Origin: Thermosulfurimonas marina
GTDB lineage: Bacteria > Desulfobacterota > Thermodesulfobacteria > Thermodesulfobacteriales > Thermodesulfobacteriaceae
Length of the DNA stretch: 64,000 bases
Assembly: GCF_012317585.1 (NCBI RefSeq)
Contig: NZ_CP042909.1
Coordinates: 1,426,001 to 1,490,000, forward strand
Direction of reading: 5' to 3'
Shown: positions 1 through 64,000 of the stretch, piece after piece
Position numbering within the stretch: the first letter of the stretch is position 1
How the letters are laid out: the number at the start of each line of letters is the position of its first letter
Notes under the pieces: generated by a model
Databases searched by the model: none
What the model was told of the DNA's origin: nothing
Seen by the model: the letters and a program-made list of their open reading frames with translations, nothing else
Position numbers and translations under genes: made by a program

Positions 1-189
1 CGCCGCCGGGAGGACCTCTGCATCCATTGCGGCTCCTGTACGGCCGTCTGTCCCACCGGGGCCCTTTCGGTCAACCGTGAGACCATGGAGGTAATCTTTG
101 ACCCCGATCGCTGTAGCGCCTGTGAACTCTGTGTGACCGCCTGTGTGGTCCGGGCCATGGAGGTGCGCCTTGAGCGCGAAGCCCTATGA
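1..189 (+). CDS. C-terminal end of a 2x[4Fe-4S] ferredoxin-type protein (5' truncated by window)
   Basis: The reading frame is open from base 1 and ends with TGA at 187-189. It encodes two cysteine quartets: CIHCGSCTAVCP and CSACELCVTACV. This is the pattern of a protein with two [4Fe-4S] clusters that carries electrons in the cytoplasm. The second quartet is followed by Val rather than the usual Pro. The stop overlaps the mnmA start (ATGA, 186-189), so the two are probably co-translated. In related anaerobes such a ferredoxin tail often belongs to a NIL-domain protein linked to sulfur transfer, but the N-terminus lies outside the window and this cannot be checked here. Confidence 0.85.
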   Translation, partial: RRREDLCIHCGSCTAVCPTGALSVNRETMEVIFDPDRCSACELCVTACVVRAMEVRLEREAL

Positions 190-1217
190 TCGCCGTGGCC
201 CTCTCCGGGGGGGTGGACAGCGCCTATGCGGCCTGGCGACTCTCCCGTAAACACCCCGTCCTTCTGGTCCACGCCCGCTTTCTTCCGGAAGATACCTCTG
301 AAAGACCCCGTCGGCTGGCCGAGGCCTTGGGCCTTCCCCTGGAGGTGCTGGACCTCCGGGAGGCCTTCGAGGAGCGGGTCATCCGCTATTTCCGCGAGGC
401 CTATCTCCGGGGCCTCACCCCCAACCCCTGCGTAATCTGCAACCGGGAGATAAAGTTTGGGCTCCTTCTGGAGGCCGTTCGCCGTCTAGGGGCCGAAAAA
501 CTGGCCACCGGCCATTATGCCCGGGTGCGCTACGATCCGGAAACCGGCCGCTACCTCCTTTACAAGGGGCGGGATACCCGCAAGGACCAGAGCTATTTCC
601 TGCATCAACTCTCTCAGGAGGCCCTCTCCCGGGTCCTTTTCCCGTTAGGGGATTTTCTCAAGGAAGAGGTCATCCGGGAGGCCGTGCGCCTGGGATTTTT
701 CAACCTCACCGCCCCGGAGAGCCAGGAGGTCTGTTTCATCAAGGGAGATTATCGGGAGCTTTTCCGAGGGTTTGAGACCCCGGAAGGGGAAATGGTCACC
801 GTGGACGGACGGGTAGTGGGACGCCATCGGGGGCTTTTTGCTTATACCGTAGGGCAGAGGAGGGGGCTTGGTCTGCGGCTGGGAAAGCCCTATTATGTGG
901 TGGCCCTGGACCCCAAACACAACCGGGTGATCGTGGGGGAAAAGCGGCACCTCCTGCGGCGCACCCTGCGGGTGGGAGGAGTCAATTTCATTTATCCCCT
1001 GGACCCGGACCGCCCCTTTGAGGCCGCGGTACGCCTCCGTTATCGGCACCAGGAGGCCCCGGCCCGGGTGGAGCCTTTGGGAGGAGGGATCTTTCGGGTA
1101 GTATTTGAAAGACCCCAACGGGCGGTGACCCCGGGGCAGTTTGCCGTCTTTTACCGGGAGGATCTGGTTCTGGGTGGGGGAGAAATCCTGCCGGAGGAGG
1201 AGCCATGGCCCGAGTGA
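186..1217 (+). CDS. mnmA: tRNA-specific 2-thiouridylase MnmA
   Basis: MnmA adenylates and then thiolates U34 of tRNA(Lys/Glu/Gln) in the cytoplasm. The PP-loop motif SGGVDS is at residues 7-12, the first catalytic cysteine lies in NPCVICN (C85), and the second is C183 in EVCFIKG. At 343 residues it is slightly shorter than the E. coli enzyme. The position that is Asp in the E. coli D-x-x-C motif is Cys here (C82), giving a CxxC...C triad. That triad is known from other MnmA proteins and from Fe-S-dependent thiolases, so a cluster-dependent mechanism is possible but inferred. The ATG overlaps the preceding ferredoxin stop, and the gene end overlaps the next start by 13 bases. Confidence 0.95.
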   Translation: MIAVALSGGVDSAYAAWRLSRKHPVLLVHARFLPEDTSERPRRLAEALGLPLEVLDLREAFEERVIRYFREAYLRGLTPNPCVICNREIKFGLLLEAVRRLGAEKLATGHYARVRYDPETGRYLLYKGRDTRKDQSYFLHQLSQEALSRVLFPLGDFLKEEVIREAVRLGFFNLTAPESQEVCFIKGDYRELFRGFETPEGEMVTVDGRVVGRHRGLFAYTVGQRRGLGLRLGKPYYVVALDPKHNRVIVGEKRHLLRRTLRVGGVNFIYPLDPDRPFEAAVRLRYRHQEAPARVEPLGGGIFRVVFERPQRAVTPGQFAVFYREDLVLGGGEILPEEEPWPE

Positions 1218-3088
1218 GATTCCTACCCTTTGAGGTAGAGATCGAAACCCTGGACGGGGAAACCGTTCTCCATGCGGCCATGCGGGCCGGGGTGCATATT
1301 AACGCCTCTTGTGGAGGGGCCGGGGTTTGTAACAAGTGTCGGGTCTTTGTGGAGGAAGGCCGAGCCCGGGGGGAAAGCCTTCCCGAAGGGGGATATAAGG
1401 CCTGCACCCTGGTGCCGGAGACGGATCTGGTAGTACGGGTCCCGGTGGAAAGCCATCTCGACCGCCGGGCCCTCCTGCGGGCCCCCAAGCGGCGGGCCAC
1501 GGCCTGGCTGGCGGCCGAGGCCCGGGCCCGCGAGATTCCTTTTGAGCCCTCGGTAAAGCGTCATTATCTGGAACTCCCGCCGCCGGATCTTTCCGACAAT
1601 CTCCCGGATCTCAGGCGTCTTAAACGGGGGCTCAAAGAGGTCCTGGGCCAGGAGCCTGAGGTGGAATGGTCTCTCCTTTCGGAACTTCCCTATCGGCTGC
1701 GCCAGGAAAACTTTCGGGTCACGGTCACCCTCTATGACCATCCCGAAAGGTCGGCCCCGGTGGTTCAAAGGGTGCACCCCGGAAAGGCTACGGAGTCTCT
1801 GGCCGTAGCCGTGGATGTGGGGACCACCACCCTCTGTGCGGAACTGGTGGATCTTTCAAGCGGAGAGGTCCTGGCCGAGACCTCGGACTACAACCCCCAG
1901 ATAAGTTACGGGGAGGACGTCATCAGTCGGATCGAGTTCGCCCGCAGGGAGGGAGGCCTCAAGACCCTGGCCCAGAAAGTCCGGGAGCGGGTGGCCGGCC
2001 TTATAGAAGAGTTAGGCCAGAAGACCGGCCGGGAGACGGAGGAAATCGATCTGGTGGTCCTTTCCGGAAATACCGTCATGACCCATCTCTTTCTGGCCCT
2101 GGAACCCCGGTTTTTGCGGGAGACGCCTTACGTGCCGGTGGCGGCCTTCTTTCCGCCGGTTCCGGCCCGGGAGTTGGGGCTCCCCACGGCGGAGGGGGCG
2201 GTGGCCGAGTTCTCTCCCTGTGTGGCCAGCTACGTAGGGGGAGACATCGTCTCCGGGGTGGTGGCCACCGGCTTTTTCGAAGAGGACCCTCTTACCCTCT
2301 TCATCGACATAGGAACCAACGGGGAGATCGTGGTGGGCAACCGGGACTTTTTGGCCTGTGCGGCCTGTTCCGCCGGACCGGCCTTCGAAGGCGGAGGGAT
2401 CAAACACGGGATGCGGGCCACCGTAGGGGCCATTGAAGCCGTGCACCTGGATACGGAGACCTATGAGCCCATGATCCTTACCATCGGGGGCCGTAAGCCC
2501 AAGGGCCTCTGCGGCTCGGGGATCATCGCCCTTCTCTCCCAGCTCTTTCTCACCGGGCTCATCGATCGCTCGGGGAAATTTCGGCGAGACCTGGATCATC
2601 CCCGGGTGCGTGAAGGCCGGGACGGCTGGGAGTATGTCCTGGTCTGGGCCGAGGATTCGGCCACCGGAGAGGACATCGTCTTTACCGAGGCCGATATCGA
2701 CAACCTCATCCGGGCCAAGGGGGCCATGTTTGCCGGCTACCAGACCCTCCTGGAGTCCGTGGGCCTTTCCGTGGAGGCTGTGGAACGGGTGATTCTCGCC
2801 GGAAACTTCGGAAGTTATCTCGACCTGGAGCAGGCCATCACCATAGGCTTGCTTCCGGATCTTCCGAGAGATAGATTTTTCTTTGTAGGAAACAGCAGTC
2901 TCTTGGGGGCGCGACTCATGGCCCTCTCGCGCCAGATGCGGGAGAAGGCCGCGGAGGTGGCCCGGATGATGACCCACTTCGAGCTCTCGGCCCACCCGGG
3001 ATACATGGATTACTACATGTCGGCCCTCTTTTTGCCTCATACCAATATTGAGCTCTTCCCTTCGGTAAAGGAGAAACTGGAGGACTGA
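1205..3088 (+). CDS. RACo-like corrinoid activation protein (2Fe-2S ferredoxin + ASKHA ATPase, DUF4445 family)
   Basis: This family uses ATP to drive reduction of inactive Co(II) corrinoid proteins, such as the corrinoid iron-sulfur protein of the Wood-Ljungdahl pathway. The N-terminal plant-type [2Fe-2S] domain has C36, C42, C45 and C67. A linker of about 120 residues follows. The ASKHA ATPase begins with the phosphate-binding motif AVDVGTTTL near residue 202 and has a second phosphate motif DIGTNGEI and a GLCGSGI motif further on. The length of 627 is typical. It overlaps mnmA by 13 bases. No corrinoid protein or methyltransferase is visible in the window, so its partner is unknown. The family call is firm; the partner is not. 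Confidence 0.88.
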   Translation: MARVRFLPFEVEIETLDGETVLHAAMRAGVHINASCGGAGVCNKCRVFVEEGRARGESLPEGGYKACTLVPETDLVVRVPVESHLDRRALLRAPKRRATAWLAAEARAREIPFEPSVKRHYLELPPPDLSDNLPDLRRLKRGLKEVLGQEPEVEWSLLSELPYRLRQENFRVTVTLYDHPERSAPVVQRVHPGKATESLAVAVDVGTTTLCAELVDLSSGEVLAETSDYNPQISYGEDVISRIEFARREGGLKTLAQKVRERVAGLIEELGQKTGRETEEIDLVVLSGNTVMTHLFLALEPRFLRETPYVPVAAFFPPVPARELGLPTAEGAVAEFSPCVASYVGGDIVSGVVATGFFEEDPLTLFIDIGTNGEIVVGNRDFLACAACSAGPAFEGGGIKHGMRATVGAIEAVHLDTETYEPMILTIGGRKPKGLCGSGIIALLSQLFLTGLIDRSGKFRRDLDHPRVREGRDGWEYVLVWAEDSATGEDIVFTEADIDNLIRAKGAMFAGYQTLLESVGLSVEAVERVILAGNFGSYLDLEQAITIGLLPDLPRDRFFFVGNSSLLGARLMALSRQMREKAAEVARMMTHFELSAHPGYMDYYMSALFLPHTNIELFPSVKEKLED

Positions 3089-3089
3089 G

Positions 3090-3596
3090 GTGCGGGTAGA
3101 GGCCCCGGCCAGATCCTGGATAGTCTCTGGAAGGCTTACGGGGCCGGAGAAGGGGCGCCCGAAGGCCGGACCGGAGCAGGGACCAAGGGGAGGGGCTCTC
3201 CCCCAGGCCCCCTCCGAAGGGGATCTCGATTTAAGAGCCCTTCTGGAGATCGCCCAGCTGCGGAGGATCGATCAGATGGTTCGGGCCCACGAGCGGGCCC
3301 ATCTGGCGGCCGGAGGGGAACTGGTTATTTCCGGGCCGCACTATGTTTACCGGCGGGGGCCGGACGGGAGACTCTATGCCGTGGGGGGAGACGTGGTCAT
3401 CGATACCTCTGGGGTGCCCGGGGATCCGGAGGCCACCCTGCGCAAGGCCGAACGCATCATCCGGGCCGCCCTGGCCCCCCTCAATCCCTCGCCCCAGGAT
3501 CTGCGGGTGGCCCTGCGGGCCCAGATGATGGCCATGCAGGCCCGGCTGGAGGTGGCCCGAGAGAGGATGGAGGAAGGACATGCGTATCGTGCGTGA
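3090..3596 (+). CDS. SprA-related family protein with HExxH motif (putative metalloprotease)
   Basis: The 168-residue product has the motif HERAH at residues 67-71, which fits HExxH, the zinc-binding catalytic motif of metallopeptidases. It is followed by a region with the GGP/YRRGPDGRLYAVGG pattern typical of SprA-related proteins. The family has no established function. No signal peptide is evident, and the first 45 residues are low-complexity Gly/Pro/Arg. GTG at 3090 starts one base after the RACo stop; an internal start nearer the conserved part is possible. The gene overlaps psd by 17 bases, placing it in the same transcript. Proteolytic activity is inferred from the motif only. Confidence 0.72.
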   Translation: MRVEAPARSWIVSGRLTGPEKGRPKAGPEQGPRGGALPQAPSEGDLDLRALLEIAQLRRIDQMVRAHERAHLAAGGELVISGPHYVYRRGPDGRLYAVGGDVVIDTSGVPGDPEATLRKAERIIRAALAPLNPSPQDLRVALRAQMMAMQARLEVARERMEEGHAYRA

Positions 3597-4224
3597 GGGC
3601 TGGCCCTGGGTGTTGCTTCCGGCCTTGGCGGGAGGGGCGGCGGCCCTTTCCGGAAGAAGACGGGAGGCCGGGCTCTTGGGGGTCCTTTCCGGGCTTTCCG
3701 CCTGGTTCTTTCGGGACCCTCCGCGAGAGCCGGTCTGGGATCGCGAGCTCCTGGTCTCCCCGGCCGACGGAAAGGTGGCCCTGGTGCGTTACTTGACCGA
3801 GTTTGAGGAGTTTCCCGGTCCGGTCTATCGGGTGGGGATCTTCATGCGACTTCACGATGTTCATGTGAATCGTTCCCCGGTATCCGGGAGGGTAAGGCAT
3901 ATCCGGTGGCAGAAAGGGGGGAAGCTTCCGGCCCTCTGGGAGGAGGCCTTTTCGGGAAACGAAAAGCGGTACTTTCTTCTGGAAAGGGACGACGGGGTTC
4001 CGGTGCTGGTGGTCCAGGTGGCCGGGGCCCTGGCCCGGCGCACGGTGAGTTTTCTGCGTCCGGGAGACGAGGTCCTGGCTGGGGATCGGCTGGGGATGAT
4101 CAAGCTGGGCTCCCGGGTGGAACTCTTTTTCCCGGCCGAGGGGACCCGCCTCCTGGTGCGGGAGGGACATCGGGTGCGGGCCGGGGAAAGCCCCCTGGCC
4201 CTTCTCCCCTGGAGAGGCCGGTGA
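3580..4224 (+). CDS. psd: Phosphatidylserine decarboxylase (short archaetidylserine-type)
   Basis: The enzyme converts phosphatidylserine to phosphatidylethanolamine at the inner membrane using a self-made pyruvoyl group. Self-cleavage is expected between G177 and S178 in KLGSRVEL, leaving a C-terminal alpha chain of about 37 residues. FFRDP (residues 43-47) and HDVHVNRSP (92-100) are conserved family motifs. An N-terminal hydrophobic segment (about 9-40) would anchor it. The 214-residue length fits the short PSD subgroup. An SD sequence GAGGAAGG precedes the ATG. The stop overlaps the pssA start (GTGA), which couples the two consecutive steps of phosphatidylethanolamine synthesis. Confidence 0.95.
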   Translation: MRIVREGWPWVLLPALAGGAAALSGRRREAGLLGVLSGLSAWFFRDPPREPVWDRELLVSPADGKVALVRYLTEFEEFPGPVYRVGIFMRLHDVHVNRSPVSGRVRHIRWQKGGKLPALWEEAFSGNEKRYFLLERDDGVPVLVVQVAGALARRTVSFLRPGDEVLAGDRLGMIKLGSRVELFFPAEGTRLLVREGHRVRAGESPLALLPWRGR

Positions 4225-4961
4225 GAAAGATCGCCCTTTTGCCGCATATCTTCACCACGGGTAACCTTTTTGCCGGATTTTTTGCCCTGGTTTCCGCCCT
4301 TTCTGGAAAGATTGCCGTGGCCTCTTGGGCGGTGCTTGCAGCTATGATCTGCGACGTGCTTGACGGGCGCCTGGCTCGCCTCACCCGCTCCACAAGCCGC
4401 TTCGGGATGGAATACGACTCCCTGTGCGACATGGTCTCTTTCGGGGTGGCCCCGGGGATCCTGGCCTATGAATTCGCTCTCAAGACCTACGGACGTTACG
4501 GGTGGCTTGCGGCCTTTGTCTATGTAGCCTGTACGGCCCTCCGCCTGGCCCGCTTTAACGTGGAGGAGCCCGGGCCTTCGGCCTATTTTAAGGGGCTTCC
4601 CAGTCCGGCAGCGGCGGGGCTGGTGGCCTCCACGGTGATCTTTTTGAAACATGTAGGGGCGGAATTTCCGGTCAAACATGCGGCCCTGGTCCTTATGATC
4701 TATGCGGTCTCCTTTCTTATGATCTCTCCCTTTCCCTATCCCAGTTTCAAGGTCCTGCGCTTTCGGGAAACCCAACTCACCTATCTCCTCCCGGGTCTCA
4801 TCTTGGCCTTTGCCGTGGTGGCGGCCGAACCTCAGGTGACCCTTTTTATCCTCTTTCTGGGCTATGCCCTTCTCTTTCCCCTTAAGGAACTCCTTTTGCG
4901 TCTGCGCCCGGCGGGCTTTCGCTTGCGGACCAAGCCTCAGGAGTCCCCGGAGGAGATTTGA
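4221..4961 (+). CDS. pssA: CDP-diacylglycerol-serine O-phosphatidyltransferase
   Basis: This membrane enzyme joins serine to CDP-diacylglycerol, making the substrate for Psd encoded just upstream. The CDP-alcohol phosphatidyltransferase signature is complete: D48-G49-x2-A52-R53-x8-G62-x3-D66-x3-D70. Several hydrophobic helices follow. The frame is open far upstream, but similarity begins at the GTG at 4221, which overlaps the psd stop, giving 246 residues. The longer upstream part would overlap psd by more than 300 bases and reads as low-complexity sequence. Confidence 0.94.
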   Translation: MRKIALLPHIFTTGNLFAGFFALVSALSGKIAVASWAVLAAMICDVLDGRLARLTRSTSRFGMEYDSLCDMVSFGVAPGILAYEFALKTYGRYGWLAAFVYVACTALRLARFNVEEPGPSAYFKGLPSPAAAGLVASTVIFLKHVGAEFPVKHAALVLMIYAVSFLMISPFPYPSFKVLRFRETQLTYLLPGLILAFAVVAAEPQVTLFILFLGYALLFPLKELLLRLRPAGFRLRTKPQESPEEI

Positions 4962-5020
4962 CAGGGACAAAAAGAAGGATTAAAAAGAAAACGCCAAAAT
5001 GAGAAAGGGAGGAGAAGCTC

Positions 5021-5356
5021 ATGAGTTGTAAATGCCGTCTGCTCAACATTGGGTTTGGAAATTCCGTGGTGGCCGAGCGGGTGGTGGCCATTGTCAATCC
5101 CAACTCGGCTCCCATGAAAAGGTTGCGGGAGGAGGCCAAGGAATCCAAGCGCCTCATTGATGCCACCCAGGGCCGTCGGACCCGTTCCATCATCATCACC
5201 GACTCTAACCACGTGATCCTTTCGGCCATCCAGGCCGAGACCATCGCCCAGCGCATGATGTCCGATCTCCTCAAAATGCACGAGGAGTGTGCCGAGACCC
5301 AGAAAGTAGAAGAGAAGGAAAAGGCCCCCTCCAAACGCCGCGGGAAGGCCGCTTAG
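5021..5356 (+). CDS. remA: RemA/DUF370 family protein
   Basis: The 111-residue protein has the RemA signature: [19 protein letters not shown] near the N-terminus and [19 protein letters not shown] in the middle. RemA is a DNA-binding regulator of biofilm matrix genes in Bacillus, but in many other bacteria it lies directly upstream of gmk, as here, and its role there is unknown. A strong SD (GGGAGGAG) precedes the ATG. The C-terminal 25 residues are highly charged and extend beyond the usual domain. Family assignment is firm; a regulatory role is inference. Confidence 0.88.
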
Positions 5357-5361
5357 CCTAG

Positions 5362-5946
5362 ATGCGGGCCCTGCTTCTGGTGGTCTCCGCGCCCTCCGGG
5401 GCGGGGAAGACTACTCTTTGTCGTCTTTTAATAGAGAGGCTGGGCTTTCGGTTTTCCGTCTCTCACACCACCCGTCCGCCTCGGCCCGGAGAGGAGGAAG
5501 GACGGGATTATTATTTCGTCTCCCGGGAAGAATTTGAGTCCATGGTCTCCCGGGGAGAATTCGTGGAGTGGGCCGAGGTCCACGGGCATCTTTACGGGAC
5601 CTCTCGGGCGGAGGTGGAGGAGGCTCTGGCCCGGGGGGAAGATCTCCTCCTGGACATTGACGTCCAGGGGGCCTCCAGTTTGCGCCGGTTTTTTCCGGAG
5701 GCGGTTTTTGTCTTTGTGGCCCCGCCTTCGCTTTCCGAACTCGAAAGGCGCTTGCGGGCCCGGGGTACGGAGACCGAGGAGGTGTTGCAAAGAAGGCTGG
5801 CCCGCGCCCGGGAGGAGATGACCTTTGCCCCCTGGTTTGACTATGTGGTGGTGAACGACGAGGTGGAGCGGGCCTTTGGGGATCTAGTGGCCATCGTGCG
5901 GGCCGAGAGGTGTCGCCCCCCGCGGCTTCCTTTATGGCCGAGGTAG
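5362..5946 (+). CDS. gmk: Guanylate kinase
   Basis: Guanylate kinase phosphorylates GMP to GDP with ATP. The P-loop SAPSGAGKTT is at residues 9-18, followed by the GMP-binding region SHTTRPPRPGEEEGRDYYF and the lid-region arginines. The length of 194 is normal. The ATG lies five bases after the remA stop with no clear SD of its own, so translational coupling is likely. The 3' end overlaps rlmB by 13 bases. The remA-gmk order is widely conserved. Confidence 0.96.
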   Translation: MRALLLVVSAPSGAGKTTLCRLLIERLGFRFSVSHTTRPPRPGEEEGRDYYFVSREEFESMVSRGEFVEWAEVHGHLYGTSRAEVEEALARGEDLLLDIDVQGASSLRRFFPEAVFVFVAPPSLSELERRLRARGTETEEVLQRRLARAREEMTFAPWFDYVVVNDEVERAFGDLVAIVRAERCRPPRLPLWPR

Positions 5947-6686
5947 TCTGGGGGATTAACCCCGTTTTGGAACTCCTCCGAAGCCAGCCCGATCGGGTGG
6001 AGGAGATCTGGATAGCCGCCGAGGGCTTGCGGGGAAGGCGGGCCCGGGTCCTGGAGCTGGCCCGAAAACTCGAGATCCCGGTGCGGGTGGTGAAGCGGTT
6101 TGCGCCCCCTAAAGTCCCCAGGGAGGCCTCCACTCAGGGGGTGGTGGCCTATATCCGGGAGTTTGAATATCTGGATCTGGAATCCCTCCTGGAAAGGCTC
6201 TCTTCCGAGAAGGAGCCCGTGGTGCTTTTTCTGGATGAGCTTACCGATCCCCAGAACGTGGGTTCCCTCATCCGGAGCGCGGAGGCCCTGGGGGCCAAGG
6301 GGGTGGTCCTTCCCCGGCACCGGGCCTGCGGGGTGACCCCCACGGTGGTCAAGGCCTCGGCCGGGGCGGTCTTTCATCTTCCCGTGGCCCGGGTGACCAA
6401 CCTCCGGCGGGCCATTCTGAGGCTTCGGGAGGCGGGCTTTCGGGTCCTGGGGCTGGAGGCCCGGGCCGAACGCCCCCTTTTTGAGGCGGATCTTTCCGGA
6501 CCTTTAGGTCTGGTGGTGGGCAGTGAGGGCCGGGGCCTGAGGGCCGGGGTGCGGGAGGCCTGCGACGGGCTCCTTTCCATTCCCCTTTCGGGGCGGGTAG
6601 AATCTCTGAACGCCGCGGTGGCCGGAGCCCTGGCCCTTTACGAGGTCTTTCGTCAGCGCCATGTATCGGGCTTATCGTCTGGCTAG
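5934..6686 (+). CDS. rlmB: TrmH/RlmB-family rRNA 2'-O-ribose methyltransferase
   Basis: This is a SPOUT-fold SAM-dependent methyltransferase, most likely making Gm2251 in 23S rRNA. The N-terminal substrate-binding domain opens with VWGINPVLELL. The three SPOUT motifs are DPQNVGSLIRSAEALG, LVVGSEGRGL and IPLSGRVESLNAAVA, with the last forming the trefoil knot. ATG at 5934 gives 250 residues and places the start right at the family consensus; an in-frame GTG at 5910 is possible but adds non-conserved residues. The gene overlaps gmk by 13 bases and waaA by 26. RlmB versus another TrmH-family target cannot be settled from sequence alone. Confidence 0.88.
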   Translation: MAEVVWGINPVLELLRSQPDRVEEIWIAAEGLRGRRARVLELARKLEIPVRVVKRFAPPKVPREASTQGVVAYIREFEYLDLESLLERLSSEKEPVVLFLDELTDPQNVGSLIRSAEALGAKGVVLPRHRACGVTPTVVKASAGAVFHLPVARVTNLRRAILRLREAGFRVLGLEARAERPLFEADLSGPLGLVVGSEGRGLRAGVREACDGLLSIPLSGRVESLNAAVAGALALYEVFRQRHVSGLSSG

Positions 6687-7875
6687 TTTTCTGGCCGAAA
6701 GACTATTGCGACCCTTCTTTCCGGGGCGTTTCCGGCCTCCGGAAGCCGGCCCGGTGGACCTCTGGATGCATGCGGCCTCCGTGGGGGAATTACGGGTGGC
6801 GGAGGCCCTACTTGCGGCCCTGGCCTCCCGGGGAGCTTCTCCACGGGTGGCCTTGACCCTTCAGACAGAAAGCGCCCGCAGGCTGGCCCAGCGGCGAAAT
6901 CTTCCTGCCCAGGTCTTTTCGGCTCCCTGGGATGGTCCCCGAACCGTGGTCCGGACTCTGGAGATCCTGAGACCCCGAGTGCTGGTCCTTCTGGAAACCG
7001 AACTCTGGCCCAATCTTCTGGCCGAGGCCCTGCGGCGAGAGATCCCGGTCTGTGTAGTCAACGGCCGTCTTTCGGATCGGAGTTTTCCCCGCTATTTGGC
7101 CCTACGAAGGCTCTTTCGGCCTCTTCTTGAAAGGCTGACCTTTGTGGGAGCGATTTCCCCTCTGGATCGGGAGCGCTTTCTGGCCCTGGGAGCCCCTCCA
7201 GAACGGGTGGAGGTGGTGGGAAACGCCAAGTACGACCTTCTGGTAGCGGAAAAGGAACGGGTGGATCTTGAGGGGCTTTCGGCACGGCTGAGGCTCCGGG
7301 AAGGAGAAAAGGTGGTGGTCTTCGGGAGCATGCGCGGGGGAGAAGAATCTTTAGTGCGGGAGGTGGTGCGCCAGCTGGCCGCTCGAGAAGAGGTGCGCTT
7401 TGTGGTGGCCCCCCGGCACCTTGAAAGGGTTTCCTCTTTTAAAAAAGCCCTCGAGGATCTTGGGCTATCCCTGGAGTTTTTTAGCCGCCATCGGCCCGCG
7501 CGTATCGTTCTGGTAGATGAAATAGGCCCTCTTTTTGGACTCTATGGTCTGGCCACCGCGGCGGTGGTGGGGGGGAGTTTTGTCCCCAAGGGGGGGCAGA
7601 ATCCGGTGGAGCCAGCGGTCTGGGGGGTCCCGACCCTCTTCGGTCCCCACATGGAGAACTTCCGGGAAGAAGTCCGACGACTTTCCGGGGCCGGAGTTCG
7701 AATGGTTCAGACCAGTGCCGAAGCCCTTTCTCTTCTTCGCCAGTGGCTGGATGAAGAGGGGACCCGCCGTGAGGCCCGAGAAGCTCTGCAGAAAAGTCTT
7801 TCAGCGCTTCTCGGGGCCTCGGAGCGCTACGCCGCTCGAATTCTCCGGATCCTCAATGGGTCTCACCCATCTTGA
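6661..7875 (+). CDS. waaA: 3-deoxy-D-manno-octulosonic acid (Kdo) transferase
   Basis: WaaA adds Kdo from CMP-Kdo to the lipid A precursor at the cytoplasmic face of the inner membrane. The N-terminus is a hydrophobic anchor (YRLASFLAERLLRPFF), followed by the conserved WMHAASVGE motif and a GT-B fold with VVGGSFVPKGGQNPVEPA near the C-terminus. At 404 residues it is slightly short for the family. It is the first LPS gene in the window; lpxK and lpxB lie about 50 kb downstream. The 3' end overlaps the convergent RAM-domain gene by 23 bases. Confidence 0.94.
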   Translation: MYRAYRLASFLAERLLRPFFPGRFRPPEAGPVDLWMHAASVGELRVAEALLAALASRGASPRVALTLQTESARRLAQRRNLPAQVFSAPWDGPRTVVRTLEILRPRVLVLLETELWPNLLAEALRREIPVCVVNGRLSDRSFPRYLALRRLFRPLLERLTFVGAISPLDRERFLALGAPPERVEVVGNAKYDLLVAEKERVDLEGLSARLRLREGEKVVVFGSMRGGEESLVREVVRQLAAREEVRFVVAPRHLERVSSFKKALEDLGLSLEFFSRHRPARIVLVDEIGPLFGLYGLATAAVVGGSFVPKGGQNPVEPAVWGVPTLFGPHMENFREEVRRLSGAGVRMVQTSAEALSLLRQWLDEEGTRREAREALQKSLSALLGASERYAARILRILNGSHPS

Positions 7876-8101
7876 CCACGGGGCAGGTCATGGTGTGCTG
7901 AATATAAGGGATGCTCTGGAGTTTGCGCAGGACTACCTCGGAGAGGGTGTCGTGGTCCTCGGTTTCTACCTCGGTGATGATATCATAAGGTCCCATGATG
8001 ATGTCCAGTTTTTTGACTTCGGGCATCTCCGAAAGAGTCTTGGCTACCTCGGCGGTCTTGCCGATCTGGGTATTGATGAGGATATAGGCTCTTAAGGGCA
8101 T
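7853..8101 (-). CDS. Stand-alone Lrp/AsnC effector-binding (RAM) domain protein
   Basis: The 82-residue product matches the alpha/beta RAM domain of Lrp/AsnC regulators (AYILINTQIGKTAEVAKTL, then DIIMGPYDIITEVE) but has no helix-turn-helix. Such stand-alone domains oligomerise and bind amino acids or other small ligands and may modulate full-length regulators. SD TAGGAGGTA precedes the ATG. It lies 29 bases after the NikQ-like gene on the same strand and may be the last gene of that transcript. Its target is unknown. Confidence 0.85.
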   Translation of the reverse strand: MPLRAYILINTQIGKTAEVAKTLSEMPEVKKLDIIMGPYDIITEVETEDHDTLSEVVLRKLQSIPYIQHTMTCPVVKMGETH

Positions 8102-8130
8102 GTCCTACCTCCTAGGCCGTTTTTTAAAAC

Positions 8131-8847
8131 TTACCAGAGGATATTGAGGAATAGAAGGAGACCGGCGGCGGCAAGGAGGGGAAGTCCCGCCAGGACTTTC
8201 CGGGTTTGAAGCGGGGCCGGGCGGCCATGGCGCAGGTGGTGGAAACCCCGGGCGTACATCGCCCGGAGGGTCCTTTCGGTTTCTTCATGGGCCCGGAGCA
8301 GGAGCAGGGCGTAAAGCCGGGCTTTCAGACGATAGGTAGCCAAATTCGATCTCTCCCGAAAGCCCCGGGCTACCATAGCCAGCTGGAGGTGGCGCAGGTC
8401 GTCGAGCAGGGTGTAGGCGTAGCGATAGCTCATGACGAAAAGGGCCAGGAGTTTTTCCGGGGCCTTTAAGGCCGCGGCCGCTCGCAGGGTCTCCGGAAGG
8501 GGAGAAGTCCCCACCAGGGCCAGAAAGAAGAGGAAGGAGGCCCCGATGCGCAGGAGGATGGTAAAGGAAAGGAAAAGTCCCTGAGGTGCGGTAAGGGAGA
8601 GCACCAGGGCCAGGAGGAGGCCCAGGGCCAAAGGGGCCCGCAGGTGCCACCATACGAAGGAAGCCGGAAGCCGGGAAAGGATAACCAAGCCCAGGGCCAG
8701 GGCCAGGGAGAGTCCGGCCGCGGAGGGATTGCGAGCCAGGGCGGTGGCCAGAAGAAAGGAAAAAAGAGCGGCCAACTTGAGTCGGGGATCCAGGCGATGT
8801 AGAGGGCTGGTCCCCCGGCCGTAGCGGTCAATCTCTGGAAGATGCAA
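8131..8847 (-). CDS. ECF transporter T component, cobalt/nickel type (CbiQ/NikQ-like)
   Basis: This is the transmembrane coupling subunit of an energy-coupling-factor importer for Co2+ or Ni2+. It has about five hydrophobic helices and the T-component arginine-containing coupling motifs, including MVARGFRERS and MYARGFHHLR, which contact the ATPase. N-terminal YGRGTSPLHRLDPRLKL is typical of CbiQ. It overlaps the NikM-L gene by 20 bases. The matching ATPase (CbiO/NikO) is not beside it or elsewhere in the window. Confidence 0.92.
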   Translation of the reverse strand: MHLPEIDRYGRGTSPLHRLDPRLKLAALFSFLLATALARNPSAAGLSLALALGLVILSRLPASFVWWHLRAPLALGLLLALVLSLTAPQGLFLSFTILLRIGASFLFFLALVGTSPLPETLRAAAALKAPEKLLALFVMSYRYAYTLLDDLRHLQLAMVARGFRERSNLATYRLKARLYALLLLRAHEETERTLRAMYARGFHHLRHGRPAPLQTRKVLAGLPLLAAAGLLLFLNILW

Positions 8848-9862
8848 GCTCTCTCAACCTCCGGCGGTTTTCTAGGGCCAGCCCCAGGGCCGCTAAGGCC
8901 AAAAGGAGGGCCAGTCCGGAAAGAATCCCCTCCACGGGAAGTTCCCTTGGGTGTTTGGGAGGGGATGGCTCCGATTTTGGGGCCGAGGGTTTTTCCGGGG
9001 CCAGCCGGAGCACCCTTTCGGCCCGGTGTCCCAGGGCCCCCGAGACCACCACCCGGACCTCGGTGCAGGGGGGCCTCGAGAGCCGGGCTCGCCCCTCCTG
9101 ATCGGTTACGGTTTCCGCTACTTTCCGGTCCTGGCAATAGAGTTCCACCCGATCTCCCCGGGCAGGCCGTCCGTCAGCAAAGTAAGCTTCGAGTAAAAGC
9201 CCCCCGTCCTGGGGACGGAGATCAAAGTCCAGGCGATGGGCCCGGGCCGGAGAGGCCAGGACTAGAAGGAGACCTGCTGCGGCCAGGAGAATTTCCGGGT
9301 GCATCCGCTTCAGGGCCTTGAGGGCAAAGAAGGTGATCAGGCCTTCTAGGGCCGCCACCGGAAGATGGGCGACCAGGGCTAGTTGGGCCGTGCGCCAGAA
9401 GGCCTTGCCAGCCAAGGCCAGGGCCAAGGCCAAAAGGAGCCCCGAGCTCAACACTGCTCCCGCGGCCAGGACTCCGGCCAGGATTTCCCCTTTGTGGACC
9501 TCCCTCTGCCAGAGCCATCCGACCAGGGCCGCCGGAAGTCCCATAATGAGGGTGTTTACTCCCAGGGAAAAGATTCCTCCAAACTGAAAGAGAAGGGCCT
9601 GAAGGGTAAGGGCCACAAAGAGGGCCAGAAAGGCCTGGGGCCCCAAAAGGACCCCGGCCAGCCCTTCCAGGGTGAGGTGCACGCTGGTGGGCCCCAGGGG
9701 GACATGTACCAGGGCCGCCAGAAAAAGGGCCGCGGTCATCAGGGCGGTGCGGGGAATTTCCTCCAGAGAGAGCCTTCTAAGGCCCAGGGCCAGCCCTCCA
9801 GCGGCGATCCCCCATCCACAGAGGCTCTCCCAGGCCGGAAGCACTCCGTCGCTTATGTGCAT
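8828..9862 (-). CDS. ECF nickel/cobalt substrate-binding component, CbiM/NikM domain fused to NikL-like domain
   Basis: Residues 1 to about 205 are a CbiM/NikM S component: the start MHISDGVLP carries the conserved N-terminal Met-His used in metal binding, and six or so hydrophobic helices follow. Residues about 210-300 form a predicted periplasmic beta-rich domain (RPQDGGLLLEAYFADGRPA...), and the protein ends with one transmembrane helix (about 310-332). This matches the NikL-type accessory part that replaces CbiN in some nickel systems. It lies between the NikK-like and NikQ-like genes. Nickel is more likely than cobalt because of the NikK/NikL parts, but metal specificity is inferred. Confidence 0.87.
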   Translation of the reverse strand: MHISDGVLPAWESLCGWGIAAGGLALGLRRLSLEEIPRTALMTAALFLAALVHVPLGPTSVHLTLEGLAGVLLGPQAFLALFVALTLQALLFQFGGIFSLGVNTLIMGLPAALVGWLWQREVHKGEILAGVLAAGAVLSSGLLLALALALAGKAFWRTAQLALVAHLPVAALEGLITFFALKALKRMHPEILLAAAGLLLVLASPARAHRLDFDLRPQDGGLLLEAYFADGRPARGDRVELYCQDRKVAETVTDQEGRARLSRPPCTEVRVVVSGALGHRAERVLRLAPEKPSAPKSEPSPPKHPRELPVEGILSGLALLLALAALGLALENRRRLRELASSRD

Positions 9863-10719
9863 CAGCGGACCTCCCGGAAAAGAGGAAAACCCGTGGGGGC
9901 CAGGGCCGGGGTCTCAAAGACATAGAGCCAGATTCCGGAACGCAACATCCGGGGAAAGGTGCGATTGGCGTAGGGGGCCTTTCCCGCAGGCACGGCCACA
10001 TTCACCACCCACCAACCCCCTTCGGGAAAGCCTACTTCGAAGAATCCCTCTTTGTCGGTCTTGAGGACGAAGGTGATCAGGGGCTCGTTTACCCTACCGT
10101 AGGCGTCCAGAGGAAGTTTTTCCTCCGGCACATAAAAACCGTTGAGTTTTTCTACTTCCAATTGGGCTCCGGGGAGGGGCTTTCCGTTGAGAAGGACCCG
10201 GCCGCGGAAGACCTGCCCCACCCGAAGCCCATAAGGTCGAGAAAGGGGCTGGATCTCCAGTTCGAAGCCGCAAAGGTTTTGCCAGCCCTTTTCCACCTGG
10301 ACATGGAGGGGGGTTTTCATTCGATCTTCCCAGACCTCTCCTTCTTCCTGGTTGAGATAGGGTTGAGACTGCAGACAGAGGTAGTAGTCGCCGCGGGCCG
10401 TGGGGAGGTATTCTATTCGGTAGCCGAAGCGTTTGCGTCCGGAGGCATAGTCCTTGACCTCGATCCGGCTAAAGGAAAGGCGGTCTTTTTGACCCTCCGG
10501 CTTGAGCATGAACCCCTTGGGGGCCTTGAGATCGTAAAGGATGCCCTCAAAGGGATGCCCAAAAAGGACCCAGATATTTATCACCTGCCCCCGCAATCCG
10601 TAGCCTTGACCCTCCGGAGGCACGGCGATGAGAAAATGGGCCCAGGCCCCGCCGGCCAGAAATCCCAACCACAAAAGCCCTACGATACCCCTTAAGCCTA
10701 TCCTCTTGCCCATGGACAA
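9862..10719 (-). CDS. NikK-like DUF4198 periplasmic protein of nickel uptake system
   Basis: The 285-residue product has a signal peptide (about residues 1-27, cleavage near GAWA) and a mature start HFLIAVPPEG, as is usual for DUF4198 proteins, whose N-terminal His helps bind metal. The family (NikK) supports NikMNQO-type ECF nickel importers from the periplasm. It is the first gene of the transcript, followed directly by NikM-L (one base overlap). Promoter elements lie upstream in the divergent region shared with the peroxiredoxin gene. The ATG at 10719 or a second ATG at 10713 could be used. Confidence 0.85.
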   Translation of the reverse strand: MSMGKRIGLRGIVGLLWLGFLAGGAWAHFLIAVPPEGQGYGLRGQVINIWVLFGHPFEGILYDLKAPKGFMLKPEGQKDRLSFSRIEVKDYASGRKRFGYRIEYLPTARGDYYLCLQSQPYLNQEEGEVWEDRMKTPLHVQVEKGWQNLCGFELEIQPLSRPYGLRVGQVFRGRVLLNGKPLPGAQLEVEKLNGFYVPEEKLPLDAYGRVNEPLITFVLKTDKEGFFEVGFPEGGWWVVNVAVPAGKAPYANRTFPRMLRSGIWLYVFETPALAPTGFPLFREVR

Positions 10720-10742
10720 CTTCCTCCTCTTATGGTAACATT

Positions 10743-10781
10743 ATTTTAATAAAGATAGCACTAATGTCAACCATGTCAACC
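10743..10781 (-). promoter_or_regulatory. Promoter of nickel-transport operon with tandem 9-bp repeat over the -35
   Basis: Read on the minus strand, TTGACA (10770-10765), a 16-base spacer and TAAAAT (10748-10743) form a good sigma-70-type promoter for the NikK-like gene. The -35 lies in a tandem repeat of ATGTCAACC (plus strand 10764-10772 and 10773-10781), so TTGACA occurs twice, nine bases apart. The repeat could be a regulator site, for example for a metal-responsive repressor, but no known operator consensus is recognised. Confidence 0.55.
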
Positions 10782-10837
10782 TCGAGCTTTCAGGGTGGCC
10801 TTCGTCCCGAGGCGGACTTAATTTTTGGTCGAGGGGG

Positions 10838-10866
10838 TTGACAGAAAACAAAAATTCTTCTAAATA
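10838..10866 (+). promoter_or_regulatory. Sigma-70-type promoter of peroxiredoxin gene
   Basis: TTGACA at 10838-10843, a spacer of exactly 17 bases, and TAAATA at 10861-10866. This predicts transcription from about 10873 and a leader of about 28 bases holding a strong SD (AAAGGAGG, 10885-10892). It diverges from the nickel-operon promoter about 60 bases away. Confidence 0.78.
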
Positions 10867-10900
10867 AATAACACCAAAAAATAGAAAAGGAGGTTGAGTT

Positions 10901-11509
10901 ATGTGCATCAGACCGGGTTTGTTGGCCCCAGACTTTGAGGCCCAGGGTTATGCCGATGGAGAGATCAAGACCTTTAAGCTTTCGGATTATCGGGGAAAGT
11001 GGGTGCTTCTGGTTTTTTATCCCGCAGACTTTACCTTTGTCTGTCCTACGGAATTGGTGGCCATTGCCAAGAAGTACAAGGATCTCAAAGAGATGGGGGT
11101 AGAGGTCTTTGGAATCAGTATCGATACCCCCTTCGTGCACAAGGTCTGGCAGGAGACCGAGCTTTCCAAGATGATCGAGGGGGGCATTCCTTATCCCTTG
11201 CTTTCCGATCCGGCGGGAAAGATCGGCCAGCTCTACGGAGTCTATGACGAGAAGGCCGGCCTCAACTTGCGGGGGACCTTTCTCATCGATCCGGATGGGG
11301 TGATCCAATTTATGGATATCCTGAACGCCCCGGTAGGGCGCAACGCGGACGAGCTGGTGCGGCGCATCAAGGCCTTCCAGCATGTGAGGGAGACCGGAGG
11401 GGCCGAGGTCTGTCCGGCCCACTGGGAGCCCGGAAAGCCCACCCTCAAGCCCGGAGCGGATCTGGCCGGAAAGGTCTATGAGACTTGGAAGGCGGAATTG
11501 GTAGACTAA
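10901..11509 (+). CDS. Typical 2-Cys peroxiredoxin (AhpC/Prx family)
   Basis: It reduces hydrogen peroxide and organic peroxides in the cytoplasm. The peroxidatic cysteine is C48 in YPADFTFVCPTE and the resolving cysteine is C171 in EVCPAHW, with the conserved GGIPYPLLSD segment in between. The 202-residue length is normal for the AhpC-like group. No AhpF or thioredoxin reductase is adjacent, so the electron donor is unknown. It has its own strong promoter and a terminator hairpin follows. Together with the cytochrome c peroxidase next door it forms a peroxide-defence locus. Confidence 0.95.
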   Translation: MCIRPGLLAPDFEAQGYADGEIKTFKLSDYRGKWVLLVFYPADFTFVCPTELVAIAKKYKDLKEMGVEVFGISIDTPFVHKVWQETELSKMIEGGIPYPLLSDPAGKIGQLYGVYDEKAGLNLRGTFLIDPDGVIQFMDILNAPVGRNADELVRRIKAFQHVRETGGAEVCPAHWEPGKPTLKPGADLAGKVYETWKAELVD

Positions 11510-11518
11510 TAGAGAAAA

Positions 11519-11540
11519 GGGCGGGGGTATCCCCCCGCCC
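11519..11540 (+). terminator. G/C hairpin after peroxiredoxin gene
   Basis: GGGCGGGGG (11519-11527) pairs with CCCCCCGCCC (11531-11540) across a short loop, nine base pairs beginning ten bases after the stop. There is no T-tract, so it may attenuate rather than fully terminate transcription into the next gene. Confidence 0.55.
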
Positions 11541-11563
11541 AATTTCCCAAGGGGGGTGTGACC

Positions 11564-12619
11564 ATGCGTCTCTTAAACCTTTTGGTTTTGGGGATTCTTT
11601 CTTTTTGTTTGGCTTTTCCGGTATGGGCTGGGGATCAGGATCTGCTTTCCCGAGCCCGAAGGTATTTCGAACCGCTTCCGGAAAAGCCTCCGGCCCTGAA
11701 GGGCAATCCCTTAAACCCTTACAAGATTGAGCTGGGAAAGATGCTCTACTTTGATCCCCGCCTTTCGGCCTCCCACCTCATAAGCTGTAACACCTGTCAC
11801 AATCTCTCTCTGGCCGGAGTGGATATCCAGGAGACTTCCACCGGGCACATGTGGCAACGGGGGCCACGGAATGCCCCTACAGTCCTCAACTCCGTCTTCA
11901 ATACGGCGCAGTTCTGGGACGGCCGAGCCAAGGACCTGGAAGAACAGGCCAAAGGTCCGGTTCAGGCCTCGGTAGAAATGAGCAACACCCCGGAGAGGGT
12001 GGTGGCTACCCTCAAGTCCATTCCGGAGTATGTGGAGCTTTTCCGGAAGGCCTTCCCCGGGGAAAAAGACCCCGTGACCTTTGACAACGTGGCCAAGGCC
12101 ATCGAGGCCTTCGAGGCCACCCTTCTTACTCCCAACTCTCCCTTCGATCGGTTTCTTAAAGGAGATCTTCGGGCCCTTACGGCCGAAGAGAAGGAGGGTC
12201 TGCGTCTTTTCATGGAAAAGGGCTGCGCCAACTGCCATAACGGAATCAACGTGGGAGGAGGGATGTACGCCCCCTTCGGAGTGGTGGAGCGCCCCGGGGC
12301 GGATATTCTTCCTCCGGGAGACAAAGGCCGCTTTGCGGTGACCAAGACCGCCTCTGACGAATATGTCTTTAAGGTTCCTTCCCTGCGCAATATCGCCCTG
12401 ACCTATCCCTATTTCCATTCCGGCAAGGTCTGGAGTCTGGAGGATGCGGTCTCCATCATGGGTTCGGCCCAGCTGGGAGCAGATCTCAGTCCAGAAGAAG
12501 TGCGCAAGATCGTGGCCTTTCTCAAGACCCTTACCGGAAAACAGCCGGAGATTGTGCTTCCCATCCTTCCTCCTAGCACCGACCGTACCCCCAGGCCCAT
12601 CCTGGGCAAGGTAAAATAG
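11564..12619 (+). CDS. Di-haem cytochrome c peroxidase (CcpA/MauG family)
   Basis: This periplasmic enzyme reduces hydrogen peroxide with electrons from c-type cytochromes. A signal peptide covers about residues 1-22 (cleavage near VWA-GD). Two haem-binding CxxCH motifs are present: C75-C78-H79 (CNTCH) and C221-C224-H225 (CANCH). The 351-residue length is typical of bacterial CCPs. ATG at 11564 follows an AAGGGGGG SD; the in-frame GTG at 11558 is less likely. A strong terminator follows the stop. A CcsB-type haem lyase component that could mature it is encoded at 48993-49913. Confidence 0.93.
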   Translation: MRLLNLLVLGILSFCLAFPVWAGDQDLLSRARRYFEPLPEKPPALKGNPLNPYKIELGKMLYFDPRLSASHLISCNTCHNLSLAGVDIQETSTGHMWQRGPRNAPTVLNSVFNTAQFWDGRAKDLEEQAKGPVQASVEMSNTPERVVATLKSIPEYVELFRKAFPGEKDPVTFDNVAKAIEAFEATLLTPNSPFDRFLKGDLRALTAEEKEGLRLFMEKGCANCHNGINVGGGMYAPFGVVERPGADILPPGDKGRFAVTKTASDEYVFKVPSLRNIALTYPYFHSGKVWSLEDAVSIMGSAQLGADLSPEEVRKIVAFLKTLTGKQPEIVLPILPPSTDRTPRPILGKVK

Positions 12620-12627
12620 GCCTTTGA

Positions 12628-12658
12628 GGGCGGCCCTTGCGGCCGCCCTTTCTTTTTT
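12628..12658 (+). terminator. Rho-independent terminator of cytochrome c peroxidase gene
   Basis: GGGCGGCC (12628-12635) pairs perfectly with GGCCGCCC (12641-12648) around the loop CTTGC, followed by a T-rich tract (TTTCTTTTTT). It separates the peroxidase transcript from the RNA genes. Confidence 0.88.
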
Positions 12659-12682
12659 GACAGATCCCTTTAAAATAGATCT

Positions 12683-12784
12683 GGCTGCCGGGTCCTGCGC
12701 GACGGATCCCGGTGAACCCCGCCAGGCCCGAAAGGGAGCAACGGTAGCCGGGCTCTCCGGGTGCCGCAGGGGTGCCCGGCAGCC
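12683..12784 (+). ncRNA. ffs: Signal recognition particle RNA (4.5S type)
   Basis: The 102-base segment begins GGCTGCCGGG and ends CCCGGCAGCC, a perfect 10-bp closing helix. Its middle holds the bacterial SRP apical domain, CCAGGCCCGAAAGGGAGCA, with the GAAA tetraloop and the asymmetric loops that bind Ffh. Length and fold fit the small bacterial SRP RNA, which targets membrane and exported proteins. A -10-like TAAAAT at 12671-12676 lies seven bases before the first G; no good -35 is seen. The tRNA-Sec gene begins only six bases after its end, so a common precursor is likely. Confidence 0.9.
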
Positions 12785-12790
12785 GTAAGC

Positions 12791-12886
12791 GGAAGCGCCA
12801 GGGGCCTGGTGGCCCCCCCGGGCTTCAAACCCGGTGCGCCGTCGGAAACGGCGGCGGGTGGGTTCGATTCCCATGCGCTTCCGCCA
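12791..12886 (+). tRNA. selC: tRNA-Sec (anticodon TCA)
   Basis: All tRNA-Sec hallmarks are visible. The acceptor stem has 8 bp (GGAAGCGC with GCGCTTCC), plus discriminator G and encoded CCA. The D-stem has 6 bp (GGGGCC/GGCCCC) with a short TGGT loop. The anticodon loop CTTCAAA contains TCA. The long variable arm pairs CGCCGT with ACGGCG. The T-arm is GTGGG-TTCGATT-CCCAT. The 8+5 acceptor/T-stem matches bacterial tRNA-Sec. The genome should therefore encode selenoproteins; selA, selB and selD are not in this window. Confidence 0.95.
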
Positions 12887-13011
12887 ATCTAGATTCTAAT
12901 AATCCGGGCTGGCCCCAATGTCTCACGGCGGAAAAGTGATATCTTTCCTCTAGGTCTCTGGGTACCACAGCGCCGGTGTTTTGGCTTTGCAGTTAAGGGT
13001 GACAAAATCGC

Positions 13012-13035
13012 CTTGCAGTAACACTTGCAGTAACA
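13012..13035 (+). repeat. Two tandem 12-bp repeats upstream of tRNA-Leu
   Basis: CTTGCAGTAACA occurs at 13012-13023 and again at 13024-13035, directly upstream of the tRNA-Leu promoter. The rest of 12887-13083 has no coding signal. Function unknown. Confidence 0.8.
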
Positions 13036-13041
13036 CCTGTC

Positions 13042-13070
13042 TTGACGCTTGAGGAGAGAGGGGTTAAATA
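13042..13070 (+). promoter_or_regulatory. Promoter of tRNA-Leu
   Basis: TTGACG (13042-13047), a 17-base spacer and TAAATA (13065-13070) predict a start near 13077, seven bases before the mature tRNA 5' end at 13084. Confidence 0.75.
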
Positions 13071-13083
13071 TGAGATGATCTGT

Positions 13084-13170
13084 GCCGAGGTGGCGGAACT
13101 GGTAGACGCGCTGGCTTGAGGGGCTAGTGGGCTTCGGCCCGTGCGGGTTCGACTCCCGCCCTCGGCACCA
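13084..13170 (+). tRNA. tRNA-Leu (anticodon GAG)
   Basis: The acceptor stem GCCGAGG pairs with CCTCGGC, followed by discriminator A and encoded CCA (87 bases in total). The anticodon stem CTGGC/GCTAG closes the loop TTGAGGG, giving anticodon GAG. A long type-II variable arm (GGGC TTCG GCCC) and a standard T-arm (GCGGG-TTCGACT-CCCGC) complete a leucine tRNA. Confidence 0.95.
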
Positions 13171-13563
13171 TTTTTCCCTTCTTGGGGACAATCCGGGGAC
13201 AAATGCCGGGAAAGCCATGATACGCAAGGGATAGAGATCTGAGAATCCTTCTCAATAAGCGGAGGACTCGACTTCCGATTTTGCGTGATTATTCTCGATT
13301 AGAAGGAGCTTTTTCCCGTTTCTCGAGCCACTTCCCAAGGAAACCAACTTACGGGACCGGTCCTCCCCCTTCGAAAAGAGCTATGGGCTTCGGAGTGAGG
13401 AGGGCATAGGTTTTTTTCGCGTCCGAATGCTCCAGGTAACCTCCGATCTTCTGGGGCTTTTTCAAGGAGAGGTATGGAAAAGATGACTTTTAGGTCCAGA
13501 CACAAAACTTCACCAGTGTCCAACGAAGTCCCTTTCGTATTTTTAATGAGGCAAGTCGTGGAC
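13171..13563 (+). other. Gene-free stretch between tRNA-Leu and the IS element
   Basis: About 390 bases without a convincing gene. GGGGACAA is repeated directly at 13184-13191 and 13195-13202, just after the tRNA, a place where integration remnants are common, but no integrase gene or duplicated tRNA end is visible. On the minus strand short open stretches in different frames look weakly protein-like (around 13380-13480), which could be a decayed gene; this is too weak to annotate. Confidence 0.5.
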
Positions 13564-13565
13564 CA

Positions 13566-13592
13566 TAGTGTTTCGTCAACTGTGTCCGCAGG
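13566..13592 (+). repeat. Left terminal inverted repeat of the IS256-family element
   Basis: Begins TAGTGTTTCGTCAACTGTG and matches the reverse complement of 14793-14819 at 20 or so of 27 positions. It lies at the 3' end of the transposase gene, overlapping its last codons. Confidence 0.88.
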
Positions 13593-14724
13593 ATAAGAGG
13601 CCTTCCTCCATAAGATCCTCAAAACCTCTCAGTTTTCGCGAACGGTATTTCTCCTCTAGACCCCTAAGCACCAGATAGACTACCTTGTAAAGTGCCCCAG
13701 GCTCACAGAAAACCTCTATCACCTTGGTCCTGCGCTTGACCTCTTTAATCAGCCTTTCAAGCTGATTCGTGGTGTAAATATAATTCCGAATAGGCTCCGG
13801 ATATTCCAGAAAAACCAAGAGATCCTCGAGGTTCTCCTCCCAGTGCTTCACTACTTCCGGATACTTCCCTTGCCACCGGGCCTTGAAAGCCCTGAAGGCC
13901 TCCAGGGCCTCGGACCTCCTCCCAGCCCGATAAATTTTCCTCAAATCCTGAGCCAGCGCCTCTCGGTGAGACCTCCGAACCTTCCTCAGGCTATACTTGA
14001 GACTGTGAAGAACGCATCTCTGAAACCTGGCCCCAGGATAAACCCTGAGAACCGCCTCCTTCAAGCCTGATAGCCCGTCCCCTATGACCACCTCAATCCT
14101 CTTGAGACCTCTTTCGCGCAGTTCGTTGAAAATTTCCTGATAAACCAGAGCGCTCTCACCTTCCCCTCCACTGGTCCAAAAGCCCACAATCTCTCTGGTC
14201 CCATCTCGCCTTATCCCCAAAGCCAGATACACCGGCTCCCTGGCCACAGTTCCTCTCCTCACCGGCAGAAAAGTAGCATCCAGATAAAGGGCAAAGTATT
14301 CCTCCGAAAGCCTTCGCTTTCTCCAGGACTCAATTTGGTCCTCGGCTACCTCCGTTAGTCTGCTTATACTGGCTGGCGAATAGTAAGCCCCGTAAATGGT
14401 CTCGATAAATCTTGAAACCGCCCTGGTACTGGCTCCCGAAGCGTACAAGGCCAATACAGCTTCTCCCAAGTCGAGACCGGCTCTTCTCCTTGGAGGAGGT
14501 AGAATCTGAGCTCTAAAGTTTCCATCTCGAGTTCTGGGAACCATAAGGCCTTCAATAGGCCCGTATTTGGTGAGAAGGGAGCGAGAGTAGAAACCATTGC
14601 CTTTGGTTTCAGGGTGTTCCTCAAGGTAAAGGCTTCTTTCCTCAATAGCCAGTCGCTCAATCACGCTTTTAATGGCCTCCTTGATGAGGTCCTCCAGCTT
14701 TTCTATAATTTCTCTGTCCTGCAT
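13576..14724 (-). CDS. IS256-family (mutator type) transposase
   Basis: The 382-residue DDE transposase has catalytic Asp candidates in LYLDATFLP and VVIGDGLSGL, and a likely catalytic Glu in the conserved NQLERLIKEVKRRTKVI region near the C-terminus. The N-terminal region (RDGNFRAQILPP...) fits the DNA-binding domain of this family. ATG at 14724 is preceded by the strong SD GGAAGGAGGAAGG, so the longer in-frame ATG at 14757 is unlikely. The frame is intact. Its 3' end runs into the left inverted repeat. Confidence 0.94.
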   Translation of the reverse strand: MQDREIIEKLEDLIKEAIKSVIERLAIEERSLYLEEHPETKGNGFYSRSLLTKYGPIEGLMVPRTRDGNFRAQILPPPRRRAGLDLGEAVLALYASGASTRAVSRFIETIYGAYYSPASISRLTEVAEDQIESWRKRRLSEEYFALYLDATFLPVRRGTVAREPVYLALGIRRDGTREIVGFWTSGGEGESALVYQEIFNELRERGLKRIEVVIGDGLSGLKEAVLRVYPGARFQRCVLHSLKYSLRKVRRSHREALAQDLRKIYRAGRRSEALEAFRAFKARWQGKYPEVVKHWEENLEDLLVFLEYPEPIRNYIYTTNQLERLIKEVKRRTKVIEVFCEPGALYKVVYLVLRGLEEKYRSRKLRGFEDLMEEGLLSCGHS

Positions 14725-14792
14725 GGCCTTCCTCCTTCCCTTTGGTTTGACTCCCACTTATTATCGCAAGGAGGAAGGCCTCTTTATTTACC

Positions 14793-14819
14793 CCCTCGGA
14801 CACAATTTGTGAAACACTA
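14793..14819 (-). repeat. Right terminal inverted repeat of the IS256-family element
   Basis: On the minus strand it begins TAGTGTTTCACAAATTGTG and is the partner of 13566-13592. It lies about 70 bases upstream of the transposase start. Confidence 0.88.
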
Positions 14820-14903
14820 CCCGTGGACTTGAAATAGGGAAAGAAATTTTATATACTTAAATAGGGAGCATGTATATCCGCTCTCCCACCCACACCCTCC
14901 TCA

Positions 14904-14932
14904 GGGGCGGGCCCCGGCCCGCCCCAATTTTT
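14904..14932 (+). terminator. Strong hairpin with T-tract downstream of IS
   Basis: GGGGCGGGCC (14904-14913) and GGCCCGCCCC (14916-14925) form a perfect 10-bp stem with a two-base spacer (so a slightly open loop), followed by AATTTTT. It lies outside the IS and shields the next gene from upstream transcription. A second small hairpin (ATTGT/ACAAT, 14936-14950) with six Ts follows. Confidence 0.7.
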
Positions 14933-14971
14933 GTGATTGTCGAAAACAATTTTTTCTGCTATCCCTTAAAT

Positions 14972-15409
14972 ATGCCTCGCATTCTGGGAAAAGGGTCCTT
15001 TCTAGGAATCTTTTTCTTTCTCTTGATGGTCGTGTTTTTCTTTCCGGCCTTTAGCGGGGCCGAAAATGGAACTTCTTTTCAGATCCTTTCCGAAATGTCC
15101 AAAGGGCTTAAAAATTGCAATTATCGTCTGGGAAAGCTTTCTGGAGAGCTGGAAAGACTTTCTACGGAGATAGGGGCCCTTCGGGAAGAAAACCAGAAAT
15201 TGCTGGAGCATTCCGAGAAGGAGAGGTCTTTTCAGAGTCAGGTTGAGGCTCGTTTGGGAAAACTCGAGGCCCGGGTGGAGGAATTGCACTTAGAGATTCA
15301 GGTGCTCATAAAGGCCCTGGTAGCCCTTATCGCCACCCTTATCCTTTTTGTCCTGGTGATGCTCCTTCGGGCCCGGCGAGGGCCTCGGGGAGGGAGCCTG
15401 CGTTTTTAG
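14972..15409 (+). CDS. Unknown protein: N-terminal signal/TM, coiled coil, C-terminal TM
   Basis: Not recognised. The 145-residue product has a hydrophobic segment at about 8-28 ending SGA, which may be a signal peptide or anchor. A heptad-like charged stretch (about 33-105) is predicted coiled coil. A second hydrophobic segment (about 110-130) is followed by a positively charged tail. It could be a membrane-bound spacer or scaffold. ATG at 14972 has no obvious SD; the frame is open upstream to 14870 but that part is low-complexity and contains the terminator hairpin. Its stop overlaps the convergent smc stop by four bases. Confidence 0.6.
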   Translation: MPRILGKGSFLGIFFFLLMVVFFFPAFSGAENGTSFQILSEMSKGLKNCNYRLGKLSGELERLSTEIGALREENQKLLEHSEKERSFQSQVEARLGKLEARVEELHLEIQVLIKALVALIATLILFVLVMLLRARRGPRGGSLRF

Positions 15410-18400
15410 ACCAGTTTTACGCTGACCACCTTGGAGACCCCTTCTTCTTCCATGGTGACCCCGAAAAGGGCGTCGGCCACCTCCATGACCCGGGGATTGT
15501 GGGTAATGAGGATCACCTGGGAGCGCTCTTTGAGTTTCTGAAGAAGGCTGTTGAAGCGCAGGGTGTTAGCCTCGTCCAGCGGGGCGTCCACCTCGTCCAG
15601 GATGCAGAAGGGCCCGGATTTCACCAGATAGAAGGCGAAGAGCACTGCCAGGGCACAGAGGGCCTTTTCTCCTCCGGAAAGCATGGTCAGGTGCTTTACA
15701 GGCTTTCCGGGAAGTTTTACCCGCAGGTCCAGGCCGGAAGAGAGGGGGTCCTCGGGACGGGTGAGATAGAGTTCGGCCCGACCTCCTTCAAAAAGGAGAG
15801 GAAAGACCTCTTTTAACCGGGCGTTAGCCACCTCCAGGGTCTCGCGCAGGAGTCTTCGGCTTTCGGCGTCAAGCCTCTCCATGGCCTTCTCCAGATCGGC
15901 TATGGCCGAAAGGAGTTCGGCCCGTCTTTCGGAAAGAAAGGTCCGACGTTCCTCCACCCGCTGGAGCTCCTCCTCGGCGGCCAGATTCACCGGGGGAAAC
16001 TCGGCCAGCCTTTCCCGCACACGCTGGAGGGCCTCCTCTACCCGGGAGAGATCCTTCTCAGCCGGAGGGCCTCCGGAGACGAAGGCCTCTAGATCGGTTT
16101 CGTGGATCTCCCGGGCCTCCTCCCGGAGGTGCTCCAGGGTCATTTCCGCCTCCACCCGGTCGATCTCGAGTTTGTGCTTTCTCTCTTGCAAACGCCCCCG
16201 CTCCCGGCTACGGACCCTTTCGGCCTCCTCTAATTGCCTTAAGGTTTCTTGGACCTCCGTATAACGCCCTTTAAGGGCCTCAAGCTCCCGACGTTTCTTT
16301 TCCAGGGTTTCTTCGAGCTTTCGCCGTTCGGCCTGGATCTTTCGCAGAGTCTCCCGCACGAAGTTCAATTCTTCGGAAAGGAGGGCCTCCTGCTGCCCGG
16401 CCCTCTCGCGCTTTTCCCGGGCCCGGGAAAGGGCCTTTTCCAGTTCACTTTCCTGTTCCTTTAAGGATTGGAGGCGTCCGGAAAGCTCGGCCACCTTCCG
16501 GGCCCTCTCCCGTAATTCTTGATCCCGTTTCCGGGCCTCCTCCTTTAGCCCGGAAAGCTCTTGCCGCAGGCGATCTTCCTCGGAGAAGATCCCCTCCAGC
16601 TCTATTTTCAGGGCTTCCACTTCTTTTTCCTTGGCCGCAAGCTCCCTTTCGAGAGTTTCCCGGCGTTGAAGAAGCTCTCCCTCCTCGCGCCGGAGAAAGG
16701 CCTCCTCCTGCTGCAGGCGTTCCAGGGCCCTTTCTATCTCCGAAAGTCTCTTTTGGACTTTTTGTATCTCTTTTTCCCTAATCTGGGCTTCTGAGGTAAT
16801 TTTTTCGGCTTCTTTTTGGATTTGGGCCAATTTTTCGCGGAGAATTTCCCTTTTTTGTGAAATATTGGAGGTTTCAGACTGAAGGTCCTTCAACCGAGAG
16901 GCTATCTCTTCCAGACGGCCTTTGATCTCCAAAATGCCCGGCCCTCCCTTTCGCAGGACCTTAAGAAAACCTGGGGGTTCGAAAAGAAGACCCTGGCCGG
17001 GGAGATAGACCGGGACCTCCGGGGGGTCTTCCCAGAGGGCCTCCGGGGCTTCGGCTTCCCCTAGGCCTCCAAGAAAGGCCTTAAGCCTTTTGCGGGTCTC
17101 GGGGGTAGAAAGAAAAAGACCGGGAAGACCTTCGGTTTTTGTGAGAAGAGATAGCTCCTCCGGGCCTTCTGCCACCGGAAAGAGGAGTCTTTCGGCGAGC
17201 ACGGCCTCGGCCTGAGGACGCTTTTCCGGAGGGACCTCTAGAAGATCGGCCAGGAGCTTGAGGTCTCTTCTTTCCCGCAGGCGACGGAGATCCGGAGGAA
17301 GAAGACGGGAAAGGGCGGACTTGAGGGCCTCTTTTTCCTTAAGGAGGGCCCTTTTTTCCTGCTCAAGGACCCGAAGAGTTTCCTCAAAGGCCTGTAATTG
17401 GACCTTGAGCTCTTTTTGGACCTCAGTCCGTCTCTGAGCCTCCTCAAGGAGTTTTCGGTACCTCGCCTCCAGAGCTTGGAGCTCTTCGTTAAGGTTTTCC
17501 CTTTCAGCAAGCCCTTTTTCTCTACTCCGGGCCATCTGGGTGGCCTTTTCCTGGAGAAGGCTTTCCTTTTCGGAAAGGCTCCGAATCTCCCGAAGGATCC
17601 TTTCTCGTTCGGCCTCGGCAAAACGCCGTTTTTCTTGGAGGGAAAGAACTCGGGTCTCTATCTCCCGAAAGCCCTTTTCTTCTTTTTCGAGCTTTTCTTG
17701 GAGGGCCTCAAATTCCTTGCGGGCTTTTTCCTGCTGCGCTTTTTCCGCTTCTAGGACCTCGGAGAGGGCCCTTTTTTCTTCAAAGAGGGTCTCCCTCTGG
17801 GTCTCCAGCCTGCGGATCTCTTCGGCCAGGGCTTCTTTGCGGGTCTTTTCCCGCTCTAGGCTCCGAGAGAGTTCCGCCTCTTCCTGATAAAGGGCCCGGA
17901 GTTTGCGCGAAAGCTCCTCCCGTCTTCTTTCTTCTTCCTGGAGTTCCTCTTCCCTCTCTCGAAGCTTTCTTTTGAGGAGATGGGCCTCGGTCACGGTCTT
18001 TTCGTATTCCGGGAGACGACCCTTTTCTTCCTCCTCAAGACGCGAAAGCTTTTCTTCTATCTCCCGGAGTTGTTCCTCCGCCCGCTCCTTGGCCCGCTGG
18101 GCTCGGAGCCAGAGGAGGGCCAGTCGGGTTAGGGCTAGATGCCGGAACTCCTCCCGTAGCTTCCGATATTCCCGGGCCAGCCGGGCCTGCTCCGAGAGCT
18201 CCTGGAGGCGGCTTTCCAGTTCGGCCAGGAGATCCTCCACCCGGGCCAGGTTCTCCCGGGTGCGCTCGAGGTTGCGGCGGGATTCCTCCCGATTGACCCG
18301 GTAGCGGGAGACCCCGGCCAGCTCCTCCAGGAAAAAGCGCCTCTCCTCCGGACTCCACTCCAGGAACTTCCCCACCTCGCCCTGATCGATGAGACCGTAG

Positions 18401-18813
18401 CCCCGGGGATGGACTCCGGTGTCCAGGAAGAGATAATGAATGTCTTTGAGGCGGCAGGCCCGGTTATTGATCAAAAATTCCGACTCTCCAGAGCGATAGA
18501 GCCTTCGGGCCACCACGATCTCTGGAAGATCCCGGAGACTTTCCGGGGCCTGGCCGTCATTTTCCAAGACTAGACGCACTTCGGCAAAGGCCGGGGCCCG
18601 CCCGTGATCTCCGGCAAAAAGGAGCTCTTCGGCGGCGCGCACCCGTAGCCTCTTGAGACTCTGCTCCCCCAGGACCCAGCGCAAGGCGTCCACAATGTTG
18701 CTTTTCCCGCTTCCATTGGGCCCTACAATAGCCGAAATCCCCGGGGGAAAGGGGAGAACCACCCGGTAGGGGAAGGACTTGAACCCGTATATCTCCAGGC
18801 GTTTGATCCGCAT
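15406..18813 (-). CDS. smc: Chromosome segregation protein SMC
   Basis: SMC forms the ring-shaped condensin ATPase that organises the nucleoid. The Walker A motif GPNGSGKS is at residues 31-38, the ABC signature LSGGEKALC at about 1045-1053 and Walker B CILDEVDAP at about 1070-1078. Between them two long coiled coils flank a hinge at about 500-640. At 1135 residues it is close to the usual 1150-1200. The ATG at 18813 has no SD, and an extended -10 lies ten bases upstream, suggesting a leaderless mRNA. scpA and scpB are not nearby. Confidence 0.97.
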   Translation of the reverse strand: MRIKRLEIYGFKSFPYRVVLPFPPGISAIVGPNGSGKSNIVDALRWVLGEQSLKRLRVRAAEELLFAGDHGRAPAFAEVRLVLENDGQAPESLRDLPEIVVARRLYRSGESEFLINNRACRLKDIHYLFLDTGVHPRGYGLIDQGEVGKFLEWSPEERRFFLEELAGVSRYRVNREESRRNLERTRENLARVEDLLAELESRLQELSEQARLAREYRKLREEFRHLALTRLALLWLRAQRAKERAEEQLREIEEKLSRLEEEEKGRLPEYEKTVTEAHLLKRKLREREEELQEEERRREELSRKLRALYQEEAELSRSLEREKTRKEALAEEIRRLETQRETLFEEKRALSEVLEAEKAQQEKARKEFEALQEKLEKEEKGFREIETRVLSLQEKRRFAEAERERILREIRSLSEKESLLQEKATQMARSREKGLAERENLNEELQALEARYRKLLEEAQRRTEVQKELKVQLQAFEETLRVLEQEKRALLKEKEALKSALSRLLPPDLRRLRERRDLKLLADLLEVPPEKRPQAEAVLAERLLFPVAEGPEELSLLTKTEGLPGLFLSTPETRKRLKAFLGGLGEAEAPEALWEDPPEVPVYLPGQGLLFEPPGFLKVLRKGGPGILEIKGRLEEIASRLKDLQSETSNISQKREILREKLAQIQKEAEKITSEAQIREKEIQKVQKRLSEIERALERLQQEEAFLRREEGELLQRRETLERELAAKEKEVEALKIELEGIFSEEDRLRQELSGLKEEARKRDQELRERARKVAELSGRLQSLKEQESELEKALSRAREKRERAGQQEALLSEELNFVRETLRKIQAERRKLEETLEKKRRELEALKGRYTEVQETLRQLEEAERVRSRERGRLQERKHKLEIDRVEAEMTLEHLREEAREIHETDLEAFVSGGPPAEKDLSRVEEALQRVRERLAEFPPVNLAAEEELQRVEERRTFLSERRAELLSAIADLEKAMERLDAESRRLLRETLEVANARLKEVFPLLFEGGRAELYLTRPEDPLSSGLDLRVKLPGKPVKHLTMLSGGEKALCALAVLFAFYLVKSGPFCILDEVDAPLDEANTLRFNSLLQKLKERSQVILITHNPRVMEVADALFGVTMEEEGVSKVVSVKLV

Positions 18814-18823
18814 GGGTGGCTCT

Positions 18824-18832
18824 ATTTTACCA
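18824..18832 (-). promoter_or_regulatory. Extended -10 promoter of smc, very short leader
   Basis: On the minus strand TGG-TAAAAT (18832-18824) is an extended -10 element. Transcription would begin near 18817, four bases before the ATG at 18813, and the gap contains no SD sequence. Confidence 0.5.
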
Positions 18833-18975
18833 TGTTCCCTTGAGGCCGACCTCTAGAAATATTATTGAAAATTGCCTCTTAGTTTTAGGATGGTATTCTG
18901 AACCCACAAAGGAAGTTTTGGAGGCTCGTGTGGCTTTGATAAACCTTCAGGTCTGGCCCGAGGCTCTATAAAGAA

Positions 18976-19749
18976 GTGTTTTCCTTTTGGGAAAAGAAAA
19001 TCTTCGAGATCGTTCCTGGTTGGCGAGAGAAACTGGCCGGGTGCGGGCTCGAGCGCTTCGAGGCCTTCTGGGGAGAAGTGGGGCGACCTTTTAAGGTCAA
19101 GCCGGATCGGGAGATCAGACTCCTCGAGGTCAGAGGGCAGTCCCTTTTTCTCAAACGTTATTTCCGCTTCGGGGCTCTGGAGTTTGTGTGCGGGGCGGAG
19201 CGGGAATGGTGGGCGGTAAAAGAGCTTTCTCGCCGCGGCTTTAGTGTGCCCGAGCCCGTGGCCTTCGGGCTGGAAAGAGGCCTGCGTCCCCGGCGGGCCT
19301 TTAGCCTCCTTTCGGCTGCCCCGGGCCGGCGCCTGGAGGATCTCTTCCGGGAGGAACCGGAGGTCGCCCTGCGTTTGGCCTGGCCTCTGGCGGCCTTTGC
19401 GGCCCGCTTTCACGCCCTGGGTTTTTCCCATCAGGATTTTTACCTCTGTCACCTGTTTTTCGACGGCCGGCGGTTTTTTCTCATCGATCTTCAGCGCCTG
19501 CGGCAGAGTGAGGGTCTGCGTTTCCGCTGGATCATTAAAGATCTGGCGGAACTCTTCTATTCGGCAAGAGAGGTCCTGGGAGAGTCCTCCGCGGAATTTG
19601 AAAAGAGGTTCCTTTCGGAGTACGGACGGTTCCACCCCTGGCTGGAATCCCCCAAGATGCTTAAAAGATTAGAAGGGAAAATCCGAAAGATTGCGGCCCA
19701 CGATGCCAAACTTAAAGCGCGCCAAAAAATACGCCTCCGGGCGGTGTGA
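18976..19749 (+). CDS. WaaP/RfaP-like lipopolysaccharide core kinase
   Basis: The 257-residue product belongs to the protein-kinase-like LPS kinase group that phosphorylates heptose or Kdo in the LPS core at the inner membrane's cytoplasmic side. The catalytic loop HQDFYLCHLFF has D154, and FLIDLQR gives the metal-binding D171; an ATP-binding lysine may be K60 in SLFLKRYF. GTG at 18976 is the first possible start after an in-frame stop and its SD is poor, so the start is uncertain only toward the 3' side. The 3' end overlaps the zinc-ribbon gene by 47 bases. Confidence 0.82.
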   Translation: MFSFWEKKIFEIVPGWREKLAGCGLERFEAFWGEVGRPFKVKPDREIRLLEVRGQSLFLKRYFRFGALEFVCGAEREWWAVKELSRRGFSVPEPVAFGLERGLRPRRAFSLLSAAPGRRLEDLFREEPEVALRLAWPLAAFAARFHALGFSHQDFYLCHLFFDGRRFFLIDLQRLRQSEGLRFRWIIKDLAELFYSAREVLGESSAEFEKRFLSEYGRFHPWLESPKMLKRLEGKIRKIAAHDAKLKARQKIRLRAV

Positions 19750-19900
19750 ATTCTGCGGAGAAGAACGGCCTCTGGTGTGGCGCTGCCGCCGCTGCGGTTT
19801 TACCGTCTGTCAGGTCTGTCTCTCCCGGGACCAGAAATATTTTTCCTGTAACGCCATCACCTGGGTCTGTCCCAATTGCCTCAATTGGGAGACCCTTTGA
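19703..19900 (+). CDS. Small zinc-ribbon protein, four CxxC motifs
   Basis: The 65-residue product has four CxxC pairs (CEFC, CRRC, CQVC, CPNC), enough to bind two zinc ions, and ends CPNCLNWETL. The N-terminus is basic (PNLKRAKKY), which suggests nucleic-acid or ribosome contact, though no specific family is recognised. The ATG lies inside the end of the WaaP-like gene, and the 3' end overlaps the convergent rsmG by 20 bases. Function unknown. Confidence 0.7.
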   Translation: MPNLKRAKKYASGRCEFCGEERPLVWRCRRCGFTVCQVCLSRDQKYFSCNAITWVCPNCLNWETL

Positions 19901-20522
19901 AGACCTCTACCACTACCCCCTTTTGTCTTCCGGGAAGTCGATAGGGGTGGGTCTGGAGGTGGACTCCGGGGAAGGCCTTCTTAAAGGTCTGGAGTTCGCG
20001 GTCGAGTTTGCCTGCGGCCTTGAGGGCCAGGAGGCGCCCTTGAGGGAGGAGAAGGGGTTCGGCCAGAGACCAGAGTTGGATCAGTTCGCTTACGGCCCGG
20101 GCGGTGACCGCCTCGAAATGGGCCCGGGGGACCTCGGGATCTTCGGCCCGGGCCCGAAGGATTTTCACTGCCGAAAGACCGAGGCGGGCCGCGGCATATT
20201 CTAGAAAGGAGACCGCCCGGCGCCGGGGCTCCACCAGCCAGACCTCCAGATCCGGACGGACTATCTTCAATACCAGACCCGGAAGCCCGGCCCCACTTCC
20301 CAGGTCCGCGATTTTTCCGGTGGGGGGAAGGTGGGGCACCAAGACCAGACTGTCTAGGAGGTGCTTGGCCAGTATTTCCCCGCGCGTGGCCGTCCCGAGA
20401 AGGCCCAAGGGATGGGCCATCTCTTGCAGGAGATCCGCATAAAGAAGGAGTTTTTCCAGGACCGGGGGCCCCAAACCGGGGACCAAGCGGCGGGCTTCCC
20501 GCCAGAAGGCCTCTTCGGTCAC
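19881..20522 (-). CDS. rsmG: 16S rRNA (guanine527-N7)-methyltransferase
   Basis: RsmG methylates G527 in the 530 loop of 16S rRNA using SAM. The substrate region LAKHLLDSL and the SAM-binding motif ADLGSGAGLPGLVL are present, along with TARAVSEL and LLALKA further on. GTG at 20522 overlaps the galT stop (GTGA) and gives 213 residues, normal for the family; the open frame further upstream lies inside galT and is not conserved. It is the last gene of a long minus-strand run. It is not next to gidA/parAB here, unlike the common arrangement. Confidence 0.93.
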   Translation of the reverse strand: MTEEAFWREARRLVPGLGPPVLEKLLLYADLLQEMAHPLGLLGTATRGEILAKHLLDSLVLVPHLPPTGKIADLGSGAGLPGLVLKIVRPDLEVWLVEPRRRAVSFLEYAAARLGLSAVKILRARAEDPEVPRAHFEAVTARAVSELIQLWSLAEPLLLPQGRLLALKAAGKLDRELQTFKKAFPGVHLQTHPYRLPGRQKGVVVEVFKGSPN

Positions 20523-21487
20523 GCCTCTCTTAGCCAGGCTGCGGCCTCCTCCGGGGCCACGGGCACGATATAGGCCTCGGCCCCCCATTCGAAACCCGCC
20601 ACCCGGGTGAGCGCCGGGACCAGCTCCAGGTGCCAGTGGAAGTCTTCGGGAAAGGGCCCTTTAAGGGGCTCAAGGTGCAAAAAGAAATTGTAAGGAAGGT
20701 TGGGCACGATGCGGTTTAAGGCGCGAAGGAGATGAAGAAGAACTTCGGCAAATTCTAGGAGTTCTCTCTCCTCCAGGGTGTCGAAGGGCCGGCCGTGGGC
20801 CTTATGAAGGATCCAGGTCTCCAGAGGCTGTCTCGGGGCAAAGGCCGCAGCGGCCAGAAAATTTTCGCTCTCCAGAATCTTTCGGGGCTCCCGGCGCTCC
20901 TTTTCCACCATCTCGCAGAAAAGGCAACGGCCCTTACGGTGTCGAAATTCCTCAAGGCGGGCGAATTCCCGTTTTAGGAGTGGGGGAAGAAAGGGCAGGG
21001 CCAGGACCTGGCTGTGGCTGTGGCGTCGGGAGGCTCCGGCCCGGGCCCCGTGATTCTTGAAAAAGAGCCCGTAACGCCAGCCCTCGGCCTGAAAGGCCTC
21101 CTTTCGCTGCCGGAAGGCCTCCAGTACCCGGAGCACCTGGGAGGGAGAGAGCTCGGCGAGAGCCCTTTCATGTTCCGGGGTCTCGATAATGACTTCGTGT
21201 CGCCCCACCCCCGGAAGGACTACAAAGAGATCCGAAGGAGGAGGATCTGCTTTGCCGGGGACCAGGGCCGCAAACTTGTTGGGGACTACCCGCACGCTCC
21301 AGTCCCCTTCCGGACCTGTAAGGCGCAGGAGCTCCGGGGGGGTGAGATGTTCGTTCCCGGGGCAAAAGGGGCAGGGACCGGTCTCCGCCGTCTCCGGAAG
21401 GGGCTGAAAATCGTGAGGACGCCGCCCCCTTTCCGGGGCCACCAGGCTCAGGCGTCCACTCAGCGGGTCTTCCCGGATCTCGGGCAA
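20519..21487 (-). CDS. galT: Galactose-1-phosphate uridylyltransferase-type nucleotidyltransferase
   Basis: HIT-superfamily enzyme that exchanges UMP between UDP-glucose and galactose-1-phosphate. The catalytic motif is HSHSQ, in RRHSHSQVLALPF, where the middle His is the nucleophile. CPFCPGNE and CLFCEM are zinc-binding-type pairs, and the C-terminal half includes PYNFFLHLEP and HWHLELVP. TTG at 21487 follows the dksA-like stop by one base and gives 322 residues beginning at the family consensus; upstream in-frame residues lie inside the previous gene. Related bacterial enzymes may use other sugar phosphates, so the substrate is not certain. Confidence 0.85.
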   Translation of the reverse strand: MPEIREDPLSGRLSLVAPERGRRPHDFQPLPETAETGPCPFCPGNEHLTPPELLRLTGPEGDWSVRVVPNKFAALVPGKADPPPSDLFVVLPGVGRHEVIIETPEHERALAELSPSQVLRVLEAFRQRKEAFQAEGWRYGLFFKNHGARAGASRRHSHSQVLALPFLPPLLKREFARLEEFRHRKGRCLFCEMVEKERREPRKILESENFLAAAAFAPRQPLETWILHKAHGRPFDTLEERELLEFAEVLLHLLRALNRIVPNLPYNFFLHLEPLKGPFPEDFHWHLELVPALTRVAGFEWGAEAYIVPVAPEEAAAWLREA

Positions 21488-21488
21488 G

Positions 21489-21851
21489 CTATTCCCCGCG
21501 GAGTTTTTCCATCTTCTCCTGCTCGCGTTTGCAACGGATACACAGGGTGGCCTCGGGGCGGGCCTCGAGGCGCTTCTCCTCGATTTCTCCCCCGCAGGCC
21601 TCACAGATGCCGTAGGAGCCCTCTTCGATCTTCTGAAGGGCCTTCTCTATCTTGCGCAAAAGCTTGCGTTCTCGATCCCGCAGGCGGAGATCCAGCCCCA
21701 GGTCGCTTTCCATGGTGGCGATGTCCGTAGGGTCGGCCAGGTGTTCGGCTCCCCCCTCGAGATTATGGAAGGCCCGATCGGCCTCAGCGATAAGACGTTG
21801 TTTTTTTTCGAGGAGGAGTTTTTTGAAGTGTTCAAGCTTTTTGGGATCCAT
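21489..21851 (-). CDS. DksA/TraR-family C4 zinc-finger protein
   Basis: The 120-residue protein has a coiled-coil hairpin at about 1-75 and a C4 zinc finger at the end (CEACG ... CIRCK). DksA-type proteins insert into the RNA polymerase secondary channel and, with ppGpp, alter transcription of rRNA and amino-acid genes. Acidic residues near the coil tip (about 39-50, HLADPTDIATMESD) may correspond to the DksA tip. It overlaps moaC by 20 bases. Whether it acts as DksA or as a more distant relative cannot be settled. Confidence 0.85.
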   Translation of the reverse strand: MDPKKLEHFKKLLLEKKQRLIAEADRAFHNLEGGAEHLADPTDIATMESDLGLDLRLRDRERKLLRKIEKALQKIEEGSYGICEACGGEIEEKRLEARPEATLCIRCKREQEKMEKLRGE

Positions 21852-22332
21852 GCAAGCCTCCTTCCAGGATCACTTCTCCGCTCTTGCCCCCGCTTTTTCT
21901 TACCAAGCGAATATCCGTTATGCGTACCCCCTTGTCAATCCCCTTGCACATGTCGTAGACCGTAAGGGCGGCCACTGCCACCGCGGTGAGGGCCTCCATT
22001 TCTACACCGGTCTGGGCCACGGTTTTGGCCCGGGCCTCGATCTCCAGGGCCTGATCCTCTTCGTTCAATTCAAACTGGATTTCCACCTTGGAAAGGGGCA
22101 GGGGATGACAAAGGGGGATGAGTTCCGGGGTACGCTTGGCCGCAAGGATGCCCGCAATGCGGGCTGCGCCAAAGAGGTCTCCTTTGGGAAGGTTGCGCTC
22201 GCGCACCAGAGGGAAGACCTTTTCTCCCAGGATAACCCGTCCCCGAGCCACGGCCTCCCGAGCCGTAGGGGGCTTTTCCGAAACATCCACCATACGGGCC
22301 GTGCCATCGGGATTAAGGTGAGTGAACTCCAT
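21832..22332 (-). CDS. moaC: Cyclic pyranopterin monophosphate synthase
   Basis: MoaC catalyses the second step of molybdopterin biosynthesis, forming cPMP from the MoaA product. The family start FTHLNPDGTARMVDVSEK, the central LIPLCHPLPLSKVEI and the active-site region TGVEMEALTAVAVAALTVYDMCK are all present. The 166-residue length is typical. It sits two bases after dnaJ in the same run. No other molybdopterin genes are in the window. Confidence 0.96.
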   Translation of the reverse strand: MEFTHLNPDGTARMVDVSEKPPTAREAVARGRVILGEKVFPLVRERNLPKGDLFGAARIAGILAAKRTPELIPLCHPLPLSKVEIQFELNEEDQALEIEARAKTVAQTGVEMEALTAVAVAALTVYDMCKGIDKGVRITDIRLVRKSGGKSGEVILEGGLHGSQKA

Positions 22333-22334
22333 GG

Positions 22335-23453
22335 CTACTCCTTAAAGATCTTGCGCCAGAACCCGGACTTTTTGCGACTTTTTACCTGCGGGCCCTCGCT
22401 TTTTTCCAGCTCGGAAAACCGCCGCAGGAGTTCCTCCTGTTCCCGGTTGACCCGGGAGGGGAGTCGAACTTCGATTTCTACCAGGAGATCCCCGGGCTCA
22501 CCCCCACGGGGGTCCGGAAGCCCTTTGCCCTTCAGAAGAAGGCGATCGCCGGGCTGGGTCCCCCGGGGGATCTCGATGGGAATGGTCTCACCGGAAAGAT
22601 GTTGGACCTCGGTGCGGGCCCCTAAGATGGCGTCTACCACCCCGATCACTAAAGTAAGAACGAGGTTCTTGCCCTCCCGGCGGAAATAGGCATGGGGCTT
22701 GGTGCGGATCTTGAGGTAGAGGTCTCCGGGAGGCCCGCCGTAGAGGCCGGCTTCCCCCTCCCCGGGCACCCGAATGACGGAGCCCTCTTCTACTCCAGGG
22801 GGAATTTTCACCCGCAGGCGCCTCTTGCCCCACACCCGCCCCTCTCCATGGCACCGGGGGCAGGGATCAGAGATCAGGGTCCCCATCCCTTGACAGTGAG
22901 GACAGGTGGTGGTTAAGCGGAAAAAGCCTTCGGAGTGGACCACATGCCCCCGTCCTTTGCAGACCGGGCAGTACCGCGGCCCGGCCCCCGGGGCTAGCCC
23001 CGAACCTCCACACTCCTCGCACCGCAGATACTTCTCTAAGGTGATCTCCACTTCCTTCCCGTGATAGACCTCTTCTAGGCTGAGGGAGACCTCGTAGGAA
23101 AGATCGGCTCCGGCTCTGGGCTTGCGACCCGGAGATCTCTCTCGGAAACTGAACCCGAAAAATTCCTCAAAAAGATCGGAGAAGGCCGAAAAGATGTCTT
23201 CTACATCTTCAAACCCTCTGAAACCCCGTTGGTGAAGTCCGGCATGACCCTGGGCGTCGTATATAGCCCGTTTTTCCGGATCGGAAAGGACCTCGTAGGC
23301 CTCGGAGATCTCCTTAAATCTTTCCTCGGCCTCCGGATCGCCGGGGTTGCGATCCGGATGATACTTCAAGGCCAGGCGACGGTAGGCCCGCTTGATTTCT
23401 TCCTGCGTGGCGTTACGGGGAACCCCCAGAAGGGCATAATAGTCCTTCTTCAC
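22335..23453 (-). CDS. dnaJ: Chaperone protein DnaJ (type I)
   Basis: DnaJ delivers unfolded proteins to DnaK and stimulates its ATPase. The J domain carries the HPD motif at residues 32-34. A short Gly/Phe segment follows, then four CxxCxGxG zinc repeats ([32 protein letters not shown]), and C-terminal substrate-binding domains. The 372-residue length is standard. It overlaps rpoZ by four bases. It is not beside dnaK or grpE here. Confidence 0.96.
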
Positions 23454-23713
23454 GACTCCTCACCGGGAGCTTTCCCCTCCAGGAGATCCGAAATGGAAAA
23501 CTCTTCGGCCTCCCGGGCCAGCTCCTGGATGTTTTCAAAGGTTACTTTGCCGGCCGCAATCTCCCGCAGGGCGGTCACGATCTCTTTGTTGTCGCACTCT
23601 ACCAGGGGCTTGGCCCCTTTGCGCAACTGGCGTACCCGCTCCACGGCCAGATGAATGAGTTTGAAGCGGTTGGGGACTTTCTCCAGGCAGTCCTCAATGG
23701 TGACTCGGGCCAT
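23450..23713 (-). CDS. rpoZ: RNA polymerase omega subunit
   Basis: Omega helps assemble RNA polymerase around the beta-prime subunit. The 87-residue product has the family pattern: [19 protein letters not shown], then KGAKPL and [24 protein letters not shown] precedes the ATG. In many relatives rpoZ follows remA-gmk, but here it is 18 kb away on the other strand with dnaJ. Confidence 0.93.
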
Positions 23714-23723
23714 AGGGCTCCTC

Positions 23724-23948
23724 CTACATCACCGCTTCGACGGATTTGACCTCCGGGACTTCCTTCTTGAGGTAGCGCTCGATGCCCATCTTCAGGGTCA
23801 TCTGGCTCATGGGACAGGCCCCGCAGGCCCCGCGCAGGCGGACCTTCACCACCCCATCCTCGGTGATCTCCACCAGCTCCACGTCTCCACCGTCGGCCTG
23901 AAGCATGGGCCTTACCTTGGAGAGAGCCGCTTCTACCGCTTCACGCAT
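23724..23948 (-). CDS. NifU C-terminal-domain Fe-S scaffold protein
   Basis: The 74-residue product is a single NifU-C domain with the cluster-binding CxxC in [10 protein letters not shown]. These proteins hold transient [4Fe-4S] clusters and pass them to apo-proteins. A strong SD (GCAAGGAGGT) lies upstream. It is the first gene of the run leading to rpoZ, dnaJ, moaC, dksA-like, galT and rsmG. Upstream sequence to the divergent ilvD start is about 100 bases. Confidence 0.92.
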
Positions 23949-24009
23949 TTTCGAAACCTCCTTGCAAAGTTTGCCCTTAAGTTAACGGCTTTTCTCAAAA
24001 AAACAAGGG

Positions 24010-24018
24010 TGCTATAAG
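24010..24018 (+). promoter_or_regulatory. Extended -10 promoter of ilvD
   Basis: TGC-TATAAG at 24010-24018 is an extended -10. Transcription would begin near 24025, giving a leader of about 26 bases that contains the SD GCAGGAGGAG. The -35 region is weak, as is common for TGn promoters. Confidence 0.55.
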
Positions 24019-24050
24019 TTAAGAAAATTCGCGACAAGCAGGAGGAGAAA

Positions 24051-25709
24051 ATGCGCAGCGACCGGGTGAAAAAGGGTCTTGAACGGGCCCCCCATCGGTC
24101 CCTTCTTCGGGCCTTGGGGCTAACGGACGAGGAATTGCGCAAGCCTCTCATCGGGGTGGTCAACTCCTTTAACGAGATCGTTCCCGGGCATATGCACCTG
24201 CGCCAGGTGACCGAGGCGGTAAAGGCCGGAGTGCGTATGGCCGGAGGGGTGCCGGTGGAGTTCGGGGTTATCGGGGTCTGCGACGGCATTGCCATGAATC
24301 ACGAGGGGATGAAGTATTCTCTGGTCTCCCGGGAGATCATCGCCGACTCCATCGAGATCATGGCCCAGGCCCACGCCTTTGACGCCCTGGTCCTGGTCTC
24401 AAGTTGCGACAAGATCACCCCGGGAATGCTCATGGCCGCCTTAAGGCTCAATCTCCCGGCCCTTCTTGTCTCCGGGGGGCCCATGCTCACCGGAAGCTTC
24501 CGGGGGCGCAAGGTCAACCTCATCTCCGTCTTTGAGGGAATAGGCAAGGTCAAGGTCGGGGAGATGACCGAGGAGGAACTGGCGGAGCTTGAGGCCTGCG
24601 CCTGCCCCACCTGCGGTTCCTGCGCGGGGATGTTCACGGCCAACTCCATGAATTGCCTTTCCGAGGCTTTGGGACTGGCTCTTCCGGGAAACGGGACCGT
24701 CCCGGCGGTGAGTGCCGAGCGCCTGCGGCTGGCCAAGCGCACCGGGGCCAAGGTGGTGGAGCTTTTGCGGCGCCGGATCACTCCCCGGAAGATCGCCACC
24801 GAGGCCGCCTTCCGTAACGCCATTACCGTGGACATGGCCCTGGGGTGTTCTACCAATACCGTGCTTCATCTTCCGGCCATCGCCCGGGAGGCCGGGATCA
24901 AACTCTCTCTGGAGGTCTTTGACGAGATCTCCCGGCGCACCCCGGTGCTAGCCAGTCTCATCCCTGCCGGGCCTCACAGCGTGCCGGAACTCTACGAGGC
25001 CGGGGGCATCCCGGCGGTGATGGCCGAGCTTTCCCGGGCCGGGCTCTTGGACCTTTCCGTCCTTACCGGAACCGGGGCCTCCCTCAAGGAAAATCTTTCC
25101 GGGGCGGAAATTCGCAATCCCGAGGTTATCCGGCCCTTGGAGAAGGCCTATCGTTCAGAAGGAGGCATTGCCATTCTCTGGGGGAGCCTGGCCCCGGAGG
25201 GGGCGGTGGTCAAGACCAGCGCCGTAGTCCCGGAGATGATGCGCCATGAGGGGCCGGCCCGGGTCTTTGACTCGGAGGAGGAGGCCTATCGGGCCATTCT
25301 CTCCGGAAAGATCCAGCCCGGAGACGTAGTGGTCATCCGCTATGAAGGTCCTAAAGGGGGGCCGGGAATGCGGGAAATGCTTTCCCCTACCTCGGCCCTC
25401 ATCGGGATGGGCCTAGGGGCCTCGGTGGCCCTCATCACCGACGGACGCTTTAGCGGAGGCACGCAGGGGGCCTGCATCGGGCACGTCTCCCCGGAGGCGG
25501 CCGAAGGAGGGCCCATCGCCCTGGTCAGGGACGGAGACCGTATCCGCATTGATATCCCGGCCCGGCGCCTGGACCTTCTGGTCTCCGAGGAGGAGCTTGA
25601 GCGCCGGCGCAAGAGCTGGAGGCCCAAGAAGAAAAAGGTCTCGGGAGTGCTGGCCCGTTACGCCCGTTTGGTCACCTCCGGGGCCAAGGGGGCGGTGCTC
25701 GAAGAATAA
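24051..25709 (+). CDS. ilvD: Dihydroxy-acid dehydratase
   Basis: IlvD dehydrates dihydroxy acids to the 2-oxo acids of valine, leucine and isoleucine synthesis, using an Fe-S cluster. Cysteines expected to bind the cluster lie in [10 protein letters not shown] and [17 protein letters not shown]. The C-terminal segment [21 protein letters not shown] is a family hallmark. The length of 552 is typical. Its stop is directly followed by the PfkB kinase start (TAAATG), so the two are co-transcribed. Other branched-chain genes are not in the window. Confidence 0.97.
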
Positions 25710-26555
25710 ATGGGGCGCTATCTCCTGGCCGGACACCTCACCCGGGACCTCATTCCGGGAGAGGGGTATCGTTTTGGAGGGGCGGTGCTCTATGCCGGGC
25801 TTACCGTGCGCCGGCTTTCCTGGGAGACCCATGTGCTTACCTCCTGTGCCGAAAGGGCGGAAGATCTGGAGAGGCTCTTCGGGGAACTCTTTTTTCATCT
25901 CGAGCCCTCGCCGGAGACCACAATCTTCGTGAACGAGGAGACTGCGTCCGGGCGCCGCCAGCGGGTGCTCGCCCGGGCGCAAGCCCTGAACTTTAAGGCC
26001 TTACCGGAGCGACCCTTTGCCGTAGAGGTCCTGCACCTGGCCCCGGTCCTTGACGAGGTCCCTCCGGAGCCCGGGATCTGGCTTGAGGCCGTGCGCTTTC
26101 GCCACCTGGTGGCCAACCCCCAGGGCTGGTTTCGGGAGGTGGACGAGGAGGGGAGGGTGCGGGCCCGGGTTCCGGATCTCTCCCGGGCCCCTCATTTTGA
26201 GGCCTTAGTGGTGAGCGAGGAGGATCTGGCCGCCGATTTTCAGGGACTTCTTTCCGAACTTCGGGCCCGGACGGAGATCCTGGTCCTTACCCGCGGGGCT
26301 GAGGGGGCTAGTCTCTTCCGCGGAAAAGGGGAGAGGTTTTTTCCAGCCCGCAAGGTGTCTGCGGTGGACCCCACCGGGGCCGGAGACGTCCTGGCCGGGG
26401 CTTTTTTCGGCCTCCTTTTTCGAGGAAAAGGCCCGGAGGAGGCCCTGAAGGCCGCGATGGAGCTTGCGGCCCTGGCGGTTACCCGTCCGGGCCTTTCCGG
26501 AGTGCCCACCTTTCAGGAAATCGCAAACTTGCCTTTCCGGCCTCAGGAGTGTTAA
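25710..26555 (+). CDS. PfkB/ribokinase-family kinase, substrate unknown
   Basis: The 281-residue protein has the C-terminal PfkB signature DPTGAGDVLAGAFFGLL with the catalytic Asp of GAGD, and an N-terminal region with a substrate-binding Gly-rich turn (FGGAVLYAGLTVRRL). The family phosphorylates sugars, nucleosides or related alcohols with ATP. Its start directly abuts the ilvD stop, and the mla promoter lies across its last codon. Neither neighbour fixes the substrate. Confidence 0.85.
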   Translation: MGRYLLAGHLTRDLIPGEGYRFGGAVLYAGLTVRRLSWETHVLTSCAERAEDLERLFGELFFHLEPSPETTIFVNEETASGRRQRVLARAQALNFKALPERPFAVEVLHLAPVLDEVPPEPGIWLEAVRFRHLVANPQGWFREVDEEGRVRARVPDLSRAPHFEALVVSEEDLAADFQGLLSELRARTEILVLTRGAEGASLFRGKGERFFPARKVSAVDPTGAGDVLAGAFFGLLFRGKGPEEALKAAMELAALAVTRPGLSGVPTFQEIANLPFRPQEC

Positions 26556-26558
26556 AAT
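26550..26558 (+). promoter_or_regulatory. Extended -10 promoter of the mlaEFD operon
   Basis: TGT-TAAAAT at 26550-26558 is an extended -10 that covers the stop codon of the PfkB gene. A possible -35, TTGCCT, lies at 26529-26534 (18-base spacer). Transcription would start near 26565, 16 bases before the mlaE ATG. Confidence 0.5.
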
Positions 26559-26580
26559 AGGCTACCTAGCGGGGGTGCCT

Positions 26581-27351
26581 ATGGGAAACTTTTTGGCCTA
26601 TCTGGGAAGGTTGGGGCTTTCCTTTGTCTCCCAGGCTGGAGGGATGTTCCTTCTCTTTCTTTCCACCCTGGCCTTGACCCTCAAACCCCCCTATCGGGTG
26701 CGGCTTTTTTTCAAGCAGATGGAATTTGTGGGGGTAAACTCCCTGGTAGTGGTGGTCCTTACGGCCCTCTTTTCCGGGATGGTCATTGCCTTTCAGAGCT
26801 ACCGGGCTCTATCCAAGTTCGGGGGAGAGAGCCTTCTCGGAGGCCTGGTAGCCCTTTCCCTGGTAAGGGAGTTGGGACCGGTCCTGACCAGTCTCATGGT
26901 TACCGCCCGGGCGGGCTCAGCCATGGCCGCAGAGCTCGGTACCATGAGGGTCACGGAGCAGATCGATGCCCTGGAGGTCATGGCGGTGCACCCCATCCAT
27001 TATCTGGTGGTTCCGCGCTTCTGGGCTGCGGTGCTCATGGTCCCTCTCCTTACGGTAATCGCCGATGCCGTGGGAATCGCCGGGGGTTATCTGGTAGGGG
27101 TCCTCCTTCTTAAAGTGGATGCGGGGATCTTCGTAGAAAAGATGCGCGAGATGGTGGAATGGATAGATATTTCAAGTGGTCTTTATAAGGCCTTTGTTTT
27201 CGGAGGTCTTTTGGCCATAATCGGTTGCTATAAGGGATATAATGCCCGAGGAGGGGCCGAAGGGGTGGGGCAGGCCACCACGGAGGCGGTGGTGATTGCC
27301 TCGGTGGCCATCCTGGTGGGAGACTATATCCTCACCTCCCTCCTCTTTTAA
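26581..27351 (+). CDS. mlaE: MlaE-family ABC transporter permease
   Basis: The permease of the Mla-type system moves phospholipids between the inner membrane and the periplasmic MCE ring. It has about five hydrophobic helices and the family motifs LVRELGPVLTSLMVTARAG and RVTEQIDALEVMAVHP. ATG at 26581 gives 256 residues, the normal length; a longer open frame upstream overlaps the PfkB gene and is not conserved. Four bases separate it from the ATPase start. Confidence 0.95.
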   Translation: MGNFLAYLGRLGLSFVSQAGGMFLLFLSTLALTLKPPYRVRLFFKQMEFVGVNSLVVVVLTALFSGMVIAFQSYRALSKFGGESLLGGLVALSLVRELGPVLTSLMVTARAGSAMAAELGTMRVTEQIDALEVMAVHPIHYLVVPRFWAAVLMVPLLTVIADAVGIAGGYLVGVLLLKVDAGIFVEKMREMVEWIDISSGLYKAFVFGGLLAIIGCYKGYNARGGAEGVGQATTEAVVIASVAILVGDYILTSLLF

Positions 27352-27355
27352 AGCT

Positions 27356-28132
27356 ATGGTGGAATTGATCGATCTGCACAAGAGCTTTGGAGAACAAAAG
27401 GTGCTCGCCGGGGTGAATCTCAAGATACCCCGAGGCCGCCTCACCTTCATTATGGGCCGCAGCGGGACCGGAAAGAGCGTTCTTCTCAAACACATGATCG
27501 GGCTCCTCAGGCCTGACCGGGGAAAGATTCTCATCGACGGAGAGGACGTCACGGATTATTCCCCGGCCCAGTGGCAGCGCCTGCGCCGGCGTTTCGGTTT
27601 CCTCTTTCAGGAGGGGGCCCTCTTTGACTCCATGACCGTGGCCGAGAATGTGGCCTTTCCTTTGATGGAGCACACCCGGCTTTCCCGCCGGGAGATCGAA
27701 AAACGGGTGGAAGAAAAGCTTGCGGTGGTGGGGCTTCTGGAGGCCCGAGACAAGTATCCGGCGGAGCTTTCCGGGGGCATGCGCAAGCGGGCGGCCCTGG
27801 CCCGGGCCCTGGCTCTGGAGCCGGAGATCATCCTCTTTGACGAGCCCACCACGGGACTGGACCCCATCCTTCAGGTCTCCATCATGAAGCTCATCCGGGA
27901 GACCCAGAGGAGGTTCGGGCTTACGGGAGTGGTGGTGAGCCATGATGTGCCCATCGCCCTGCAGGCCGCAGACTTCATCGCCATGCTTCACGAGGGGCGG
28001 GTGGTGGCCTTTGGGCCTCCCAAGGAGATCCGAGAAAGCGATCATCCTTTTGTGAGACAATTTTTAAGGAGTGCTTTTGAGGGCTGTCTGCCCGGGGAGG
28101 GAAGCCATGTACAAGAAAAGCACGGAGATTAA
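27356..28132 (+). CDS. mlaF: MlaF-family ABC transporter ATP-binding protein
   Basis: The ATPase partner of MlaE. Walker A GRSGTGKSV is near residue 35, signature LSGGMRKRAALARALA, and Walker B IILFDEPTTGLDP. ATG at 27356 gives 258 residues. Its 3' end overlaps mlaD by 26 bases. No STAS-domain MlaB gene accompanies it, although MlaFE in E. coli needs MlaB; such a partner may lie elsewhere or be absent. Confidence 0.95.
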   Translation: MVELIDLHKSFGEQKVLAGVNLKIPRGRLTFIMGRSGTGKSVLLKHMIGLLRPDRGKILIDGEDVTDYSPAQWQRLRRRFGFLFQEGALFDSMTVAENVAFPLMEHTRLSRREIEKRVEEKLAVVGLLEARDKYPAELSGGMRKRAALARALALEPEIILFDEPTTGLDPILQVSIMKLIRETQRRFGLTGVVVSHDVPIALQAADFIAMLHEGRVVAFGPPKEIRESDHPFVRQFLRSAFEGCLPGEGSHVQEKHGD

Positions 28133-29183
28133 GGTAGGAATCTTCGTGGTGGCGGCCTTGGCGGTTCTGGCCTACCTTACGGTAAAACTGGCGGAGGAGT
28201 CTTTCCATCCTCAAGGCACCTATCCCCTCTATGCGGTCTTCGAAAATGTTTCCGGGCTGGTGCGGGGGGCCCGGGTGGAGATGGCCGGAGTGGAGATCGG
28301 CCGGGTGGGCCGGATCGAGCTCCTTCCCGAGGGTAAGGCCCGGGTAGAGCTTCTGATCTATAAAGGGGTCAAGATTGCGGCCGATGCCGAGGCCGTAGTT
28401 CGTACGGCGGGGGTCCTGGGAGACCGTTTCGTGGAGATCCGCCAGGGTCGGGCCCGGGAGGTGCTTTCTCCGGGCCGCGAGATCGCCCGTACGGAAAGCC
28501 CCGTGGATCTGGGGCAGGTCTTGGCCGAGGTGGGCCCGGCCGTCAAGGAACTCCGCCAGGCCGCCGAGGGCCTCAGCGAGATTTTGGGCTCGGAAGAGGG
28601 CCGGCGCAACCTAAAGGAGCTTATAGCCAACCTCCGCGACGCCAGCGCCTCTATCAAACAGGCTGCGGACCGCATCAACCGCGGGGAGGGGACCCTGGGT
28701 AAACTCCTTACCGACGAGGAGCTCTATCGGGAGATCAAGTCCAGTTTTGGGGACTTCAAGGTCACCATGGCCAACCTGCGGGAGGTCTCGGAACGCATGC
28801 GCCGCGGGGAGGGGACCCTGGGCAAACTCCTTACCGACGAGGAGCTTTACCGGAGCTTCCGGCAGGCCATGGACAGTGTGGAAAAGGGCTCTACGGCCAT
28901 TGCCGAGGTGGCTGAAAAGATCAACCGCGGGGAGGGGACCCTGGGCAAGCTGCTGACCGACGAGGAGCTCTATAGCGAGCTTGAGGACGCCGTGCGCACC
29001 CTCAACCGCATCGTGAAGAAGGTGGATCGGGGCCAGGGGACCTTGGGCAAGCTGGTCAATGACGATAGCCTTTACGTGGAGGCCAAGCGGGCCCTCCAGA
29101 ATGTGAACCGGGCCACCTCCGGCCTCCAGGAACAGGTGCCCATTTCCGTCCTGGGGACCATCGCCGGGGCGGCCATGCACTGA
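28107..29183 (+). CDS. mlaD: MlaD-like MCE-domain protein with C-terminal GTLGKLLTDEELY repeats
   Basis: The protein is anchored by an N-terminal transmembrane helix (about 8-27). A single MCE domain (about 37-120) would hexamerise in the periplasm into a lipid tunnel. The C-terminal half is an extended helical region with four copies of RGEGTLGKLLTDEELY. The first three start about 41 residues apart and the fourth after 34. ATG at 28107 gives 358 residues, longer than E. coli MlaD (183). The long tail may bridge toward the outer membrane or another protein. It is followed two bases later by the W-P-L-F repeat gene. Confidence 0.92.
   Translation: MYKKSTEIKVGIFVVAALAVLAYLTVKLAEESFHPQGTYPLYAVFENVSGLVRGARVEMAGVEIGRVGRIELLPEGKARVELLIYKGVKIAADAEAVVRTAGVLGDRFVEIRQGRAREVLSPGREIARTESPVDLGQVLAEVGPAVKELRQAAEGLSEILGSEEGRRNLKELIANLRDASASIKQAADRINRGEGTLGKLLTDEELYREIKSSFGDFKVTMANLREVSERMRRGEGTLGKLLTDEELYRSFRQAMDSVEKGSTAIAEVAEKINRGEGTLGKLLTDEELYSELEDAVRTLNRIVKKVDRGQGTLGKLVNDDSLYVEAKRALQNVNRATSGLQEQVPISVLGTIAGAAMH
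28680..29075 (+). repeat. In-gene direct repeats in mlaD (about 123-bp period)
   Basis: A block of about 44 bases beginning CGCGGGGAGGGGACCCTGGG starts at 28680, 28803 and 28926, exactly 123 bases apart, and is nearly identical in the three copies. A diverged fourth copy starts near 29028. The intervening sequence is much less similar, so only the block is conserved. Confidence 0.88.
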
Positions 29184-29184
29184 T

Positions 29185-30570
29185 ATGAGAGGCTTCTCCC
29201 TCTTTCTCCTTCTCGGGTTCCTCTGGGGGGTGGCTCCGGCCCTCAAGGCGGAGGAGGTCCGCTACAACTGGTGGCCTCTTTTCTTCTATGCTCAAAGTCC
29301 GGAGGCCCAGCGGCTGGAGCTCTTCGGACCTTTGGTGGGCCTTTACCGCAACAACCACGAGCGCTCCCTTTCGGTAAGACCGCTCTTTTCCCGGGTCTTC
29401 CGTAACGGGGAAGAGGATATTTATTTTCTCTCTCCTCTGGGCTACTATCATCGGGAGGAGGGATATCGGCGCTTCCGTCTGGTGCCGCTTTTTTCGTACG
29501 ATTCTTTTGAGGAGGATAAGGCCGGGCCGGCCGAACACCATACCTACTTTCCGATCTTTTGGGGGAAAGACTCCCGGGGAGAGGGCTACTGGGGGATCTT
29601 TCCCCTTTACGGAGTGATGCGGGAACGGCTGGGCTACGACGAGATCCGCTTTTTCCTCTGGCCCCTTTACTCTTCGGCTCGGCAAGACGGAAACCTCTCC
29701 ACCAACATTCTCTGGCCCTTTTTCAATTATTCCCGGGGGCCGGAGCTTTCGGGCTTTAAGTTCTGGCCCCTTTTTGGCTGGCGAGAGAGGAAAGGGGAAT
29801 ACCGGCGGCGCTTTTTCCTCTGGCCCGTCTTCATAAGGGAAGACCGTTACGGGGCCGAAGGGGAATTGCGCTACCGAAAGCGCTACTACTGGCCCCTTTA
29901 CGGTCAAGAGGGCGGAGAAGGGAAACAGCGGCGCTTCTGGCTCTGGCCCTTTTTTCAGAAGGTGGACTCTCCGGCCTATCGGAAGTGGGATTTCCCCTGG
30001 CCCTTCTTTCAGGTCATTCGGGGAAAGGAAAGGGGGCTTCGGCTTTGGCCCCTTTTTGGCTGGCGCAAATCCGCAGACTGGGAAAGGAACTTTGTCCTCT
30101 GGCCCCTCTTTTTTGGGGAGCATCTTTCGCGCGGCCCGGAAGAGGAGGTCTCCGGGCGCTTCCTTCTCCTCTCGCACTACCGCCGGGTGGACTATCAGGG
30201 GAAGCCCCAAGAGAAGTTTCTGCGGCTCTGGCCTTTTTTCCTGCACTACGAGCACCTTTCCGAAGACCGAAGTCTCTTTTATTTTCCGGCCCTTCTTCCC
30301 TTTTACGACGAGGGTCTTGAGCGCAATATCGGTTCCTTCCTGCGACTCTTTGAGTATTACCGTTTCGGACCCGAGCGCAGTTATATCAAGGTCCTCTGGG
30401 GGCTCTACCGCTACGAACGGGAGAAGGAGAGCCGCCTACACGAGTTGGCCTTTCTTTTAGGAGTAAGGATGGGCAAAGAGACCCTTTACCTGCGTCTTCT
30501 GAACGGTCTTTTGGGCTTGGGGCGCTGTGAGGGCCACTGGCATTTCGAAATCTTCTGGAAGGACCTTTAA
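29185..30570 (+). CDS. Exported repeat protein with about 16 W-P-L-F-type motifs (unknown function)
   Basis: Not recognised. The 461-residue product has a signal peptide (about 1-22, ending ALKA). The mature part repeats a motif of the type (F/L)WP(L/F)(F/Y), with clear copies at residues 29, 159, 177, 194, 213, 236, 254, 272, 288, 306 and 349 and weaker ones at 65, 100, 122, 139 and 371, usually 16-23 residues apart. Arg, Glu and Tyr fill the stretches between. Alternating aromatic and charged residues suggest beta strands, either an outer-membrane barrel or a beta-solenoid. It starts two bases after mlaD and so belongs to the mla operon. A role as outer-membrane partner of the lipid transporter is inference. 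Confidence 0.7.
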   Translation: MRGFSLFLLLGFLWGVAPALKAEEVRYNWWPLFFYAQSPEAQRLELFGPLVGLYRNNHERSLSVRPLFSRVFRNGEEDIYFLSPLGYYHREEGYRRFRLVPLFSYDSFEEDKAGPAEHHTYFPIFWGKDSRGEGYWGIFPLYGVMRERLGYDEIRFFLWPLYSSARQDGNLSTNILWPFFNYSRGPELSGFKFWPLFGWRERKGEYRRRFFLWPVFIREDRYGAEGELRYRKRYYWPLYGQEGGEGKQRRFWLWPFFQKVDSPAYRKWDFPWPFFQVIRGKERGLRLWPLFGWRKSADWERNFVLWPLFFGEHLSRGPEEEVSGRFLLLSHYRRVDYQGKPQEKFLRLWPFFLHYEHLSEDRSLFYFPALLPFYDEGLERNIGSFLRLFEYYRFGPERSYIKVLWGLYRYEREKESRLHELAFLLGVRMGKETLYLRLLNGLLGLGRCEGHWHFEIFWKDL

Positions 30571-31919
30571 GGGGTCACCCCCCAGCGCTTGAGTTTTTCC
30601 CGCAAAGTCTTGCGGTCGATGCCCAGCTTCTGGGCGGCCAGGGTCTTGTTCCCTCCGCAGGCCCGCAGGACCCTCAACACATGGCGTTTTTCCACTTCTT
30701 CCAAGGGGAGATCCTCTTCGAGGGTGAGATCCGGGGCCTGGTCTTCAAAGCCGGCGAAGTAAAGGTCCTCCGGGCCGATTACCGGCTTGCGCGCAAAGAC
30801 CACCAGACGCTCGATGGTATTTTCAAGCTCCCGTACATTTCCCGGCCAGGGATAGCGCAAAAAGGCCTCCAGGACCTCCGGAGAGAGGGCTTCCACCGGT
30901 TTGCAGTGCTTGCGGGCGTAACGCTTCAGGAAATGTTCCGCAAGGAGGGGGATGTCCTCCCGTCTTTCCCTGAGGGGTGGTAGTTGAATGGAGATGACAT
31001 GCAGGCGGAAGTAGAGGTCTTCCCGGAAGCGTCCCGCCCGGACTTCCTCTCGAAGGTCTTTGTTGGTGGCGGCGATAATGCGCACATCCACCCGCACCAA
31101 GCGGTGGCTGCCTACCGGAGAGATTTCTTTTTCCTCCACGGCCTTGAGGAGCTTGGCCTGGATGTCCAGGGAGATATTTCCGATCTCGTCGAAGAAGATG
31201 GTCCCTCCGTTGGCCAGCTCGAATTTTCCGATCTTGTGTTGGGTGGCCCCGGTAAAGGCCCCCCGCACGTGTCCGAAAAGTTCCGATTCAAAGAGGGTGG
31301 GGACCAGGGTGCCGCAGTCCACGGCCACGAAGGGCCCTTCGGCCCGGGGGCTCATCCGGTGGATAAGCCGGGCCAGCAACCCCTTGCCGGTGCCGGACTC
31401 CCCGGTGAGAAGGACGGTGGAGTCGGTCTGGGCGGCCATCTCTGCCTGTTCCAGTACCCGGCGAATGGCCGGGCTCTGGCCGATAAATTCCACCTGGCCC
31501 TCCTTTTCGGCCAGGGCCCGCTTGAGGTAGATGTTTTCCAGGGTGAGGCGCTTTTTTTCTAGGGCCCGGGAGACGGCCAGACGCAATTCCTGGGGATTAA
31601 AGGGCTTTTGCAGGAAGTCCGCGGCCCCGAGCTTCATGGCCGAGACCGCCACCTGGACCGTGCCGTAGGCCGTGATGACCACCACCTGGGCCTGGGGGTC
31701 TTCCTCGCGGATTTCCTGAAGCAGTTCCAGGCCCTCCACTCCCGGAAGCTTGAGGTCTAGTAAAATGACGTCGAATTCGTATTCTTCGACGAGCCGGCGG
31801 GCCTCTTCTGCGGTTCCGGCCATCTCCACCTCATAGCCCTCGCGGGAGAGGACCTGAAAGGCGGCGTCCCGGATGCCGGCGTCGTCATCAATGATCAGTA
31901 CTCGTCCCTTAGCTTTCAT
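30567..31919 (-). CDS. Sigma-54-dependent response regulator (NtrC family)
   Basis: It activates sigma-54 promoters when phosphorylated. The receiver domain begins VLIIDDDAGIRDAA and has the phospho-acceptor Asp in DVILLDLKLPG. The AAA+ domain has Walker A TGESGTGKGLLA, the sigma-54 contact GAFTGA and Walker B VDVRIIAATN region. The C-terminus is a Fis-type helix-turn-helix (NKTLAAQKLGIDRKTLREKL). ATG at 31919 (450 residues) is chosen because the in-frame extension overlaps the kinase gene. The cognate kinase lies directly upstream, overlapping by 11 bases. Target genes are unknown. Confidence 0.93.
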   Translation of the reverse strand: MKAKGRVLIIDDDAGIRDAAFQVLSREGYEVEMAGTAEEARRLVEEYEFDVILLDLKLPGVEGLELLQEIREEDPQAQVVVITAYGTVQVAVSAMKLGAADFLQKPFNPQELRLAVSRALEKKRLTLENIYLKRALAEKEGQVEFIGQSPAIRRVLEQAEMAAQTDSTVLLTGESGTGKGLLARLIHRMSPRAEGPFVAVDCGTLVPTLFESELFGHVRGAFTGATQHKIGKFELANGGTIFFDEIGNISLDIQAKLLKAVEEKEISPVGSHRLVRVDVRIIAATNKDLREEVRAGRFREDLYFRLHVISIQLPPLRERREDIPLLAEHFLKRYARKHCKPVEALSPEVLEAFLRYPWPGNVRELENTIERLVVFARKPVIGPEDLYFAGFEDQAPDLTLEEDLPLEEVEKRHVLRVLRACGGNKTLAAQKLGIDRKTLREKLKRWGVTP

Positions 31920-32871
31920 TTTCCGCAAGCTCCGGGAGCCATACCCGGAAAAGGGCCCCACCCTCCGGGGGGTTGTGGGCCTCCAGGTGTCCTCCGTGTT
32001 GTTTAACTATACTTTGGGAGATGGCCAGGCCAAGTCCTGTGCCCTTCCCCTCCCTTTTAGTGGTGAAAAAGGGCTCAAAGATCCGGGGAAGGATCTCCGG
32101 GGGAATACCGGGACCGGTGTCCTGGACCTCGAAGAAGATCCGGTGGTCTTTTCGCCCGCTACGGAGATGCAACTTTCCTTTTCCGCCCATGGCCTCTCCG
32201 GCGTTGATCAGGAGATTCAGGATGACCTGCTCCAGCCGGGTGCGTATCCCCAGGGTGTAGAGGGGGGTGGGACTCAGTTCCCAGACCGGCCTCACGTGGC
32301 GTAGCACCCGGTAGTCGGCCACAATTTCGTACATTTCCTTGAGCAGGGTATTGATCTCCACCGGCTCCCGGGGCCCCTCCTCTATTTCCCCAAAATTGAG
32401 AAGGGTCTTCACAATGATCCGGGCCCGGGTGGCCAGCTTGACGATCTTTTCCACATACTGGAGGAGGGGGCTTTCCGGGGGAAGGTCCTCCCGCAGAAGA
32501 TTGCTATAAAGGAGGATCCCTCCTAGGGGGTTATTGAGTTCGTGGGCGATCTCGCTGGCCGCCCGGGCCAGGGCCGTGGCGGTTTCCCCGGTGGAAAGAT
32601 GCGGGAGTTCCTTTTCCCAGACTACCACCAGGCTGAGCCCTTCCGAAAGAGGAAGGCGCAAGCCCTTGAGAAAGAGAGGGGGTTCGGCCGGGGTGAGGCG
32701 GCGGGCCTCAAAGCGTCCGGGATTTTCGGGAACCGGAGTGAGCAACTCCGAAAGGGGAAGCTCCTTGTCCCCCAGGGCAAAGAGTTCCCGGAAGGCCCGG
32801 TTCAGGGCCCGGGGAGTTTCACCTTCAAAAAGCCCTGCGGCCTCTTCAAGGTCTTCGATAGGGATGGGCAC
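31909..32871 (-). CDS. Soluble sensor histidine kinase
   Basis: The 320-residue kinase has an N-terminal sensor region of about 100 residues (PAS-like, not firmly identified). The phospho-acceptor is in the H-box SEIAHELNNPLGGIL. The ATPase domain has N-box NLLINAGEAM, G1 DTGPGIPPEI, F-box FEPFFTTK and G2 GTGLGLAIS. No transmembrane segment is seen, so it senses a cytoplasmic signal. GTG at 32871. It overlaps the regulator gene, forming an NtrB/NtrC-like pair. Confidence 0.92.
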   Translation of the reverse strand: MPIPIEDLEEAAGLFEGETPRALNRAFRELFALGDKELPLSELLTPVPENPGRFEARRLTPAEPPLFLKGLRLPLSEGLSLVVVWEKELPHLSTGETATALARAASEIAHELNNPLGGILLYSNLLREDLPPESPLLQYVEKIVKLATRARIIVKTLLNFGEIEEGPREPVEINTLLKEMYEIVADYRVLRHVRPVWELSPTPLYTLGIRTRLEQVILNLLINAGEAMGGKGKLHLRSGRKDHRIFFEVQDTGPGIPPEILPRIFEPFFTTKREGKGTGLGLAISQSIVKQHGGHLEAHNPPEGGALFRVWLPELAENES

Positions 32872-33514
32872 CTATTCCATAATAATCGAGATACGGACCC
32901 AGGTCCAAATCGGAAGGGGCGTTGAAGAGGGCGAGAAGGGGGGAGGCCTCTGGGTAAAAGACCAGGAGATTCACGGCCCCGGGACGCTGCTCCAGGGAAA
33001 AAAAACGGCGCAAGGGGAGCTCCAAAAGGCGGCAGAGGAGGGCCCGGTTAAGGCCTCCGTGCCCGAAGATCACCACCAGCCCGGAGGAAAATTCCCTTCG
33101 GATCTCCGTAAGCACTCCGAGGGCCCGCTGGGCCAGCTCCGCCAGGGTTTCTCCGCCGGGCGGGGCCAGGGCCTCGGGGTCGGAAAGCCGGAGACGGAAT
33201 TCCGGGATTTTAAGGAGTTCGGCAAAGGTGCGCCCGGTCCAGGCCCCGAAGTCTATTTCGCGAAGATCCGGGGTAAGCCGCAGCGGGGCCCCGGTAAGGG
33301 CGGCCAGCCTTTGGGCCCCGTAGGCCGAGCGGGAAAGATCGCTTCCGTAAACCGCTCGCACCGGAAAGCGGCAAAGGCGCTCTACTAGGGCCTCGGTGCG
33401 CCGGCGTCCAGTCTCCGAAAGGGAGACCTCCTCCTGACCGTAGAGCCGTCCCTCGGGATTGAGGGTCTCCTCGTGGCGTAAGAGGAGGACGAGAAGGGGA
33501 TTAGAGGATTTCAT
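32846..33514 (-). CDS. Histidine phosphatase family protein (CobC/PhoE-like)
   Basis: Phosphoglycerate mutase-like phosphatase of 222 residues. The phospho-His motif reads LLLRHEETLNPEG, where most family members have RHGE, so Gly is replaced by Glu. The second catalytic His is in VVIFGHGGLNRALL. Members include alpha-ribazole phosphatase and general phosphomonoesterases; the substrate here cannot be read from sequence. ATG at 33514 fits the family start; an in-frame start at 33544 lies further into the neighbour. It overlaps genes on both sides (14 and 26 bases). Confidence 0.8.
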   Translation of the reverse strand: MKSSNPLLVLLLRHEETLNPEGRLYGQEEVSLSETGRRRTEALVERLCRFPVRAVYGSDLSRSAYGAQRLAALTGAPLRLTPDLREIDFGAWTGRTFAELLKIPEFRLRLSDPEALAPPGGETLAELAQRALGVLTEIRREFSSGLVVIFGHGGLNRALLCRLLELPLRRFFSLEQRPGAVNLLVFYPEASPLLALFNAPSDLDLGPYLDYYGIGAHPYRRP

Positions 33515-34265
33515 CGAGGAAAGAAAGGGCCTCTCGAGGGCCAAAACCCTTCTTGATTTCGTCCAGGACCTCCTTGAAGGTTCGCCCGGAGGGAAGTTTT
33601 CTCCGGTAAAGTCGGGCCAAGGCCTGCCGCAGGGCGTCTTCTTCGGGAAGATAGGCCAGATCCGGGGCCTCCCGGTTTCCGGAAAGCCATTCCGGGACCT
33701 CCGGGGCCCCCTTTTCTAACTCCTCTAGGAAGCGGACCACATCGGTGAGGTGTCCGTAAACCCCCCCTGCGTCTAGCTCTTCGAGGAGCTGGAAGAGAAG
33801 GCTGGCCAGGGCCAGAAACTCCGGGGGGACCTCGGCCTGCCCGGAAAGGGAGCAGCGCACCCGGGAAAACATCACCCGGCAGGTGAGGGGCCGACGGGGA
33901 TAGACCAGGCAGAGCCCTTCCGAGCCCAAAAGGGGGCAGGGCCGGATCTCTCCCGGCTCATCCTCCGGGGGCTCCTTTCCCCGCATAAGAAGAAGGGCCA
34001 TGGTGTTGGGGCTGGTTGCCGGACGGGGGTAATCGGAAAGGGAAAGAAGCCGCTGCCTGAGTTCCGGGGGGAGATCCTCAAGAAGATAGCGGGCCTCAAG
34101 GCTGGTCACGTAAAGCTGGGTGGTACAGCAGGAGGAGCAGCCGGGCTCGCACCGAAAGTCGAAACGGGAGGCTTCCTCTTCCACAAAGGCGTAAAGGGCC
34201 TCAAGCAACTCCCTTTTGGCTTCATAGGCGTAGTCCGGACGGATGAGGACGGGAGGAAGGGTCAT
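33501..34265 (-). CDS. YkgJ-family cysteine-cluster protein
   Basis: The 254-residue protein has the cluster CxxxCxxCC at C39, C43, C46 and C47, followed by CPLLGSEGLCLVYPRRPLTCR, which together form the Fe-S/zinc-binding core of this widespread family of unknown function. The remaining C-terminal half is helical. GTG or ATG near 34265 overlaps the LapA-like gene by four bases. It may hold a metal cluster that needs repair or transfer, but this is not established. Confidence 0.85.
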   Translation of the reverse strand: MTLPPVLIRPDYAYEAKRELLEALYAFVEEEASRFDFRCEPGCSSCCTTQLYVTSLEARYLLEDLPPELRQRLLSLSDYPRPATSPNTMALLLMRGKEPPEDEPGEIRPCPLLGSEGLCLVYPRRPLTCRVMFSRVRCSLSGQAEVPPEFLALASLLFQLLEELDAGGVYGHLTDVVRFLEELEKGAPEVPEWLSGNREAPDLAYLPEEDALRQALARLYRRKLPSGRTFKEVLDEIKKGFGPREALSFLDEIL

Positions 34266-34549
34266 GGGCCCTTTTCTGCCAGTCGCTTTTCGAGGTCCGC
34301 CAGGCGTTTTTCCAGCTCGTTTATGCGCCGATTCTTATCGTAAAGTTCCTTGCGACGTTTGAGGCGGCCCGGAAGAGAAAGCAAAAAGATGAGGATCATT
34401 CCCGCCAGAAGTGAGAGAATAATGATTACCGCGAGCGAGCTTTCAAACTGCCAGACCAGGAATTTGACCGCCACCGGGGCGGCATTCTGAATGGCAAAGG
34501 CCGCAATGAGCACGCCGAGAACCGCGGCTAAAATAAGGTAAAATTCCAT
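34262..34549 (-). CDS. LapA/DUF1049-family small membrane protein
   Basis: The 95-residue product has two transmembrane helices (about 2-21 and 37-58) and a charged C-terminal coiled coil (INELEKRLADLEKRLAE). The motif AIQNAAPVAVKFLVWQFE between the helices is typical of LapA proteins, which in E. coli take part in LPS assembly with LapB. No lapB is adjacent. It is the first gene of the minus-strand run, and starts 29 bases from the divergent rluA-like gene. Confidence 0.85.
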   Translation of the reverse strand: MEFYLILAAVLGVLIAAFAIQNAAPVAVKFLVWQFESSLAVIIILSLLAGMILIFLLSLPGRLKRRKELYDKNRRINELEKRLADLEKRLAEKGP

Positions 34550-34578
34550 GGCCTAAAGTATGGAACGGGGTCGGAGAG

Positions 34579-35316
34579 GTGTCAAGGCAGGGGCTTGAGG
34601 TCCTTTACGAGGACTCTCACCTTCTGGCGGTGGCCAAGCCCGGGGGAGTCCTGGTCCAGGGGGACCGCACCGGGGACGAGACCCTGCTTTCCCGGGCCCG
34701 GGCCTACCTTAAGGAAAAATACGCCAAACCCGGAAGGGTCTATCTGGGTTTGGTCCACCGCCTGGATCGGGTGACCTCCGGGGTGGTCCTTCTGGCCCGG
34801 ACTTCCAAGGCTGCAGGAAGGCTTTCCCTGGCCTTTCGGGAGGGAGGAGTGCGCAAGGCCTATCTAGCAGTGGTGGAGGGGCGCTTTCCTTTGGAGGCCG
34901 GCCTCCTCCGCCATTATCTCTTCTGGGATGAAAGAGAGGGGCGCACCCTGGTGCGGGAGGACCCGGCCCAGGGCTTTCGGGAGGCGGTGACCGGTTTTGA
35001 GACCCTGGCCCGGGGCCTTCACCATACCGTCCTTCTTCTTTTTCCGGAGACCGGGCGCAAGCATCAACTCCGGGCCCAGTTGGCCCATCTGGGCCATCCG
35101 GTAGTGGGGGATCGCCGCTACGGATCGCGGCGGAAGGTGGAGAAGGGTCGGGCCATCCTGCTGCACGCCCTGGCCCTGGCCCTGAGACACCCGGTCCGGG
35201 ATTGCTTTCTCTTTCTCTGGGCCCCGCCCCCGGAGTACTTTCCCGCGGTCCCCCTTCGTCCCTCCCGTCTGCGGGCCTTTCTCCTTCCGGAGGGGGCTCC
35301 GAAAATCCCTGAATAG
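34579..35316 (+). CDS. RluA-family RNA pseudouridine synthase
   Basis: It converts a uridine in rRNA or tRNA to pseudouridine. The catalytic Asp is D63 in HRLDRVTSGVVL, and GRKHQLRAQLAHLGHPVVGD near residue 160 is the other family signature. At 245 residues it is short and has no S4 domain, as in RluA or TruC types. GTG at 34579 follows the SD GGAGAG. Which uridine it modifies is not known. Confidence 0.92.
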   Translation: MSRQGLEVLYEDSHLLAVAKPGGVLVQGDRTGDETLLSRARAYLKEKYAKPGRVYLGLVHRLDRVTSGVVLLARTSKAAGRLSLAFREGGVRKAYLAVVEGRFPLEAGLLRHYLFWDEREGRTLVREDPAQGFREAVTGFETLARGLHHTVLLLFPETGRKHQLRAQLAHLGHPVVGDRRYGSRRKVEKGRAILLHALALALRHPVRDCFLFLWAPPPEYFPAVPLRPSRLRAFLLPEGAPKIPE

Positions 35317-35339
35317 CGGTTTCGGTCCCTTCCCGGCCC

Positions 35340-35348
35340 TGGTATAAT
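35340..35348 (+). promoter_or_regulatory. Extended -10 promoter of cooT-argS operon
   Basis: TGG-TATAAT at 35340-35348 is a perfect extended -10. The matching -35 (near 35320) is weak. Transcription from about 35355 gives a 39-base leader with SD GGGAGG. Confidence 0.72.
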
Positions 35349-35393
35349 ACCGCCCAGAGATCCGCCGAATTTTGACCAAAGGGAGGTGGCGGG

Positions 35394-35582
35394 ATGTGTC
35401 AGGCGAGAGTGGTGGTAAAACGCGGGGATCAGGAGGAAGAACTCATGCGGGACGTGGTGGCCCTGGAGATGCAGGGGGAGGAGATCCTGCTTAAGGCCTT
35501 TTTTGAGGAGCCCCGCCGGGTAAAAGGGCGCCTTCGGGAGATCGACTTTCTCAAACATACCGTGGTCTTGGAGGAAGCATGA
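35394..35582 (+). CDS. cooT: CooT-family nickel-binding protein
   Basis: The 62-residue product starts MCQARVVV; Cys2 is the residue that binds Ni2+ in characterised CooT. The pattern RDVVALEMQGEEILL and the end KGRLREIDFLKHTVVLEE match the family. CooT supplies nickel for carbon monoxide dehydrogenase in Rhodospirillum rubrum, but many CooT homologues lie apart from CODH genes, as here. It overlaps the next small gene by four bases. Confidence 0.9.
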   Translation: MCQARVVVKRGDQEEELMRDVVALEMQGEEILLKAFFEEPRRVKGRLREIDFLKHTVVLEEA

Positions 35583-35755
35583 AGAGAGCCCCGGAGGAGC
35601 CGGTCCTCTGTGCCCGCTGTGCCTGGCGCGAGCATTGTCGCAAACGTTTCTCTTTTGACAATACCAAGCCCATCCGCTGCCCGGACTTTAGCCCGGATGT
35701 CACTCTGAGGGATACCGAGCATGATCGTAAGGAAGATTCGGGAACTACTGACTGA
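35579..35755 (+). CDS. 58-residue four-cysteine protein between cooT and argS
   Basis: Not recognised. ATG at 35579 overlaps the cooT stop (ATGA). The product has four cysteines, C11-x2-C14-x5-C20-x13-C34, in a basic N-terminal half (CARCAWREHCRKRF), followed by an acidic, probably disordered tail. The spacing could hold zinc or an Fe-S cluster. The end overlaps argS by 35 bases. Tight overlaps on both sides and its position next to a nickel protein argue that it is a real gene. Confidence 0.68.
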   Translation: MKRAPEEPVLCARCAWREHCRKRFSFDNTKPIRCPDFSPDVTLRDTEHDRKEDSGTTD

Positions 35756-37346
35756 GTATCTTCCGGAGGGAGTGTCCTTTCAGGTGGAACCTCCTCCCCG
35801 GGAAGAGATGGGCGATCTGGCCACCAACGCGGCCCTGGTGGCCGCGAGCCGTCTGGGCCGAAAGCCTCGGGATCTGGCCGAGGAACTGGCCCAAAGGCTT
35901 GCGGAAAGAAAGGAACTTTTCCGCCGGGTAGAGGTGGCCGGGCCGGGGTTTCTCAATTTTTTTGTGGCCCCGGCCTACTGGCAGGCGGTGGTGGAACGGG
36001 TGCTTACGGCCGGCCCGGATTACGGGCGCAGCGCCCTCGGGGCCGGCCGCAAGGTGCAAGTGGAGTTTGTCTCCGCCAATCCTACCGGCCCCCTACATAT
36101 CGGACACGGACGCGGGGCGGCGGTGGGAGATTCTCTGGCCCGGCTCCTGGATTTTGCCGGCTACCGCGTGGTGCGCGAGTACTATATCAACGATCGGGGC
36201 CGTCAAATGGAGGTCCTAGGACGGTCGGTCTGGCTCCGGGCCCGGGAGCTTTCTGGAGAAGAGATCACCTTCCCCGAGGATCATTATCGGGGCGAATACA
36301 TTATAGAGATAGCCCGTAAGCTTCTGGCGCAGCGTCCGGATCTTCTTCAACTTCCCGAGAAAGAGGCGGTATCCGTAGCCCGGGAATTTGCCCTTTCGGA
36401 GATCCTGGCGGAGATCCGTAAGGATCTCGAAGACTTCGGGGTCCATTACGATGTCTGGTACTCCGAAAGGGAGCTTTACGAACGGGGCGAGGTGGAAGAG
36501 GCCCTCTCCGCCTTAAGGGAGGCGGGCTACCTCTATGAGAAAGACGGGGCCCTCTGGTTCCGGGCCACGGCCTTCGGCGACGAGAAGGACCGGGTGGTGT
36601 TTCGGGCCAACGGCGAGCCCACCTATTTTGCCTCGGACATCGCCTACCATCGGGAAAAATTCCTCAAGCGGGGTTTTGATCTGGTGGTGGATGTCTGGGG
36701 GGCGGATCATCACGGCTATGTCCCGCGGCTAAAGGCCGCCCTCGCGGCCCTTAAGATTGAGCCCGAAAGACTGCGGGTGCTTCTCATCCAGATGGTAAAT
36801 CTTATCGAGGGGGGGCGCCTCAAGAGTATGTCCACCCGCGCCGGGGAGTTCGTGCCCCTGCGGGAGCTTATGGAAGAGGTGGGCCGGGACGCGGTGCGCT
36901 TCACTTTTCTTACCCGCAAGTGTGACGCCCCTCTGGATTTCGACGTGGAACTGGTCAAGAGCCAGAAGAGCGAAAATCCGGTCTATTATGTCCAGTACGC
37001 CCATGCCCGGCTGGCCAGCGTCTTTCGCAAGGCCGAAGAGGAGGGCCTTTCTCCGGAGGGCTACGAGCCCTCCCTGCTTGAGACCCCGGAGGATCTCCGG
37101 GTCCTCAAGCTCCTGGACTTCTTTCCCCAGGTGGTGGAGGAGGCCGCCGAAGCCCTGGAGCCGCATCGCCTTACCTACTATCTTCTGGATCTGGCCGAGG
37201 CCCTGCACGATTACTACACCAAGCACCGCTTCCTTTCCGAGGACCGGGCCCTTTCCCGGGCCCGGCTGGCCCTGGCCCGGGCGGTGAAACAGGTGCTGGC
37301 CAACGGGTTAAATCTCCTCGGGGTTTCGGCCCCGGAAAGGATGTGA
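35721..37346 (+). CDS. argS: Arginyl-tRNA synthetase
   Basis: Class I aminoacyl-tRNA synthetase charging tRNA(Arg). The HIGH-type motif is in NPTGPLHIGHGRG and the KMSK-type loop is LKSMSTRAG. The N-terminal Add-1 domain and the C-terminal anticodon-binding DALR domain (YDYYTKHRFLSED) are both present. The 541-residue length is normal. It overlaps the preceding mini-gene and is followed three bases later by the SPOR protein. Confidence 0.97.
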   Translation: MIVRKIRELLTEYLPEGVSFQVEPPPREEMGDLATNAALVAASRLGRKPRDLAEELAQRLAERKELFRRVEVAGPGFLNFFVAPAYWQAVVERVLTAGPDYGRSALGAGRKVQVEFVSANPTGPLHIGHGRGAAVGDSLARLLDFAGYRVVREYYINDRGRQMEVLGRSVWLRARELSGEEITFPEDHYRGEYIIEIARKLLAQRPDLLQLPEKEAVSVAREFALSEILAEIRKDLEDFGVHYDVWYSERELYERGEVEEALSALREAGYLYEKDGALWFRATAFGDEKDRVVFRANGEPTYFASDIAYHREKFLKRGFDLVVDVWGADHHGYVPRLKAALAALKIEPERLRVLLIQMVNLIEGGRLKSMSTRAGEFVPLRELMEEVGRDAVRFTFLTRKCDAPLDFDVELVKSQKSENPVYYVQYAHARLASVFRKAEEEGLSPEGYEPSLLETPEDLRVLKLLDFFPQVVEEAAEALEPHRLTYYLLDLAEALHDYYTKHRFLSEDRALSRARLALARAVKQVLANGLNLLGVSAPERM

Positions 37347-37349
37347 ATC

Positions 37350-37964
37350 ATGGCCAAGAGATTCCGCTTCGAACTGGGCTTTTTGGGGATGGTCTTTGTC
37401 TTCCTCCTTCTGGTCTGTCTTTTCTTCTGGATGTTCGTCCTGGGGGTCTGGTTTGGCCAGCGACTGGTGGGCAAAGGGGCCTCTCCGGTGGCCGAAAAGA
37501 CCCTCAAGGAGAAGGTCCCGGAGGAGGTTCCGGCCGAGGAGGTAAGCCCTCCTCCGGTGGCCCTTCCCGGGAATCTTACGGCCTCTCCCCAGGCCGCGCC
37601 CCCGGAGGCTCCGAAGGAGGTCACTCCCCAAAAGGTGCCGCCAGAAGAGGCCCGGGTGGTTTCCCCTCCGAAAAGCTCTGCTTCTTCCGAAAAGACCAAA
37701 AAACCCGTTCCCCAGCCCAGAGAATATTATGTGCTTCAGGTGGCCTCTTTCCGGGATCGGGCCGAGGCCGAGCGCTACGCCCGGGCCTTTCGCGACCGGG
37801 GCTATGCCGCAGAAGTGGTCACGGTAAATCTTCCGGGCAAGGGGACCTGGCACCGGATCTACGTAGGGCGCTTTGAGACCCAGGCCGAGGCGGAGAAGGC
37901 CTATAGGGAGCTCAAGGCCCGCAAGCTGGTCAAGACCGCCTACATCAAGAAGGTCTCCCGGTGA
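37350..37964 (+). CDS. SPOR-domain membrane protein
   Basis: The 204-residue protein has a short cytoplasmic N-terminus, one transmembrane helix (about 9-34), and a Pro/Glu/Ala-rich linker (about 45-125). A C-terminal SPOR domain (YYVLQVASFRDRAEAERYA..., about 127-204) binds denuded peptidoglycan at the division septum. Proteins of this plan resemble FtsN in layout. The gene continues the argS transcript, and its stop overlaps the next start by four bases. Confidence 0.9.
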   Translation: MAKRFRFELGFLGMVFVFLLLVCLFFWMFVLGVWFGQRLVGKGASPVAEKTLKEKVPEEVPAEEVSPPPVALPGNLTASPQAAPPEAPKEVTPQKVPPEEARVVSPPKSSASSEKTKKPVPQPREYYVLQVASFRDRAEAERYARAFRDRGYAAEVVTVNLPGKGTWHRIYVGRFETQAEAEKAYRELKARKLVKTAYIKKVSR

Positions 37965-38431
37965 TCCGCAAGGCCCGCCTGCGCGACGTCCGCGACATCC
38001 ATCGCCTCATCTCCCATTTTGCCAAGACCGGCCAGGTCATTCCCCGGCCCCTAGGGGAACTTTACGAGTGCGTGCGGGAGTTTTTCGTTTACGAGGTCCC
38101 GGAAAAAGATCTTATTGCCGGGGCCTGTGGGCTACACGTGGTCTGGGAGGACCTGGGAGAGATCCGCTCCCTGGTGGTGAGCGAGGAATTTCAGCGGGAG
38201 GGGATCGGGGCGGAGCTGGTGCGGGCCGCTCTGGCCGAGGCCCGGGAACTGGGGCTCAAGAGGGTCTTTGTCCTCACCGTGGTCCCGGATTTTTTTGAGC
38301 GCCTGGGCTTTCGCGAGATCGACAAGGGGGAGCTCCCCCACAAGGTCTGGGCGGACTGTATCCGCTGCCCCAAGTTCCCGGAGTGCGACGAGGTGGCCCT
38401 GGTGAGGGAGCTTGAGGATGGCCGAGCTTGA
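37961..38431 (+). CDS. Short GNAT acetyltransferase, ArgA-like N-acetylglutamate synthase
   Basis: The 156-residue GNAT protein matches the short N-acetylglutamate synthase type that starts arginine synthesis. It shows IRKARLRDVRDIHRLI, the CoA-binding loop VVSEEFQREGIGAELV, and the C-terminal ELPHKVWADCIRCPKFPECDEVAL with conserved cysteines. The position directly downstream of argS fits an arginine link. GTG at 37961 overlaps the SPOR gene stop (GTGA). Confidence 0.82.
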   Translation: MIRKARLRDVRDIHRLISHFAKTGQVIPRPLGELYECVREFFVYEVPEKDLIAGACGLHVVWEDLGEIRSLVVSEEFQREGIGAELVRAALAEARELGLKRVFVLTVVPDFFERLGFREIDKGELPHKVWADCIRCPKFPECDEVALVRELEDGRA

Positions 38432-39353
38432 GGCGGTCCGCCGGGCGCGGGAGATCTTGGGCCCCCAGCTTGAGGAGTGTAGGATCTGTCCCTGGGAGTG
38501 CGGGGTGGATCGCCGGGCCGGGGAGCTTGGCCGCTGCGGCCTTCCGGCGGCCCCGGTGGTCTCGGGCTACGAACCCCATTTCGGGGAGGAGGCCTGTCTG
38601 GTGGGGGAGGGAGGAAGCGGGGCGGTCTTTTTTACCGGCTGTAATCTCTTTTGCGTCTTCTGTCAGACCTGGGAGATCAGCCGCGAGCGCCGGGGAAAGG
38701 AGATCACCGTGGAGGAGTTGGCCGGGATTTTTCTGGAGCTGGCCGAAAGGGGCTGCGAGAATCTGAATCTGGTCACTCCCACCCCCCAGATCCCGGCCAT
38801 CCTCGCGGCCCTGGAGAGGGCCCTGGAGGCGGGCCTGAGGCTTCCGGTGGTTTACAATACCGGGGGCTACGAGAGGGTAGAGACCCTGCGGGCCCTCGAG
38901 GGGGTGGTGGATCTTTATCTTCCGGATTTCAAGGTCTGGAATCCGGAGACCGCGGAAAGGCTCCTCGGGGCCCGGGACTACCCCCAGCGGGCCCGCGAGG
39001 CCATAAAGGAAATGTGGCGTCAGGTAGACGGGCTCAGGCTCGATGAAAGGGGGGTGGCTCAGCGAGGACTCATCGTGCGGCACCTGGTCCTTCCAGAAAA
39101 TCTGGCCCAAACAGACGAAATTTTGCGCTTTCTAGCCCGGGAAATCTCTCCCGCGGTGCGGGTCAATATTATGGGTCATTATCATCCAGAGGGGCAGGCT
39201 TTTGAGATAAAACCGATTAATCGTCCCTTAACGAAAAAAGAATGGCATAATGCTCTTTCCGAGGCCCAAAGGGCTGGGCTTTTTAATCTGGATCGCACCC
39301 ACTGGCCTCTTCTGCCCTTAATCCTCCTTGACAATTCCGGGGATGGAGAGTAG
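38418..39353 (+). CDS. Radical SAM protein of the PflX/COG1313 type
   Basis: The radical SAM cluster motif CxxxCxxC is C75-C79-C82 in GCNLFCVFCQ. An N-terminal cysteine set (C21, C24, C28, C40) may hold a second metal site. The 311-residue protein resembles pyruvate formate-lyase activase-like proteins of unknown target. The central NTGGYERVETL and DLYLPDFKVW segments are typical. ATG at 38418 overlaps the previous gene by 14 bases; an in-frame TTG at 38412 is less likely. A substrate glycyl-radical enzyme is not nearby. Confidence 0.85.
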   Translation: MAELEAVRRAREILGPQLEECRICPWECGVDRRAGELGRCGLPAAPVVSGYEPHFGEEACLVGEGGSGAVFFTGCNLFCVFCQTWEISRERRGKEITVEELAGIFLELAERGCENLNLVTPTPQIPAILAALERALEAGLRLPVVYNTGGYERVETLRALEGVVDLYLPDFKVWNPETAERLLGARDYPQRAREAIKEMWRQVDGLRLDERGVAQRGLIVRHLVLPENLAQTDEILRFLAREISPAVRVNIMGHYHPEGQAFEIKPINRPLTKKEWHNALSEAQRAGLFNLDRTHWPLLPLILLDNSGDGE

Positions 39354-39397
39354 GTATTTAACAAACCTAGAGAAACCACGGAAAGGAGGAGGTAGGC

Positions 39398-39718
39398 ATG
39401 CCCACGGTTGAGTACAAAGGAAAGGTTTTTGAAGTTGATGAGGATGGGTTCCTTCAGGGAGGTCTGGATGCCTGGTGTATGGAGTGGGTGGAGTATGTGA
39501 AGGAGCAGGAGGGTATTCAGGAGCTTACGGAGGAGCACTGGAAGGTCATTAAGGTTCTTCAGGACTACTACAAGAAAAACGGCGTGGCGCCCATGGTGCG
39601 GATCCTTTCCAAGGTCACGGGCTATCCTCTCAAGAAGATTTACGAGCTCTTCCCCTCCGGTCCGGGTAAGGGAGCCTGTAAGATGGCCGGGCTTCCCAAG
39701 CCTACGGGTTGCGTGTAA
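39398..39718 (+). CDS. dsrC: DsrC sulfur-carrier protein
   Basis: DsrC carries sulfur from the dissimilatory sulfite reductase as a trisulfide. Both functional cysteines are present: C94 (GACKMAG) and the penultimate C105, eleven residues apart. TusE-type proteins of tRNA thiolation keep only the last one, so a role in dissimilatory sulfur metabolism is favoured. The 106-residue length is normal. A very strong SD (AAAGGAGGAGGT) and a following terminator suggest high expression as its own unit. dsrAB is not in the window. Confidence 0.96.
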   Translation: MPTVEYKGKVFEVDEDGFLQGGLDAWCMEWVEYVKEQEGIQELTEEHWKVIKVLQDYYKKNGVAPMVRILSKVTGYPLKKIYELFPSGPGKGACKMAGLPKPTGCV

Positions 39719-39734
39719 GTGGAAAGTGGGTTGG

Positions 39735-39784
39735 AAGGCGGCCTTCCCTGAAGCAAGGGGTTGAAGGGAGGGTCGCCTTTTATT
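39735..39784 (+). terminator. Terminator of dsrC
   Basis: AAGGCGGCCTTCCCT (39735-39749) pairs with 39765-39779 through about 15 bp including two wobbles, leaving a 15-base loop, followed by TTTTATTG. It starts 16 bases after the dsrC stop. Confidence 0.82.
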
Positions 39785-39802
39785 GTTAAGGGGTGGGGGA
39801 TT

Positions 39803-39832
39803 TTGGCTTTTGAAGTGAAAAGTTGGTAAAAA
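39803..39832 (+). promoter_or_regulatory. Possible promoter of porin gene
   Basis: TTGGCT (39803-39808) and an extended -10 TGG-TAAAAA (39824-39832) are 18 bases apart. A start near 39839 leaves a leader with the SD AAAGGAGGT. The fit to consensus is moderate. Confidence 0.4.
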
Positions 39833-39861
39833 GAGGGTAACAAAATTATAAAGGAGGTTGA

Positions 39862-41361
39862 ATGATGAGGAGGGTGTGGATTTGGATGACGGTTTTGGTT
39901 TTCGGTTTGGTTTGGGCCGGCTTGGGCCAGGCGGCCAAGGTGGAGTTGCACGGGCAGTTCGGGGCCAAGCTCCAGACCACCAACAGTTGGGGGATGCTGG
40001 AAAAGAGTGAGACCCCTAACTTGGTAAATGGTCTTCAGGGAGCGTATACGCAGTGGTACAAACTCGATGCGCGAAATGGGGCCGGTGGCGAGGGACTTAC
40101 CGTGGATAGCGTAAAAGATGCTAACGGGAATGACGTGGATCTTGATGACACCTGGGCCTCACTCCAGTTTCGTCTCTGGGCGGTGGCCTCAAGTGACGAC
40201 GGTAAGGTGAAGGGCACCTGGGCCATGGAGGTAGGTTCCCTGCGCTTTGGTGAAAACGGGGGACTTGAGCTGCGAAACGACAATGAAAACATTGAGGTGC
40301 GTCAGATGTCCCTGGAGTTTGCCCTTCCCTTTGGGCAGAGCCTGGGGCTGCGGCTGCGGGCCGGTCTCAACCCTTATTTCGTAAACCGCTTTCTCTGGAA
40401 CGAGACCGCTCCGGGGATCGATCTGATGGGGAAGACCACTCTGGGCCAGGTGGACACCACCTTTGTCTTCGTCTGGGTGCGGGGCTTTGACAATACCTGG
40501 CTCGACGAAAATCAAAATAACGATTTTGACGCCTATGCCGGCGTTTTCATCTTCGACCTGGCCAAGGTTCTCAATGTGGACAAGGCCATGGCCAAGGTCT
40601 TTTTCATTCCCATGAATGGACAGGAAGGGGTTTCGGTCCCTTACAATGTGGGGGAGAAGCTCTCGACGGATGTTCAGCCCTGGTATCTCGGAGGTGACGC
40701 CCAGTTTGCGGTCCGGGGGGTGGATGTGGACCTCGGCCTGATTCGCATGGGGGGCGACGCCGGGGATATTGATAACGACACTAAGGATGAAGATTTCGAT
40801 GGTTGGTTCTTCTATGCGGATTTGGGCTATCAGGTGAACGAGCAGACCAGGGTCTCCTTCCTCTTCTGGTGGGCCAGCGGCGACGACAATTCCACCAAGG
40901 GAGACGTGGAGAGCTATATGGCTGTGGATACCCACACCGAAGGTAGCGTGGTCCTTTTTGAGGACGGGGCCTTTGATGACGGCTATGCGGTCTCCAGCGC
41001 TCCTTACCTCAACCAGCTGGGCTTCCAGATGTATCGTCTGCGGGTGGACTATAAGGCCACTCCGAAGCTTTCCCTGGCGGCGGCGCTCAACTACATGAAG
41101 TTCGACGAGGATGCCAAGTGGACGGATGCTAACCACAAGACCCACAAAGAGGATGAGGTGGGTTGGGAGCTTGACCTCTATGCCAAGTACGAGCTCTATC
41201 CCGGGCTTACCGTGGATCTGGCTGCGGGCTACCTCTGGGCCGGAGACGCCCTGGACGCCTGGGCCCGCAAAGCTGTCGATAATGATTACCATCCCACCGG
41301 GGGGTATACGGATGCCGACGATATGTACCGGGTCTCGGTGGGGGTGACCTACACCTTCTAA
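39862..41361 (+). CDS. Outer-membrane porin-like beta-barrel protein
   Basis: The 499-residue protein has a signal peptide (about 1-24, GLGQAA). It then shows a pattern of alternating residues, many aromatic girdle positions, Asp/Asn-rich turns (for example DENQNNDFDAY and GDAGDIDNDTKDEDFDG) and a C-terminal strand ending in Phe (SVGVTYTF), the BAM recognition signal. This is the layout of an outer-membrane barrel that could admit small solutes. A strong SD precedes the ATG and a terminator follows, so it is probably abundant. No close named family is recognised; substrate is unknown. Confidence 0.82.
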   Translation: MMRRVWIWMTVLVFGLVWAGLGQAAKVELHGQFGAKLQTTNSWGMLEKSETPNLVNGLQGAYTQWYKLDARNGAGGEGLTVDSVKDANGNDVDLDDTWASLQFRLWAVASSDDGKVKGTWAMEVGSLRFGENGGLELRNDNENIEVRQMSLEFALPFGQSLGLRLRAGLNPYFVNRFLWNETAPGIDLMGKTTLGQVDTTFVFVWVRGFDNTWLDENQNNDFDAYAGVFIFDLAKVLNVDKAMAKVFFIPMNGQEGVSVPYNVGEKLSTDVQPWYLGGDAQFAVRGVDVDLGLIRMGGDAGDIDNDTKDEDFDGWFFYADLGYQVNEQTRVSFLFWWASGDDNSTKGDVESYMAVDTHTEGSVVLFEDGAFDDGYAVSSAPYLNQLGFQMYRLRVDYKATPKLSLAAALNYMKFDEDAKWTDANHKTHKEDEVGWELDLYAKYELYPGLTVDLAAGYLWAGDALDAWARKAVDNDYHPTGGYTDADDMYRVSVGVTYTF

Positions 41362-41386
41362 GGGATTTTGCCCGGTAAAGATCTCA

Positions 41387-41417
41387 AGGGGCGGCCGCAA
41401 GGCCGCCCCTTTTTCTT
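41387..41417 (+). terminator. Terminator of porin gene
   Basis: AGGGGCGGCC (41387-41396) pairs with GGCCGCCCCT (41401-41410), a perfect 10-bp stem with loop GCAA, followed by TTTTCTTT. Confidence 0.92.
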
Positions 41418-41423
41418 TGGGCC

Positions 41424-41453
41424 TTTACTTTTTTCCCGTGGCGGCTTTAATAT
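41424..41453 (+). promoter_or_regulatory. Promoter placed for a leaderless start of the HhH/DUF4124 gene
   Basis: TTTACT (41424-41429), an 18-base spacer and TAATAT (41448-41453). The ATG at 41460 begins seven bases after the -10, the normal transcription start distance, and no SD exists between them. Confidence 0.5.
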
Positions 41454-41459
41454 TTTTTG

Positions 41460-42323
41460 ATGAGGCTGAAAGGGTTCTTTCTGGGCGCGGTCCTTTTTCT
41501 CTTTCTGGCCCTTCCCCTCTGGGCGCTTGATCCCAACCGGGCCTCGGTGGAGGAGCTGGCCGCCCTTCCGGGGATCGGCCGGGGCCTGGCCCGGCGCATC
41601 GTGGAGTATCGCCGGCAACACGGGCCCTTCCGGAGCCCGGAAGACCTCTTGAAGGTAAAAGGGATCGGCCCCCGGCGCCTGGAACGCCTGCGCCCCTATC
41701 TGGAATTTCCGGAAAGCCCTCCCTCCGGGATGAAGGTATCCGCAGGAGAGGCCTCCCCGGCCCCGGGCCGGTCCTACATCTACCGCTGGGTGGACGAGAA
41801 AGGGGTGGTGCATTTTACGGAATTTCCGGAGGAGATCCCCCCTCGCTTTCGCTCCCGGGCCGAAAGGATCCCCTTTCCCGCCGGAAGCCCTCGGGCGGAG
41901 GCCCCTCCGGCCCCCTCCCCGGAGACTCCAGGGCCGGCCAGAGAGCCCTCCCGTCCCAAGACGGACATTCTGGGCCGGGACCTTAAGTGGTATCGGGAAG
42001 AAGTCCTGCGCCTGGTCAAGGAAAGGGACCGGCTCCGCCGGCAGATCGAGGAGAACAGGCAGGCCATGCGTCTTCTGCACGGGGGCTCTCCCATTGCCCG
42101 CCGGGGAACCCGCACCGAATACGGGATCAAGCTGGGCCAGGGGCCCATTTTGCGCCGCTGGGCGGAATACAAGCGCCTGCGACGCATCAATCAGGAGCTG
42201 GAAAAGCGTCTTTCCGAGGTGGAATATCGCCTGCGCAAAGGCCTCTATCGCGAGGCCCTGCGCACCTACGCCCCGGAAGAGGTCCTCAGGTATCTAAAGG
42301 AGGTCCGCAAGCGCCTGAAGTAG
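41460..42323 (+). CDS. Exported ComEA-like helix-hairpin-helix protein with DUF4124 domain
   Basis: The 287-residue protein has a signal peptide or anchor (about 1-22). A double helix-hairpin-helix DNA-binding domain follows (about 25-80; LPGIGRGLARRIVEY and VKGIGPRRLERLRPY), as in the competence protein ComEA. A DUF4124-type beta motif comes next (YIYRWVDEKGVVHFTEFP, 106-123), then a Pro-rich linker and a charged coiled coil to the end. The combination of HhH and DUF4124 is unusual. A role in DNA uptake or envelope DNA binding is inferred from the first domain only. The 3' end overlaps the cobD-like gene by 30 bases. Confidence 0.75.
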   Translation: MRLKGFFLGAVLFLFLALPLWALDPNRASVEELAALPGIGRGLARRIVEYRRQHGPFRSPEDLLKVKGIGPRRLERLRPYLEFPESPPSGMKVSAGEASPAPGRSYIYRWVDEKGVVHFTEFPEEIPPRFRSRAERIPFPAGSPRAEAPPAPSPETPGPAREPSRPKTDILGRDLKWYREEVLRLVKERDRLRRQIEENRQAMRLLHGGSPIARRGTRTEYGIKLGQGPILRRWAEYKRLRRINQELEKRLSEVEYRLRKGLYREALRTYAPEEVLRYLKEVRKRLK

Positions 42324-43355
42324 GCGGTCGTTTTCTGCCGGGCTCCGCAGGGCAAAGCGCAAAAAGTTTTCCGAAAGACCCCGGAAGTTTCCGCAGACCC
42401 GTACCAGGATCTTCCGCTTAAGAAGCTCTTCAAAAATCCTTTCCCCGGAAAGATTCTCCGGAAGCTTGGTCAGGACGAAGTTGGCCTCCGAGGGAAAGAC
42501 CCGAAGCCCCAGGGCCGAAAGTCCTTGAGCCAGGCGCGGCCTTTCCTCCCGCACCAGGGCTCTTACCCTTTCCTCGTGGTCCTTTCGGGAAAGGAGAAAG
42601 GGGCCGGCCACCTGGGCCAGACGATTGACCGCCCAGGGGAGTTGCCAGTCCGAAAGGACCCCCCCCAGAGGGCCTTCGGCCGCGGCAAAGCCCAGCCTCA
42701 GGCCCGGCACCCGATAGATCTTGGAAAAGGAAAAGAGGACCACCAGATTTTCGGGGAAGGGGTCTAGGGTAAGAAGGCTTTCCCTTTCTTCGGCGGCAAA
42801 AGGAAGATAGGACTCATCCACCACAAAGGTGGCCTCCGGAAAGGAATAGATCAGCTCGGAAAGGGAGGCCCGAGGGAGGAAGACTCCGGTGGGGTTGTTG
42901 GGGTTGCAAAGGAAGACCAGATCTTTCGGCCGGATTTCTCGGGTGAGCTCCTTAAGAGGGGGATGGAAGAGGTCTTCTTCTCGGGCAAAGAGGATCTTTA
43001 CCGGGACTTGGGCGGCCCGGGAGGCGTCTTCATAGTCGGCGTAGGTGGGGGCCAGGATGAGGACCCGGCGGGGCCCCAAGGCCCGGGGCAGGGCAAAGAT
43101 CCACTCCGTGGTCCCGGAGGAGGGGAGGTAGCGCTCCGGAGCCCCTCCGAAACGGGCGGCCAGGGCCTCCCGCAGGCTGAAACTGTCGGCCTCCGGGAGG
43201 CGTTCGATCTCGGAAAGGTGGGCGGAAAGGAGTTCGTAGAGGCCTTCCGGAGGGGGAAGGGGGCTCACGTTGCTACTAAAATCCAGGATCTCTTCCGGGG
43301 CCAGGGAAAGGGCCCGGGCCAGGTGATAGACCTCGCCTCCGTGTCCTCGGATCAA
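42294..43355 (-). CDS. CobD-like PLP-dependent aminotransferase/threonine-phosphate decarboxylase
   Basis: Fold-type I PLP enzyme of 353 residues. The start IRGHGGEVYHLARAL is typical of L-threonine-O-3-phosphate decarboxylase (CobD) of cobalamin synthesis rather than of HisC. The PLP lysine is in VVLFSFSKIYRVPGLRLG, and CNPNNPTGVFL and VDESYLPF are further active-site motifs. TTG at 43355 overlaps the formyltransferase stop (TTGA); the open frame further upstream is not conserved. No other cobalamin gene is adjacent, so a HisC-like activity cannot be excluded. Confidence 0.78.
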   Translation of the reverse strand: MIRGHGGEVYHLARALSLAPEEILDFSSNVSPLPPPEGLYELLSAHLSEIERLPEADSFSLREALAARFGGAPERYLPSSGTTEWIFALPRALGPRRVLILAPTYADYEDASRAAQVPVKILFAREEDLFHPPLKELTREIRPKDLVFLCNPNNPTGVFLPRASLSELIYSFPEATFVVDESYLPFAAEERESLLTLDPFPENLVVLFSFSKIYRVPGLRLGFAAAEGPLGGVLSDWQLPWAVNRLAQVAGPFLLSRKDHEERVRALVREERPRLAQGLSALGLRVFPSEANFVLTKLPENLSGERIFEELLKRKILVRVCGNFRGLSENFLRFALRSPAENDRLLQALADLL

Positions 43356-44143
43356 CGCCAGGCCCCGGTGCGGAGGTGCTCCTCGATCCTTGCGGAAAGA
43401 TCCAGGGGGAGTTCCGGGCTTTCCCAAGAGATCTCCCCCTCGGCAAAGGCCTTGAGGGTGTAAACGATGAGGGGAAGTTCCCGCCGGACCCCTTCCTCCC
43501 GGATCCGGCCAAAGAGGGGCAGGCTTTCTCCTTCTTCGGCCTGGAGGGCGGAAAGCCCCTTGCGCAGAAGCTTTTCCTCGCAGGCCTCCCAGAGGGGAAG
43601 GAAATCCGGGGTGCGCAGGCTGAAGCGATAAAAGGTGGCCGCCGGGCCTTCGTCAAGCACCGGGGTCACCCGGTGCATCATGGCCCCGGTCTCCGCGGCC
43701 CGGGCGGAGATGAGCTGCCAGATCACCTCCTGCCAGGTCCCTTTGGGGCCTCCGGGAAGGGCCGGATGGAGGTTCAGCATGGGAAGCCTGGTGCACATCT
43801 CCTCGGAGACCACCCACATGTAGCCCGCAAGCACTACGAGATCTACTTCCTCGGGAAGGATCTCGAGGACCCGGGCGTGATAGACCCTCCGCCAGGCCTC
43901 CCGATCCTTCCGGCGGAGTTCGGGCTCGAATTCCCGGGCCGAAAGGTGGACCGTGGGAAGCCCCAGCTTTTGGCAGAGTTCAAAAAAGAGGTCCGATTCC
44001 CGATCCTCTCCCGGTCTGCGGCTCACAAAGACATAGGCAATCCTTGCCGGGAGGAACCCTTCCTGAATGCGGGCCTGGACCGTCTCCAGAAGGAGTCGGG
44101 CCGCTTCGTCCCTTCCCGTAGAAAACCAACCCAGCCGGTACAT
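43352..44143 (-). CDS. PurN-like formyltransferase family protein with C-terminal extension
   Basis: The 263-residue protein has the formyltransferase core: LVVLAGYMWVVSEEM, the active-site NLHPALPGGPKGTW and GAMMHRVTPVLDEGP. This fits phosphoribosylglycinamide formyltransferase-like enzymes, which use 10-formyl-tetrahydrofolate. PurN is usually about 200 residues; here about 60 extra C-terminal residues are present, and the N-terminus starts YRLGWFSTGRDEAARLL, unlike true PurN. It may be a paralogue with a different substrate. It lies nine bases downstream of dgt. Confidence 0.75.
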   Translation of the reverse strand: MYRLGWFSTGRDEAARLLLETVQARIQEGFLPARIAYVFVSRRPGEDRESDLFFELCQKLGLPTVHLSAREFEPELRRKDREAWRRVYHARVLEILPEEVDLVVLAGYMWVVSEEMCTRLPMLNLHPALPGGPKGTWQEVIWQLISARAAETGAMMHRVTPVLDEGPAATFYRFSLRTPDFLPLWEACEEKLLRKGLSALQAEEGESLPLFGRIREEGVRRELPLIVYTLKAFAEGEISWESPELPLDLSARIEEHLRTGAWR

Positions 44144-44152
44144 GTTCTCCTT

Positions 44153-45214
44153 TTAGTCTCCCCGGTCCGCACCTGTCAAGGTAATGGGGTAGGGGCGGGG
44201 GAGAAAGAGTTTCTCGTAAAGATATAGGGCGTAGCGGTCGGTCATGCCGGCGATGAAGTCGCAGACCATGCGTTCTTTGTAGATCCCCTCCTCGTAGCAG
44301 GGCATCTCCTTTTCCCAGACGCTTTCCTGGCGCAGGTAATATTCAAAGAGATCGATCAGGACCCGGCGGGCTTTTTCGAACTCCCGGCGCACCTCCCGGG
44401 CCCGGTAGACCCTCTCGAAAAGAAACTCCCGGAGTTCGCTCAGGGCCCGCAGCACCCGCTCCGAGAGGTGGAGACGGCCGTCCCCGGCGGCCAGGGTTTC
44501 CTGCACCGTGTCCTGGACCACGGTGTTGATCCGGGCCGCATGGCGGTGCCCCAGGATCTGGAGGCAATCTTTAGGGATGTCCCTTTCCCGGATGATTCCC
44601 GCCCGGAGGGCGTCGTCCAGATCGTGATTCACGTAAGCGATGAGGTCTGCCAGGCGCACCACCTGGGCCTCCAGGGTGAGCGGGGGATCGTCTTCGGGAG
44701 AGAGTATGGGCCCCAGGCCCTTGGAGTGTTTGAGGATTCCGTCCCGTACCTCGTGGGTCAGATTGAGCCCCCGGCCCTCCTTTTCCAGACAATCTACCAC
44801 CCGCAGGCTCTGCTCGTAGTGGCGAAAGCCTCCGGGCATGAGTTCGTTCAGGACCTCTTCTCCGGCGTGTCCGAAGGGGGTATGGCCCAGGTCGTGGCCC
44901 AGGGCGATGGCTTCGGTAAGGTCCTCATTGAGCCTCAGGGCCCGGGCCATGGTACGGGCGATCTGGGCCACCTCCAGGGTGTGGGTGAGGCGGGTGCGGT
45001 AGTGGTCCCCGGTGGGGGCCAGGAAGACCTGGGTCTTGTGTTTGAGGCGCCGAAAGGCCTTACTGTGGATGATGCGGTCCCGGTCCCGTTGAAAGCAGGT
45101 GCGCAGGGGGCATTCCGCTTCCGGACGCAGTCTTCCCCGAGACCGGGCGGCCTTCGCCGCCCAGGGCGAAAGAAATTCTTCCTCCAGGGCCTCCCATCTC
45201 TCCCGCGGAGTCAT
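44153..45214 (-). CDS. dgt: Deoxyguanosinetriphosphate triphosphohydrolase-like HD protein
   Basis: Dgt-type enzymes cut dNTPs to deoxynucleoside and triphosphate. The HD metal motif is spread over [14 protein letters not shown] and [17 protein letters not shown], and the early segment [11 protein letters not shown] is conserved. At 353 residues it matches the shorter Dgt-like group. ATG at 45214 is preceded by a 37-base gap to the queA stop. Substrate preference among dNTPs is unknown. Confidence 0.92.
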
Positions 45215-45251
45215 TTTTTTCCGGCTCTCGGTTTATTTTATCCCGCCCGAT

Positions 45252-46343
45252 TTACAAAATCAGCATGGCATCGCCGTAGGAATAGAAGCGGTAGCCCCGC
45301 CGGATGGCCTCCCGGTAGGCCGAAAGGATGCGCCGGCGGCCGGCAAAGGCCGAAACCAGGATAAGAAGGCTGGAGCGCGGGAGGTGGAAGTTGGTCACCA
45401 GGGCCTCCACCACCCGGAAGGTAAAACCCGGATAGATATAAAGATCGCACCAACCCCGGCGCGGACGCAACTCTCCGGAAAGAGCGGCCCATTCCAGGGC
45501 CCGCACCGTGGTGGTCCCCACGGCCACCACCCGCCCCCTCTCCCGGCGAGTCTCCTCTACGGCCCTTACCGTTTCCTCCGGCACCTCCACAAACTCTTCG
45601 TGGAGGCGGTGCTGGCGGATATCCGGACTCTTTACCGGGGCAAAAGTCCCGTAGCCCACGTGTAGGGTGAGGAAGGAAAGTCGCACTCCCCGGGCCTTGA
45701 GCCTTTCCAGAAGTTCTTGGGAAAAGTGGAGTCCGGCGGTGGGGGCGGCCACGGAGCCCTCGCGCCGGGCATACACCGTCTGGTAGCGCAGGAAATCCTC
45801 GGGCTGGGGTTCCCTTTTGATATAAGGGGGAAGGGGAGCGAGCCCCACCTTCTTGATGGCCGAAAGGAGGTCCTCCGGGCCCTCAAAAAGGAGTTGCAAC
45901 TCCCCCTCCGGACTCAGCGAAAGGACCCGGGCCGCAAGTTCTTCGGAAAAGATGACCCGGTAGCCCGGAAAGAGCTTTTTCCCCCGGTAAAGGGCCGGGA
46001 CAGGCTTTCCGGGCTCCGGCAGCCGGAGGAGGAGGATCTCCACCCGGCCACCGGTCTCCTTGCGTCCCGGGAGCCGGGCGGGAAAGACCCGGGTGTCGTT
46101 CAATACCAGGAGATCGCCCAGACGGAGATACTCTTCAATGGCGGCGAAGGAGTCCCGGTGTTCGAGGCGGCCGCTTTCCCGATGGAGGACCAGAAGACGC
46201 GAGGCCTCGCGTCGTTCCGCCGGCCGATAGGCGATGAGTTCTTCCGGAAGCTCATAATCGTAAGCCTCAAGCCGGAACTCCTCCGGAATCTCCGAGGAGA
46301 TATTTTCGGAGAAACTCCCGATTCTCGCGTGTGATTTTTTCAT
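45252..46343 (-). CDS. queA: S-adenosylmethionine:tRNA ribosyltransferase-isomerase
   Basis: QueA makes epoxyqueuosine at the wobble base of tRNAs reading NAY codons. YDYELPEELIAYRP, LVLNDTRVFPARL, AAPTAGLHF and LHVGYGTFAPV are family motifs. ATG at 46343 gives 363 residues, about 20 more than usual at the N-terminus, and overlaps glnE by 77 bases. No other standard start codon fits the family start better, so either the overlap is real or a non-standard start (ATT near the glnE stop) is used. Confidence 0.9.
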   Translation of the reverse strand: MKKSHARIGSFSENISSEIPEEFRLEAYDYELPEELIAYRPAERREASRLLVLHRESGRLEHRDSFAAIEEYLRLGDLLVLNDTRVFPARLPGRKETGGRVEILLLRLPEPGKPVPALYRGKKLFPGYRVIFSEELAARVLSLSPEGELQLLFEGPEDLLSAIKKVGLAPLPPYIKREPQPEDFLRYQTVYARREGSVAAPTAGLHFSQELLERLKARGVRLSFLTLHVGYGTFAPVKSPDIRQHRLHEEFVEVPEETVRAVEETRRERGRVVAVGTTTVRALEWAALSGELRPRRGWCDLYIYPGFTFRVVEALVTNFHLPRSSLLILVSAFAGRRRILSAYREAIRRGYRFYSYGDAMLIL

Positions 46344-48990
46344 AGCGCTCGCGCACCTCGGGGCCTAGATAGGGAACGAGCCCGGAAAGGGCCTCCCGGG
46401 GATAGAGAGGGTCTTCCTCCCGGGGGTCGAAAAGAAGGATAAGGTATTGTTCTACCGCTCGCAAGAAGGCGTAGTGTTCCCGAAGGGCGGGGCCCTCGGG
46501 AAGGAGTCCGAGGAGTTTTGGGGTACGCGTTTCGGTAAATTCCGGGGTCTGAGAGAGCCGGCGCAGGGCTGCGGCCATGGCCAGGAACTCTAGGTCGGCG
46601 AGCGCCCCGTAGCCCAGCTTGGGAGAGAAAGATCTCTCGTCCTCTCGGGCCCGCTCCCTTTCCATGTAAAGACGCATCTCGTAAAGTTCCCGAGCCTCGG
46701 CCTCCGAAAGCCCCTTTCGGGCCAGTTCTTTTCTTACGGCCAGGTTGGTGCGGCGGCCCAAGTCCCGATCTCCGGCCAGGGGCCGCAGGCGGACAGCCGC
46801 AGCCCTTTCCCAGAGCCGAGCCTCCTCCCGATAATAGGTGAGAAGCCCGGAAAGGGAGCTTACCAGCGGCCCCTTACGCCCTTCGGGCCGCAGACGAGCG
46901 TCCACCGGATAGCCCTCCCCCTCGGGGGTCTTGAGCGTGAGGTAGGAAAGATAACGCTGGGCCACCCGGCTCCAGTAATAACCGGCCTCAGGAGGTCCTT
47001 CGTAGACGAAAAGGAGGTCCAGATCGGAACGGAAGCCCATCTCCCGGGCCCCGAGCTTTCCCAGAGCCAGCACGGCGAAGGGTCCCGGGGGCGGACCGTG
47101 TTTTTCCCGCACTTCCCGGAGCACGATCTCCAGGGTTAGACGGGCAAAAACTTTGGCCAGGCGGGTGAGTTCCTCGGTGGCCTTTTCCACGGTGAGGAGG
47201 CCTTCGAGACAGCCGGCGGCGGTACGGAAGCATGTTTCGTTTTTGAGGATCCTCAGGGTCCCCAAGGCCTCGTCCAGGGGAAGGCCCTGGAGCATGGAAG
47301 CCAGGGCCTCGGGCTTTTGGGGGGCTTCGGGTTCAAAAAGGGCCTCCACCGCCCGGGGTTCTCCTTCGGTCAGGTACCAGAGATATTCCGAACGGGAAAG
47401 GAGCCTCAGGAGGCGGGGGAGGCCCTCGGGGGCCTTTTCCAGGGCCGAAAGGAGGCTCAGGCGTCCACCCAGGCGGTCAAAAAAGGTGAGAAACCGGGAG
47501 AGGGCCCGGCCGCGGTCCTCTTCGGCCAGTACGGCTTCAAAAAGCAGGGGAAGAAGGCGCCTTAGGATTTGGGCCTTGCGGGTAAGTAAAGGCCCTCGGG
47601 AGGAAAGCTTTCGCCGGAGCTCGTCCAGAAGGTGTTCGGGGATCTCCGCACAGGCTGCGGCCTGCGCCAGAGGACCGTTTTCGTAGACGGCTTTGACCAG
47701 AAGCTCTACCACTTCCGATCTTTCCCGGGGGCAGGTGGGGGCCAGGAAGGCCCCGAAGGCCCGGGAAACCTCCTCGCGGATGCGGGAAAGGTGCTCCAGG
47801 AAGGACTTTTCGTCTTCAAAGCCGAGGCTTTGGGCCAAAAGGAGCCGGGCCAGAGGTTCTTTCGGAAGGCGGAAGGTCTGCTGAAAGTGGCGGGTCTGGA
47901 GGCGGTGTTCCACGGTGCGCAGGAAGAGGTAGGCTTCCCGGAGGCGCCGGGCTTCTTCCTCCTTCAGGATGCCCCGTCGGCGCAGGCGGGCCAGGGCGGC
48001 CAGCACCCGCCGGCTGCGCAACTCCGGGTGTTTCCCTCCGTAGATAGCCTGGAGACCCTGGACCAGGAACTCCACCTCCCGGATCCCGCCCCGGCCCACC
48101 TTGAGGTCCTCCTCGGCCCCCCGGCGGCGGGCCTCCCGCTGGATGCGTTCTTTAAGATCCCGCAGGTGTTCCAGGAAGGCAAAATCCAGATACCGGGGAT
48201 AGATTACCGGACGCAGGGCTGCAAGAAGGGCGTATCCGGCGGCCAGATTCCCGGCCACCGGACGGGCCCGGATGAGGGCCAGGCGCTCGAAGGGATGACT
48301 GGCGTAAAGATAGTAGTCTCGGGCGTAGCGCAGGCTTACCGCCAACTCTCCTTCTTTCCCTCCGGGGCGCAAGCGCAGGTCCACCTTCCAGAGGCGGTCG
48401 CCCTCAAAGAGGGTGTCGAGAAGCCGGGTAAGGGTCTCGAAGACCTGGATGGCCCGGAGCTTATCCACTCCGGGGAGAAAAAAGTAGGCCAGATCGAGGT
48501 CGGAGGCGTAGTTGAGTTCCCGACCGCCGAATTTCCCGAAGGCCAGCACCACCAAGTCCTCGGGGGAAAGGCCCTTCCAGCGGGCCAGGGTCCTGAGGGC
48601 CGAGGAGACCAGGGCCTCGGCCAGCCGGGTCACCCGCCGGGCGGTGAGCTCAAAGGATTCTCCAGCCAGATCCCGGGCCAGGATCTTGAGAATTTCGCGT
48701 TGTTTCAGGGGAAGAAGTCCCCGGGCCGCTTCCCGCAGTCCCCGGGCCTGGGAAAGGGCCAGGCGGGCCTCCTGCGAAAGCTCCCGGGCTCCGAGAATTC
48801 TCAGGGGCTCCGGGCGAAGGAAAGGGGCCAGGATCTCGGATCGGGTGGTGAGAAGACGTGCGGCATAGGGAGAAAAGGTGAGAAGCTTTGCAAGATAAGG
48901 AAAATGGGGAGAGGCCCGGGCGGCCCTAAGGACCTGCGGGCCCAGGTTTTCGGAAAGACGTTCCAGTTGCCTCTCAAGGAGTTCTTCCAC
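46267..48990 (-). CDS. glnE: Bifunctional glutamine synthetase adenylyltransferase/deadenylase
   Basis: GlnE switches glutamine synthetase activity by adding and removing AMP. Two nucleotidyltransferase domains are visible: an N-terminal one with LVVLAFGKFGGRELNYASDLD (motif split: FGKFGGRELN then YASDLDLAY), and a C-terminal one with LALGKLGAREM and FRSDLDLLF. Each is followed by a helical regulatory region. The 907-residue length is normal. It begins two bases after ccsB. No glnA or glnB is in the window. Confidence 0.95.
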   Translation of the reverse strand: MEELLERQLERLSENLGPQVLRAARASPHFPYLAKLLTFSPYAARLLTTRSEILAPFLRPEPLRILGARELSQEARLALSQARGLREAARGLLPLKQREILKILARDLAGESFELTARRVTRLAEALVSSALRTLARWKGLSPEDLVVLAFGKFGGRELNYASDLDLAYFFLPGVDKLRAIQVFETLTRLLDTLFEGDRLWKVDLRLRPGGKEGELAVSLRYARDYYLYASHPFERLALIRARPVAGNLAAGYALLAALRPVIYPRYLDFAFLEHLRDLKERIQREARRRGAEEDLKVGRGGIREVEFLVQGLQAIYGGKHPELRSRRVLAALARLRRRGILKEEEARRLREAYLFLRTVEHRLQTRHFQQTFRLPKEPLARLLLAQSLGFEDEKSFLEHLSRIREEVSRAFGAFLAPTCPRERSEVVELLVKAVYENGPLAQAAACAEIPEHLLDELRRKLSSRGPLLTRKAQILRRLLPLLFEAVLAEEDRGRALSRFLTFFDRLGGRLSLLSALEKAPEGLPRLLRLLSRSEYLWYLTEGEPRAVEALFEPEAPQKPEALASMLQGLPLDEALGTLRILKNETCFRTAAGCLEGLLTVEKATEELTRLAKVFARLTLEIVLREVREKHGPPPGPFAVLALGKLGAREMGFRSDLDLLFVYEGPPEAGYYWSRVAQRYLSYLTLKTPEGEGYPVDARLRPEGRKGPLVSSLSGLLTYYREEARLWERAAAVRLRPLAGDRDLGRRTNLAVRKELARKGLSEAEARELYEMRLYMERERAREDERSFSPKLGYGALADLEFLAMAAALRRLSQTPEFTETRTPKLLGLLPEGPALREHYAFLRAVEQYLILLFDPREEDPLYPREALSGLVPYLGPEVRERYEKITRENREFLRKYLLGDSGGVPA

Positions 48991-48992
48991 AC

Positions 48993-49913
48993 TTAAGAGG
49001 AGGAAGCGTAGCTATGGAGCCCCGAGAGCCAGAAGTTCACCCCGAAATAGGTGAAAAGGACGGCGGCAAAACCTATGATGGCCAGGCCGGCCATGCGTTT
49101 TCCGGTCCAGCTCCGGGTAAGCCGGGCGTGGATGGCCGCGGCATAGATAAACCAGGTGATAAGAGACCAGGTCTCCTTGGGGTCCCAGCTCCAGTAGGAG
49201 CCCCAAGCCTGATCCGCCCAGACCGCCCCGGTGATGATCCCCACGGTGAGCCAGAAAAATCCGAAGAGGATGACTTTATACATGAGGTTGTCCAGGACCT
49301 CCTTTCCGGGCACATAGCGCCAGAGGGAATCCTCTCCGGGGTTCTTGGGGCGCAGGAGGTAGAGCCATCCCAGGCCGAAGGCCACGGCAAAGGCCCCGTA
49401 GCCCAGAAAACAGGTGATCACGTGGGCGGTAAGCCAGTTGCTCTGAAGGGCCGGGACCAGGGGCTCGATCTCACTGTTGGTGGCAAAGGAGGCGTAGGCC
49501 ATGATCAGGGCCGCGATGGGCGCCACGAAGGCCCCTAGGATGCGCCCGCCGAATTTGAGCTCCAGAAAGAGATAGACGGCCATGGTGGCCCAGGCAAAGA
49601 AGATGAGAGATTCATAAAGGTTGGAAAGGGGGATATGCCCATAGCCCAACTGGTGCGACTCCCACCAGCGAAGGCCCCACCCGGCGGTGTTGAGAAGGAG
49701 CCCGGCCCAGGCTACGGCCGAGGCCACCCGTCCCATACCCTCCCAGCGGAAGATCCAGTAGAGGAGATAGCCCACCCCAGCCCCCAGATAGATGAAAGTG
49801 ACCAGGCTTAGAAGGAAGGCGTGAGAGATAGCGGGGGAGTGCCCCTTAAAGGCTAGAAACCCGTAAAGAAGAAGGGCCAAACCCAAACCTCCGAGAATTT
49901 CTTTGAGCCTCAT
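48993..49913 (-). CDS. ccsB: Cytochrome c biogenesis protein CcsB/ResC type (system II haem lyase part)
   Basis: This multi-pass membrane protein moves haem out and helps attach it to c-type cytochromes. The haem-handling WWD-like segment is WGSYWSWDPKETWSLITW near residues 235-255, and conserved His residues flank it. About eight hydrophobic helices are seen in 306 residues. The expected partner (ResB/CcsA-type) is not adjacent. The periplasmic cytochrome c peroxidase at 11564 is a likely client. It leads the run ccsB-glnE-queA. Confidence 0.9.
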   Translation of the reverse strand: MRLKEILGGLGLALLLYGFLAFKGHSPAISHAFLLSLVTFIYLGAGVGYLLYWIFRWEGMGRVASAVAWAGLLLNTAGWGLRWWESHQLGYGHIPLSNLYESLIFFAWATMAVYLFLELKFGGRILGAFVAPIAALIMAYASFATNSEIEPLVPALQSNWLTAHVITCFLGYGAFAVAFGLGWLYLLRPKNPGEDSLWRYVPGKEVLDNLMYKVILFGFFWLTVGIITGAVWADQAWGSYWSWDPKETWSLITWFIYAAAIHARLTRSWTGKRMAGLAIIGFAAVLFTYFGVNFWLSGLHSYASSS

Positions 49914-49939
49914 CCTGGCCTCCTTTCAAATTTGGGAGC

Positions 49940-49948
49940 ATTCTAACA
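49940..49948 (-). promoter_or_regulatory. Extended -10 promoter of ccsB-glnE-queA
   Basis: On the minus strand TGT-TAGAAT (49948-49940) is an extended -10. The start would be near 49933, 20 bases before the ccsB ATG, with SD AAAGGAGG in between. The -35 region is weak. Confidence 0.6.
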
Positions 49949-50006
49949 CGGAAAACGGAGCCCAGAAACCTTGCCGAAGGACCGAAGATGGGTAAACTTA
50001 CGGGCC

Positions 50007-50507
50007 ATGGAAAGGAAGGTCCTCTGGGCTCCCTGGCGGGCGGAGTACGTGGGAGGAAAGAAGGAGCCGGGATGTATCTTTTGTCCCCCACCGGGAGCCC
50101 TCCCCGACGAAGAGCGCCTCATCCTTTACCGGGACGAAAAGGTCCTGGTCCTCATGAACAAGTTTCCTTACAATACCGGCCATCTTCTGGTTTCTCCGGC
50201 CCGGCATGTGCCGGATCTTACGGATCTCTCCCGACAGGAGTTGGCCGATCTTATGGAAATGGCCCAGCACTGTCTGCGCATCCTGCGCGAGGTTTTGAAG
50301 CCCGATGGTTTCAACGTGGGGTTTAATCTGGGGCGGGTGGCTGGGGCCGGCTATCCGGATCATCTCCACCTCCAGATCGTCCCCCGCTGGGAAGGGGACG
50401 CCAACTTCATGGCCGTGCTCGCGGACATCCGCGTGATTCCCGAGCACCTGGTGGCCACCTACCGCAAGCTCTACCCCTATTTCGAGAGATTGAGGGGCGC
50501 GGGATAA
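50007..50507 (+). CDS. HIT-family protein, Ap4A phosphorylase-like
   Basis: The 166-residue HIT protein has the active-site motif HLHLQ in YPDHLHLQIVPRW and the upstream NKFPYNTGHLLVSPARH. An N-terminal CIFC begins a zinc-binding site. The related branch cleaves diadenosine tetraphosphate. ATG at 50007 begins MERKVLWAPWRAEY, the family start; the open frame further upstream is not conserved. The 3' end overlaps DUF488 by 31 bases. Confidence 0.9.
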   Translation: MERKVLWAPWRAEYVGGKKEPGCIFCPPPGALPDEERLILYRDEKVLVLMNKFPYNTGHLLVSPARHVPDLTDLSRQELADLMEMAQHCLRILREVLKPDGFNVGFNLGRVAGAGYPDHLHLQIVPRWEGDANFMAVLADIRVIPEHLVATYRKLYPYFERLRGAG

Positions 50508-51013
50508 ACCACCCGATCGCCCTTGCGGCGGGCTAAGGGGTGGAGGCGGTGTTCGCGTAAGTTTCCGTCTGGAAGGATGTGTAGCACCCGCAGGCCCCGC
50601 ACCAGGAGGAGGTCCGAAAGGAACCAGCGGTGGCAACGCCAGGGAAGGCCCTCGGCGCACATGAGGGCCGTGGGCTCCCTCCGGGCCAGGTCCAGGAGTT
50701 CCGAGAGGGCCTCTTGGAATTCCGGGCTTTCCATGTGGTCGGCGTAGCCCCGAAAGCCCGGGGAGGTGAGGCCGGTGTTGGGAGAGTCGGGCCGGGGTTT
50801 GCGCCAGCCCCCGAGGGCCGGAAAGTGCCGATAGAGGATCCCGTGGGCCGTTAGAAAATCCCGCAGGGCCTCGGCCCGAAAGTGCGGGAAGCGGCGCGAG
50901 GAGGGCCAGCGCCGAATGTCCGCCAGGGTCCGGACCCTGCGGCGCTTAAGGAGCCTCAGGAACTCTTCGGCCCTATGCGTGGAATGTCCCACGGTGTAGA
51001 TGATTTCCGCCAT
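50477..51013 (-). CDS. DUF488-family protein
   Basis: The 178-residue protein opens with EIIYTVGHSTH and has DIRRWPSSRRFPHF, LGGWRKPRPDSPN and CAEGLPWRCHRWFLSDLL, all typical of DUF488, a family of unknown function with a possible nucleic-acid or stress link. ATG at 51013 is preferred because the other in-frame ATG (51028) lies inside the apparent -10 element. Its start and the ABC ATPase start are only 21 bases apart. Confidence 0.85.
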   Translation of the reverse strand: MAEIIYTVGHSTHRAEEFLRLLKRRRVRTLADIRRWPSSRRFPHFRAEALRDFLTAHGILYRHFPALGGWRKPRPDSPNTGLTSPGFRGYADHMESPEFQEALSELLDLARREPTALMCAEGLPWRCHRWFLSDLLLVRGLRVLHILPDGNLREHRLHPLARRKGDRVVYPAPLNLSK

Positions 51014-51019
51014 TTCTGG

Positions 51020-51029
51020 TTTAATCATA
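51020..51029. promoter_or_regulatory. Compact divergent promoter between DUF488 and ABC exporter
   Basis: On the minus strand TATGAT (51029-51024) is a good -10, placing transcription near 51017, four bases from the DUF488 ATG. On the plus strand TTTAAT (51020-51025) lies nine bases before the ABC ATG at 51034. Neither gene has an SD in the 20-base gap, so both may be leaderless, or only one of them uses this region. Confidence 0.4.
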
Positions 51030-51033
51030 CTCC

Positions 51034-51885
51034 ATGTCCGCGGCGGTGCGGGTGGAAAGGCTTATCAAAGATTACGGAAAGTTGCGGGCCCTTTCCGGGA
51101 TCTCCTTTGAGATCCGTGAGGGGGAACTTTTCGCCCTCCTCGGCCCGAACGGGGCCGGGAAAACCACCACCATCCGCATTCTCACCGGGCTCACCCGGCC
51201 CTCTGGAGGACGGGCCTGGTTTTTCGGTCGGGACATCTTTGCCGATCCCCTTTACGCCAAACGCATGGCCGGACTGGTCCCCCAGGCCACCAACCTGGAC
51301 CTGGAACTTACAGTCTGGGAAAACCTTTTCATCCACGGACTCCTTTTTGGCCTGAGTTGTAGGGAGATCCGCAGGCGGGCCGAGGAACTCCTGCGCTTTT
51401 CCGGTCTCTGGGAAAGGCGCGGGGATCGGGTGCGCACCCTCTCCGGGGGCATGCGCCGCCGGCTGCTTATCGTCCGGGCCCTGCTACATGAGCCCCACAT
51501 CCTCTTCCTGGACGAGCCTACCGTAGGACTCGACCCTCACATCCGGCGCCGACTCTGGGGACTCATCAAACAGATCCAGACCCGGGGGACCACCATCCTC
51601 CTTACCACGCACTACATCGAGGAGGCGGAGTTTCTGGCTGATCGGGTGGCCTTCCTGGATCGGGGACGCATCGTGGCCCTGGATACCCCCGGAAACCTTA
51701 TAGCCCATCTGGGAGAGGTGGCCGTAGACCTGGTGACCGAGGAGGGGCTTACCACCCGGTTTTTCCGCACCCGGGAGGAGGCCGAGCGCGAGGCCGTGCG
51801 CCTTTCCCGCGCCGGGGAGAGCGTGACCATCCGCCGGGTGAACCTGGAAGACGCCTTTCTGCACTTCACCGGGAGGAAGGTATGA
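51034..51885 (+). CDS. ABC-2-type exporter, ATP-binding protein
   Basis: The 283-residue ATPase has Walker A LLGPNGAGKTTT (near 35-46), signature TLSGGMRRRL and Walker B ILFLDEPTVGLDP. Its C-terminal 60 residues match the NodI/CcmA/DrrA-like group that drives export of small molecules, drugs or polysaccharides. It overlaps the permease gene by four bases. The substrate is unknown; the position beside copper genes may be chance. Confidence 0.92.
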   Translation: MSAAVRVERLIKDYGKLRALSGISFEIREGELFALLGPNGAGKTTTIRILTGLTRPSGGRAWFFGRDIFADPLYAKRMAGLVPQATNLDLELTVWENLFIHGLLFGLSCREIRRRAEELLRFSGLWERRGDRVRTLSGGMRRRLLIVRALLHEPHILFLDEPTVGLDPHIRRRLWGLIKQIQTRGTTILLTTHYIEEAEFLADRVAFLDRGRIVALDTPGNLIAHLGEVAVDLVTEEGLTTRFFRTREEAEREAVRLSRAGESVTIRRVNLEDAFLHFTGRKV

Positions 51886-52616
51886 GGGGTTTTCTGGCGG
51901 TCTATCTGCGGGAGCTTCTCATCATCTGGCACCGCCTTCCCCGCATGCTCCTTTCCTTTTCTGTCTCCCCCACCCTCTATCTCATCGCCTTCGGTTTCGG
52001 CCTGGGCAAACATCTCACCGTAGGGGGGCGACCCTATCTGGAATTTTTGGTCCCGGGGGTGGTGGCCGCAAGCTCTATGATGCAGGGGTTCGGAATCAAT
52101 GTGGAGATCAACGTGGCCCGGTTCTATCTGCGGATCTTTGAGGAATTTCAGGCCGCCCCCATTGCCAACTGGGCCTACGTGCTGGGAGAGATCCTGGGGG
52201 GAGTCACCCGGGCCTTCCTTTCCACCTTTGTCATTCTGGCCATCACTATGCTCGCCGGGATCCATCTCCACTTCGGGCCCTGGTTCTTCCTGGGGGTCTT
52301 CCTCAACGCCTTCGTCTTCGCCTCCCTGGGGGTGACCTCCGCCATGGTCATTCGCTCCCATGCCGACCAGGCCCTGGTAACCAACTTTATCATTACTCCC
52401 ATGGTCTTTCTGGGGGGCACCTTCTTTCCGGTAGAGGGCCTTCCGGAATGGGCCCGTCTCCCTCTGAAGCTCCTTCCGGTGACCCACGCCTCGCATCTTA
52501 TTCGCTCCGCGGCCTACGGGGACCCCGTCCCTTACTTTTCCGCCGGGGTGCTTTTTTTCCTTTCCCTCCTGGGTTTCCTTTTGGCCTATCACTCCGTGGA
52601 CCGGGCCCGGGATTGA
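51882..52616 (+). CDS. ABC-2-type exporter, permease
   Basis: The 244-residue permease has about six transmembrane helices and the ABC-2 family signature near ITPMVFLGGTFFPVEGLPEW. It pairs with the ATPase just upstream, with ATG overlapping that gene's stop. The copB promoter overlaps its 3' end. Confidence 0.9.
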   Translation: MRGFLAVYLRELLIIWHRLPRMLLSFSVSPTLYLIAFGFGLGKHLTVGGRPYLEFLVPGVVAASSMMQGFGINVEINVARFYLRIFEEFQAAPIANWAYVLGEILGGVTRAFLSTFVILAITMLAGIHLHFGPWFFLGVFLNAFVFASLGVTSAMVIRSHADQALVTNFIITPMVFLGGTFFPVEGLPEWARLPLKLLPVTHASHLIRSAAYGDPVPYFSAGVLFFLSLLGFLLAYHSVDRARD

Positions 52617-52641
52617 GGGTGGGGCAGACGCGGGTTAGTAT
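52613..52641 (+). promoter_or_regulatory. Promoter of copper ATPase gene, set for a leaderless start
   Basis: TTGAGG (52613-52618), a 17-base spacer and TAGTAT (52636-52641). The ATG at 52648 is seven bases after the -10, the expected start point, and only A-rich sequence without an SD lies between. Confidence 0.55.
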
Positions 52642-52647
52642 AAAAAA

Positions 52648-54651
52648 ATGCATCCTCCGGGCCATGCAGGACACGGGGTCCCTTCCGTTCCCCATGGGGC
52701 GCAGGGGGGTCATGCCGCCCACCACGCCCACATGATCGCCGATTTTCGGCGGCGCTTCTGGATTTCCCTGGCCCTTACCGTGCCCATTCTTTTCCTTTCT
52801 CCTATGCTGCGGAAGCTTTTGGGGCTTGGGGCCTTGGCTTTTCCGGGGGACCGTTATCTCCTCTTCGGACTGGCCAGCGTGGTCTACTTTTACGGAGGCT
52901 GGCCCTTCCTCCGGGGGCTCTTTTCCGAGGTGCAACAGCGCCGGCCGGGAATGATGACCCTCATCGCCGTGGCCATTACCACGGCCTATGGTTACAGTTC
53001 CTTGGTGACCTTTGTTCTTCCGGGAAAGGTCTTTTTCTGGGAACTGGCCACCCTAATTGATATCATGCTCCTGGGCCATTGGATCGAGATGCGCTCGGTT
53101 ATGGGGGCTTCCCGGGCCCTAGAGGAGTTGGCCCGGCTTATGCCCTCGGCGGCCCACCGGATCCTTTCCGAGGGGAGCACCGAAGAGGTGCCCCTGGAGG
53201 CTCTGAGGCCCGGAGATCGAGTCCTGGTCCGTCCCGGGGAGAAGATTCCCGCCGACGGGTGGGTGGTGGAGGGACGCAGTGCGGTAAATGAGGCCATGCT
53301 TACCGGGGAATCTCGCCCGGTGGAGAAGGGTCCTGGAGACGAGGTCATCGGCGGGGCCGTAAACGGCGAGGGCTCATTGGTGGTGGAGATCACCCGCACC
53401 GGGGCCGAGTCCTTCCTCTCGCAGGTGATCGAGTTGGTGCGGGAGGCCCAGGAGAGCAAGTCCCGCACCCAGGATCTGGCCAACCGGGCGGCCTTCTGGC
53501 TCACCCTGATCGCCCTCTCCGGCGGGGCTCTGACTTTTTTCGTCTGGGAGGTCTTTTTGAAAAAGGATCTGGCCTTTGCCCTAGAGCGCACGGTTACGGT
53601 GATGGTCATCACCTGCCCGCACGCCCTGGGGTTGGCCGTACCTCTGGTGGTGGCGGTCTCTACCGCCCTGGCAGCCAAACGAGGGCTGCTCATCCGCAAC
53701 CGGGCAGCCTTTGAACAGGCCCGCAACCTCACCGCGGTGGTCTTTGACAAGACCGGGACCCTCACCGAAGGTCGCTTCGGGGTCACCAAAGTGCTGGCCT
53801 GGGAGGGGCACAGTCCGGAGGAGATCCTGAGGCTTGCGGCCTCGGTGGAGACCCATTCGGAACATCCCATCGCCCGGGCCGTGGCCGAGGCCGCCTCGGA
53901 GACCTACCCCGTAGAGGATTTCCGGGCCCTTCCCGGGAGAGGGGCCCGGGCCCGGGTGGCCGAGCGGGAGGTCCTGGTGGTGAGCCCCGGTTATCTCCGG
54001 GAGGCCGGGCTTGAGCCCCCGGCCGAGGCCCTGGAGCTTTCGGAAAAGGGCCATACGGTGGTCTTTGTCCTGGTGGAGGGGAAGCTGTCCGGGGCCATCG
54101 CCCTTTCGGATCGGATACGTCCGGAATCCCGAGAGGCCATTTCCGCCCTCAAGGCCCGGGGCCTCAAGTGTTTCATGCTCACCGGGGACAACGCCCGGGT
54201 GGCCCGGGCCGTGTCTGAGGAGCTGGGGCTGGACGAGTTCTTCGCCGAGGTGCTCCCTCAGGAGAAGGCGGAAAAGATCCGGGAGGTCAAGGCCCGGGGC
54301 GAGATCGTGGCCATGACCGGCGACGGGGTGAACGACGCCCCGGCGCTGGCCGAGGCCCATGTGGGCATCGCCATCGGGGCTGGGACCGAGGTGGCCATCG
54401 AGACCGCGGACATTGTCTTGGTGCGTAACAATCCCCTGGATGTGGTCACCATTATCGATCTGGCCCGGGCCACCTACCGGAAGATGGTCCAAAATCTCTT
54501 CTGGGCCACGGGTTACAACGCGGTGGCCATCCCTCTGGCCGCAGGGGTTCTTTACCAATATGGGGTACTCCTGAGCCCGGCCATGGGGGCGGTCCTCATG
54601 TCCCTCAGCACGGTGATTGTGGCCCTTAACGCTCGGAGACTGAAAATCTAG
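52648..54651 (+). CDS. copB: CopB-type (P1B-3) copper-exporting P-type ATPase
   Basis: The pump exports copper (or silver) across the inner membrane. Its metal-binding membrane motif is CPH (TCPHALGLA), the mark of CopB-type pumps rather than the CPC of CopA. The N-terminus is His-rich ([10 protein letters not shown]... HAAHHAH) and no HMA domain is present. The phosphorylation motif [13 protein letters not shown] and [11 protein letters not shown] are intact. At 667 residues it is normal for the group. It has its own promoter and is followed by the multicopper oxidase. Confidence 0.95.
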
Positions 54652-54665
54652 TCCGGGAGGGAGTT

Positions 54666-56798
54666 ATGCGCCGTCTGGGAGGGATCCTTTTTCTTCTGTT
54701 GTGGGCCTCTTTGGTCCAGGCCCGGGTACGGGAATACCACCTGGTCTTGGAAGAGCGCCCGGTGACCATCGGCGGGCGTACTATTCGGGCCATGACCGTG
54801 AACGGCAAGATACCCGGGCCCACCCTTTACTTCGAGGAAGGAGACCTGGCCCGCATTCACGTAGAAAACCGTATGTCCGAGGACTCTTCCATTCATTGGC
54901 ACGGAGTCCTAGTTCCCCCAGAGATGGATGGGGTACCCTATGTGAGTTTTCCGCCCATCAAACCCGGAAGCACCTTCACTTACGAGTTTCCCATCCGCCA
55001 GGCGGGGACCTATTGGTACCATTCTCATACCGGTCTTCAGGAACAGCGGGGAGTTTACGGGGCCATCGTTGTCCGGCCCCGGAGGGAGCGTTTCCCTGTG
55101 GACCGGGACTATGTGGTGGTCCTTTCGGACTGGACCTATGAAGATCCTGAGGCTGTGTTGCGTACCCTTAAGGCCGGGCGGGAATGGTACAACATCAAGA
55201 AAGGCACCGCCCAGAGTCTTCTGGGGGCCGTGCGGCTGGGGATGCTCAAGCATTTTTTCAAACGAGAACTCTTACGGATGCCTCCCATGGACCTTTCGGA
55301 TATCGCCTACGATCATTTTCTGGTGAACGGAGGCCCGGAGCTGAGTCTACCGGCCCGTCCGGGGGAAAAGATCCGGCTCAGGATCATCAATGCCGCAGCA
55401 GGCACCAATTTTTATGTGGAGTTTGCCGGAGGCCCCATGACCATAGTGTCCGCCGATGGGCAGGAGGTAGAGCCGGTAAAGCTCAAACGATTTCTCATAG
55501 TGATCGCCGAGACCTATGACGTGATCGTAACCCTTCCCCGGGAAGGGGCCTTTGAATTTCGGGCCACGGCCCAGGACAATACCGGCCACGCTTCTTTGTG
55601 GCTGGGGGAGGGCCCGCGGGTGGCGGCCCCCACGATTCCTTCCCCTAATCTTTACCACACCATGGGGCGGGTGAGCTGGCGGAGCCTTCTGGCCTTGCGG
55701 CCGGAGGAGGCCATGGGGATGTCCGATGCGGCGGTGCGGGCCGGAAAGTTTGACCGTCCGGGGATGATGCCGGGCATGAAGATGGGACACACCCGAAGGT
55801 CCACCCCTCCCGATCTGGCCCTGGACGGGATGGATCCCCGCCGGCCGTGGCCGCCCTATCGTTTCCTGAGGGCCACGAAGCCCACGGCGCCCCCTCCGGG
55901 AAAACCCGTGCGGGTCCTGCGCCTTACCTTGGACGGAGATATGGAACGTTACGTCTGGTTTTTAGGCAAAAAGGCCCTTTCGGAAAGTGATGTTATTCGC
56001 ATCCGCAAAGGGGAGGTGGTGCGTTTAATATTGGTGAATCGCACCATGATGCACCACCCCATGCATCTTCACGGGCACTTTTTCCGGGTCCTAAGCGGCC
56101 AGGGGGCTTACGCCCCTTGGAAACACACCGTGGATGTGGCCCCCATGAGCACTACGGTGATCGAGTTTCCCGCCAATGAATCTGGCGACTGGTTTTTCCA
56201 CTGCCACATCCTTTATCACCTGAAAAGTGGCATGGCCCGGGTGGTCCATTATGAGGGTTACAGTCCCCCTCCGGCGGTGCGTAAGATAAGGCCCCTCCTT
56301 TACCAGGACCACTGGTACGCCTGGGCTGAAGGGACTCTGGCCACCAATATGAGCGAGGGCTACCTCAATCTTTCCAATACGCGCTGGAATCTACGGGCCG
56401 TCTGGGAGATCGGCTGGGAAGGGGTGCCGGAGACGGAAACGGAGTGGACCCTTCTGGTAGAAAGGTATTTTAACCGCTTTTTTACCGTGTTTGCCGGGGC
56501 GGATCTTCTAGACGACGGAGAAGACCTCAGTCGGGCCGTGATAGGATTTACCTATCTTTTGCCTTTGAATTTGCGGACCTATTTCTGGCTGGATAGCGAC
56601 GGGGGCACCCGGATGGGGGTAGAAAAGCACCTCCCTCTTACCGCCCGCCTTTTTCTAGAGGGTTACGCGCAGTATGACACTTGGGAGAAGTGGGAGGGAG
56701 AGGTAGGCCTGAGCTACGTCCTTTCCAAGAGGGCCAGTCTTCGGGCCTTCTGGCACTCGGACTATTTCTGGGGAGTCGGGCTCAACTTCTGGTTCTAA
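54666..56798 (+). CDS. Copper-resistance multicopper oxidase with C-terminal CopB-like beta-barrel extension
   Basis: Residues 1-19 are a signal peptide. The cupredoxin part (about 20-530) has all four copper-binding motifs: HWHG (77-80), YWYHSH (117-121 region), HPMHLHGHFF and HCHILYH, plus a Met-rich insert (MMPGMKMGH) typical of CopA/PcoA oxidases, which detoxify Cu(I). The last 155 or so residues (about 555-710) form short alternating aromatic strands and end in Phe (GVGLNFWF), resembling the barrel-forming CopB outer-membrane protein that is normally a separate gene. The fusion may place the oxidase at the outer membrane. It starts 15 bases after copB with a strong SD. Confidence 0.85.
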   Translation: MRRLGGILFLLLWASLVQARVREYHLVLEERPVTIGGRTIRAMTVNGKIPGPTLYFEEGDLARIHVENRMSEDSSIHWHGVLVPPEMDGVPYVSFPPIKPGSTFTYEFPIRQAGTYWYHSHTGLQEQRGVYGAIVVRPRRERFPVDRDYVVVLSDWTYEDPEAVLRTLKAGREWYNIKKGTAQSLLGAVRLGMLKHFFKRELLRMPPMDLSDIAYDHFLVNGGPELSLPARPGEKIRLRIINAAAGTNFYVEFAGGPMTIVSADGQEVEPVKLKRFLIVIAETYDVIVTLPREGAFEFRATAQDNTGHASLWLGEGPRVAAPTIPSPNLYHTMGRVSWRSLLALRPEEAMGMSDAAVRAGKFDRPGMMPGMKMGHTRRSTPPDLALDGMDPRRPWPPYRFLRATKPTAPPPGKPVRVLRLTLDGDMERYVWFLGKKALSESDVIRIRKGEVVRLILVNRTMMHHPMHLHGHFFRVLSGQGAYAPWKHTVDVAPMSTTVIEFPANESGDWFFHCHILYHLKSGMARVVHYEGYSPPPAVRKIRPLLYQDHWYAWAEGTLATNMSEGYLNLSNTRWNLRAVWEIGWEGVPETETEWTLLVERYFNRFFTVFAGADLLDDGEDLSRAVIGFTYLLPLNLRTYFWLDSDGGTRMGVEKHLPLTARLFLEGYAQYDTWEKWEGEVGLSYVLSKRASLRAFWHSDYFWGVGLNFWF

Positions 56799-56923
56799 GT
56801 CCCTCGGCTTCCCCGAGGCCCCTCGACCGAGTTTGTTTTAAAGAGGACTTCTGGAAAGAAGGGGGGCGCTCTTGGGAGCCGATTTCTTGAATTTTCGGGC
56901 TTTTTGGTCTAGAGTGGGAAGAG

Positions 56924-57256
56924 ATGTCCCCCAGAGGAGCCGGAGTCTATATCCCACCGGGGGCCGGGACGGCCTCCCGCAAGAAAAAGAAGACCTCATC
57001 CCCAAGGCGCAGATGGGGGATAGGGATAGGGCTTTTCTGGTTGGTGGGGGTCGGTTTTTTGGGGGCCACAAACTGGCTCTACCAGCGCGAAACCTCGTTA
57101 CTGGCCCGGCTTGAGGCCGAAAATCAGAGACTTGCGGCCAGAATTGAGGCCCTACAGAAACATCCTGAACTCTATGAAGAGATCGCCCGCAAAAAGTACG
57201 GGTATGTCAAAAAGAACGAACGCCTGATCATTTTCGGAAAGGGGAGGGCACCATGA
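56924..57256 (+). CDS. FtsB/DivIC-type septum formation protein
   Basis: The 110-residue protein has a basic N-terminus and one transmembrane helix (about 33-50). It then has a leucine-zipper coiled coil (LLARLEAENQRLAARIEAL) and the C-terminal motif ARKKYGYVKKNERLIIF, which fits the FtsB/DivIC family of divisome linkers. The preceding 125 bases hold a small hairpin (CCTCGG/CCGAGG) but no clear promoter. It overlaps efp by four bases. Confidence 0.85.
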   Translation: MSPRGAGVYIPPGAGTASRKKKKTSSPRRRWGIGIGLFWLVGVGFLGATNWLYQRETSLLARLEAENQRLAARIEALQKHPELYEEIARKKYGYVKKNERLIIFGKGRAP

Positions 57257-57816
57257 GCATTTCTACCTCGGAATTTCGTCGAGGTCTAAAGATTGAATGG
57301 GAAGGTAAACCATACGAAGTCCTGGAATATCAGCATTCCAAAGTGGCCAAAGGGCAGGCCACGGTGCGCACCAGGCTGCGGGACCTTACCACCGGTCGGG
57401 TCCTGGAGGTGAACTTCCGTTCCGGCGATACCTTTGAGCGCCCGGACTTGGAAGAAAAAGAGATGCAATACCTCTATCAGGAAGGAGATCGCTACGTCTT
57501 TATGGATCTTGAGGTCTACGATCAGATCTACCTGGATCGCGAACAACTAGGGGAGGCCTGGAAGTTCCTCCAGGAGAATGTGACCGTAAAAGTCCTCTAT
57601 TACAAGGGGCGGCCTATCGGGGTGGAGCTTCCCAACACGGTAGAGCTTCGGGTGGTGGAGACGGAGCCCGGGGTGCGGGGAGATACGGTCTCCGGGGGCT
57701 CTAAGCCGGCCAAGCTCGAGACCGGGGCCGTGGTACAGGTGCCTCTTTTCATCAACGAGGGAGATGTAATCCGGGTGGATACCCGGACCGGAGAGTATGT
57801 GGAGAGGGTGAGTTGA
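57253..57816 (+). CDS. efp: Elongation factor P
   Basis: EF-P helps ribosomes through proline stretches. The 187-residue protein has the three OB/KOW domains of the family, including GVELPNTVELRVVETEPG and VDTRTGEYVERV. The loop that carries the modified lysine reads SKVAKGQATV, with K33 at the tip; most bacterial EF-Ps have P-G-K-G there, so the Pro-Gly pair is replaced by Val-Ala. No epmA or other modification gene is adjacent. It overlaps both neighbours. Confidence 0.92.
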   Translation: MSISTSEFRRGLKIEWEGKPYEVLEYQHSKVAKGQATVRTRLRDLTTGRVLEVNFRSGDTFERPDLEEKEMQYLYQEGDRYVFMDLEVYDQIYLDREQLGEAWKFLQENVTVKVLYYKGRPIGVELPNTVELRVVETEPGVRGDTVSGGSKPAKLETGAVVQVPLFINEGDVIRVDTRTGEYVERVS

Positions 57817-58022
57817 TGCTCACGCTTAAACGTCTACGGGAGTTTAAGGAATATCTGGAGTCCGGAGCCTTTATCGAGGATTTCGAGATGCGGCCCCCGG
57901 ATGGTCAGCAGGAGATGCTAGAGATGATCGATCTTCTCTGGGAGATCTGCGAGAAGGCCGATGAAGTGATGACCGAACATTTTTACCGTCGTCTGCGAGA
58001 GGGGTCCGCAAGCGGAGATTGA
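57816..58022 (+). CDS. Small acidic helical protein, unknown
   Basis: Not recognised. The 68-residue product (LTLKRLREFKEYLESGAFIEDFE...) is rich in Glu and Leu and mostly helical. ATG at 57816 overlaps the efp stop (TGATG), and its own stop overlaps the following gene by one base. Strict coupling with efp and the next gene argues that it is expressed. No cysteine or membrane segment is seen. Confidence 0.65.
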   Translation: MLTLKRLREFKEYLESGAFIEDFEMRPPDGQQEMLEMIDLLWEICEKADEVMTEHFYRRLREGSASGD

Positions 58023-58339
58023 TGCCCTATTTTATTCGGGCCCGCACTTATCTGCGCTACGCAGAAGAGGAGTTCCGCCGGGGACATTTTCGGGAGGCCT
58101 TTTTGCTTGCGGCCAAGGCCCTGTGGGCCCTTTCCCAGGTGGAGGCCCCCAAAGAGACCCCTTCTCCAGAGACCATCTTAGCCGCCCTATCCGGAGCAGT
58201 GGAGCCCGAGGTGGTGCGCTTTTTCCGGGAAGGCTGGACGCGCTTTGAAGAAGGTCTTTCCCCGGAGGAGGCCCGGGAGCTGGCCCGGGAGGCCCTGCTT
58301 AAGGCCCGGGAGATCCTGGCCCCCATTTTGGGCCCTTGA
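58022..58339 (+). CDS. Small helical protein, HEPN-like or TPR-like, unknown
   Basis: The 105-residue product opens with ARTYLRYAEEEFRRGHFREAFLLAAKALWAL, a pattern seen in HEPN or TPR helix pairs (split here as ARTYLRYAEEEFRR and GHFREAFLLAAKALWAL). The rest is also helical. The HEPN catalytic Arg-x4-6-His is not evident, so no nuclease role is claimed. It ends three bases before lpxK. No family is assigned. Confidence 0.65.
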   Translation: MPYFIRARTYLRYAEEEFRRGHFREAFLLAAKALWALSQVEAPKETPSPETILAALSGAVEPEVVRFFREGWTRFEEGLSPEEARELAREALLKAREILAPILGP

Positions 58340-58342
58340 GAG

Positions 58343-59401
58343 ATGAACCCCTCCCTGGAAAACCTTTGGGAGATCTCCCGTCCCCTCTGGAGGCCCCTTT
58401 CCTGGGTTTACGGGATGGCGGTGCGTCTGCGCCGGAGGGCCTACGAGCGGGGATGGTTGGCCCGCCGACACCCCGGGGTCTTTTCCCTGGTGGTGGGAAA
58501 CCTTTCTTTGGGGGGCGAAGGAAAGACCCCGGTCACCTTGGCCCTGGCGGAGTGGCTTTGGGCCTTGGGAAGGCGTCCGGTGGTCATTCTTCGGGGCTAT
58601 GGGGGACGGGGGCGGGGGCCGCTTGTGGTCTCTGAAGGGGGGGGATCCCGGGTGTCTCCGGAAGTCTCTGGAGACGAGGCCCAGCTATACGCCCAGAGGC
58701 TTTCCGGGGTACCGGTGGTGGTGGGCCGAGACCGTCTGGCCGCCTCGGAGCTGGCCTGTCGGCGTTTCCGGCCGGGAGTGCTCCTTTTTGACGACGCCTT
58801 CCAGCACTTAAGGCTTTCGGCCGATCTCTACCTCCTGGTGGTCTCTGCCGCCCGGGACCCCTTTTCCGAGCCGCTCTTTCCTGCGGGCCGTCTGCGTGAA
58901 CCTCCGGGGGCGGCCTGCCGGGCCTCGGCCATACTTCTGACCCGAACGGAGGATTATCCCGAGCGGGCCGAAGCCCTCTTTCGGCGCTTTTCGGAGATGG
59001 GCCTTCCGGTCTTTTCCGTAACTCTTGAGCCCGGTCCTCTGGTGGGGCGTTTTCCTCAAGGTCTCTTTCCGGTCTCCGGCCTCCGGCCTCGTCGGGTGGT
59101 GGCCTTTTGCGGGGTGGGAGATCCGGAGAGTTTTCGCCGGGCTCTTGGGGCCCGGGGTTTTGAAGTTCTCCACCTGGAGTCCTTCCCGGATCATTACTCT
59201 TACCGGCCCCGGGATCTTAAACGGCTTTACCGTAAGGCCCAGGAGCTTTCGGCCGAGGCCCTGCTTACCACCGAAAAGGATCTGGTGAAGATCCCCCCGG
59301 TGGCCGGCCCGCTTCCCCTTTTGGCCCTTTCTCTTCTCACCCGTCTGCCCCGGGCCTTCCTTCGCTGGCTCGAGGAACAACTTCCCCCGGCCGAAGGATA
59401 G
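58343..59401 (+). CDS. lpxK: Tetraacyldisaccharide 4'-kinase
   Basis: LpxK phosphorylates the lipid A precursor at the 4' position on the inner membrane. The P-loop is VGNLSLGGEGKTP near residues 50-62, preceded by a short membrane-binding N-terminal helix. ILRGYGGRGRG, DDAFQHLRL and LLTTEKDLVKIP are family motifs. The 352-residue length is normal. A terminator follows. Upstream it shares the transcript with ftsB-like, efp and the two small genes. Confidence 0.95.
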   Translation: MNPSLENLWEISRPLWRPLSWVYGMAVRLRRRAYERGWLARRHPGVFSLVVGNLSLGGEGKTPVTLALAEWLWALGRRPVVILRGYGGRGRGPLVVSEGGGSRVSPEVSGDEAQLYAQRLSGVPVVVGRDRLAASELACRRFRPGVLLFDDAFQHLRLSADLYLLVVSAARDPFSEPLFPAGRLREPPGAACRASAILLTRTEDYPERAEALFRRFSEMGLPVFSVTLEPGPLVGRFPQGLFPVSGLRPRRVVAFCGVGDPESFRRALGARGFEVLHLESFPDHYSYRPRDLKRLYRKAQELSAEALLTTEKDLVKIPPVAGPLPLLALSLLTRLPRAFLRWLEEQLPPAEG

Positions 59402-59405
59402 GGAT

Positions 59406-59436
59406 CTGGCCTTGCCTGGAGGCCGGACTTATTTTT
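59406..59436 (+). terminator. Probable terminator of lpxK
   Basis: CTGGCC (59406-59411) pairs with GGCCGG (59421-59426), with one G-T pair and a loop of nine, followed by ACTTATTTTT. The stem is short but the T-tract is good. Confidence 0.55.
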
Positions 59437-59470
59437 GGGATCGGGGAGAATTCGGGGGAGGTGAGGGACG

Positions 59471-60520
59471 ATGAGGATCGCCCAGGTGGCTCCGCTTTTC
59501 GAGGCGGTACCTCCCAAACTTTACGGGGGCACAGAGCGGGTGGTTTCCTGGCTTACGGAGGAGCTGGTGCGGCAGGGCCACGAAGTTACCCTCTTTGCCA
59601 GTGGGGACTCCCAGACCTCGGCCCGACTCGTCCCCTGTGCCCCTCAGGCCCTGCGCCTTTCCGGAGTCCGAGATCCTTTAGCCCCTCACGTACTTATGGT
59701 GGAGCGTGTCCTGCAGATGGCCCACGAGTTTGATATTATTCACTTTCACATAGATTACCTTCATCTGCCCCTCATGCGTCGGATGAAAAAACCCTATCTC
59801 ACCACCCTGCACGGGCGGCTGGATCTTCCGGAGATGTTTCCCTTTTACAAGGAATTTCGGGAGGCTCCCTTTGTGTCCATCTCTTATGCCCAACGCCGGC
59901 CTCTTCCCTTTCTGAATTGGGTGGGAACGGTCTATCACGGGCTTCCCCGGGATCTCTATCGGCCTTCCTATACGCCGGGAAAATATCTGGCTTTCCTAGG
60001 GCGTATTTCTCCGGAAAAACGTCCGGATCGGGCCATCGAGCTGGCCGAAAGGGTGGGGATTAAGCTCCTCATGGCGGCCAAGGTGGACCGGGCCGACCAG
60101 GATTACTTCAAAGAGGTGATTAAGCCCCGCCTGCGCAGCCCCTGGGTGGAATTCGTGGGGGAGATCAACGATGGGGAAAAACAGGAGTTTCTGGCCGGAG
60201 CCCTAGCCCTTCTCATGCTTATTGACTGGCCTGAACCCTTCGGGCTGGTCATGATCGAGGCCAACGCCTGTGGCACCCCGGTCATTGCCTGGCGCTGCGG
60301 GTCGGTCCCGGAGATCATTGAGCCAGGGAGGAACGGTTTCATCGTGGAGAGTATGGAGGAGGCCGAAAGGGCGGTGGCCGAAATAGAGCGGATTTCCCGC
60401 CGGCAGTGCCGCCGGGTCTTTGAGGAGAGGTTTACCGCCGAGCGTATGGCCCGGGACTACCTGGCCCTTTATGCCAGGCTGGCCTACGAGGAGGTGCCCC
60501 TTTGGCGCAAGGCCGCTTAA
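59471..60520 (+). CDS. GT4-family glycosyltransferase
   Basis: The 349-residue protein is a GT-B retaining glycosyltransferase. The N-terminal domain starts IAQVAPLFEAVPPKLYGGTERVV (split motif: VAPLFEAVPPKLYGG, TERVVSWL), and the C-terminal nucleotide-sugar site is FGLVMIEANACGTPVIA with the E-x7-E type pair. Donor and acceptor cannot be read. SD GGGAGGTGAGG precedes the ATG. Its end overlaps the following glycosidase gene by 19 bases, so the two act in one pathway, probably of storage or solute carbohydrate. Confidence 0.85.
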   Translation: MRIAQVAPLFEAVPPKLYGGTERVVSWLTEELVRQGHEVTLFASGDSQTSARLVPCAPQALRLSGVRDPLAPHVLMVERVLQMAHEFDIIHFHIDYLHLPLMRRMKKPYLTTLHGRLDLPEMFPFYKEFREAPFVSISYAQRRPLPFLNWVGTVYHGLPRDLYRPSYTPGKYLAFLGRISPEKRPDRAIELAERVGIKLLMAAKVDRADQDYFKEVIKPRLRSPWVEFVGEINDGEKQEFLAGALALLMLIDWPEPFGLVMIEANACGTPVIAWRCGSVPEIIEPGRNGFIVESMEEAERAVAEIERISRRQCRRVFEERFTAERMARDYLALYARLAYEEVPLWRKAA

Positions 60521-62640
60521 AATTCTATATCCTGGCTGCCAGTCCCGGGCTTTCTCCCCGCAACCTGACCTTCAAACACGGGGACACCTTCGCCCTTTTT
60601 AACGCCGAGGGAGATATTGTCCCCGGAGGCCTGGGAGAACTGGGGCTCTATCATCAGGGGACGCGTTTTCTTTCCCGTCTGGAACTCTTCTGCTGCGAAA
60701 CCAAGCCCTTTCTTCTTTCCTCTTCGCCTTCTCCGGATGGCCTTCTCATCCAGGTCAATCTCGCCAATCCGGATCTTCTGGCCGGGGATCTTTTTGTCCC
60801 CCGGGGGGCTCTCCACATAAAGCGTCTCAAGCTCCTCTATGAGGGGGTCTATTACGAGGAGCTGATCTTCACCAATTATGCGCTGGAGTCCTTAGAGGTC
60901 CCGGTAAGGATCCTCTGGGCGGCGGATTTTGCGGATATTTTTGAGGTGCGGGGGGTGAAACGGGCCCGGAGGGGCCATGTACTTCCTCCAGAGATTACCG
61001 AAGAGGGGGTGCGCATAAGGTACCACGGGCTTGACGGGGTGGACCGCAGGGTGGAGATCTTCTTTTCCGAAACCCCGGAGGTCTTGAGCCCGGAGGAGGC
61101 CCGCTTTTTTCTACGCCTTGCTCCCCGCCACAGAGAGCACCTGGTGCTTTCCGTGCGGTGTGTGGTGGGAGAGGAGGAGCCCGAAAGACATTCCTTCCGC
61201 AAGGCCCTCTTTCTGCGCCGTTCGGAACGCAAAGAACTCCTCAAGGCCAGCGTGCGGGTGGAGTCTTCCAATGAGCACTTTAACCGCTGGCTGGAACGTT
61301 CGGAATACGATCTTTTTATGATGCTTACCCGCACCCCTTACGGACTCTATCCCTATGCCGGCATACCCTGGTTTAGCACTGTTTTCGGACGCGACGGGCT
61401 CATCGTGGGGCTTCAGACCTTGTGGTTCAACCCGGAGATCGCGCGGGGTGTGCTGGAGGTCCTGGCGGCCACCCAGGCCACGGAGCTCGATCCGGTGCGG
61501 GATGCCGAGCCCGGGAAAATCCTCCACGAGATGCGCCTTTCGGAGATGGCCGCTACCGGAGAAGTTCCCTTCGGCCGTTATTATGGTTCCGTGGACGCCA
61601 CCCTTCTTTTTATGATTCTGGCCGGGGCTTATTACGAGCGCACCCAGGATCTGGACTTCATGCGCCGTCTCTGGCCGCACCTGGAACTGGCCTTTGAGTG
61701 GATGAAAACCTACGGGGATCTCGACGGTGACGGCCTGGTGGAGTATCAGCCCTCGGAAGAGGGACTGGTAAACAAGGGCTGGAAGGACTCTCACGACAGC
61801 GTCTTTCATGCCGACGGCACCTTTCCCAAGCCACCCATAGCCCTGGTAGAGGTCCAGGGCTACGCCTACCGGGCCTGTTTGGAGATGGCCCGCCTTTCCC
61901 GGGCCTTGGGAAAGCACGATCTCGTGCTCCCTTTCCTTTCCCGGGCGGAGGATCTGCGGGAAAAGATCCGCAAGGCCTTCCTCCAGGGGGATTTCCCGGC
62001 TCTGGCCCTGGATGGGGCCAAAAGACCTTGCCTGGTGCGCACCTCCAATCCCGGCCACCTCCTTTTCGGAGAGGCTCTTTCGGAAAGCGAGGCGGTGGCC
62101 CTTTCCCGGGCCCTTTTTTCTCCGGATCTCTTTTCCGGCTGGGGTATTCGGACCCTGGGAAGAGGAGAAGTCCTTTATAACCCGGTCTCTTATCATAACG
62201 GTTCCGTCTGGCCTCACGACAATGCCCTTATCGCCCAAGGGTTCGACCGATATGGGCTCAAGGAGGCCGTGGAGAGGGTCTTTCGGGGGCTCTTTGAGGC
62301 CAGCCATTATTTTCCGAATCATCGGCTCCCGGAACTCTTTTGTGGCTTTTCTCGAAGGGCGGAGGAGGGGCCGGTCCAATATCCCGTGGCCTGTAGCCCC
62401 CAGGCCTGGGCCGCCGGGGCGGTTTTCATGCTGGTGGCCGCGGCCCTGGGCTTGCGTTTTACTTCCCGGGGTCTAGCCTTCGTGAAGCCCCGTCTTCCGG
62501 AATTTCTTTCCTGGTTGCGCTTTAAGGGTTTACGGGTAGGGGAGCACAGCGTGGACCTCGAGTTCCTGCGCTACGGACATGATGTGGTGGTCAATGTGTT
62601 GCGGAAGCCGAAGGCGGTGGAGATTCTGGTGGTGAAGTAG
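60502..62640 (+). CDS. Amylo-alpha-1,6-glucosidase-like glycogen debranching/GH family enzyme
   Basis: The 712-residue protein has the debranching-type N-terminal domain (DIVPGGLGELGLYHQGTRFLS) and a C-terminal (alpha/alpha)6-barrel, with GIPWFSTVFGRDGLIVGLQTLW, EYQPSEEGLVNKGWKDSHD and YNPVSYHNGSVWPHDNALIA as likely catalytic-site regions. Related enzymes remove alpha-1,6 branches from glycogen or act on related glucosides. TTG at 60502 is used, with SD GAGGAG before it. No signal peptide. The 3' end overlaps lpxB by 50 bases, the largest convergent overlap in the window. Confidence 0.85.
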   Translation: MAQGRLKFYILAASPGLSPRNLTFKHGDTFALFNAEGDIVPGGLGELGLYHQGTRFLSRLELFCCETKPFLLSSSPSPDGLLIQVNLANPDLLAGDLFVPRGALHIKRLKLLYEGVYYEELIFTNYALESLEVPVRILWAADFADIFEVRGVKRARRGHVLPPEITEEGVRIRYHGLDGVDRRVEIFFSETPEVLSPEEARFFLRLAPRHREHLVLSVRCVVGEEEPERHSFRKALFLRRSERKELLKASVRVESSNEHFNRWLERSEYDLFMMLTRTPYGLYPYAGIPWFSTVFGRDGLIVGLQTLWFNPEIARGVLEVLAATQATELDPVRDAEPGKILHEMRLSEMAATGEVPFGRYYGSVDATLLFMILAGAYYERTQDLDFMRRLWPHLELAFEWMKTYGDLDGDGLVEYQPSEEGLVNKGWKDSHDSVFHADGTFPKPPIALVEVQGYAYRACLEMARLSRALGKHDLVLPFLSRAEDLREKIRKAFLQGDFPALALDGAKRPCLVRTSNPGHLLFGEALSESEAVALSRALFSPDLFSGWGIRTLGRGEVLYNPVSYHNGSVWPHDNALIAQGFDRYGLKEAVERVFRGLFEASHYFPNHRLPELFCGFSRRAEEGPVQYPVACSPQAWAAGAVFMLVAAALGLRFTSRGLAFVKPRLPEFLSWLRFKGLRVGEHSVDLEFLRYGHDVVVNVLRKPKAVEILVVK

Positions 62641-63754
62641 CGCGCAGGAAATCCACCAGGAGTTCGGCTACCCGGCGTGTGGCTCCGGGGCCTCCCAGGA
62701 GTTCACGCACCCGGCCCAGCTTGTGACGCACCTCCTCCCGGGCCCGAGTCTCAAAAAGAAAGGGCCGTATCTCTTCGGCCAGTCTTTCCGGGGTGACCTC
62801 ATCTTGCAGGACTTCCGGGACCACCCTTTCTCCTAAAATGAGATTGGGCAGCGTGATATAGGGTACGCGCACCAGGAGCCGGGCCAGGAAAAAGGCCCAT
62901 CCCGAAAGACGATAAGCGGCCACCATAGGAGTCCCCAGAAGGGCCCCCTCCAGAGTAATGGTCCCGGAGGCCATAAGCGCGGCCTCGGCGTGGCGCAGGA
63001 CCTCGTGCTGGTAGCCGGAAAGGACCCGGATCTCCTTTCGGGCCTCTTCCCAGAGGGAATCCTCGGGCAGGCCCCCGGCCTTGACCGCCACGGCCTGAAG
63101 ATGAGGATGATCCCGCCGCAGGAGGCGGTAAGTCTCAAGGAAGGTGGGAAGAAGCCTCTGGACCTCGCTCGGGCGACTGCCGGGGAAGATTCCCAGGAGA
63201 GGATGATGGGGCGAAAGGCCGACGATTTCGCAGAAGAGGCGTCGGGAGAGGGTAGGACGCAGGAGGTCCAGGAGGGGGTGCCCTACAAAGACCGTCCGAA
63301 CCCCCTCCTTTTCGAAAAACTCCTTTTCAAAGGGCAGGACCACCGCCAGGAGATCCACACACCGGCGTAGGGTCTTTATCCGGCGACGGTGCCAGGCCCA
63401 GACCTGGGGGGCAACATAGTAAAAGACCGGCACCCCCACCCTTCGGCACAGGCGGGCCAGGCGAAGGTTGAATCCCGGAAAATCGATAAGGACCGTGGCC
63501 CGGAGGGGTTGGTCCACCAGGAATTCCCGTATACTTTGCCAGGCTTCACGCAGAAGGCGGAGTTGAGAAAGGCTGGGAAGACCCACTACGGAAAGGGGTT
63601 CGGCCGGAAAGAGGCACTCCAGGCCGGCGGCCCGCATCCGGCGCCCACCTATGCCGTAAAAGATCACCCCCGGATAAATCTCCCGTACCCGGCGGATGAG
63701 CTCGGCCCCGTAAAGATCTCCGGACTCTTCTCCGGCCACGATGAGGACCTTCAC
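62591..63754 (-). CDS. lpxB: Lipid-A-disaccharide synthase
   Basis: LpxB joins UDP-2,3-diacylglucosamine and lipid X. VAGEESGDLYGAELIR at the N-terminus and YVAPQVWAWHRRRIK in the middle are family hallmarks, followed by FPGSRPSEVQRLLP (near 190). GTG at 63754 overlaps the Gfo/Idh stop (GTGA). The length of 387 is normal; the last 25 residues lie in the overlap with the debranching gene and are Ser/Pro-rich. Confidence 0.95.
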   Translation of the reverse strand: MKVLIVAGEESGDLYGAELIRRVREIYPGVIFYGIGGRRMRAAGLECLFPAEPLSVVGLPSLSQLRLLREAWQSIREFLVDQPLRATVLIDFPGFNLRLARLCRRVGVPVFYYVAPQVWAWHRRRIKTLRRCVDLLAVVLPFEKEFFEKEGVRTVFVGHPLLDLLRPTLSRRLFCEIVGLSPHHPLLGIFPGSRPSEVQRLLPTFLETYRLLRRDHPHLQAVAVKAGGLPEDSLWEEARKEIRVLSGYQHEVLRHAEAALMASGTITLEGALLGTPMVAAYRLSGWAFFLARLLVRVPYITLPNLILGERVVPEVLQDEVTPERLAEEIRPFLFETRAREEVRHKLGRVRELLGGPGATRRVAELLVDFLRATSPPESPPPSASATH

Positions 63755-64000
63755 CTCACCGTTTCCCCGGCGGATTGAGCGAGATAGGTTTGAAGCTGGG
63801 TCTCAATTTCTTTCCGGATGCGGGACGCAAGTTCCAAAGAGACCAGGGCCTCCTCTCCGGGCACCGGGGGCCTTTTGCCGGAAAGGACCGCGGTCACGAA
63901 GCTGGCCAGTTCCTCGTAAAGGGGATCGGCCTCCGGGAATTCTTCCTCGTGAGTTCGGAGTTCTCCATGGGGAAGAAGCTGCACTTCAAAGAGCTTCCGG
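63751..64000 (-). CDS. C-terminal end of a Gfo/Idh/MocA-family oxidoreductase (5' part outside window)
   Basis: The frame is open to the window edge and ends at 63751. The visible 80 or so residues (RTHEEEFPEADPLYEELASF, VTAVLSGKRPPVPGEEAL) match the C-terminus of Gfo/Idh-type dehydrogenases. Such a gene directly before lpxB is common in sulfate-reducing and related bacteria, usually after lpxA, and may act on UDP-GlcNAc-related sugars in lipid A synthesis. Its start and NAD-binding domain lie outside the window. Confidence 0.8.
   Translation of the reverse strand, partial: RKLFEVQLLPHGELRTHEEEFPEADPLYEELASFVTAVLSGKRPPVPGEEALVSLELASRIRKEIETQLQTYLAQSAGETVR

Follow-up and report, generated by a model that had tools for sequence, protein, structure and literature searches.

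A copper-resistance-type multicopper oxidase continuous with a predicted PcoB-like outer-membrane barrel

Within a window of 64,000 nucleotides, the whole stretch of DNA that was analysed, one uninterrupted frame encodes a protein of 710 residues in which a predicted export signal, a multicopper oxidase, a short linker and a C-terminal tail follow one another (Table 1). Residues 33-528 are covered by the Pfam models Cu-oxidase_3 (PF07732), Cu-oxidase (PF00394) and Cu-oxidase_2 (PF07731), and the best NCBIfam model is TIGR01480, the copper-resistance oxidase, at 429.9 bits (E 1.4e-128), which lies under the curated cut-off of 478.95; three cupredoxin domains and type 1, 2 and 3 copper ligands, which mark that type, are present. 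Foldseek matches of the full-length AlphaFold2 model are laccases, ascorbate oxidase and CueO. A first-pass annotation of this DNA had read the gene as a complete CopA/PcoA-type oxidase with all of its copper motifs, and this agrees with the three Pfam domains and with the four motifs, which are intact here and kept in every one of 50 non-redundant fused relatives. The Met-rich loop between oxidase domains, modelled at a pLDDT below 50 over residues 372-379, is far longer and rich in Met and His in many aligned relatives. The same annotation had the oxidase continuing in frame into the tail, a continuation that recurs in tens of other genomes. An assembly or frameshift artefact was also considered and is ruled out by the same continuous frame in relatives from several phyla.

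Table 1. Features of the oxidase-barrel locus; positions are those of the window.
Feature	Residues	Position	Strand	Basis
Copper P1B-type ATPase, CPH motif, His-rich N-terminus		52648..54651	+	TIGR01511, 633 bits (cut-off 397)
Fused gene	710 aa	54666-56798	+	single ORF without internal stop
Predicted signal peptide, Sec type (MRRLGGILFLLLWASLVQA)	1-19	54666..54722	+	sequence; model helix 2-16
Multicopper oxidase, CopA/PcoA-type, three-domain	20-529	54723..56252	+	Pfam, TIGR01480, AlphaFold2, Foldseek
Copper motif HWHG	77-80	54894..54905	+	sequence
Copper motif WYHSH	117-121	55014..55028	+	sequence
Met-rich disordered loop between oxidase domains	about 351-381	55716..55808	+	alignment, AlphaFold2
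Copper motif HHPMHLHGHFF	463-473	56052..56084	+	sequence
Copper motif HCHILYHLKSGM (contains HCHILYHL), type-1 Cys/His/Met	512-523	56199..56234	+	sequence
Linker with short helix	530-550	56253..56315	+	helix 536-546 (AlphaFold2)
Predicted PcoB/CopB-like 12-stranded outer-membrane beta-barrel	551-710	56316..56795	+	AlphaFold2, 7PGE match, hhalign

The gene for a copper P1B-type ATPase ends 15 bases 5' of the oxidase-barrel gene, and this pair is kept in three relatives with a gap of 11-14 bases; related ATPases also occur near the fused gene in several Bacteroidota. The CPH motif of the ATPase is the kind found in the Cu(II)-linked P1B-3 group. Two ABC transporter genes stand further upstream, and they were not found next to the pair in L217, the sole relative with enough flank. 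A promoter scan found nothing. Downstream, at 59471-62640 (+), a glycosyltransferase gene is followed by a long ORF (60502-62640, +) that overlaps it by a few bases and resembles glycogen-debranching glucosidases by eye. Elsewhere the genome encodes a CusA-type (HME-RND) pump, three TatC genes and BamA, and, besides the presumably O2-using fused oxidase, a cytochrome bd oxidase outside the window (G000:C1:548008-549279). The source organism is probably a thermophile, and close relatives of the genome include Thermodesulfatator, which is generally anaerobic.

For residues 530-710 neither Pfam nor NCBIfam offers a matching model. A full-length AlphaFold2 model, computed from an alignment of 39 relatives, reaches a mean pLDDT of 89.4 and a pTM of 0.89 and places 12 strands within residues 551-709. 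Because the Foldseek list of this model was filled by laccases, the tail was folded separately, which yielded the identical 12 strands, short and joined by minimal loops, in 160 residues (pLDDT 93.7, pTM 0.80). The top Foldseek match of the tail among all solved structures is PcoB of E. coli (7PGE, E 6.2e-6), which also ranks highest in VIA-align (Z 17.0, 161 residues aligned), followed by other 12-strand barrels, among them VhGalP (15.6) and OmpLA (14.7). When the tail profile is aligned by hhalign to true CopB proteins, the two run in register over 112 columns (probability 92.7%, E 4e-7), and in the reverse search the tail profile recovers separate CopB proteins. The likeness to CopB, usually a separate gene, that the first-pass annotation had proposed is thus upheld by the profiles and by weak matches of PF05275 (CopB) in 11 of 39 fused proteins, but not by a domain hit in the 710-residue protein itself, which PF05275 does not match at the Pfam cut-off of 27 bits. 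A phmmer search of PDB sequences with the tail sequence alone gave no match, and the sole match of the tail profile there was a designed 12-strand barrel. Hydrophobic/polar alternation in the tail strands is pronounced family-wide (16.9, where shuffled sequences average 8.3 with sd 1.7; 0 of 5000 shuffles) and marginal in the single sequence (p 0.05). The annotation's description of the tail as about 155 residues of aromatic, alternating strands ending in Phe likewise fits the modelled 160 residues and the C-terminal Phe. A soluble or cupredoxin-like tail is ruled out by the AlphaFold2 models, and a tail without a hydrophobic outward face was not found. As predicted, then, the tail is a complete 12-strand outer-membrane barrel of the PcoB type, which argues for the earlier suggestion that the oxidase is tethered at the outer membrane by a barrel of its own. 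The companion suggestion, one barrel shared by several chains that each give a few strands, has in its favour just the shortness of the tail at 160 residues; since a single chain supplies all 12 strands, at a pLDDT of 94 and equal in number to PcoB, such sharing is unneeded and, already disfavoured, is scarcely credible. With regard to orientation, turn lengths vary among fused proteins on the predicted extracellular side (mean sd 1.66, with several turns varying) against 0.12 on the periplasmic side, and it is this concentration of length variation that places the oxidase in the periplasm, while its predicted placement relative to the barrel has the full-length pTM as its one measure.

Matches to the tail profile occur in 17 of 395 Desulfobacterota, 44 of 247 Bacteroidota and 17 of 194 Verrucomicrobiota genomes, nearly all in frames of at least 700 residues. 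Among the Pseudomonadota the fused form is present in 2 of 319 genomes, where six further matches are weak and partial and lie in shorter, CopB-like frames. A fused gene is also carried by the plasmid pILYOP02 of Ilyobacter polytropus (Fusobacteriota), typed as conjugative, where it lies at 6001-8028 of L211, with genes for a cation transporter and for periplasmic heavy-metal sensors as neighbours. Such a fusion readily escapes notice, because the barrel has no Pfam or NCBIfam model and the fused members of Ilyobacter and Hymenobacter are publicly annotated just as "multicopper oxidase domain-containing protein". One Verrucomicrobiota genome (G395) holds three fused copies together with a separate oxidase and CopB (L207, L160, L176, L203), and in another genome (G1061, L178) the barrel part is divided over two frames, perhaps as a decayed or frameshifted copy of a fused gene. 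A search with PF05275 found no separate CopB in the genome of the 710-residue protein; above the cut-off, separate CopB is encoded in 7 of 395 Desulfobacterota genomes, none of which carries the fusion. This lack of overlap in Desulfobacterota (17 and 7 of 395) agrees with replacement of one form by the other, and is not significant at such numbers. In a tree of the oxidase part, which took in 51 fused and 32 split proteins, the Legionella fusions not among them, the two kinds fall on opposite sides of one branch (SH-aLRT 99), with one change in total. The fusion is thus widespread, and the fused proteins form one clade that is separate from, and sister to, the split CopA and CopB type. The single clade, the one change and the spread over several phyla indicate that the fusion is old and stable; whether the change was a gain or a loss of the fusion is not proven, though outgroup oxidases are unfused.

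The two clades differ also in their export signals. In a regex comparison, the twin-arginine motif was absent from the signal of the 710-residue protein. Among the 45 fused proteins first compared the pattern appeared in one, in an over-extended start, and among 124 fused frames, truncated and repeated copies included, it appeared in two, both times within the mature protein. By comparison, 62 of 69 split oxidases carry it, or 62 of the 64 that are N-terminally complete; five of the seven without it miss the N-terminus, and L082 and L207 are real exceptions. The latter, the split oxidase of G395, has a Sec-type signal and, like L082, takes a basal position within the split clade. Within the Desulfobacterota the motif is found in 7 of 7 CopA-type split oxidases. 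Since a single tree branch separates fused from split proteins, this Sec/Tat contrast amounts to one event and is confounded with ancestry. Its simplest reading is that a barrel needs unfolded export, so that the fusion would use Sec and the oxidase would have to receive its copper in the periplasm.

PcoA and PcoB (CopA and CopB) share with the fused protein the oxidase type, the copper motifs, the 12-strand fold and the order of oxidase then barrel, but they are two chains where it is one, and its barrel, unlike PcoB, is reduced to 160 residues and has short loops. Separate CopB/PcoB has a long, disordered, His/Met-rich N-terminus, in place of which the fusion has a linker of about 20 residues (CopB alignment; PMC12509749); in PcoB this disordered segment stabilises PcoA and has been proposed to act in docking and Cu(II) transfer (PMC12509749). 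The fused proteins further combine a Sec signal, a sister-clade oxidase and the loss, in most, of the PcoB acid pair D97-E207, whereas the split oxidases are nearly all of the Tat type. Fusions of PcoA and PcoB have been mentioned for five Legionella species, with an architecture that, going by a one-sentence description, matches that of the 710-residue protein (PMC3548706). For a multicopper oxidase of Bizionia argentinensis (G2EDV6), residues 611-809 are described as porin-like with some similarity to PcoB (PMC11213822), which would make it a protein of the same architecture from the Bacteroidota, among whose genomes fused proteins are frequent in this survey; the accessible portion of that account contains neither a survey of how the fusion is distributed nor an analysis of it as a family. 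No further description was found in the literature searched, most subscription papers being outside its coverage. The architecture is therefore already known, but barely described, and what is new, to judge from these searches, is how widely it occurs, the grouping of the fused proteins in a single clade, the predicted completeness of the 12-strand barrel and the Sec/Tat contrast. Cyc2 of iron oxidisers resembles the fusion in having a redox domain ahead of an outer-membrane barrel, and differs in that it is not a copper protein, its redox domain being a heme domain for which a role as plug of the barrel has been proposed (PMC5566968). A fused porin-oxidase might, in the manner of porin-cytochrome complexes, help to oxidise iron or manganese outside the cell or to transfer electrons, and porin-oxidase pairs of the PcoAB families have been hypothesised, without experiment, to be electron-transfer systems (PMC5566968). 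However, the oxidase belongs to the copper-resistance type, a copper ATPase adjoins the gene in several genomes, and the neighbours on the Ilyobacter plasmid are heavy-metal sensors and a cation transporter, all of which make this use of the fusion improbable.

These observations are best accommodated, with fair though incomplete confidence, by a single-chain protein of the PcoA-PcoB type that is exported by Sec, oxidises Cu(I) in the periplasm and has its outer-membrane barrel as both tether and Cu(II) route. The precursor would pass unfolded through Sec, and BamA would insert the C-terminal 160 residues in the outer membrane, where they would form the 12-strand barrel, while the N-terminal oxidase would fold and acquire copper in the periplasm, directly under the periplasmic mouth of the barrel. 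The upstream P1B ATPase may deliver Cu(I) to the periplasm, the oxidase would convert it to Cu(II), and the barrel, besides tethering the oxidase, may offer Cu(II) a path across the outer membrane. It is from homologues that we infer Cu(I) oxidation, the outer-membrane location and the direction of copper flow for the fused protein, and this direction is disputed even for separate PcoB, through which copper moves inward according to one study (PMC9210255) and outward, through an efflux channel, according to work on Caulobacter (PMC12509749). Conduction through the fused barrel and hand-over from oxidase to barrel are putative steps. The 12 strands of PcoB are antiparallel, and both of its termini lie in the periplasm; it conducts Cu2+, which its pair D97-E207 binds (PMC9210255). 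By an approximate mapping at 16% identity, this pair corresponds to T557 and E653 of the 710-residue protein, and acids occupy the two positions together in just 2 of 39 fused proteins. The second PcoB acid pair, E130-E223, corresponds to E581 and Q669, and here about 23 of the 39 are acidic at both positions; Glu581 and Glu593 hardly vary. Positions of the barrel that face the lumen show no greater conservation than those that face the lipid (p 0.43). With D97-E207 mostly lost and the lumen no more conserved, Cu2+ conduction by the fused barrel is left open.

A serious rival, to our minds unlikely, is that the barrel is a mere anchor whose plugged lumen conducts no copper, detoxification being achieved by oxidation alone and efflux by the CusA-type pump. 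The same loss of the copper-binding pair and the same even conservation speak for it, as do the short strands and minimal loops, the conserved Arg/Lys by the periplasmic turns, which could shut the mouth through salt bridges, and the presence of a CusA-like HME-RND pump in the genome; however, 12 strands exceed the needs of an anchor, Glu581 and Glu593 are retained almost without exception, and the nearest structural relative, PcoB, does conduct Cu2+ (PMC9210255). The tether with a Cu(II) route remains the preferred reading, and it may, quite tentatively, be taken further: the fused clade would be a copper oxidase and exporter in one, self-contained at the outer membrane, whose type-1 site, over the periplasmic mouth of the channel, would hand Cu(II) directly into the pore, and in which recourse to Sec would have moved copper loading from the cytoplasm (Tat) to the periplasm.

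How PcoA and PcoB cooperate is an open question (context in PMC12509749). A widespread natural fusion that does without the disordered segment is strong indirect evidence that PcoA and PcoB act as a unit, and a single chain allows oxidation, outer-membrane insertion and transport to be studied jointly.
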